Below, one piece after another: positions 1 through 24,130 of a stretch of DNA of 24,130 bases (the stretch's first letter is position 1; each line of letters opens with the position of its first letter). The DNA is taken from the IMG/VR virus record IMGVR_UViG_3300030116_002621, positions 1 through 24,130 of that record; one strand, 5' to 3'. A program made the position numbers and the translations under genes. The stretch is from a virus. Under the pieces are notes generated by a model. It was given only the letters and a program-made list of their open reading frames with translations. It searched no databases and was not told the DNA's origin.

Positions 1-443
1 TATGCAGATTTTGCAAAGTTAGTAGCACTTGTTCTTGTTAATTCTTGCATTGGCATATCAGGGTGAGTAATAAACATTGTATCACCACTCTGAGTAACTA
101 CTAATGATCCAATCATTGCAGTAGTCCAAGGACAACTAGTTATTGTTTGTAAAAGATTTGTTGGATCTGAAATGTCTACAATTCTTAGTTTTGTATTACT
201 AAAAAGTAGAATATATGCTTCATCTTCATCATATACGTATGGTTCTGCCTGATAATCCTCATTTGCGAGGGTCTGAAGGTATCTAAGCCCAGGTCGTCTA
301 GTGCAACCACCCTGAGCCTTTAACCTTACGTTACGGAGTCTAAAAGCTCCATTTCTGTAAGCCTCGGCATCTACCCTAGATGACAAAAGAGGGGATAGCT
401 CCCCTGATGAAAAGTTTGTAGTAAATTGTCTTAATAATGCCAT
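1..443 (-). CDS. Tail tubular protein B-like (tail nozzle), N-terminal part
   Basis: This reading frame is open from an ATG at 443 to the left edge of the window, so about 147 N-terminal residues are visible and the stop is outside. It begins MALLRQFTTNFSSGELSP and continues with DAEAYRNGAFRLRN and then GGCTRRPGLRYL. This N-terminal pattern (an 'F..GELSP', then 'R..Y..G...L.N', then 'GG..RRPG') is typical of the podovirus tail tubular protein B/nozzle family. Members of that family form the distal part of the short tail. The start lies 4 bp after the stop of the tail tubular protein A-like gene, the usual A-then-B order, so translation is probably coupled. The call rests on motif and order; the part seen is far shorter than a full TtpB. 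Confidence 0.8.
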   Translation of the reverse strand, partial: MALLRQFTTNFSSGELSPLLSSRVDAEAYRNGAFRLRNVRLKAQGGCTRRPGLRYLQTLANEDYQAEPYVYDEDEAYILLFSNTKLRIVDISDPTNLLQTITSCPWTTAMIGSLVVTQSGDTMFITHPDMPMQELTRTSATNFAKSA

Positions 444-447
444 TCAT

Positions 448-1077
448 TCAACTCGTTGATTCCCCTTCGATCTTTGCATAAATACCTGATCCAAGTCTTA
501 TTCTGTGAAATCTACTGAGAGCAACTTGTTGTGTTGTAACTTGTTGTGCATCTCTAGCTTTTGCTCTTCTAAATTGAACTTCTGCCAATTGACTATAAGA
601 TCTTGCTATATCACCTTTTCTTGTAACTGCTAAAGCCAAAACTGATGCAAGGCGATATATAACCCATAAAGTAAATGCTGGAGGCCAATATTGTGTATCA
701 ACTCTGAATATATAATTAAGAACTACTGTGTCATTTTCGTTAGCATTTAGATATATTGCTCTTTCATATATATCATACTGTTGTACTGCATCATCAATTG
801 TAACAGTTTGTACTTGCACAACAGCTGGTTCAGTAGGTAGGGCATAAGCAGCTGCCCAACGATCAACTGGTGTATCAGCTAATCTAGATAACACTTTCTG
901 ACCAGTAGCAAAGTTCCAGTTATTTTGTGCTAAACAATCCTCGACAATATCTTCGTAGCTTGTATTCATAACTAAGGCTTCATCAGTACCCTCTGTAAAT
1001 GATGAAAGTGGTTCCATGCCCACCATAACCATAGCTCTTTGTGCTACCTCAATATCCGTCTTAGCTGTTTGTGGCAT
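448..1077 (-). CDS. Tail tubular protein A-like (tail adaptor)
   Basis: This 209-aa protein has the size and pattern of podovirus tail tubular protein A (T7 gp11-like), which joins the portal ring to the nozzle. An N-terminal helical stretch (residues about 5-50) contains 'AQRAMVMVGMEPLSSF' and 'CLAQNNWNFAT'. A middle beta-rich part reads 'RWAAAYALP' and 'YDIYERAIYLNAN'. A C-terminal helical part has 'YWPPAFTLWVIYRLAS' followed by a basic amphipathic helix. Such 'W.ea...YalP' and 'P..f...l...LA..lA' blocks are characteristic of the family. Its ATG overlaps the upstream TAA in a TAATG arrangement, and TtpB follows 4 bp after its stop, so the tail genes are tightly coupled. Confidence 0.8.
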   Translation of the reverse strand: MPQTAKTDIEVAQRAMVMVGMEPLSSFTEGTDEALVMNTSYEDIVEDCLAQNNWNFATGQKVLSRLADTPVDRWAAAYALPTEPAVVQVQTVTIDDAVQQYDIYERAIYLNANENDTVVLNYIFRVDTQYWPPAFTLWVIYRLASVLALAVTRKGDIARSYSQLAEVQFRRAKARDAQQVTTQQVALSRFHRIRLGSGIYAKIEGESTS

Positions 1078-1448
1078 TATGTACCTTTAACTAATTTTTT
1101 CCTACCACCTGTGATAAGCTGATCTTCCATGGCACGATTTTTAATAGATTTAGTTTTTCCAGTACCATATATGGGATTGCTTACAATATTAGGCACAGGA
1201 AGTTTTCTGAACATTGATTCCATTACCCCAGGAGTTTTATGTTCAAAACCCATAGTTTTTTTATAATTTTCACTAAAACCTTTTTGACTCATACTTCTTA
1301 TGTGTCTTTTTTTAGTTTCATTTGTATATTGATTTTTAAGTTTTTTTAATGGGTCAGATACATTTATTCTAAATCTTCTAGACATTATATCTCTAGATTT
1401 TTTGCTCCCAAGGAAAGACTCAGCAATTTTATCTAATTTTTCTTTCAT
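1077..1448 (-). CDS. Hypothetical basic protein upstream of TtpA
   Basis: This 123-aa protein is very rich in Lys and Arg and has no motif I recognise. It contains short basic clusters (SKKSRD, ETKKRHIRS, GRKKLVKGT) and no membrane segment or signal peptide. It lies between the run of tiny Lys-rich ORFs and tail tubular protein A, with which it shares a TAATG overlap. Its position in the virion operon suggests a minor virion or assembly protein, but nothing in the sequence shows the role. The C-terminal glycine/proline-containing half ('VPNIVSNPIYGTGKTKS') may be extended rather than helical. Confidence 0.7.
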   Translation of the reverse strand: MKEKLDKIAESFLGSKKSRDIMSRRFRINVSDPLKKLKNQYTNETKKRHIRSMSQKGFSENYKKTMGFEHKTPGVMESMFRKLPVPNIVSNPIYGTGKTKSIKNRAMEDQLITGGRKKLVKGT

Positions 1449-1452
1449 CTAA

Positions 1453-1497
1453 TTAGTAACCTCTGCCTTTGCCTTTTCCTTTACCTTTTTTCTTCAT
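1453..1497 (-). CDS. Candidate 14-aa Lys-Gly micro-ORF
   Basis: The ATG at 1497 overlaps the TAA of the upstream gene (TAATG). It encodes MKKKGKGKGKGRGY and stops at TAA, 4 bp before the next gene's ATG at 1448. The perfect coupling and the fit between two genes argue that ribosomes would pass through it. It is too short to judge by composition, and may be a translated spacer or a decayed end of a gene. Function is unknown; a nucleic-acid-binding tail is one guess from the charge. Confidence 0.4.
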   Translation of the reverse strand: MKKKGKGKGKGRGY

Positions 1498-1652
1498 TAT
1501 GCCATCTCCTTCTTTTTGGATTCGATAATTTTTTTCTTTAGATCTTCAGGTAAACTTTTTTGCTTGGCAGTTAGCATACTTTCGCCATTGCCATTCTTTT
1601 TCTTTTTACCCATCATTTTATTATCAGGCTTAGGTTTATTATGCTTTGGCAT
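1497..1652 (-). CDS. Small Lys-rich protein (51 aa)
   Basis: This 51-aa protein begins MPKHNKPKPDNKMMGKKKK and ends ESKKKEMA. It is about one third lysine. Its ATG lies inside the end of the upstream 47-aa gene (14-bp overlap in another frame), and its TAA forms a TAATG with the next micro-ORF, a layout typical of real, translationally coupled phage genes. It has no membrane segment or recognisable domain. Strings of such tiny basic proteins between capsid and tail genes are seen in marine podoviruses. A DNA- or capsid-associated role is inference only. Confidence 0.6.
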   Translation of the reverse strand: MPKHNKPKPDNKMMGKKKKNGNGESMLTAKQKSLPEDLKKKIIESKKKEMA

Positions 1653-1782
1653 CTACTCTACTCCCAAGTTTAACTTTATCCCCAAATTTAACTGTCCATA
1701 CAGTTCCATTTGAAGTTTCTACTTTATGTGAGGAAGTGGCTTTTACAGCCACCTCCTTAGCTTTAGTTGGTTTCTTAGCCAT
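1639..1782 (-). CDS. Small basic protein (47 aa)
   Basis: This 47-aa protein starts MAKKPTKAKEVAVKATSSHK. Its second half reads 'VETSNGTVWTVKFGDKVKLG', which looks like a short beta hairpin. The start at 1782 shares one base with the TAA of the upstream 86-aa gene (TAATG). Its stop overlaps the start of the next small Lys-rich ORF. The overlaps on both sides support it as a real gene. I do not recognise the family; the basic N-terminus followed by a small folded segment would fit a virion-associated accessory protein. Confidence 0.6.
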   Translation of the reverse strand: MAKKPTKAKEVAVKATSSHKVETSNGTVWTVKFGDKVKLGSRVDAKA

Positions 1783-2042
1783 TATCTACTGTCCGAAGTC
1801 ATGCTAACAATATCAGCAGTATCAATTGCTGATCCGTCATTTGATACGACAGTTGTGATACCAAAACCATTAGATGCATTGATAAATATTACATCGCCAA
1901 CATTCATCTCGTTGACTAATGCATTGAAATATCCAGCTGTATCTATTGTGTTAAGGTTATCGCCAGATGATTTGTAATTCCAGATATGGAACCCATTACC
2001 AGCATAGGAAACTAAACTTAAGTCTGCTTGTACTAACGCCAT
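1782..2042 (-). CDS. Small virion-associated protein downstream of MCP
   Basis: This 86-aa protein begins MALVQADLSLVSYAGNGFHI, followed by 'WNYKSSGDNLNTID', 'GYFN' and 'GDVIFINAS'. Proteins with this 'L.lVSYAGNGFh.W.Y' start commonly follow the major capsid gene in marine podoviruses. Its composition (beta-strand-prone, few charges, no cysteines) suits a small surface-exposed structural domain. A capsid decoration or head-fibre-like role is plausible but unproven. It starts 9 bp after the capsid gene stop, with a good ribosome-binding site (AGGAGG) overlapping the end of that gene. Confidence 0.7.
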   Translation of the reverse strand: MALVQADLSLVSYAGNGFHIWNYKSSGDNLNTIDTAGYFNALVNEMNVGDVIFINASNGFGITTVVSNDGSAIDTADIVSMTSDSR

Positions 2043-2051
2043 GTCTACCTC

Positions 2052-2891
2052 CTATTTCTTTAGTTCCATTTCAAATACACCTTCAGCATCGATCAAGACT
2101 GCATTTTGTTGCATTTTGTTCAATACAAAATAACTGTCTTTATCGTTGTGATATTGCATATTTGAAGTGATATCTGTACCGATTGCATGAGCAACAGCAT
2201 CTCTGTGGTAAGCAAAACACTCTCTGTGTGTTGTACCAGCTGCTCCTGATCCATTTGTTTCAGTTAGACCTGAATGTGCAAACCACATAAAACCTAACCA
2301 TCTTTTAGCAGTTACGCCATTTGGAAAAGGAAGATCTGCTTCACCGACATATTCTGCTCTTGAGAATTGATCGATTGCCATAAGTTGCGACCATTGCTCC
2401 CAACCAACAACTGCGTATCTCTGACCATCATCAGGTACACTATTGTTACCAAACTTTTCCATAAGCTCTAATGCCCATGTTAAAGTTATTCCGTTAGAAG
2501 TTTCATCATGTGCTGATGTCGTAGTAGTCATCTGATTTAGAATCAATTCATCAGTTTTTCTACCTAGAGCATATGCACCTGATTGTTGTGCAACTTGCAT
2601 CTCGTCATGGTTGATTCTTAACTGATCTAGATCATCGACCCACTCACCAGCAAAGAAGTCCTCAACTGTAACAGATACATTGGTGTGTGCAAGATTCATT
2701 GGTGCTACGTTACCATGTCTTGCCTTAGTAGTAGCAAAACCTTTACCGATTTTTTGGAATGTTGTTTTGTTCTTAACACCATTTCTAGTTCGAACAGTAT
2801 TCCTAAGTTTTGAACCCATACGTTGATAAGCAACGTGTACTCCAGATTCAAACTCCTCAATAAAGGAAGTGCTTATGGTATTTAAAGCCAT
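2052..2891 (-). CDS. Major capsid protein
   Basis: This 279-aa protein has the size, composition and position of a phage major capsid protein. The N-terminus is 'MALNTISTSFIEEFESGVH', followed by a long loop-like segment with 'LRNTVRTRNGVKNKTTFQKI' and 'RHGNVAPMNLAHTNV'. Next comes 'VTVEDFFAGEWVDDLDQL', which is typical of capsid proteins of small marine podoviruses. The C-terminal half (residues about 120-270) would be the HK97-type A and P domains. It sits directly after the scaffold gene in transcription order, separated by a 141-bp leader with two hairpins. A strong GGAGG lies just before the ATG, consistent with high expression. Confidence 0.85.
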   Translation of the reverse strand: MALNTISTSFIEEFESGVHVAYQRMGSKLRNTVRTRNGVKNKTTFQKIGKGFATTKARHGNVAPMNLAHTNVSVTVEDFFAGEWVDDLDQLRINHDEMQVAQQSGAYALGRKTDELILNQMTTTTSAHDETSNGITLTWALELMEKFGNNSVPDDGQRYAVVGWEQWSQLMAIDQFSRAEYVGEADLPFPNGVTAKRWLGFMWFAHSGLTETNGSGAAGTTHRECFAYHRDAVAHAIGTDITSNMQYHNDKDSYFVLNKMQQNAVLIDAEGVFEMELKK

Positions 2892-2963
2892 TATAGCCTC
2901 CGTTATAGGTTAAAATTTATACTATTCTGGTTATTCGCTTCACTACTACCTTGAAGTTATTCC

Positions 2964-3032
2964 ATTACTGGGCCTCTAAGTAGCTCTACGAGCCTTCTAG
3001 TAATTACAATGTTTCAGAAAAAAGAAACTTTG
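2964..3032 (-). promoter_or_regulatory. Two stem-loops in the leader before the capsid gene
   Basis: The 141 bp between scaffold and capsid genes hold two stem-loops. The first (3007-3032) pairs CAATGTTTC with GAAACTTTG, with one mismatch and a pyrimidine-rich loop on the transcript strand. The second (2964-3004) has an outer ATTACT/AGTAAT stem and inner GGC/GCC and GTAG/CTAC stems. There is no long U-run after either. Placed here they could be RNA-processing sites or attenuators that set capsid versus scaffold mRNA levels. A TATAAA on the minus strand about 25 bp before the capsid start is a weak possible promoter without a convincing -35. Confidence 0.45.
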
Positions 3033-3839
3033 TTAATTCACATTACTTTGTTTCTGTTTGGCTAATTGTGCTGACATAGCTCTGACTTTTGCTATATGTG
3101 CTGGATCACCACCATTTTGCCAATACTTTGGATCTCTTTGAGCAGCCATCAGATCTTCTCTAGTTACAGTTTCCTGAAACTCAGTAGTAGATGTCATATT
3201 AAACTTTGGTTGACCATTTAGCTCCATGATACCTTCAAATAGCTTAACCATACCAGCAGAAGCTGGAATACCAGCAAAAACATTATATTCTTCTTCTGTA
3301 AATACATTGTTTGCCCAGGCATCAACTCTTTCAAGCCTTCTATCTGCGTGTTCACCAAGTGCTTCTGACTCAACATTCCAGTCAGGGCCTGATTGTGCTT
3401 GTTCAGTAAGATATTCAGTAACAAAGTCAGAAAACTCGTCTTGTGTTAATGCCATATCATGTGCCTTACCTCTAAACCAATTAACCATATGATCGTCCTC
3501 AGGTACTTGCACATCATTGCCTTCTTCATCTTTTATTTCAAGTTTGTAGTCGGCTGGACTTATCGGAACATCTTTGGAAGCTTCTTCGTTAATTTCGTCC
3601 ACAAGTTCTGCTTTAATTTCATCACGCCTTGTATGAAATTTTGTTTCCAATTGCTTATAACTTGTTTGTAATTGCTGTGGAGTTTCGAACTTGGGGTCAA
3701 GCCACTCAGGTCTTTCGGTTGAGTCTTTTTGCTCAACTTCGTTTTGCTCTCCTGAGTCTTTTGCACTCTGGACTTCAACTCCTTCTTGTTGATCTTGGCT
3801 TTCATTGCTTTCTGTAATGACTTCTTGCTCATTAGACAT
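3033..3839 (-). CDS. Capsid assembly scaffold protein
   Basis: This 268-aa protein is strongly acidic and Gln/Glu-rich in its first 50 residues ('EVITESNESQDQQEGVEVQ'). It then contains 'PEWLDPKFETPQQLQTSYKQ', 'SPADYKLEI', a helical middle and a C-terminal helix ending 'SAQLAKQKQSNVN'. This layout (acidic disordered N-terminus, 'P.k..spe.L..sY..le.k', charged C-terminal helix) is that of podovirus capsid assembly/scaffolding proteins. It lies between the portal-side genes and the major capsid gene, the expected place. AGGAGA precedes the ATG. Scaffold proteins direct procapsid shape and then leave or are degraded; no protease domain is visible here. Confidence 0.8.
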   Translation of the reverse strand: MSNEQEVITESNESQDQQEGVEVQSAKDSGEQNEVEQKDSTERPEWLDPKFETPQQLQTSYKQLETKFHTRRDEIKAELVDEINEEASKDVPISPADYKLEIKDEEGNDVQVPEDDHMVNWFRGKAHDMALTQDEFSDFVTEYLTEQAQSGPDWNVESEALGEHADRRLERVDAWANNVFTEEEYNVFAGIPASAGMVKLFEGIMELNGQPKFNMTSTTEFQETVTREDLMAAQRDPKYWQNGGDPAHIAKVRAMSAQLAKQKQSNVN

Positions 3840-3851
3840 ATCTTCTCCTAT

Positions 3852-4121
3852 TTAACAGTCCCACTTTCTTAACGCTTTATTTATTCTGCTATTTGGATCA
3901 TTAGCAGTCTTTTTACTAGTCAATTTCTTTTTCATTCCCATCATTCTTTTGCAGAATGACCTACGTCTAGCAGCTGCTTTTGGGCTTTTCTTTGCTTCTT
4001 TCGCAGAAACTGGACGTTTGATATTCTTCCCTTGACGACGTAGACTTGCTCTACCTTTGGCATTGAGTCCTCCACTTGGATTTTTTCCTTCTTTTCTTTG
4101 CCATGCTGGTGTTTTTGCCAT
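3852..4121 (-). CDS. Small basic conserved phage protein (89 aa)
   Basis: This 89-aa protein starts MAKTPAWQRKEGKNPSGGLN and goes on 'AKGRASLRRQG', 'AAARRRSFCKRMMGM' and 'ALRKWDC'. The 'PAWQRKEGKNP.GGLN.KGR' block is one I recognise from many marine phage genomes, where the function is unknown. It is highly basic with two cysteines (in 'SFCKRM' and at the C-terminus). Its spacing is tight, 3 bp after the upstream stop and 12 bp before scaffold. AAGGAC precedes the start. A DNA-binding or virion-internal role is an inference from charge and neighbourhood only. Confidence 0.75.
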   Translation of the reverse strand: MAKTPAWQRKEGKNPSGGLNAKGRASLRRQGKNIKRPVSAKEAKKSPKAAARRRSFCKRMMGMKKKLTSKKTANDPNSRINKALRKWDC

Positions 4122-4124
4122 GAT

Positions 4125-4355
4125 TTACGTCCTTGCATAAGTTGGTTTTTTACCACCACTCTCAGGGTTTGTCTTTCTTTTTCTTGCAACAGCTTGTCTT
4201 TTTTCTTTTACACTCATTCTAGCTGCTTTAGATGATGGCACACATTTAGGATATTTTCTACCATCACCCATAGTTCTGCCACACTTAGGGTGCTTACCAT
4301 CTTTTTTTGTGGATATGTCTACCCACTTTTCATTGAACCATTTAGTAAGACTCAT
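4125..4355 (-). CDS. Small basic conserved phage protein (76 aa)
   Basis: This 76-aa protein contains 'WFNEKWVDIS', 'KHPKCGRTMGDGRKYPKCVP', 'SSKAARMSVKEKRQA' and a basic C-terminus. The pair 'KCGR...YPKCVP' with 'KWVDI' before it is a pattern common to small proteins of marine phages; the two cysteines could bind metal or form a disulphide. It overlaps the upstream gene by ATGA. It resembles in style the next gene (a second 'R.S./K.C' basic protein) and may act with it. Function is unknown. Confidence 0.75.
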   Translation of the reverse strand: MSLTKWFNEKWVDISTKKDGKHPKCGRTMGDGRKYPKCVPSSKAARMSVKEKRQAVARKRKTNPESGGKKPTYART

Positions 4356-4498
4356 GTCGATCTATATCCACCACCCATTTTCTTATACAAACGAACAAGT
4401 TGCCCACTAGCATATGCTGATGGCCATTTCTTGACTCTTGCTTTTACAATTGCTTTTGCTCTTGCATATAACTTAGGATTGGTTGGTTTGCTCGCCAT
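4352..4498 (-). CDS. Small basic conserved phage protein (48 aa)
   Basis: This 48-aa protein starts MASKPTNPKLYARAKAIVKA and continues 'RVKKWPSAYASGQLVRLYKK' and 'MGGGYRST'. The 'KPxLYxxAK...KK(W/F)PSAYA...LVr.YK..GG' layout is a recurring small family next to portal genes in marine phages. The ATG has GGGAGG just upstream, overlaps the end of the 91-aa gene by 26 bp, and ends ATGA with the next gene. Two amphipathic basic helices are likely. Function is unknown, but the conservation of the motif and the coupling make it a real gene. Confidence 0.75.
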   Translation of the reverse strand: MASKPTNPKLYARAKAIVKARVKKWPSAYASGQLVRLYKKMGGGYRST

Positions 4499-4748
4499 TT
4501 TTCCTCCCTATTTCCGTTCTGTGTTTGATGAGTGCCACGATCCACCTCTGACCTTCAAAGTGAGCAAGACTTTCGATTGGTACTCCAGCACCATGAATGT
4601 TGCCCGTTGTGAGGTTTTCCAAATACTGAAGGAACAGTTTGCCAATCCCTGAACCAAAAAGAGCATAGGCTTTATTATTAAGATCAGCTTCAACTTCAGT
4701 AGTGTAACTTCGACCATCGACAGATGCATTGACTTTTTCCTTTTTCAC
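4473..4748 (-). CDS. Hypothetical protein after portal (91 aa)
   Basis: This 91-aa protein begins at a GTG that overlaps the portal stop (TAGTG), with GAGGAC a few bases upstream supporting that start. It contains 'DLNNKAYALFGSGIGKLFLQ' and 'HFEGQRWIVALIKHR'. It has no membrane segment or known motif. It is coupled to the portal gene on one side and overlaps the 48-aa gene on the other. The likely context is head completion or a minor head protein, but the sequence does not show it. Confidence 0.7.
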   Translation of the reverse strand: MKKEKVNASVDGRSYTTEVEADLNNKAYALFGSGIGKLFLQYLENLTTGNIHGAGVPIESLAHFEGQRWIVALIKHRTEIGRKNGEQTNQS

Positions 4749-6328
4749 TATTGTCCTCGTTGTTGTTGCATTAATTGTAATGCCATGTCAATGTTCCCTT
4801 GTACTTCATCTTTACTAGCCAATAAATCTTCTTTCACTCCAAACTTAGATGCAAGATATCTTATAACCTGTTCCTGATTATATAATGCTGGTGTGATATC
4901 AGGGCCGAATGTACCAGCTACTGTTTGCTGAAATCTTACAAAGTCAGCTACATCTTGTTGATCTTGAGCCCTGAGTAATGGAGATACTGGTACAATTCTT
5001 ATTTCCCTACCATCAACTTTCGGTATATCCAAGATACCTTGCTCTGAATAGATATGAACAATTCTTTCAACCAATGGGTGGAGAAATTCTTTCTGCATTC
5101 GTCCTGCGACTGCTCCCATATCTCTTGCCACGTCAGCAAGCCTTTCTGAAACTTCTGTTGCTGACAATGGTGTTTTCGCATTTGCTCTTGAATCGAGTTC
5201 ATCAATATACATAGCCTTCCTGACATTTCTTCTCATATCCTCCAGTATTAGTTGACCAACATCAAATCGTGCTGGACTTTGTAAAGATTCTAAAGTTGAC
5301 CCAGGGCTTCGTGGTATAAATGTCCCAGGCTGTATAGTAATATTATCAGGATTAAATACTCCATCATCGTCATAAACATATGCACCTCCTATAGCCATTT
5401 CAGCATTTTCTAATATTAGCTGAACTGTAAGATTCAATGTTTTGATTGCTGGCATAGCTTGTAATACTGGGCCTCTACCCCATACTTCCATACCTGATTT
5501 AGACCATCTAGTTGTAAGCCAAGGTAGTGATCCCTTACCTTTTAGTTTTGTTTGTTGCAGTATGTGATTATCTGTTTCAGATATAAGATAATATGTATAT
5601 TCATCTTTAAATTTATCATCACTATCAAACATAGTGGCTTCGATAATTCTAGTTTTTCTATGAGGATCTCTCTTCTGAATGCCTTCCATATCTTTGCTAT
5701 ACTTGGCATCAGGATATCTATGCTTTATGTCAGTAATTTCACAGTCATAGTTCCATCTAAACCAATCAGTAACTTGATCCATAGCACCTGATAAAAGTGC
5801 CACGTTATTTGGTGGTACAGCAGTAAAATGGAGATCACCAACAAAACGTCCTGATTCAACAAGCATATTCATTGTACCAATACCAAGATCTTGTAATCCC
5901 TCATGAAATTCAGAATTGAAATTACTATTTCTTAGTCCTTCGTGGAGTAACTCTGTAATATCATCTAACTCTTTTAGAAGTTGTGAGTTAATCTGATCTT
6001 GTGGGTACTCTGGGCCTGGGGCAAGTTTGAAAGCTCGACCATTTGGAGGAAAAAAGCCAAGCTGGAGTCTTGAGGCAAACCTAGGGAGTCCAGTTACTGC
6101 TGTTTCGTCATAAATATTTTCTGTACGTCTTTGACCAGCATACTCACCAAAGAAACTTTCTCTATGTGGTAAAACGTAATCATAAATCTCTTCCCAAATA
6201 TCAGACCAATTTTGCCATCTACCTTTGGCTTTCTTGTATCTGTTCATTACTTTTTGGTATTCACTACGATTACCTGTTGTACCCCCAGCTGGAGTTGGAT
6301 CTGCATCTCCACCATATGGACTACGCAT
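4748..6328 (-). CDS. Portal / head-to-tail connecting protein
   Basis: This 526-aa protein matches the podovirus head-to-tail connector in length and pattern. Features include 'RWQNWSDIWEEIYDYVLPHR' near the N-terminus (residues about 36-56), 'FASRLQLGFFPPNGRAFKL', 'GIGTMNMLVE' and 'PLSATEVSERLADVARDMG' in the C-terminal half. These blocks are typical of the T7-like connector family. It would form the dodecameric ring at the capsid vertex through which DNA is packaged and to which the tail tubular proteins attach. A GGGAGGT lies just before the ATG. It overlaps the upstream 81-aa gene by 8 bp, and its stop overlaps the next start. Confidence 0.9.
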   Translation of the reverse strand: MRSPYGGDADPTPAGGTTGNRSEYQKVMNRYKKAKGRWQNWSDIWEEIYDYVLPHRESFFGEYAGQRRTENIYDETAVTGLPRFASRLQLGFFPPNGRAFKLAPGPEYPQDQINSQLLKELDDITELLHEGLRNSNFNSEFHEGLQDLGIGTMNMLVESGRFVGDLHFTAVPPNNVALLSGAMDQVTDWFRWNYDCEITDIKHRYPDAKYSKDMEGIQKRDPHRKTRIIEATMFDSDDKFKDEYTYYLISETDNHILQQTKLKGKGSLPWLTTRWSKSGMEVWGRGPVLQAMPAIKTLNLTVQLILENAEMAIGGAYVYDDDGVFNPDNITIQPGTFIPRSPGSTLESLQSPARFDVGQLILEDMRRNVRKAMYIDELDSRANAKTPLSATEVSERLADVARDMGAVAGRMQKEFLHPLVERIVHIYSEQGILDIPKVDGREIRIVPVSPLLRAQDQQDVADFVRFQQTVAGTFGPDITPALYNQEQVIRYLASKFGVKEDLLASKDEVQGNIDMALQLMQQQRGQ

Positions 6329-6566
6329 TGTAGCTACCTCCCATGTTTTTGGTTTTATTTAAACGTCTAAATCCAGTAAAATCTTCTAATTCAGTACTTT
6401 GCAATGATCTCTGACCTATTTTATTGGTAGCTATTTTTCTGACTCGTTCTTTTTTCTGAAATTCTTGTCTTGCAGCTTCTTCTCTGTTTATTCTCTCTTG
6501 TTCTGCTTTACGTTTCTGTAATTCAGGATCAGGTGCTGGTTTCGGTGTACTTAATAAACTACCCAT
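6321..6566 (-). CDS. Small Pro/charged protein upstream of portal (81 aa)
   Basis: I chose the ATG at 6566 over an earlier one at 6611, because GGAG lies 7 bases before it and the product then starts MGSLLSTPKPAPDPELQKRK. That 'MGSL...P.PAP' opening is common in a small protein between terminase and portal genes in podoviruses. The middle is a highly charged helix (residues about 20-45, probably coiled coil), and the end reads 'FTGFRRLNKTKNMGGSYNA'. It overlaps the upstream gene by 8 bp and the portal start by 8 bp. It is probably a minor virion or internal protein, but the function is unknown. Confidence 0.7.
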   Translation of the reverse strand: MGSLLSTPKPAPDPELQKRKAEQERINREEAARQEFQKKERVRKIATNKIGQRSLQSTELEDFTGFRRLNKTKNMGGSYNA

Positions 6567-6972
6567 TTGATTGCTCCAATAAATCGTTTGCTTCAAAGAT
6601 GACTTTTCCATTCAATCTACGCAATTCACAATACAACTGATATGGAGTCCAAATCCAAAATTTTCTAACATTACATAGATGTTTTATGAAACTTACGCAA
6701 TAAAATAGCCTTGGAATGTAAATTGGCTTGTCTTTTACGTCAATTTCGATGCATTCGCCACCTAAATGCATATTTAGGACTAATTCTGTAGCTTTTTCGC
6801 CTTTTAGTGTCTTAAAATCAAAGCCATTTGTTGTAATCTCTACTTTTTGCCATAAATCTAGCTCAGGTTCGTACCTGACAGCATAAACATGAGAAAAACC
6901 ATAACGATATTTAGTAAATAGCTTCCATAATCCAATATTTTTGCTTTCACAGAAGCATATTATCCATTTCAT
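6559..6972 (-). CDS. 137-aa protein, possible permuted NlpC/P60-like fold
   Basis: This protein begins with hydrophobic strand-like 'MKWIICFCES' and has an early His in 'YGFSHVYAVRYE' (residues about 24-35). It has a later Cys in 'RLFYCVSFIKHLC' (residues about 88-100), followed by 'WIWTPYQLYCELR'. A His early and a Cys-initiated helix late is the order of circularly permuted papain-like (YiiX/NlpC-related) proteins, and 'TPYQLY' after it fits known small phage proteins of this type. The His-Cys assignment is inference; no activity is proven. The start overlaps the TerL stop (ATGA). It could act on peptidoglycan or in virion maturation, or be a non-catalytic family member. Confidence 0.65.
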   Translation of the reverse strand: MKWIICFCESKNIGLWKLFTKYRYGFSHVYAVRYEPELDLWQKVEITTNGFDFKTLKGEKATELVLNMHLGGECIEIDVKDKPIYIPRLFYCVSFIKHLCNVRKFWIWTPYQLYCELRRLNGKVIFEANDLLEQSNG

Positions 6973-8507
6973 ATTGCTCTTTTCCTACTAAAACGACTAT
7001 TTCTACGTTTCATGCGATCAAATGGGTTACTTGCTCTTTCAACTACAGTTACACTAGCTCTTTGACCACCTAACATAACTTTTCTACCCTCTCCACCACC
7101 AAGAAAGGCATATTGTAGTGCATCATGGCAATGTGAGAATCTATTTTTATCAGGTTTTTCCTCATATCTCTCACTACCCATATAATACATTCTTTTATAT
7201 TGATAACCACCTTCAAATCCTGAAATAAGGTTAGTACAAGTAGGACTAACACTTAATGATGGAAAACCATCTGTCATACGATTAATAACAGATTCTACTG
7301 CTTCTACTCTGACAGATATGTCATTTGATGGTGCTGGGTAAGCATTGATACCAGCTGCTCTTAGCATCATAAATGGTGTATGCTCAGATACTTGTGCCAT
7401 TTGATTTCCAGCTGGATCTCCAATAAACTTAAATGTGAGCTTATCCCATTGATTCTTTGATATTTCTTTTTTTAGTATATCTGCAAATCTGATAGCACCC
7501 ATGTCTTTACCAATTATTTCATGAAAAATAATCCATTTACCAGAATGTAATTGTTGGCAAAAGACAGCAGAAGGGGATCGACCAAAGTCTATGCCAACAA
7601 TCACATCACTCTGTTCCGTTGGCACTAAAGGCTCACTTGAAACATGAGTATCTCTTCTGAATGTTGGATAAACTGGTTTACCATCTAAAAGAGCTTGGTA
7701 TTCATTAAGAACATATACTTTGACCCAAGCTGGTGATTTTCCTAAGATTATCTTGTCATAATATTCTGCTTGCAAATTATCCCTATTCTCTGAATCAAGG
7801 TTAGGGTCATAACCTGATAAATTACCATGAATGTCTTTTTTCTCATACATTGCAGAGGGTTGCGAATAAAAATTCCAATCGTCAGGTTTTACCATTAATA
7901 ATTTTTCTTCAGCAGTCATATATTCAGGTACAGGAACTTCTCCAGCAACAATACCCCACCAATGATCTTCAGATGGAGCATTTGTGTCCATGATTACACC
8001 ATACCAACTTGGGCCACCTTCCCTCATTGCTGGATATCTACCAACACGCATAGTGCAAGCATCAATTATATTTTTATTTATTTCTCTAGCTTCATTAACC
8101 CAAACACCAGTTAGTTCTAATGAAAGCAGCTTTTTTACATCTTCAGTCTTATCTAAAGCTAAAAATATTACTTCAAGTTCTACTGTAGTTTTATCTCCAA
8201 GAGAAAAGCATACATTATGAGTATATGGAGGTGACCATACAAAACGTCCTAGTTCATCACTAAACCAATCTCTCCAAGTTTTTATAGTAGTTGTTTTTAG
8301 TTGTGGATTAGTATTACGAATTACTGCCCATCTGCTTTTTCTAACACCTTGTTCATTTGGTTGTTGTGCAATAGATCTTCTCATGATCTCCATGCAACAA
8401 GCTACAGATTTACCACTACCTACTGGGCCTCTTATACCTCGTACAAAAGACCCATCTTTCATAAATGCTTTGGCTACTTTCCCTGGGGGTTTATAGTCTA
8501 GTTTCAT
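6969..8507 (-). CDS. Terminase large subunit (DNA packaging ATPase/nuclease)
   Basis: This 512-aa protein has the full TerL layout. The Walker A motif is GPVGSGKS at residues 27-34. A Walker B-like hydrophobic strand ends in acidic residues in 'LTGVWVNEAREI' (about 130-141). The C-terminal RNase H-like nuclease has its acidic residues in 'VIVGIDFGRSPSAVF' (about 297-311), 'KFIGDPAGNQ' and 'SHCHDALQYAFLGG'. It powers DNA translocation into the procapsid through the portal and cuts the concatemer. It overlaps the upstream 225-aa gene by ATGA and the downstream 137-aa gene by ATGA. Length and motifs are complete, with no sign of decay. Confidence 0.95.
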   Translation of the reverse strand: MKLDYKPPGKVAKAFMKDGSFVRGIRGPVGSGKSVACCMEIMRRSIAQQPNEQGVRKSRWAVIRNTNPQLKTTTIKTWRDWFSDELGRFVWSPPYTHNVCFSLGDKTTVELEVIFLALDKTEDVKKLLSLELTGVWVNEAREINKNIIDACTMRVGRYPAMREGGPSWYGVIMDTNAPSEDHWWGIVAGEVPVPEYMTAEEKLLMVKPDDWNFYSQPSAMYEKKDIHGNLSGYDPNLDSENRDNLQAEYYDKIILGKSPAWVKVYVLNEYQALLDGKPVYPTFRRDTHVSSEPLVPTEQSDVIVGIDFGRSPSAVFCQQLHSGKWIIFHEIIGKDMGAIRFADILKKEISKNQWDKLTFKFIGDPAGNQMAQVSEHTPFMMLRAAGINAYPAPSNDISVRVEAVESVINRMTDGFPSLSVSPTCTNLISGFEGGYQYKRMYYMGSERYEEKPDKNRFSHCHDALQYAFLGGGEGRKVMLGGQRASVTVVERASNPFDRMKRRNSRFSRKRAI

Positions 8508-9181
8508 AAAAGATTTCTTCTTGCAGCTCCACCACCAGCACCAGCTATTAATGCTCTTCTTGATGCAGTAGATATAGATGGACTAGATGGCTTTGATGTT
8601 GTCATATCTTTTATTTCAGGACTTGCTACATCTTCAGATATGTTAGCACCTGAATCATTAGTAGCACCCATAATAGAATATGAACCTGATGCAGTTCTTG
8701 TGAAGTCTTCTCTACCTATAGGATTGAAATCAGGATCACCAGAATAAACGCCATCTTTTACTACACCTCTATAATCTTTATCAGCATCAAACATAGTGCT
8801 ACTTGCATCATAAACTGGTCTACCACCACTTCTTAATGCTCTTGCTTGTTGCCTTGCACTAGCTGAACTTATTGTACCCATTGCAACTGTTCCAAAAGTA
8901 GGTACAGGAATATTTATCTGTGATGACTTAGCTCTTTCATCTAACATCATTGCAAGACCAGCATTTTCTCTTACTGTACTAGCTTTTTGTGGGCTAATCA
9001 TTTCATCAATGCCCTGACTAGCTGCTCTACGTTGTGCTTGATAATCATCAAAAGCAGATTGCCTTGATGCTTCTTCTTGTTGTTGCTTTGCACGATTTGT
9101 GGCTTCTGCCATAGCTTTATCTCTTTGTCTTAGACTATCGAGATTACTTGAACCACCACTATCACTTGAACTACCACCCAT
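8504..9181 (-). CDS. Hypothetical virion-operon protein (225 aa)
   Basis: This 225-aa protein starts with a Gly/Ser tract ('MGGSSSDSGGSSNLDSLRQR'). It then has a charged helical segment rich in Ala, Gln, Arg and Glu (residues about 20-65, possible coiled coil) and a Ser/Thr-rich disordered second half. It ends 'RRALIAGAGGGAARRNLL'. No known domain is visible. The low complexity and the position just before TerL in the operon fit a minor structural or packaging-associated protein of podoviruses. An AAAGGAG ribosome-binding site precedes the ATG, and the stop overlaps the TerL start. Confidence 0.7.
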   Translation of the reverse strand: MGGSSSDSGGSSNLDSLRQRDKAMAEATNRAKQQQEEASRQSAFDDYQAQRRAASQGIDEMISPQKASTVRENAGLAMMLDERAKSSQINIPVPTFGTVAMGTISSASARQQARALRSGGRPVYDASSTMFDADKDYRGVVKDGVYSGDPDFNPIGREDFTRTASGSYSIMGATNDSGANISEDVASPEIKDMTTSKPSSPSISTASRRALIAGAGGGAARRNLL

Positions 9182-9337
9182 ACTAATCTCCTTTGTTTTT
9201 GGCTTTATATAAAGTAAAATATTTTTTAGTGTCTTGTCTTTTCACATATATCATGAGTGTGATTTACCTGTTATAGTACACACGTCTGTATTTTTAGGAC
9301 GTATATCTATAACTACTATACTGTCTGTGGGGCCCCC
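9182..9337 (-). other. Non-coding gap between TerS and the 225-aa gene
   Basis: These 156 bp carry no gene. They contain a perfect GGGGCCCC palindrome just after the TerS stop, an ACGTC/GACGT inverted repeat with an 11-base loop (about 9287-9310), and an AT-rich stretch with several TATA-like hexamers. One copy of the over-represented octamer (AAAGCCAA on the minus strand) lies at 9199-9206. A secondary promoter for TerL and the genes after it is possible, but I see no convincing -35/-10 pair. Confidence 0.35.
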
Positions 9338-9769
9338 TTAGTCTACGTTGAAGTTTATATTCACGGAAGTATTGCTAGTCTTAGGCGCATCTACTCTGAG
9401 TCCAGCACGATCCATCAGATCTCTACTTGCTTCCAGTCTTACGTGTGCTGACTTTGCATTGAGCAGTTCTCTCATAGTTGCCAATGCCTGTGTTGCGTCC
9501 CAACCCAAACAGTTCATTGCTATCTGCTGTCTGTACTCCACAACATGAGGCTTTGCAATGGTTTTGTATGCCCATGCCTTGTTCCTACCTAACCTCTTTG
9601 CTCCCTCTGTGGGGTTGCAACCATCATGCAACATTGCGTGTACTAACTCAGCCTGTGCTTCTGTTATCTGTTTGTGATTGGGTAGTAGCAATTCACTATG
9701 CTTTTGTATATCCTCTAACGGAACTATTGACCCTTGGTATCGTTGCTGTTGTTCGTTACTTGCTTTCAT
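9338..9769 (-). CDS. Terminase small subunit-like protein
   Basis: This 143-aa protein has an N-terminal helix-turn-helix-like part ('AELVHAMLHDGCNPTEGAKR', 'LGRNKAWAYKTIAKPHV', residues about 38-75). A helical segment follows with 'NAKSAHVRLEASRDLMDRAG' (about 105-125). A small HTH followed by '.vR.eAsr.lldraG' is the signature of many phage small terminase subunits. It is the first gene of the leftward virion operon, two genes before TerL. It would recognise the packaging site and load TerL. No strong Shine-Dalgarno is seen; the predicted transcription start lies only about 20 bp upstream. Confidence 0.65.
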   Translation of the reverse strand: MKASNEQQQRYQGSIVPLEDIQKHSELLLPNHKQITEAQAELVHAMLHDGCNPTEGAKRLGRNKAWAYKTIAKPHVVEYRQQIAMNCLGWDATQALATMRELLNAKSAHVRLEASRDLMDRAGLRVDAPKTSNTSVNINFNVD

Positions 9770-9787
9770 GGGGCAGCTCTTATTGTT

Positions 9788-9828
9788 ACTCTACGAGAGT
9801 ATAACCATAGGTGCTATATCAATGTCAA
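9788..9828 (-). promoter_or_regulatory. Sigma70-like promoter of the virion operon with a palindrome at the start site
   Basis: On the minus strand a perfect TTGACA lies at 9823-9828 and TATACT at 9798-9803, with a 19-bp spacer (18 if TTATAC is taken). The predicted start is near 9790, about 20 bp before the TerS ATG. ACTCT/AGAGT (9788-9800) forms an inverted repeat across the -10 end and start site and could be an operator. It is the only strong promoter-like signal I find for the whole leftward operon. Confidence 0.6.
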
Positions 9829-9854
9829 TTCACATCTGTAAGTCCTTGTTATTA

Positions 9855-9901
9855 CGAATGAATATGAGGTGGCATCGAGCCACACACATTCATATTGTTC
9901 G
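9855..9901. other. Stem-loop with ATCGA loop (copy 1)
   Basis: GTGGC (9869-9873) pairs with GCCAC (9879-9883) around an ATCGA loop. AATATGA (9861-9867) pairs with TCATATT (9890-9896), and CGAA (9855-9858) with TTCG (9898-9901). The three stems are nested with small internal loops. The ATCGA loop is shared with the hairpin at 10167-10203. Confidence 0.6.
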
Positions 9902-9974
9902 ACAACAATCCCTTTCATCACATTCCCTGACAGGGGTCTAAGAGAAATTTTAGGTCTAGACAGACCCTTTATAC

Positions 9975-10052
9975 CTTTTGGAGTAGCCGTTTCCTTTTGC
10001 AAGTCAGACGTGAAGAACGTCTGTTTGGCAAAAGGGACGTGATACCCAAAAG
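9975..10052. other. Long nested hairpin with GAAGA loop (copy A)
   Basis: The apical stem CAGACGT/ACGTCTG (10005-10011 with 10017-10023) closes a GAAGA loop. Below it CCTTTTGC (9993-10000) pairs perfectly with GCAAAAGG (10028-10035). Further out CTTTTGG plus GTA (9975-9985, one bulged A) pairs with TACCCAAAAG (10043-10052). The result is a 78-bp three-tier hairpin. Confidence 0.65.
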
Positions 10053-10060
10053 CAGATACA

Positions 10061-10094
10061 AGCCCATCTGACGTGAAGAACGTCAGGTTGGGTT
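10061..10094. other. Hairpin with GAAGA loop (copy B)
   Basis: CTGACGT (10068-10074) and ACGTCAG (10080-10086) close a GAAGA loop. A lower stem pairs CCCA with TGGG, with a T on the left and GT on the right left unpaired. Copies C and E show the same T/GT asymmetry at the base of the apical stem. Confidence 0.65.
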
Positions 10095-10101
10095 CGATGC
10101 A

Positions 10102-10134
10102 GAATAATATGTGCTTCATGGCACGATATTATTC
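10102..10134. other. Strong hairpin, 13 bp, loop TTCATG
   Basis: GAATAATATGTGC (10102-10114) pairs with GCAC (10121-10124) and ATATTATTC (10126-10134), with a single bulged G at 10125. The loop is TTCATG. It is not followed by a T-run in either direction, so it does not look like a simple terminator. Confidence 0.65.
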
Positions 10135-10166
10135 TTTACTCATGGCTACGTACTGTGCTGAATAAC

Positions 10167-10203
10167 ACGATATCATCAGGGTATCGAACCCTGATTCAAT
10201 CGT
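10167..10203. other. Stem-loop with ATCGA loop (copy 2)
   Basis: ATCAGGGT (10175-10182) pairs perfectly with ACCCTGAT (10188-10195) around ATCGA. An outer ACGAT/ATCGT stem (10167-10171 with 10199-10203) is separated by a symmetric 3x3 internal loop. On the minus strand the tip reads GGGTTCGATACCC, like a tRNA T-arm, but no tRNA body is present. Confidence 0.65.
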
Positions 10204-10240
10204 AAAACTTTGTTGTATGCCTTTGGCAGTACAAAGTTTT
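10204..10240. other. Two-tier hairpin abutting its neighbours
   Basis: AAAACTTTGT (10204-10213) pairs perfectly with ACAAAGTTTT (10231-10240). Inside, TGCC pairs with GGCA around TTT. It starts at the base after the previous stem ends and stops at the base before the next one starts, which suggests coaxial stacking in one larger structure. Confidence 0.65.
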
Positions 10241-10310
10241 CTGTTCGTAAGAATTTTGTCTGACGTAAAGTACGTCAGGTCAAAACCGTGAAGTCACTTT
10301 CTAAGAACAG
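10241..10310. other. Nested hairpin, variant loop (copy C)
   Basis: The outer CTGTTC/GAACAG stem (10241-10246 with 10305-10310) encloses TTTTG/CAAAA. The apical stem is CTGACGT/ACGTCAG (10260-10266 with 10272-10278). The loop here is AAAGT instead of GAAGA; its two end bases are complementary and can extend the stem by one pair. The T/GT asymmetry below the apical stem matches copies B and E. Confidence 0.6.
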
Positions 10311-10380
10311 GCTTACTACTACTACTACGTTCTGCACTGCTCACGTACCGAGGAGCTATACCATACCATAAAACCCCTAC

Positions 10381-10427
10381 AGAAATGCGACCTACTGTGC
10401 TGTGTCAATGTTACCCCTCGCATTTCT
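10381..10427. other. Hairpin with perfect 10-bp stem
   Basis: AGAAATGCGA (10381-10390) pairs perfectly with TCGCATTTCT (10418-10427) around a 27-base loop. It is the first branch inside the long-range stem. Confidence 0.6.
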
Positions 10428-10432
10428 TAATT

Positions 10433-10495
10433 CTTTCTAAGTTCGTCAAGATAAACTTTTTCGTGAAGAACGAAAAACTGGACGAACTACAGAAA
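10433..10495. other. Nested hairpin with GAAGA loop (copy D, different stem)
   Basis: TTTTTCGT (10457-10464) pairs with ACGAAAAA (10470-10477) around GAAGA. AGTTCGTC (10440-10447) pairs with GACGAACT (10481-10488), and TTTCT with AGAAA outside that. The stem differs from the other copies in at least four pairs while the loop and the closing CGT/ACG are kept, which is covariation within one molecule. Confidence 0.65.
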
Positions 10496-10509
10496 TTATC
10501 TTCGGGGGC

Positions 10510-10545
10510 AAGCTTGTCTGACGTGAAGAACGTCAGGTCAAGTTT
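10510..10545. other. Hairpin with GAAGA loop (copy E)
   Basis: CTGACGT (10518-10524) and ACGTCAG (10530-10536) close GAAGA. AAGCTTG (10510-10516) pairs with CAAGTTT (10539-10545), including one G-T, again with the T/GT asymmetry. The apical part is identical to copy B, but the lower stem is different in sequence. Confidence 0.65.
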
Positions 10546-10635
10546 TCTTGGTATGAATGACGACCACAAGTGAGCAGTACACAACGCAGTAGGTAGTGCT
10601 TTAATATCAATAACTGTACAAAAGGAGATGTTACA

Positions 10636-10875
10636 ATGAAACAGTTAGATTTATTTATCAAAAGCCAAGCAAGTGATCTAGAGGTTCTAGAGGATATGGT
10701 AACGTATCAAGATACTTCTACAGTTGATCTACTTGATACAGAAGAACGTATGCCATTCAGGGAGCAGAAGCTACCATCTAGTCAGCTGGACTGGGATATA
10801 CAATGTGCTATCGAGGCTGGTGATTGGGATCGTGTCCATGAATTGAATACAATCAAGCATGACATGAACAATTAA
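10636..10875 (+). CDS. Hypothetical acidic early protein (79 aa)
   Basis: This 79-aa acidic protein starts MKQLDLFIKSQASDLEVLED and ends with 'LDWDIQCAIEAGDWDRVHEL', which resembles a short helical hairpin. There is no recognisable domain. It is the first gene of the rightward operon, directly after the structured non-coding region, with AAAGGAGATG before its ATG. Phage genes in this position often encode small host-takeover proteins; that is inference from place and charge. Confidence 0.75.
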   Translation: MKQLDLFIKSQASDLEVLEDMVTYQDTSTVDLLDTEERMPFREQKLPSSQLDWDIQCAIEAGDWDRVHELNTIKHDMNN

Positions 10876-10913
10876 GAAAGCCAAATCATAGGGGGTATAA
10901 TTCTATATCCCCT
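10872..10913 (+). promoter_or_regulatory. Promoter with -10 inside a palindrome, before the 228-aa gene
   Basis: TTAAGA (10872-10877) and a perfect TATAAT (10896-10901) are 18 bp apart. The -10 sits inside an inverted repeat, AGGGGGTATA with TATATCCCCT (10890-10899 with 10904-10913). A palindrome over the -10 is the classic place for an operator; it could also be an mRNA hairpin. No T-run follows, so I do not call a terminator. Confidence 0.45.
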
Positions 10914-10938
10914 TCAATGTCAGAGAAAGGAACATATC

Positions 10939-11625
10939 ATGACATATCAAATTGAAGAATCAAACAAGACTAAATCAGAGATCGAAGCTGGTAAGCAGTT
11001 AGATCAAATCACTACTGAACAGCTTGATGCTATTGCTAGAGAGTTCAAGCCCAAGTCTACTTACACAGCAGATTGGGAGGGAGAGTTCATCAGACGTGCA
11101 TTGTCATTTGCTGAGATGTTTGAAGATGGCAATGAGGTCATCATCAAAGCCAAACTTCAGGATCAGTTACCTCGTATGTTTGAGAAGATGAGGGACAATG
11201 TCTTGGAACGTGCAGAGAAGTTGATCAGAGAACGTACAGTCAAGGTTCGTCAGGACGTTGGCATTGAGATCACTGGCAACATCTTGGAGGATCACGACAA
11301 GAAGATTGACCAGATGCGTCAACAGTATGCATCACTCAATCATGCATTCAAGCTATTGCTTACACACTTCAGACCTATGATTCAAGGTCAGACTGGTATT
11401 GACAATGGCAAGTACACTCAGCTTCATGAGTTTGCCAAGGTACATCGTATGAAGAAACGTAACGAGAAGATGACACTAGATACTCTTGTCAACAGTCGTG
11501 ACGTGTATGATGATCTTCAAGCTGAGAGATCTAAGGTTTATCCTATCAGTTCACATCATGAGGAACTGATGCTTGATATCTCTAATCAAGACGGGATCAT
11601 TGAAATGCCTGAAGATCTTGAGTAA
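10939..11625 (+). CDS. Hypothetical highly charged early protein (228 aa)
   Basis: This 228-aa protein is mostly helical and charged. It has 'AEMFEDGNEVIIKAKLQDQL', 'ERAEKLIRERTVKVRQDVGI' and an 'HEFAKVHRMKKRNEKMTLDT' segment, and an acidic end ('EMPEDLE'). I recognise no family. Codon use differs from the virion genes: Arg is often CGT and Ile often ATC, as in the SSB and exonuclease genes, which may mean high expression. AAAGG precedes the start. A good rho-independent terminator lies just after its stop, so it probably forms its own strongly expressed unit. Confidence 0.8.
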   Translation: MTYQIEESNKTKSEIEAGKQLDQITTEQLDAIAREFKPKSTYTADWEGEFIRRALSFAEMFEDGNEVIIKAKLQDQLPRMFEKMRDNVLERAEKLIRERTVKVRQDVGIEITGNILEDHDKKIDQMRQQYASLNHAFKLLLTHFRPMIQGQTGIDNGKYTQLHEFAKVHRMKKRNEKMTLDTLVNSRDVYDDLQAERSKVYPISSHHEELMLDISNQDGIIEMPEDLE

Positions 11626-11635
11626 GTTATCCCCA

Positions 11636-11670
11636 GGGGAGAGGGCTTCGGCTCTCTCTCCATTTTTTTT
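11636..11670 (+). terminator. Rho-independent terminator
   Basis: GGGGAGAGGGC (11636-11646) pairs with GCTCTCTCTCC (11651-11661) over 11 bp with two G-U pairs, capped by a TTCG tetraloop and followed by eight T's. It ends the transcript of the 228-aa gene. Confidence 0.88.
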
Positions 11671-11723
11671 ATCCGTCTCGTGATTCCCCACCCAGGGTGA
11701 GATCGCCTCAGAAAGGAAACGTT

Positions 11724-11855
11724 ATGAGTAAAGGTATAAAAGGTAGAGGTAAGATTCATAGTACATCAAGATCTTGGGAAAAATCACTAAAGAAAGTGGC
11801 TAAGGCAAAGGATCGTCAGAAAGCCAAGAAGTTAATTAAAAAACAAGGAGGTTAA
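11724..11855 (+). CDS. Small basic protein (43 aa)
   Basis: The ATG at 11724 follows GAAAGGAAAC. The protein starts MSKGIKGRGKIHSTSRSWEK and continues with repeated Lys/Ala ('KKVAKAKDRQKAKKLIKKQG'). It stops just before the next ATG, and its last codons contain the AAGGAGG ribosome-binding site of that gene, so the two are coupled. The strong positive charge suggests nucleic-acid binding. No family is recognised. Confidence 0.6.
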   Translation: MSKGIKGRGKIHSTSRSWEKSLKKVAKAKDRQKAKKLIKKQGG

Positions 11856-11856
11856 A

Positions 11857-12141
11857 ATGTTCTTTTATCTTATAGCTGGTATCGCATCAGCTTGTGCAAT
11901 TTTATTCCTACTTGCTAAACTAAATATCAAACGAGTTCTTTGTTTTGATGTTTTCGTAGACATAAGTGCCTCAATCGCATTGATTATCATGTTTGCTGGT
12001 ACATTTGCTGGAATGATGGCTGGAATCCTAGGTGGTGCAATCATTTCCATTGTATTATTCATTCTTAAACGCACAATAGGGTACGAAAAGCCAAAACGAG
12101 AAGGTTTCAAGGTTAGATGGGTGAATGTTCCCCCCAAATAA
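11857..12141 (+). CDS. Small membrane protein (94 aa)
   Basis: This 94-aa protein has two to three hydrophobic segments: residues about 2-22, about 32-50 and about 53-72. A basic C-terminal tail ('LKRTIGYEKPKREGFKVRW') is probably cytoplasmic. AAGGAGG lies immediately upstream. The glycine-rich 'FAGMMAGILGGAIISIV' helix suggests tight packing in the membrane. It lies far from the lysis cassette among early genes, so an early membrane role (superinfection exclusion or host takeover) is as likely as a holin role; the sequence does not decide. Confidence 0.7.
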   Translation: MFFYLIAGIASACAILFLLAKLNIKRVLCFDVFVDISASIALIIMFAGTFAGMMAGILGGAIISIVLFILKRTIGYEKPKREGFKVRWVNVPPK

Positions 12142-12155
12142 TCTTGAATAAATGA

Positions 12156-12279
12156 TGCAGAGTCTGGCTAGCAAGATGGTGTCTGCAACGAGTGGTGATG
12201 TCCCTAATCCACTATACTAGTCAAGTCCAGTAGGCTTTGGTTCAGCGAGGGTGTTTTTCCTCAGGGTAGCCAAAGCCTA
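12156..12279 (+). ncRNA. Candidate small structured RNA or leader before ssb
   Basis: The 179-bp gap before ssb holds three successive stem-loops. They are TGCAGA/TCTGCA (12156-12161 with 12182-12187), AGTGG/CCACT (12191-12195 with 12209-12213) and a perfect 10-bp TAGGCTTTGG/CCAAAGCCTA (12231-12240 with 12270-12279). The last has an inner GAGG/CCTC stem around a T-rich loop. No T-run follows, so it is more like a leader or small RNA than a terminator. A 22-codon ORF at 12153 overlaps it but has no ribosome-binding site. Confidence 0.4.
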
Positions 12280-12320
12280 TTGGCATTATCATTAATCATC
12301 TAACGTAAAGGAGAAATCAG

Positions 12321-12752
12321 ATGAATATTGCACAAATCACAGTATCAGGTAACATTGGTCAACAGCCAGAGATCAAAGAAGTCAATGGCACTAAGGTTGC
12401 TAACTTTTCAATCGCAGTCAATGAAGGCTACACAACTAAGTCAGGTGAGAAAGTAGAAAAAACTCACTGGTACAGATGTGAAGCTTGGGACGGATCAAGT
12501 GGCAAAGGTCTTGTAACCAATGTCATTGAAAAGTATGTGTCAGCTGGCACTACTGTATTCGTACAGGGTTTTCCAATTGTAGAATCCTATGAGAAAGATG
12601 GTCAGAAAATGACTGCTTTCAAAATCAAACTAGCTGGTGTGTCATCAACTTTCAGACTCATCAACTCAAAACCAGTTGACTCTACTGCAACCAAGGGTGA
12701 TACTAAATCCCCAAAGGTTGACGACAAAGTTGACGATGAGATTCCGTTCTAG
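12321..12752 (+). CDS. ssb: Single-stranded DNA-binding protein
   Basis: This 143-aa protein is a clear SSB. The N-terminal OB-fold (residues 1-110) has 'ITVSGNIGQQPEIKEVNGTK', 'VANFSIAVNEGY' and 'THWYRCEAWDG', followed by a 'GTTVFVQGFPIVESYE' strand. A flexible linker and an acidic tip 'DDKVDDEIPF' (residues 134-143) follow. In bacterial SSBs that kind of tip recruits partner proteins, here perhaps the recombination proteins encoded downstream. It protects ssDNA during replication and recombination. The start has AAAGGAG upstream. A structured leader precedes it and a likely terminator follows its stop. Confidence 0.93.
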   Translation: MNIAQITVSGNIGQQPEIKEVNGTKVANFSIAVNEGYTTKSGEKVEKTHWYRCEAWDGSSGKGLVTNVIEKYVSAGTTVFVQGFPIVESYEKDGQKMTAFKIKLAGVSSTFRLINSKPVDSTATKGDTKSPKVDDKVDDEIPF

Positions 12753-12782
12753 GGTTGGACTGCATTAACCTAGACGGAAGTG

Positions 12783-12811
12783 GGGTGGGCTTGGCAGAGC
12801 CTACCCTTTTC
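12783..12811 (+). terminator. Likely terminator after ssb
   Basis: GGGTGGGCT (12783-12791) pairs with AGCCTACCC (12798-12806) with one G-U and loop TGGCAG, followed by four T's. It is GC-rich, but the T-run is short. It ends before the ribosome-binding site of the DUF3310 gene. Confidence 0.6.
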
Positions 12812-12835
12812 TACTGTATATTATTGGAGATCAGA

Positions 12836-13081
12836 ATGATATCGCCTCAACATTACGAACAATTTGAAATAGAACCAGTAGAGTTCATAACACAAAATCG
12901 CCTCAACTACTTACAAGGCAACATCATAAAATATATTCTACGATACAAACAAAAGAATGGTATCGAAGATCTAGAAAAAGCCAAAACATATTTGGAATAC
13001 TTAATCAACTTTGAAAAGGAGGGCAGATGTCTAAAGACTGGCAAGAGCAGCTTCAAGAAGAAGAAGCATACGAGAAGGTAG
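12836..13081 (+). CDS. DUF3310 protein (possible T7 gp1.7-like nucleotide kinase relative)
   Basis: I use the ATG at 12836 (GGAG upstream), because the longer frame would begin at a TTG and run through the terminator after ssb. The 81-aa protein reads 'HYEQFEIEPVEFITQNRLNY', 'LQGNIIKYILRYKQKNGIED' and 'LEKAKTYLEYLI'. This is the DUF3310 pattern (HY...iEpidfi...l....GNviKYilRy..K.g.eDL.KA..YL). The same domain occurs in T7 gp1.7, a nucleotide kinase, but activity in this short form is unproven. The C-terminus is basic and overlaps the next gene by 55 bp. Confidence 0.8.
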   Translation: MISPQHYEQFEIEPVEFITQNRLNYLQGNIIKYILRYKQKNGIEDLEKAKTYLEYLINFEKEGRCLKTGKSSFKKKKHTRR

Positions 13082-13302
13082 TTGCAAAACTTACCAAACG
13101 TACAGCTGATCTTGTTGATGCTAACAATCATATAGGCCATTTACAATGGAAGCTATATGAAAGAGATACGTTACTTATTGAAACTAATCAGAAACTAAGG
13201 GAGTTGCAAAATGCAATTACTAACAACATCATTGAGAAAACAACTCATCGCAAACCACCATGCAAACAAAAAGGCACAAAAGGAAGAAAAAGGAGTGATT
13301 GA
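13027..13302 (+). CDS. Coiled-coil hypothetical protein (91 aa)
   Basis: This 91-aa protein is strongly helical and charged ('WQEQLQEEEAYEKVVAKLTK', 'LYERDTLLIETNQKLRELQN'), with a basic tail ('KPPCKQKGTKGRKRSD'). A coiled coil over residues about 5-65 is likely. It overlaps the DUF3310 gene by 55 bp in another frame and the DUF2958 gene by 92 bp. Such long overlaps are unusual, and the true end or the neighbour's start could be misjudged. GGAGGG lies before the ATG. Function is unknown. Confidence 0.6.
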   Translation: MSKDWQEQLQEEEAYEKVVAKLTKRTADLVDANNHIGHLQWKLYERDTLLIETNQKLRELQNAITNNIIEKTTHRKPPCKQKGTKGRKRSD

Positions 13303-13567
13303 CTTTGCTCCTGTAGTTAAATTTTTCTTTCCTATTGGTGCAGCTACTTGGCTTATCACAGAGATGGACGAAGAAGAAATGATGTTCGGTCTATGTGATT
13401 TAGGTCATGGGTTTCCAGAACTTGGTTATGTTCATCTACATGAATTACAAAATACCAAATTTATGAATGGTATGGTGTCAGTAGAAAGAGATAAGCATTG
13501 GAAAGCCAAAGGCACATTGCAAGATTATACTAACAAAGCTCAATTACATGGAAGGATCGTAGCCTAA
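13211..13567 (+). CDS. DUF2958 domain protein
   Basis: This 118-aa protein has the DUF2958 core: 'VVKFFFPIGAATWLITEMDE' (residues about 35-54), 'MMFGLCDLGHGFPELGYVHL' (about 57-76) and 'SVERDKHWKAKGTLQDY'. In the family these are 'K.f.P...wTWyltE.d...fGLc.G...ElGyfsl.El......pvERD..f'. The domain is common on plasmids and integrative elements beside antirestriction-type genes; its biochemical role is not established. The start at 13211 has GGGAG upstream but overlaps the coiled-coil gene by 92 bp. The stop overlaps the next ATG (TAATG). Confidence 0.8.
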   Translation: MQLLTTSLRKQLIANHHANKKAQKEEKGVIDFAPVVKFFFPIGAATWLITEMDEEEMMFGLCDLGHGFPELGYVHLHELQNTKFMNGMVSVERDKHWKAKGTLQDYTNKAQLHGRIVA

Positions 13568-13788
13568 TGTGGGAAAAAATCAAACAAATCAAACCAATCT
13601 CAAGAAAAGCTAATTGGCTAGGTTGGTTCTGTACTGTCCATATTGCCTCAACAATACTTGTTTTGCTATTGTTTTTGGGTATGGGCATCAATCCAACACT
13701 CGTTGTATCAGTTGTAGCTGCTCCCTTGTGGCTTGCTGTTGCATTCACATCAAAGTACATCACAGACAAAATCATGGAGGATAAATGA
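13567..13788 (+). CDS. Small membrane protein (73 aa)
   Basis: This 73-aa protein has two hydrophobic helices (residues about 17-40 and 43-63), a basic N-terminus and a mixed-charge C-terminus ('SKYITDKIMEDK'). By charge both ends could be cytoplasmic, making a helical hairpin. It is coupled on both sides (TAATG with the DUF2958 gene, ATGA with the next gene). Such small two-TM proteins among early genes are often superinfection exclusion or regulatory proteins, which is inference only. Confidence 0.7.
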   Translation: MWEKIKQIKPISRKANWLGWFCTVHIASTILVLLLFLGMGINPTLVVSVVAAPLWLAVAFTSKYITDKIMEDK

Positions 13789-14141
13789 TGATGACACTAA
13801 ATCTAAAAATAAATGACGATACTTATGTTATCAGAGGTAAGGCCTCAAAGGTAGTTGACTTTATCAGTCATTTTTATGATGATGAATTTTCAATCCATAA
13901 GAAAGAAAAAGAGTATATCTACATCAATGATGAAGATGCTAAGAAACTTTCTCAGGATCAAATCAAGAGAATCAAAACTTTTTGTGAGGATAATAAAATC
14001 AATGATTTTCAGACCTACGAAACTATGACTCCTATCAAAGTTTCAATGGATAGTAATGAGATCAGGCATATGACCTCAGTTCAAAAAGACTTTCAGAGTT
14101 TGATTCATGGATTGATTAACCAAGCCAAAGCAAAGGCTTAA
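13785..14141 (+). CDS. Hypothetical protein (118 aa)
   Basis: This 118-aa protein starts at the first of three consecutive Met/ATG-like codons; the ATG at 13785 overlaps the upstream stop (ATGA). The N-terminal part ('NLKINDDTYVIRGKASKVVD') looks like a small beta domain, and the middle is charged and helical ('DAKKLSQDQIKRIKTF'). The end is 'FQSLIHGLINQAKAKA'. I recognise no family. It closes the cluster of small genes before parB. Confidence 0.65.
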   Translation: MMMTLNLKINDDTYVIRGKASKVVDFISHFYDDEFSIHKKEKEYIYINDEDAKKLSQDQIKRIKTFCEDNKINDFQTYETMTPIKVSMDSNEIRHMTSVQKDFQSLIHGLINQAKAKA

Positions 14142-14148
14142 TTGAGTA

Positions 14149-14184
14149 GGGGGATCAAGGAAATGTTACAAAAAAGATCCCCCA
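14149..14184 (+). promoter_or_regulatory. Inverted repeat upstream of parB-like gene
   Basis: An 8-bp GGGGGATC (from about 14149) faces a perfect GATCCCCC about 19 bp downstream, 30 bp before the ParB-like start. There is no T-run after it. Candidates are a weak terminator for the upstream cluster, or a binding site (ParB-type proteins often bind inverted repeats near their own gene). Confidence 0.4.
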
Positions 14185-14212
14185 TAAACATACTAGACTA
14201 AGGGAGTTTAAT

Positions 14213-15817
14213 ATGCAAATAGCATTAAATCAACTAAAACCAAATCCTAATAACGTAAGAAAAGTAAAAGGTAATGGTCTTGATTCTCTTATCGCCTCAA
14301 TCAAATCTAGAGATCTACTACACAACCTTGTAGTAAAGAAGAATGGCTCTGGATATATTGTTATTGATGGCAACAGAAGATTCCAAGCTCTTACTAAAAT
14401 ACATGGTAAAGATTCAACAGAAATGATTCCATGTAAAGTCATTGAGGAAAACGAAACAGAGATTGGTGTAATGGCCAATATGCTTCGTGAAGGTATGCAC
14501 CCTCTTGATGAATCAGAAGCTATCAACAAAGTTATGGCAGATGGTGAGTTTTCTTATGATGAACTAGCAATCAACTGGGGTCAGACTACTAAGTGGGTCA
14601 AACAACGTGTTGCTCTTGCTGAATTATCTAAGAAAGTCAAAGCTGCATTTCGTAACAATGAGTTTGGTATCGGTATTGCTCAACTATTTACCAATGTCAA
14701 CAAAGATACCCAGGATAAATTGTATGATGAATGTCATGGTTACTTTGACTATGACGATATACAAAGAATGATTGGTCAGGTCAGACTCCTGAGATCAGAA
14801 GTAATTATTCCTGAGAAACACAAGCTATTCAAGTCTATTGATTTTGATGGTGATTTGTTTTCTGATGCTCAGTATGTAGCTGACATGAAACAGTATATGC
14901 CTCTTGCAGTACAATTCATTGAAGAAAAACAAAAGTATTACAAAAGATTATACAAAGAATGTGTAGTCATTGATACTTATCCACAAGAAGTCAAAGGCTT
15001 GCTCAAGAACAAAGATCAAGTCTATGAGCATGAGATCAAAAGCCAAGAGATTGATAGGAAAAGTCTTGATGTAGTTATTACTGCAATACCTATCAAGGGT
15101 ATATTCTATGTGTACAAATACAGAGATAAGACAGAACTGTCACAAAAAGAACTAGATGCAATTGACAAAGGTGAGATACCAGAACTGGGTCTAGCTGATA
15201 TGTCTAATCCTCAAATTGATATGTCTAATGATATGTTTTATGACTATCTTAGAGGTATGATGTGGGATCATGAGCCAAAGGTTCAAGATTATGTACAATC
15301 AGGTGGTATGCATCTTACATCTGCTATACTTTGCAATGCCATGTTACCACATTGGTGGCATGAAGAGGGTGATGCAGAATCAACACATATAGATCACTAT
15401 ACAGATATCACATTCAAACTACATGGAGGAACAGATGGGTACTTTGCTAATATTTACAAAGAAGCTATTGCTTATGCTAAAGAGTGGGAATGCAATACTC
15501 TCCAGTATTTTCTCCGTAAAGAACAAAGTGAGTTATCTGCTATATTGTATAAAGCAGTGGTGGGCTGTATGCATCGTACTTATGCGTTCAAAGCACACAA
15601 AGAAATCTTCAAAATCCCAGTTGCTCCAAATTGGTTCAGTCCAACAGAAGAGTGGCTCAACAAATACAAAATAACTCAGCTTCGTTTACTTGCTAAGAAG
15701 CTAAATGTAGATGTATTACCTACTGACAACAAGAAGATGGTAATGCATAGACTTCTTGCAGCATTTAGTGAGGGTGCAGAATTTGATCCTATCAAGTTCT
15801 TAGATGAAGTAGAGTAA
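14213..15817 (+). CDS. ParB-like protein with C-terminal SAP-like motif
   Basis: This 534-aa protein starts with a ParB/Srx-type domain: 'MQIALNQLKPNPNNVRK', 'LIASIKSRDLLHNLVVKK' and 'YIVIDGNRRFQALTKI' (residues about 48-63, the G.RR box that contacts nucleotide in ParB CTPases). 'ANMLREGMHPLDESEAI' and a helix-turn-helix region ('FSYDELAINWGQTTKWVKQR', about 112-132) follow. The long middle is unfamiliar. Residues about 486-518 ('KITQLRLLAKKLNVDV...KKMVMHRLLAAF') fit a SAP-like DNA-binding helix pair. No ParA is visible in the window. A role in plasmid-like partition, DNA condensation or regulation is possible. GGGAG precedes the ATG. Confidence 0.8.
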   Translation: MQIALNQLKPNPNNVRKVKGNGLDSLIASIKSRDLLHNLVVKKNGSGYIVIDGNRRFQALTKIHGKDSTEMIPCKVIEENETEIGVMANMLREGMHPLDESEAINKVMADGEFSYDELAINWGQTTKWVKQRVALAELSKKVKAAFRNNEFGIGIAQLFTNVNKDTQDKLYDECHGYFDYDDIQRMIGQVRLLRSEVIIPEKHKLFKSIDFDGDLFSDAQYVADMKQYMPLAVQFIEEKQKYYKRLYKECVVIDTYPQEVKGLLKNKDQVYEHEIKSQEIDRKSLDVVITAIPIKGIFYVYKYRDKTELSQKELDAIDKGEIPELGLADMSNPQIDMSNDMFYDYLRGMMWDHEPKVQDYVQSGGMHLTSAILCNAMLPHWWHEEGDAESTHIDHYTDITFKLHGGTDGYFANIYKEAIAYAKEWECNTLQYFLRKEQSELSAILYKAVVGCMHRTYAFKAHKEIFKIPVAPNWFSPTEEWLNKYKITQLRLLAKKLNVDVLPTDNKKMVMHRLLAAFSEGAEFDPIKFLDEVE

Positions 15818-15823
15818 ACAGTT

Positions 15824-15921
15824 TGAGGGCAGCCGAAAGGTTACAAGCATTAAAAGGCCAAAGTCGGTTCTGTAAGCTGACATTAAGTTCACTTGAATGA
15901 CAGTTGGTTGCTATGCCCTCA
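15824..15921. other. Structured gap between convergent genes
   Basis: TGAGGGCA (15824-15831) pairs perfectly with TGCCCTCA (15914-15921). Inside are AGCC-GAAA-GGTT (15831-15842, a GNRA tetraloop), TTACA (15841-15845) with TGTAA (15871-15875), and CTGACATT with AATGACAG (15877-15903, one mismatch). The closed branched shape looks like an RNA junction. It lies between the ParB-like and RuvC-like genes, which converge, and includes the last codon of the latter, so a bidirectional terminator or a small RNA are both possible. Confidence 0.45.
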
Positions 15922-16410
15922 TACATCTCTACATCTTTCAATTGATTTTCTCAAACCCCAATAGGCAATCAGACTAGCTTCAGCTATTCCATCTTGGCTT
16001 TTTCGTTGCCAAAGATGTTTGCCTTGGGGCATCAACTTTGTAGCAAGATCTCTTGATTGATCTTTATCAGAAGGACAGTTCAAGTCTTTTTTCCAGACTC
16101 TTGCTGGTACTTCTGTATAATTATATCCAGTAGCAACAAGCAATCCTAGGTATGCACCATACCCCATACCAGTAGCAAATGTGCTTACTAGTCCTTGGTT
16201 TGGCATTGGTTGTTGCTTTTCAATGAACACATGGTCTGGGTCATGGTCATTGAGTATAGTTAGTAACTGCCATAGATCTAAGAATCTCTTAGTCTTTGTT
16301 CTAGTTTGTAACTTATATGTAGGTACTTTCTCAGCATATAGGTCATAGCTTACGTTTCTGTAAAATGCTATGCCCCCACTAAGTCCTGGGTCAATTCCAC
16401 ATATTATCAT
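15919..16410 (-). CDS. RuvC-like Holliday junction resolvase
   Basis: I use the ATG at 16410, since GGAGG lies 8 bases before it; a longer frame from 16425 has no such site. The 163-aa protein has the RuvC/RNase H-fold acidic residues: Asp7 in 'IICGIDPGLSGG', Glu64 in 'VFIEKQQ', Asp140 and Glu144 in 'SQDGIAEASLIAYWG'. It would cut four-way junctions formed during recombination and replication, and clear branches before packaging. It overlaps the end of the XRE-family gene by 20 bp and runs opposite to its neighbours, so it belongs to a two-gene minus-strand unit. Confidence 0.85.
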   Translation of the reverse strand: MIICGIDPGLSGGIAFYRNVSYDLYAEKVPTYKLQTRTKTKRFLDLWQLLTILNDHDPDHVFIEKQQPMPNQGLVSTFATGMGYGAYLGLLVATGYNYTEVPARVWKKDLNCPSDKDQSRDLATKLMPQGKHLWQRKSQDGIAEASLIAYWGLRKSIERCRDV

Positions 16411-16627
16411 TGATCGCCTCCACATTTATTTTACATTTGAGGGCCTCAGCCCAACAATACAAATTAAATGCTGTTGGCTTTCTGTTCCCAGTTTCCCACT
16501 TAGCGACAAGTCCTGTAGCACAACCAATCTTATGGTCTAATTCGTTTTGTGAAATTTTCAGTTCATATCTACGATGGGTAAACTGTGAAACAAGATCAGT
16601 TATCCATTGTTCTTCTTTTGTAACCAT
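16391..16627 (-). CDS. XRE-family (Cro/C1-type) HTH regulator
   Basis: From the ATG at 16627 this is a 78-aa protein; the longer frame would begin inside the promoter gap. Residues about 12-63 make a Cro/C1-type helix-turn-helix: 'LVSQFTHRRYELKISQNELD', 'HKIGCATGLVAKWETGNRKP', then 'TAFNLYCWAEALK'. It is a single-domain protein of Cro size without a C-terminal oligomerisation domain. It is divergent from the recombination operon and co-transcribed with the RuvC-like gene, so it most likely represses one or both promoters in the 59-bp gap. There is no clear ribosome-binding site; the mRNA may be leaderless, since the -10 lies 8 bp before the ATG. Confidence 0.8.
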   Translation of the reverse strand: MVTKEEQWITDLVSQFTHRRYELKISQNELDHKIGCATGLVAKWETGNRKPTAFNLYCWAEALKCKINVEAINDNMWN

Positions 16628-16635
16628 GTACGGAA

Positions 16636-16667
16636 GTATTACACAAGAAAGCCAAAATACACAATAG
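16636..16667. promoter_or_regulatory. Overlapping divergent promoters
   Basis: Minus strand: TTGTGT (16659-16664), 17 bp, TAATAC (16636-16641), directed to the XRE gene. Plus strand: TTACAC (16639-16644), 17 bp, CAATAG (16662-16667), weaker, directed to the recombination genes. The two overlap almost exactly, so only one can be occupied. ACACAA occurs at 16641-16646 and 16659-16664 and could be repressor half-sites. Confidence 0.5.
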
Positions 16668-16686
16668 TAAAAATCAGGAGGTAAAA

Positions 16687-16956
16687 ATGGCACAAATGTT
16701 CAGTCGTAAAGATTTACAATGGTTTGCAACACAGATTGCACCAATGATCTATCCACAAGACATGGAAGAGTTTGCAAAGGTTGTAAAAGCCAAATCAAGA
16801 AACAGTAGATTTAATATGGATCTTTTCATGGAAGTATGTAAACTTTCTTGGCAAGGTAGAAACAGTCCCCATGCACAGACGGACTGGTTATCAATTGAAT
16901 TGAAACAACAATATCAGGAGGGGCGTAAACATGGCACTAACGAAACAGCAGCTTAA
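16687..16956 (+). CDS. Hypothetical early protein (89 aa)
   Basis: This 89-aa protein starts MAQMFSRKDLQWFATQIAPM and contains 'MEEFAKVVKAKSRNSRFNMD', 'LFMEVCKLSW' and 'DWLSIELKQQYQEGRKH'. It is probably all helical. No family is recognised. AGGAGG is placed ideally before the ATG, and the gene overlaps the exonuclease start by 26 bp. It is the first gene of the recombination operon and may be a small accessory or regulatory protein of the exonuclease. Confidence 0.75.
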   Translation: MAQMFSRKDLQWFATQIAPMIYPQDMEEFAKVVKAKSRNSRFNMDLFMEVCKLSWQGRNSPHAQTDWLSIELKQQYQEGRKHGTNETAA

Positions 16957-17800
16957 TGAGAGAAAAAATTTTATTGGCTCATCAGAAGCTAAGATCATTG
17001 CTAGTGGAGATTTCACAGCATGGGCTAAACTTATATCAGAGAAAAAAGGGGAGTCTGAACCATTTGTTACCAAGCAACTACAATTCATGTTTGATGCTGG
17101 TAATCATCTTGAATCTTTTGTTCTTGATGCTTTTGCCAACACTACTAAGATGAAGTATGGTTCAGCTGGTGAAGGTCGTACTGTAGACTACAATGGTGTT
17201 CCTATCCATTCTACATACGATGCTATTGCCTCTGATGGCAATCCAATCGAAGCTAAGACACATTGGGGATTCATTCCAATGGACGATCTTTGTGATCTAT
17301 ACGAAGCGCAATGCCAACATCATATGCATACTAGAGCAAAGGATCATTGCTATCTTGCAGTATTCTTTGGTGTTCATTGCAGATTCGAATACAGAAAGAT
17401 CAACAGAGATGATGCATGGCTCAAGCAGTATCTAGAGCAATGTCAAATGTTTTGGAATTGGTATCAACACAATGAGATGCCTGATGAGTTCAAAGTTCTG
17501 CCTCCAGTTGACTGGACAGATCAGATCAGCATCAACATGAAAGATCTGGAATGTTGGGATCGTCAAATGCAATCAGAGATGAATCTTCATGCCCAAGACA
17601 TCATTGAGGCAAACAAAGCCAACAAGATTGCAGAAACTGCAAAGGTATCTATCAAACACTATTTGCCTGACAATTGTCGCAAAATGGTGTTGGATCTGTC
17701 AGGCAACCTAGAAGGCGATAAGATTATCGTTACTAGAAGCAAATCCAATACTGTAACACTTAAACATCAACCAAAGAAGGGAAGTAAAGATGGCAACTAA
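16931..17800 (+). CDS. YqaJ-type viral exonuclease (recombinase)
   Basis: This 289-aa protein has the YqaJ/lambda-exonuclease core of the PD-(D/E)XK nucleases. It shows 'FIGSSEA' (residues 14-20), 'DAGNHLES' with Glu61, 'STYDAI' with Asp97, 'IEAKT' with Glu107 and Lys109, and 'YEAQCQHHMH' (124-133). It would resect dsDNA 5' to 3' to expose 3' ssDNA for the annealing protein encoded next, with which it overlaps by 11 bp. AGGAGGGG lies before the ATG. The C-terminal part (residues about 200-289) is charged and helical and may contact the annealase. Confidence 0.88.
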   Translation: MALTKQQLNERKNFIGSSEAKIIASGDFTAWAKLISEKKGESEPFVTKQLQFMFDAGNHLESFVLDAFANTTKMKYGSAGEGRTVDYNGVPIHSTYDAIASDGNPIEAKTHWGFIPMDDLCDLYEAQCQHHMHTRAKDHCYLAVFFGVHCRFEYRKINRDDAWLKQYLEQCQMFWNWYQHNEMPDEFKVLPPVDWTDQISINMKDLECWDRQMQSEMNLHAQDIIEANKANKIAETAKVSIKHYLPDNCRKMVLDLSGNLEGDKIIVTRSKSNTVTLKHQPKKGSKDGN

Positions 17801-18449
17801 AACCTCAGCTAAATCGGTATGGGAAGTTCTATCAAAAATCGACGTGTCAGGGTACATGGAGAAGAAAAATGGACTCGACTATGTATCATGGACTCATGCT
17901 TGGTCAGCAGTGAAACAAGCATTTCCTACTGCATCATTCATGAAGCACACATTTGTTGACAATCAGCACAATGTTTTACCATTCATGCGTGATTACAAGG
18001 GCAATACTTTTGTCAAAGTTTCTGTCAAGATCGAATCAATCAACATTGAAGAGATCTATCCAGTCATGGACAATCGTATGCAAGCAATCAATGCAGAAAA
18101 GACCAGCAAGTTCAACAAGGACAAGGTGGGTCGCATACCTGATGCAACAGAAATCAACAATGCTTTCCAACGTGCATTGACTAAGTGTCTTGCATATCAT
18201 GGTCTTGGCATCAACGTCTATGCTGGTGAAGATCTACCTATGGGTGACATGATCGAGAAAACCATTGACAAAGATGAAGAGGCTGTGCAAGCATTCGAAA
18301 TTGCTTTGAAAGATGTCAAAGACAGAGATCAACTAAACGAGGTATGGTCATTGAATGCAGCACGATACAACACTATGGGTGTACAAGCTCAGGACAAAGT
18401 CCAGCAGCTGTTCAAGTCTACTCGTACTAAACTAAAGATTGCTAACTAA
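17790..18449 (+). CDS. Sak3/DUF1071-type single-strand annealing protein
   Basis: This 219-aa protein reads 'SVWEVLSKIDVSGYMEKKNG', 'LDYVSWTHAWSAVKQAFPTA', 'GNTFVKVSVKIE' and 'NAFQRALTKCLAYHGLGINV'. These are the DUF1071 blocks ('vd.s..iEkK.gl.YLsW..Aw', then 'i.nA..RcltKalA..GlG'). That family contains phage annealing recombinases of the Sak3 group. It would anneal the ssDNA made by the YqaJ exonuclease, in the Red/RecET manner. The C-terminal third is helical and less conserved. GGGAAG lies before the ATG inside the end of the exonuclease gene. Confidence 0.85.
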   Translation: MATKTSAKSVWEVLSKIDVSGYMEKKNGLDYVSWTHAWSAVKQAFPTASFMKHTFVDNQHNVLPFMRDYKGNTFVKVSVKIESINIEEIYPVMDNRMQAINAEKTSKFNKDKVGRIPDATEINNAFQRALTKCLAYHGLGINVYAGEDLPMGDMIEKTIDKDEEAVQAFEIALKDVKDRDQLNEVWSLNAARYNTMGVQAQDKVQQLFKSTRTKLKIAN

Positions 18450-18473
18450 TGCAATCTATTCCGAGGCAATGCT

Positions 18474-18719
18474 ATGGAATTTGAAACTCCTGACAGTATT
18501 GCTTCGGAAATAAAACGACTACTTATATTAATTAAGAATAAAAACTTTATTGATTTTCCAAGACAAGAGTTTGATTTTGAATTTGAAGTTGGTTCTGTGC
18601 CAGCTTGTGTAACAATATCATTAGAGATTCGAACTCCTAATCTTATTGAAATTAATTTAGATGATGAAAAACCTAATAAAAACAATGTGATACAGATAAA
18701 AGATTACAGGAGGGATTAA
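18474..18719 (+). CDS. Hypothetical acidic protein (81 aa)
   Basis: This 81-aa acidic protein ('MEFETPDSIASEIKRLLILI', 'DFPRQEFDFEFEVGSVPACV') has alternating strand-like segments. It ends 'KNNVIQIKDYRRD'. No family is recognised. The gene is AT-rich with ATA/ATT and AGA codons, unlike the recombination genes upstream. A GGAGG overlapping its end serves the next gene. It is real by coupling; the role is unknown. Confidence 0.65.
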   Translation: MEFETPDSIASEIKRLLILIKNKNFIDFPRQEFDFEFEVGSVPACVTISLEIRTPNLIEINLDDEKPNKNNVIQIKDYRRD

Positions 18720-18721
18720 CA

Positions 18722-18907
18722 ATGCCTGAATATACAAGCACAGTTACTCTTATATTTGGTGGTAACAATTTAGATGCAAAAGATATAGAAGAGTATAAGC
18801 TCAAACTTAAAGATAATTTTCTTGGTACATTTGGTATTCTTATTACAGATGATGAAATTACTGAGATAAATAAAATTAGACAAGTAAATTATAAGAGGAA
18901 CGAATAA
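18722..18907 (+). CDS. Hypothetical small protein (61 aa)
   Basis: This 61-aa protein begins MPEYTSTVTLIFGGNNLDAK, then 'DIEEYKLKLKDNFLG' and 'FGILITDDEITEI'. The pattern strand-helix-strand-helix suggests a tiny alpha/beta fold. It starts 2 bp after the upstream stop, with AGGAGGG before the ATG, and ends in a TAATG overlap with the zinc-ribbon gene. Function is unknown. Confidence 0.65.
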   Translation: MPEYTSTVTLIFGGNNLDAKDIEEYKLKLKDNFLGTFGILITDDEITEINKIRQVNYKRNE

Positions 18908-19173
18908 TGAAAAGCTATGAACATTGTGTAAAGTGTGGAATGGAATTAAGAAAAGTAAATTTAGTTAGAGTAAAAGCAACAAGATGTGGCGAATGTAGAG
19001 CAAACTCAAGAAACTATGAGTTTAAACGTATCATGGAAGATTGTGCAAAGATTTCAGAACCAGAAGAAGGTAGCTTTGAAGATGTCAGGTTTGATCCTGA
19101 TGAAGGAGTTATGCATAGACATAGAAAGCCAACAACAGAAGTGGGTATCAAGAGTTCTTTAGGTGGCTTGTAA
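18907..19173 (+). CDS. Zinc-ribbon protein (88 aa)
   Basis: Two CxxC pairs, Cys7-x2-Cys10 ('HCVKCGMELR') and Cys27-x2-Cys30 ('RCGECRANSR'), make a probable four-cysteine zinc ribbon in the first 35 residues. The rest is acidic and partly disordered ('SEPEEGSFEDVRFDPDEG'). Such small ribbon proteins in phages may bind nucleic acid or host transcription proteins; the target is unknown. It is the last gene of the rightward operon, and its end overlaps the end of the convergent muramidase gene by 26 bp. Confidence 0.75.
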   Translation: MKSYEHCVKCGMELRKVNLVRVKATRCGECRANSRNYEFKRIMEDCAKISEPEEGSFEDVRFDPDEGVMHRHRKPTTEVGIKSSLGGL

Positions 19174-19687
19174 CATACATCTCTACTGCTGTTTTTCTAG
19201 TTTCATAGCAACGTCTATCCCAACCTTTGCCAAAGGTATCATAGTTTTTTAATGTTCTATAAAACTGTGATCTTTGTGCAGTATAAGTTTCTATCACACC
19301 TTTTATAGTTGTAGGATAATTATCTATAGCTTTTAATGTACCTGATCCTATAATACCATCTACAGTAGTAGCTAGAAAACCTTGTAATAATTTAGATGCT
19401 CTTGACACGCCAGCATTAACTGCAAAATCAAATACACACCAATCTAAACCAGCTGGTAGATCATCGCCTCTGATCTTATCCCAATACTTTCTTTTGTATA
19501 TTTCACGGACAGCTTCCATAGGCATTTCTTTTACTTCATCTTTGGTGCATTCCCTACCTAAGTAACGTTCATAAACCTTTTTAGTAATGCCATAGTTTGT
19601 AGCTCCCCCAGGATCTTTAGGGTGATCTACATATCCACCTTCATGATGTAATACCAACTCCAATGCTTTTTCAAAATTATCTTTCAT
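19148..19687 (-). CDS. GH108-type muramidase (endolysin)
   Basis: This 179-aa protein starts with the glycoside hydrolase 108 signature 'ALELVLHHEGGYVDHPKDPG', with the expected catalytic Glu16 in 'HEGGY', then 'GGATNYGITKKVYERYLG'. It continues 'YKRKYWDKIRGDDLPAGLDW' and 'VFDFAVNAGVSRASKLLQGF'. Residues about 100-170 match the peptidoglycan-binding half that normally follows ('VDGIIGSGTLKAI'). It cuts the glycan chain of the cell wall at lysis. It has no signal peptide, so it needs the holin-like protein encoded just upstream (ATGA overlap). It is complete in length. Confidence 0.9.
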   Translation of the reverse strand: MKDNFEKALELVLHHEGGYVDHPKDPGGATNYGITKKVYERYLGRECTKDEVKEMPMEAVREIYKRKYWDKIRGDDLPAGLDWCVFDFAVNAGVSRASKLLQGFLATTVDGIIGSGTLKAIDNYPTTIKGVIETYTAQRSQFYRTLKNYDTFGKGWDRRCYETRKTAVEMYVTSHLKNS

Positions 19688-20049
19688 TTTTTTAACTTTG
19701 CTATTGATTTAAGACCAAAAGAAGCTGCAATAGATGCAAGTATTCCATAGCTTAACCAATCAGGGCAATCCTCTCTTAAAAACTTAAAGCCATCTGATAT
19801 ATATGGCTGAAGTGCTGGTATAAAACAAGCAACTATTAAAATAATAAATGTAATAGTCCAAGCCTCATCTTTCCAGCTGTTGTCAGAAGCGTCCATTGCC
19901 TTTTCGTCCCATGAACCTTCTTGCTCAACTTTTTTAACTTGTGCTTGTACTTTTGCAACTTCTAACTGTTGTTTGGCTTTGGCTTTCTCCTGTTTGCCTT
20001 GTAGCCAAGTAGTAGCAATATTTGCTATTGGGCCTAATAATTGTATCAT
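19684..20049 (-). CDS. Holin-like protein (3-TM holin family)
   Basis: This 121-aa protein has an N-terminal hydrophobic stretch ('MIQLLGPIANIATTWLQG'), a charged helical part ('KQEKAKAKQQLEVAKVQAQV'), and two membrane helices at about 65-85 ('WTITFIILIVACFIPAL') and 98-115. The 'W.D.....S.KDE.W.i.f......f.P' pattern is that of the GTA-type 3-TM holins. It is placed directly before the muramidase with ATGA overlap. It would form the inner-membrane lesion that releases the muramidase. Confidence 0.82.
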   Translation of the reverse strand: MIQLLGPIANIATTWLQGKQEKAKAKQQLEVAKVQAQVKKVEQEGSWDEKAMDASDNSWKDEAWTITFIILIVACFIPALQPYISDGFKFLREDCPDWLSYGILASIAASFGLKSIAKLKK

Positions 20050-20516
20050 ATTATTCCTTTCTTTTTGGCTATAATAGCAAGTATTGTTACAACACCAGCT
20101 AATGCAGCTGTTAATAGTATTCCTAATATTATTTTTAAAATCAAATCTTTTACTTCTTCTCTACGTTTTTTTGCTTTTTCAGCAGCTTCTCTTCTAGCTT
20201 TTCTTGCCTCAGAACAATAACGCTGATAATCCGTCCATAATCCAGCCCTACCATATAACTGCATATATTCTCTAAGTTTATCATGCTTAACTCTTATTTG
20301 TTCCAATGCCATGAACTCTTCAAGATCATTATCAGATTTACCTGATAGATTAGTCCATAAGCTGTTACGTTTTTTATGTAGATCTTTTTGCAGTTCATCT
20401 TCAGCAGCTACAAAACGACTTATTGCATTACCAGCTGATGCTATATCTTTTCCATTTTCTAGTGTTTGTTTGATGACTGCGAATGCACTATTTGCGATCA
20501 TAAGCATTTCAAGCAC
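20046..20516 (-). CDS. Membrane-anchored helical protein in the lysis cassette (156 aa)
   Basis: The start is a GTG at 20516 with GAGGTGAT upstream; later ATGs at 20507 and 20501 lack a site at good distance. The 156-aa protein is charged and helical ('KHDKLREYMQLYGRAGLWTD', 'EARKARREAAEKAKKRREEV'). It ends with a membrane helix at about 128-150 ('LGILLTAALAGVVTILAII') and a short basic tail. A C-terminal anchor is unusual for a spanin, and a virion or lysis-accessory role is possible. It overlaps the holin gene by 4 bp. Confidence 0.65.
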   Translation of the reverse strand: MLEMLMIANSAFAVIKQTLENGKDIASAGNAISRFVAAEDELQKDLHKKRNSLWTNLSGKSDNDLEEFMALEQIRVKHDKLREYMQLYGRAGLWTDYQRYCSEARKARREAAEKAKKRREEVKDLILKIILGILLTAALAGVVTILAIIAKKKGII

Positions 20517-20520
20517 AGTA

Positions 20521-20745
20521 TCACCTCACATTCAGAACCTTATCTAATTTATCTTCTAGTCTATGCAATGCTTCCATAACACGACCAGATGTATCACGAA
20601 GATCTTCTTTAGATGCGTATTCTTCTCTTGTTTTATTTAAAAGAATTTGTAATCTTTTTACTTCTGCAAACATTTTATTAAATGCCCAGGCAAAAGGCAT
20701 TATGATAAGTGTAATAATTATGTTCCACACTAGATCAAGCTCCAT
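20521..20745 (-). CDS. Small membrane/coiled-coil protein (74 aa)
   Basis: This 74-aa protein has an N-terminal membrane helix (residues about 5-22, 'LVWNIIITLIIMPFAWAF') followed by a long charged helix ('VKRLQILLNKTREEYASKED', 'VMEALHRLEDKLDKVLNVR') that looks like a coiled coil. This is the shape of an inner-membrane spanin, but no lipoprotein partner is seen. Small holin/anchor-type proteins of this shape also occur. It shares a TAATG with the upstream fibre-like gene and lies 4 bp before the next gene. Confidence 0.65.
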   Translation of the reverse strand: MELDLVWNIIITLIIMPFAWAFNKMFAEVKRLQILLNKTREEYASKEDLRDTSGRVMEALHRLEDKLDKVLNVR

Positions 20746-21206
20746 TATCCAGCTATTTCCATTAATGTCATGGTTGATACACTTTGACCACTAGTTGATG
20801 TTTGAAAGTAAACAATACCATTACCAGAAATTCTACAAAATTGAGTTTTATAAGTTGTAGCATTTGTTGTATTGGGTGTATCTAAAAAATGTATACTAGA
20901 TGAAGCTAAAACTCTAGTATTTGTTGATGCGTTATATCCTAAAGGAGTTGCTATAATAGAAATTTCTGTACTTCCTCTCAATAAAATATGTTTTGCAGAT
21001 GTATCATGTGCAGATTTTTGAAATCCATTTTGATTAACAATAACTAAAATTTTACTTGAAGATGATATAGGTGTAATTGTAGCAGTTAAACCAGTATCTA
21101 CAAATGTAGAGCTATTTGCTTGAACTGTAGAACTTTCTGATGAATTTATAACTTGCAATATACTATGAGTAGGCATACCTAATGAGTTTAGTTTTGTTAA
21201 TGTCAT
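20745..21206 (-). CDS. Fibre/adhesin-like module (153 aa)
   Basis: This 153-aa Ser/Thr/Asn-rich beta protein has 'SILQVINSSESSTVQ', 'ATITPISSSSKILVIVNQNG' and 'HFLDTPNTTNATTYKTQF'. It ends 'TLMEIAG'. The 'ITP.s.SSKILV' and 'DTPNTT.A.TY' blocks recur in the 166-aa protein at 23548-24048, so the two are paralogues. The beta-rich low-charge sequence fits the distal, receptor-binding part of phage fibres. It is the last of the tandem fibre modules in transcription order. Confidence 0.7.
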   Translation of the reverse strand: MTLTKLNSLGMPTHSILQVINSSESSTVQANSSTFVDTGLTATITPISSSSKILVIVNQNGFQKSAHDTSAKHILLRGSTEISIIATPLGYNASTNTRVLASSSIHFLDTPNTTNATTYKTQFCRISGNGIVYFQTSTSGQSVSTMTLMEIAG

Positions 21207-21207
21207 G

Positions 21208-21762
21208 CTATCTTCCTATCTCTGTTGCTGATATAAAAGATACCCCTCTTTCATAACCAACATTATTACTGTCACCTACTGTTCTATTAATAAAAAGATT
21301 ATTAGTACCAGAAGCATTTACTCCTAATTTATAATTTATTTGAGAAGTGCTAGAAGGGGCATCAAAGTATGTTAAAGTTGCAAATTCTGGAGTTGAATCT
21401 GAATTTGGAGGATCAATTTTACCATGCGACACAGTTGATGGGGATATACCAGCTCTTCTTGAGCCAGCGTTAGTAGCTCCTAATTTTGTACTATCTCTAT
21501 AAAAAAACCAAATATGATCCCACGAACTATTTGCCCATTCAAACATAATATTAGCTTCCAGTTTTATAATTGAAGCTGTACTTACAGGTGTGATGTTAAT
21601 ATTAAAATTACTGATTACTTGATCAGTATCACCAGAAGAATAAGTTTCATTTTGTGGTTCAGTTAATTGAAAATATCGAACTTGTAAGACAGCATCAGTT
21701 ATATAAGGAGATCCAGTACCACTAGTATTTTGTATATTGTCTACTTTAAGTATGCTTGTCAT
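21208..21762 (-). CDS. Fibre/adhesin-like module (184 aa)
   Basis: This 184-aa protein opens 'MTSILKVDNIQNTSGTGSPY', an N-terminus very common in fibre proteins of marine phages and probably a short docking segment. The body is beta-rich ('ISNFNINITPVSTASIIKLE', 'YRDSTKLGATNAGSRRAGIS') and ends 'YERGVSFISATEIGR'. The last 25 residues are nearly the same as those of the partial gene at the right edge ('HERGISFISATEIGG'), so a paralogous pair brackets the array. It starts 9 bp after the next module's stop. Confidence 0.7.
   Translation of the reverse strand: MTSILKVDNIQNTSGTGSPYITDAVLQVRYFQLTEPQNETYSSGDTDQVISNFNINITPVSTASIIKLEANIMFEWANSSWDHIWFFYRDSTKLGATNAGSRRAGISPSTVSHGKIDPPNSDSTPEFATLTYFDAPSSTSQINYKLGVNASGTNNLFINRTVGDSNNVGYERGVSFISATEIGR
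21215..21291. repeat. Direct repeat, copy 1 (3' end of fibre-like gene)
   Basis: This segment, which encodes the C-terminus of the 184-aa protein, closely matches 24057-24130 in the same orientation (CCTATCTCTGTTGCTGA, then CCTCTTTCAT, then ACTGTTCTATT). The two copies are about 2.84 kb apart, and recombination between them would delete or duplicate the modules in between. Confidence 0.65.
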
Positions 21763-21771
21763 GCTATGCTC

Positions 21772-22308
21772 CTATATGCCTATTAACTTATAGCCACCAA
21801 AGACTGCAAATTCTTCACTAGTCGATATATTACCAGCATTTGGTCCTTGATAGGTTTGTGCTTCTACATAATCACTAGAACCATTAAATGTAAAAATACC
21901 TGCAATGTAAACACCACCAGCTTGACTAGCATCAATATTTGAAGCTAATTTTCTTGTTCCATTAATAGCTATTGCACCATAAATATATTGATTACCAACT
22001 CCAGAATAAATATGTGCATAGATCCAATATTTTCCAGCAACATTAGGCGTAAATCTAAAATTGGTTGTAGGATCATAACAATTATCGGTATCTAGCAATT
22101 CATCATTAAATAGAACTTGTGTCCAAGAATTTCCAGGAATTGTTTGTGCAGAAGAAGATCTAGTTGCTTTAAATGCTGGAGCATTAGTCATTGCACCAGT
22201 TGAAAGATTTGGTGTGTTATTGAAAGTGGCTACACCACCACTACTTATAGTCATGGCATTAGTGCCATTAGTATGTGCTATGTTTTCTACGCCTAGTTTA
22301 CTACTCAT
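21772..22308 (-). CDS. C1q-like fibre/adhesin module (178 aa)
   Basis: The N-terminus 'MSSKLGVENIAHTNGTNAMT' is of the marine-phage fibre type, with a short glycine-rich neck ('ISSGGVATFNNT'). Residues about 45-178 look like a C1q/TNF-like jelly roll: 'PAFKATRSSSAQTIPGNSWT', 'FNDELLDTDNCYD', 'FRFTPNVAGKYWIYAHIYS' and 'AINGTRKLAS'. 'F..P.aGkY....' is the typical core strand. It is likely a trimeric receptor-binding tip. It ends 9 bp before the 184-aa gene. Confidence 0.75.
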   Translation of the reverse strand: MSSKLGVENIAHTNGTNAMTISSGGVATFNNTPNLSTGAMTNAPAFKATRSSSAQTIPGNSWTQVLFNDELLDTDNCYDPTTNFRFTPNVAGKYWIYAHIYSGVGNQYIYGAIAINGTRKLASNIDASQAGGVYIAGIFTFNGSSDYVEAQTYQGPNAGNISTSEEFAVFGGYKLIGI

Positions 22309-22318
22309 ACTATTGCTC

Positions 22319-22786
22319 CTATCCTATTAAATGCCCTGACCAATTTGTCCAACTTGCAGTATCTCCATAAATTGCATCATTTGTTGATTCTAAATAAAGA
22401 CCCATTATATCTCCAGCACCCATTTGATGAATAAAAGAGCCACTTACAGTTTCATGTCCAGAAAGAACTGGGCTATGGTAGTGTATTACATTTGCTGCTG
22501 AACCTCCATTAGGAATATGTCTAAAAACATAAACATGAGTGGCATTATCATTTGTAGTTAATGCTATAAGATCAAATGCATATACACCAGCTACAGGGGC
22601 AGTAAATAAATTACCAGCAAAATGACTTCCAATATTAAGTTCAACAGAGTCCCAAGTAACAAGCTCATTATTTCCACTTGCAGTTTGGATAGCAGTTTTT
22701 CTTACTCTAAAAGCTGGTTTGTTGGGTAATGTAACAGCACCACCAGTAGTTTTAGGCTGTATTTCGTCAACGAATAATTTAGACAA
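22319..22786 (-). CDS. C1q-like fibre/adhesin module (155 aa)
   Basis: The protein begins 'MSKLFVDEIQPKTTGGAVTL', a docking-type N-terminus shared in style with the other modules. Residues about 22-155 read like a C1q-type domain: 'PAFRVRKTAIQTA', 'ELNIGSHFAGNLFTAPVAGV', 'YAFDLIALTT' and 'SGSFIHQMGAGDIMGLYLES'. The 'F.aPvaGvYaF' and 'l..GD.v.l' strands are the family's most conserved parts. It overlaps the next-upstream gene by 8 bp. It is likely a receptor-binding tip protein. Confidence 0.75.
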   Translation of the reverse strand: MSKLFVDEIQPKTTGGAVTLPNKPAFRVRKTAIQTASGNNELVTWDSVELNIGSHFAGNLFTAPVAGVYAFDLIALTTNDNATHVYVFRHIPNGGSAANVIHYHSPVLSGHETVSGSFIHQMGAGDIMGLYLESTNDAIYGDTASWTNWSGHLIG

Positions 22787-23243
22787 TGGTCAACACTCCA
22801 TTAACTGTTAATGTTTTGTTTGTAGGTATAGTATAATCCCCAGCTACCATTGCTCTTTCTCCACTAGCAATCGTTACATTATCTGTAGCCTGGCTACCAT
22901 TTATCCTGATACCATCTCTATAAACTGTAGAACTAAATTTTGCACCAGTAACAGAGCCATCTGTAGGTACTACTGTATTACCAACTTCACCTAAAGCTAA
23001 TATATAATCTATTGTGTCAGATGAACTTAATGTTTCTGTAAATATAATGTTTGATCCTGATACACTATAAGCATCATTAGGAGCTTGTGTTACACCATTA
23101 ACAGATACGATTAATTGTTCTGCTGTCGCTGGACTAAATGATGCTGAACTTTTAGTAAGTGCATATGTTGCTGTAGCTGAAGCTGTAATTGCATCTAGCT
23201 TTGTAAAGTGCCCAGTTAATGGTTGTACTCCTATAAATGGCAT
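22779..23243 (-). CDS. Phage fibre module (154 aa)
   Basis: This 154-aa protein reads 'MPFIGVQPLTGHFTKLDAIT', 'SFSPATAEQLIVSVNGVTQA', 'YSVSGSNIIFTETL' and 'DTIDYILALGEVGNTVVP'. The 'GvqP..g.ftklD.i', 'qLiVSvNGv.Q.P...y.vsg..I.F...l...D.id...LGe' pattern recurs in tail fibres of marine phages. In larger fibres it forms a repeated shaft domain. Here it stands alone as a short protein with a small C-terminal beta segment ('KTLTVNGVLTIV'). Confidence 0.75.
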   Translation of the reverse strand: MPFIGVQPLTGHFTKLDAITASATATYALTKSSASFSPATAEQLIVSVNGVTQAPNDAYSVSGSNIIFTETLSSSDTIDYILALGEVGNTVVPTDGSVTGAKFSSTVYRDGIRINGSQATDNVTIASGERAMVAGDYTIPTNKTLTVNGVLTIV

Positions 23244-23246
23244 GAC

Positions 23247-23546
23247 TTACTCCTTTGGGTATTTATCTTTTATTGCTTTGATAGTTGTTTTCCAACCATC
23301 TATGCCATTATGATATAAATCATCTAGTTGATCTGCTATAGATGGATATTCTGCTTGTCTTTTTTCTATATAAGCAATCGCATTCATCTTTGCTTTAATA
23401 TCTGATTTTGATATTTCTTTAGTTCCATTAGCCCATTCAATTTCACATTTATCAATATCATCACCCTTCAATGTTACTTTGGCATTTGGATTAATTGCAA
23501 GAATTGCTTGTATAATTATTGCACTTTTATCTTTTTTCATTTCCAT
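23247..23546 (-). CDS. Small conserved tail-region protein (99 aa)
   Basis: This 99-aa alpha/beta protein has an N-terminal part 'AIIIQAILAINPNAKVTLKG' and a C-terminal part 'RQAEYPSIADQLDDLYHNGI' then 'DGWKTTIKAIKDKYPKE'. The 'R..eYPs..dQLD.ly..g.d.Wk..I...k.kyPk' ending is common in small proteins beside phage tail-fibre genes (XkdW-like), where it may help fibre assembly. It is the only charged, non-fibre-like protein in the array. It lies 1 bp after the upstream stop. Confidence 0.7.
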   Translation of the reverse strand: MEMKKDKSAIIIQAILAINPNAKVTLKGDDIDKCEIEWANGTKEISKSDIKAKMNAIAYIEKRQAEYPSIADQLDDLYHNGIDGWKTTIKAIKDKYPKE

Positions 23547-23547
23547 A

Positions 23548-24048
23548 TTATGGCCCTATTTCTATTGCGAACATGACTATAGGAAAATCAGACCCAGCCA
23601 TTAATCTAGCACTAGTTGTACCCCCTGATCCTTTTTGACCAGAAAAACTATAAGTTTGTGCTGAAGTTGTATTTGGTGAATCTACAACTAAACATCTTCC
23701 AGTTATATAATGTTCATGCCCATTTGTTGTTGAACCTAATCCACTGTAAAATCGTGCTATCAAAGTATCAGATACTCCACCTCTATATAAATTACATTGT
23801 AAGATTCCATTTGAACCACATATCACTGAGCCTGCACCTTCAGCACCAACTAATATTTTACTTGATGTTGAGCTTGGTGTAATTGATACAGTTTGATAAA
23901 CAACTTCAGTTGTTGATTGGCTATTTGTAGAGCCTGTTGTAACTGCATTTACAACTTGTAAAACTTTTCCTACACCACTCACAGTTCCAGTAAAAGCAAA
24001 GGTATCTGCTAGGTTCATTGATTCAGCTTGTATCTTTGATAATGCCAT
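23548..24048 (-). CDS. Fibre/adhesin-like module (166 aa)
   Basis: This 166-aa protein starts 'MALSKIQAESMNLADTFAFT' and has a glycine-containing neck ('GTVSGVGKVLQVVNAVTTG'). It then has 'VSITPSSTSSKILVGAEGAG', 'LVVDSPNTTSAQTYSFSG' and the end 'VMFAIEIGP'. The same blocks appear in the 153-aa module, so these are diverged copies. The composition is Ser/Thr/Gly-rich. The GGAGGG in the last codons of the upstream gene is its ribosome-binding site, so they are coupled. Confidence 0.7.
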   Translation of the reverse strand: MALSKIQAESMNLADTFAFTGTVSGVGKVLQVVNAVTTGSTNSQSTTEVVYQTVSITPSSTSSKILVGAEGAGSVICGSNGILQCNLYRGGVSDTLIARFYSGLGSTTNGHEHYITGRCLVVDSPNTTSAQTYSFSGQKGSGGTTSARLMAGSDFPIVMFAIEIGP

Positions 24049-24049
24049 A

Positions 24050-24130
24050 CTACCCTCCTATCTCTGTTGCTGAGATAAAGCTAATACCTCTTTCATGAGC
24101 ATTATTGTCATTATCAGTTACTGTTCTATT
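24050..24130 (-). CDS. Fibre/adhesin-like module, C-terminal 26 residues only
   Basis: The frame is open to the right edge and ends at TAG (24050-24052). The visible part reads NRTVTDNDNNAHERGISFIS and ends ATEIGG. It is nearly identical to the C-terminus of the 184-aa module, so the full gene is probably a paralogue of it. The start lies outside the window. Its last codons supply the ribosome-binding site of the 166-aa gene. Confidence 0.7.
   Translation of the reverse strand, partial: NRTVTDNDNNAHERGISFISATEIGG
24057..24130. repeat. Direct repeat, copy 2 (at right edge)
   Basis: This is the second copy of the repeat at 21215-21291. It continues off the window, so its full length is unknown. 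Confidence 0.65.

Follow-up and report, generated by a model that had tools for sequence, protein, structure and literature searches.

The question raised by this locus is whether a block of nested hairpins, lying between two divergent gene sets of a marine phage, encodes a structured RNA or serves the phage in some other way. The source DNA is a tailed-phage contig, of which a 24-kb stretch (24,130 nucleotides, called the window below) was analyzed. The block occupies the point at which the minus-strand packaging and structural operon diverges from the early and recombination genes on the plus strand. The features surrounding it are as follows.

6969-8507, minus strand: TerL, in the packaging and structural operon
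9338-9769, minus strand: TerS (small terminase), in the same operon, beside the block
9798-9828, minus strand: predicted late promoter of the TerS operon, read from the sequence (TTGACA at 9823-9828, 19-bp spacer, TATACT at 9798-9803)
9855-10600, minus strand: candidate large structured non-coding RNA, 5' end near 10600 and 3' end near 9855, both approximate (from folding z-scores, covariation, strand tests and the lack of an Rfam match)
10636-10875, plus strand: p79, first gene of the early and recombination set
10939-11622: p228, query of the homologue search

The window also encodes SSB, a RecE-like exonuclease, a Sak-like annealing protein, a RuvC-like resolvase and a ParB-like protein; a scan of its 24 kb for tRNA and tmRNA genes found none. 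Among named phages, EXVC031P, which infects Pelagibacter, has the closest TerL, with 54.6% identity. Proteins with DUF3310 and DUF2958 are encoded in the early region at 12755-13081 and 13211-13567 on the plus strand. The N-terminus of p79 is MKQLDLF, and the p79-like proteins of far relatives start with NQLELF, KQLELF or TQLNLF. The QLDLF start resembles QL[SD]LF, a motif by which proteins bind the beta sliding clamp, so that p79, the first early protein, may be a binder of the host clamp. In L004, L021, L022 and L031 (related loci are denoted by L numbers) a small open reading frame for a predicted membrane protein (MTKLQQLQTI...) lies between the structured region and p79.

The block folds far better than expected from its composition. 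The 781 nt at 9840-10620 have a predicted energy of -269.7 kcal/mol on the plus strand, where 20 dinucleotide shuffles have a mean of -191.9 and a standard deviation of 7.65 (z = -10.2) and none folds as well; the minus strand has -277.9 kcal/mol (z = -9.4). When folded in 160-nt windows, the block has a mean z of -3.3 on the plus and -3.5 on the minus strand, compared with -0.7 and -0.6 in 289 windows elsewhere. Weak values, between 0 and -2 on each strand, occur in four of the nine 160-nt windows inside the block; the cutting of the long-range stem by windows of this length accounts for them at least in part. Control coding stretches from the same DNA gave z values of -2.2 to +0.8. The predicted hairpins match 10167-10203, 10204-10240 and 10241-10310, together with a long-range domain closed by 10322-10344 and 10570-10592. 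A preliminary description of this DNA had listed at least eight strong hairpins, several of them abutting, and a long-range closing stem, had judged the block to be unlike coding sequence, and had proposed a comparison with shuffled sequences of the same composition. Folding reproduces the hairpins at their coordinates and the closing stem (23 nt, 87% complementary), and the shuffled and coding controls agree with the remaining points. The lengths of the indels between relatives are not divisible by three, and relatives exchange entire hairpins, showing that the block is not coding. Isolated 160-nt windows with z below -3 on both strands occur at 1681-1840, 13041-13200, 14081-14240 and 18401-18560; the first of these, flanked by a late gene on either side, may represent a terminator-like hairpin.

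Searches of IMG/VR with p228 and TerS returned 56 and 33 loci, respectively, two sets that overlap since some loci lie on the same contig. Homologues of the block are found on tens of IMG/VR contigs, always between TerS and p79, where the gap measures 506-1194 bases in loci having both genes. By a rough measure of 10 shuffles each, most of the relatives tested have a gap with a better folding energy than its shuffled versions, and the signal is weak or absent on one or both strands in some, such as L021, L030 and L034. Comparison with blastn to INPHARED phage records gave no match to the block, and a search of 84,980 bacterial and archaeal genomes for an exact pattern taken from the other left-end domain found none. 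Pattern matches in L104, L107, L108, L110 and L111 were rejected as unrelated coding sequence. The equivalent gap between TerS and the early genes of EXVC031P (L094, 4157-4375) holds a different, very large single hairpin with z of about -6.5 on both strands.

The element is assembled from exchangeable hairpin domains. Close relatives gain, lose or replace whole hairpins cleanly, while their TerS proteins remain 97-100% identical; the locus thus illustrates the evolution of a large RNA through the exchange of cassettes beside a near-constant protein. Two right domains alternate, A in the window and B in L010, L011, L015, L017 and others, and in L065 and L069 a left part like that of the window is joined to a B right domain. 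A covariance model of B finds full-length matches in L083 (97.5 bits) and L080 (93.3 bits) at the expected place and strand, and partial matches in L040, L049 and L084 (rough E-values of 3e-6 to 6e-5). On the A-type domain of the window the B model scores 8.6 bits (E = 6.6), which is chance level, so that A and B are taken to be alternatives for a single slot and not established homologues. At the left end, the hairpin at 9860-9893 has an alternative in K, a conserved junction domain of 80 nt that replaces or adjoins it in many relatives; L004 has both.

The homologous loci of this marine phage clade maintain base pairing through compensatory change. In the alignment of the A right domain (A2, nine sequences) 98.5% of the cells are paired and 15 of the 69 pairs have double-sided changes; in that of the B right domain (A1, 13 sequences) the values are 95.5% and 13 of 52. 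When B is extended to remote relatives (A4), 95.1% of the cells are paired and 24 of the 52 pairs are double-changed, in an alignment made to the covariance model of B and hence leaning toward it. None of 500 shuffles scored as high in any of the three alignments, a count that ignores kinship, which is offset partly by the slid controls (35-50% paired in A2 and 35-55% across alignments), and that favors the structures tested, as these were derived from the same alignments. Double-sided changes affect 5 of the 20 pairs of K, a pair count matched by 48 of 500 shuffles; its cell count and score were reached by none of the 500, with one K hairpin misaligned in four sequences. The block therefore very probably encodes a conserved structured RNA. 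This agrees with the proposal of a large, ornate non-coding RNA, new or divergent, in the preliminary description, which had looked to homologues for compensating pairs.

If read on the minus strand, the right domain is the earliest transcribed part. The parts of the element, in the 5' to 3' direction of that strand, are as follows.

10312-10600, minus strand: right "A-type" domain (alignment A2), with a 26-pair long-range closing helix, inner helices and hairpins
10570-10592, no strand assigned: right arm of the closing stem, partner of 10322-10344
10509-10538, minus strand: hairpin cassette of repeat family D1, 90% identical to 10059-10088
10440-10488, minus strand: composite hairpin in the right domain (A2 helices 7 and 8), with the recurrent tip at 10461-10473
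10322-10344, no strand assigned: left arm of the closing stem, partner of 10570-10592 (inverted repeat I1)
10241-10310, minus strand: two-branched hairpin CTGTTC...GAACAG, found by folding, with a variant of the tip at 10263-10275
10204-10240, minus strand: 10-bp hairpin, its stem covarying in relatives and its loop variable in length
10167-10203, minus strand: hairpin whose outer stem is conserved and whose inner stem-loop is interchangeable (alignment of relatives)
10101-10135, minus strand: hairpin AGAATAATATnGTGC / GCACnATATTATTC in plus-strand letters (alignment of relatives)
10059-10093, minus strand: hairpin cassette with the recurrent tip at 10071-10083
9986-10037, minus strand: hairpin with the recurrent tip at 10008-10020
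9860-9893, minus strand: left-end hairpin with loop UCGAU on the minus strand, adjoining the late promoter

Compensatory changes are spread over these parts. The closing stem exchanges C-G for G-C, G-C for A-U and A-U for U-A in A2, and the composite hairpin at 10440-10488 has 100% of its cells paired, with double-sided changes at six pairs. Two inner pairs of the hairpin at 10241-10310 are double-changed in alignment A3 (C-G to U-A and A-U to U-A). The stem of 10204-10240 changes from AAAACTTTGT/ACAAAGTTTT to AGAAGTTTGT/ACAAACTTCT in relatives, and that of 9986-10037 from AGACG/CGTCT to AGAGG/CCTCT in L001 and L002, while the stem of 10101-10135 is rewritten with compensation in L065, L056 and L004. 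Within the outer stem of 10167-10203 the inner stem-loops are unrelated, being ATCAGGG..CCCTGAT in the window and GCATGGGG..CCCCATGC in relatives. The cassette at 10509-10538 is shared by the window and L004, and the other seven right-domain homologues lack it; given its 90% identity to 10059-10088, it appears to be a duplicated unit or one that is gained and lost.

Certain loops recur on these changing stems. The 13-nt hairpin tip ACGTGAAGAACGT, with at most two mismatches, has five copies, all in the block, where 0.19 would be expected in the whole window. Across relatives the loops GAAGT and GAAGA (WCUUC on the minus strand) cap six different stems in nine hairpin sequences. The loop ATCGA (UCGAU on the minus strand) caps several stems in five hairpin sequences, two of which are nested lengths, and the minus-strand loop of 10167-10203 includes the self-complementary UCGA. 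In the minus sense, WCUUC and UCGAU remain constant while the underlying stems change, suggesting that these loops make contacts, and the self-complementarity of UCGA would allow loop-loop dimers. The tips are wholly absent from many relatives. A kissing interaction of the WCUUC tips with the loop of the 10101-10135 hairpin was considered and rejected, as it is not retained in L065 and L069.

The strand can be judged from the wobble pairs and from consensus folding. In the least biased test, G-U pairs were forbidden during folding and single (1x1) mismatches flanked by pairs were then scored. Such mismatches in Watson-Crick-only stems are A-C on the plus strand (that is, G-U on the minus strand) at nine positions and G-T on the plus strand at none (two-sided sign test, 0.004 if the positions are independent); mismatches at stem ends are equal in number, 35 of each. 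Wobble counts in unions of predicted pairs favor the minus strand in the domain alignments, and G-U equals A-C in the whole-length A alignment. Consensus folding against column shuffles favors the minus strand in the B right domain (z of -9.8 on the minus and -3.1 on the plus strand), the A right domain (-16.7 and -14.4) and the A left part (-10.2 and -6.9), slightly in one more set and not in another; the exceptions are set BL2, which favors the plus strand (-5.9 on the minus and -7.3 on the plus strand), and the remote-group set G5, which is about equal. The signal is weaker in the A-type domains of the window than in the sister B-type. Given a conserved structured RNA, it is likely to be read from the minus strand, from p79 toward TerS, and the plus strand used in the preliminary description was probably the wrong one.

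This bears on the possibility that the plus strand carries a leader of the early operon, the tips U-GAAGA-A serving as boxB-like sites for an N-like antiterminator. In phage lambda, the nutL boxB loop is GAAGA closed by U-A, and lambda-type boxB sites have a GNRNA-type pentaloop on the transcribed strand. The five copies of the tip offer the same loop and closing pair. However, the loops of the block are GAAGA, GAAGT, GAAGG and AAAGT, of which the last three break the pentaloop rule, the wobbles favor the opposite strand and many relatives lack the tips. We regard such a leader as very improbable.

The block might instead act as single-stranded DNA, its extruded hairpins forming an initiation or packaging signal beside the terminase. 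Sites of the cos and pac type often lie near TerS, which the block adjoins, and both strands fold well. Single-stranded DNA tolerates G-T pairs, so the strand bias by itself does not exclude an element of this kind. Nevertheless, nested long-range helices over several hundred nucleotides, compensatory change and domain swaps are typical of RNA, and the structure exceeds the needs of known DNA sites. A hairpin site for replication, packaging or partition explains the conserved wobbles and the exchange of whole domains less well than does an RNA, and a DNA element appears improbable.

The ends of the RNA were sought in the flanking sequence. A sigma-70 scan gave two promoter-like sites only, both to the right of the element and fewer than in shuffled sequences; no convincing minus-strand promoter was seen just right of 10600, nor by eye a good one at either end of the RNA, and no intrinsic terminator was found near 9855. 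The ends are thus approximate, and an independent transcription unit is putative. A pair of -35- and -10-like motifs, varying as TNGACA and TATNNT, recurs with its 19-bp spacer before TerS across relatives. This spacer, which is unusual, is kept across the clade and is 17 bp in EXVC031P, and about 30 bp of conserved sequence lie upstream; the site suggests an activator-dependent late promoter.

A minus-strand transcript might also run from near p79 into TerS as a cis-acting leader of the late operon, its fold modifying RNA polymerase or otherwise controlling the late genes, much as the put RNA of phage HK022 acts on RNA polymerase by antitermination. The direction of reading is toward TerS, and the RNA is placed immediately upstream of that gene in every case, each homologue being beside TerS; no terminator-like site was found on the minus strand between the two. 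The late transcription unit is long, so that antitermination would be useful. However, in the relatives examined, the promoter-like site TNGACA-N19-TATNNT is conserved in the interval separating the RNA from TerS, and the late genes thus appear to be served by a promoter of their own that lies downstream of the RNA. Furthermore, 600-750 nt with swapped domains far exceeds the known put and nut leaders. A leader function is therefore considered unlikely.

Another role might be in replication, as a pre-primer whose folded transcript leaves an R-loop that primes the host DNA polymerase. The ColE1 RNA II and the origin transcripts of phage T4 prime replication through R-loops. In seven relatives of 33-38 kb (L006, L009, L017, L040, L079, L080 and L084), neither a family-A DNA polymerase nor a DnaB-like helicase was detected, an absence that covers two replication families only. 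The SSB, recombination and ParB-like proteins of the window and the clamp-binding-like start of p79 would fit this role, as would the minimum of the cumulative GC skew, which falls at the block. However, the switch in skew coincides with the change of coding strand and is thus uninformative on an origin, and no origin motif was identified. The chance that the RNA is a pre-primer is judged to be small. A search of the same seven records for a T7-type RNA polymerase gave no match, the positive controls being unmatched too.

The reading preferred here is a large folded non-coding RNA of about 600-750 nt, transcribed from the minus strand and acting as a scaffold or oligomer; taken as a whole, it has about an even chance of being correct. 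A distinct RNA would be made during infection and would act by its fold, not by coding. The conserved tips on varied stems would be docking points for loop-loop contacts or for a protein, and the UCGA loops could let like molecules kiss, so that the RNA would resemble GOLLD and ROOL in working as a scaffold or oligomer. The free-standing scaffold role itself, drawn by analogy with these RNAs, has an even chance at best and perhaps slightly less. A bolder form, which we think doubtful, is that copies join through the UCGA and WCUUC tips of their exchangeable hairpin arms to form a particle made of RNA alone, comparable to the cages of GOLLD and ROOL though independent of them, in a new class confined, as far as searched, to this marine clade, in phages without detected DNA polymerase A or DnaB helicase.

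To our knowledge, very few large ornate phage RNAs have been described, none with an established function. The element would add a further class, one that covaries strongly, has numerous natural variants in which domains are swapped, and keeps a fixed place beside the terminase, in phages whose nearest cultured relative infects Pelagibacter. Such a class would allow direct tests of which modules are dispensable, of the loop contacts, and of a role in replication, late expression or packaging.

Several known systems invite comparison. The tip read on the plus strand has the closing pair and GAAGA loop of the lambda nutL boxB, possibly by chance, but the stems, copy number, loop variants and favored strand differ. 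HK022 put is likewise a structured RNA upstream of a phage operon; it consists of two short hairpins, whereas the element has about ten times that length and is separated from the operon by a promoter-like site. ColE1 RNA II has a similar size and an elaborate fold, and replication by a host polymerase is plausible here, but no origin motif was found, the element belongs to a phage and not a plasmid, and no structural relation is claimed. Like the large ornate phage non-coding RNAs, the block is a long non-coding stretch with a structure supported by covariation. Rfam searches of the window and 20 related loci gave no family at the gathering score, and permissive searches (E up to 5) gave chance miRNA models only, with no GOLLD, ROOL, OLE or HEARO; the membership of the GOLLD/ROOL class raised in the preliminary description was thus not borne out at either threshold. 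In the open-licence papers searched, a scope outside which most subscription journals lie, no description of the element was found.

The GOLLD and ROOL RNAs form RNA-only cages, and their function is not known (PMC12286853). GOLLD resembles the element in being phage-encoded, several hundred nucleotides long and ornate, with one part far more conserved and a function not known (PMC12286853). It differs in lacking any sequence or structure match here and in often, though not obligatorily, lying near tRNA islands, whereas the window has no tRNA; the domains of the element, unlike those of GOLLD, are swapped wholesale. ROOL is also phage-encoded and several hundred nucleotides long, with many hairpins and no known protein partner (PMC12286853), whereas the element lies outside any tRNA island, matches no Rfam model and has TerS as its conserved neighbor. 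Judged from its sequence, we read the element as a putative new class, without an Rfam family, among the large ornate phage RNAs.
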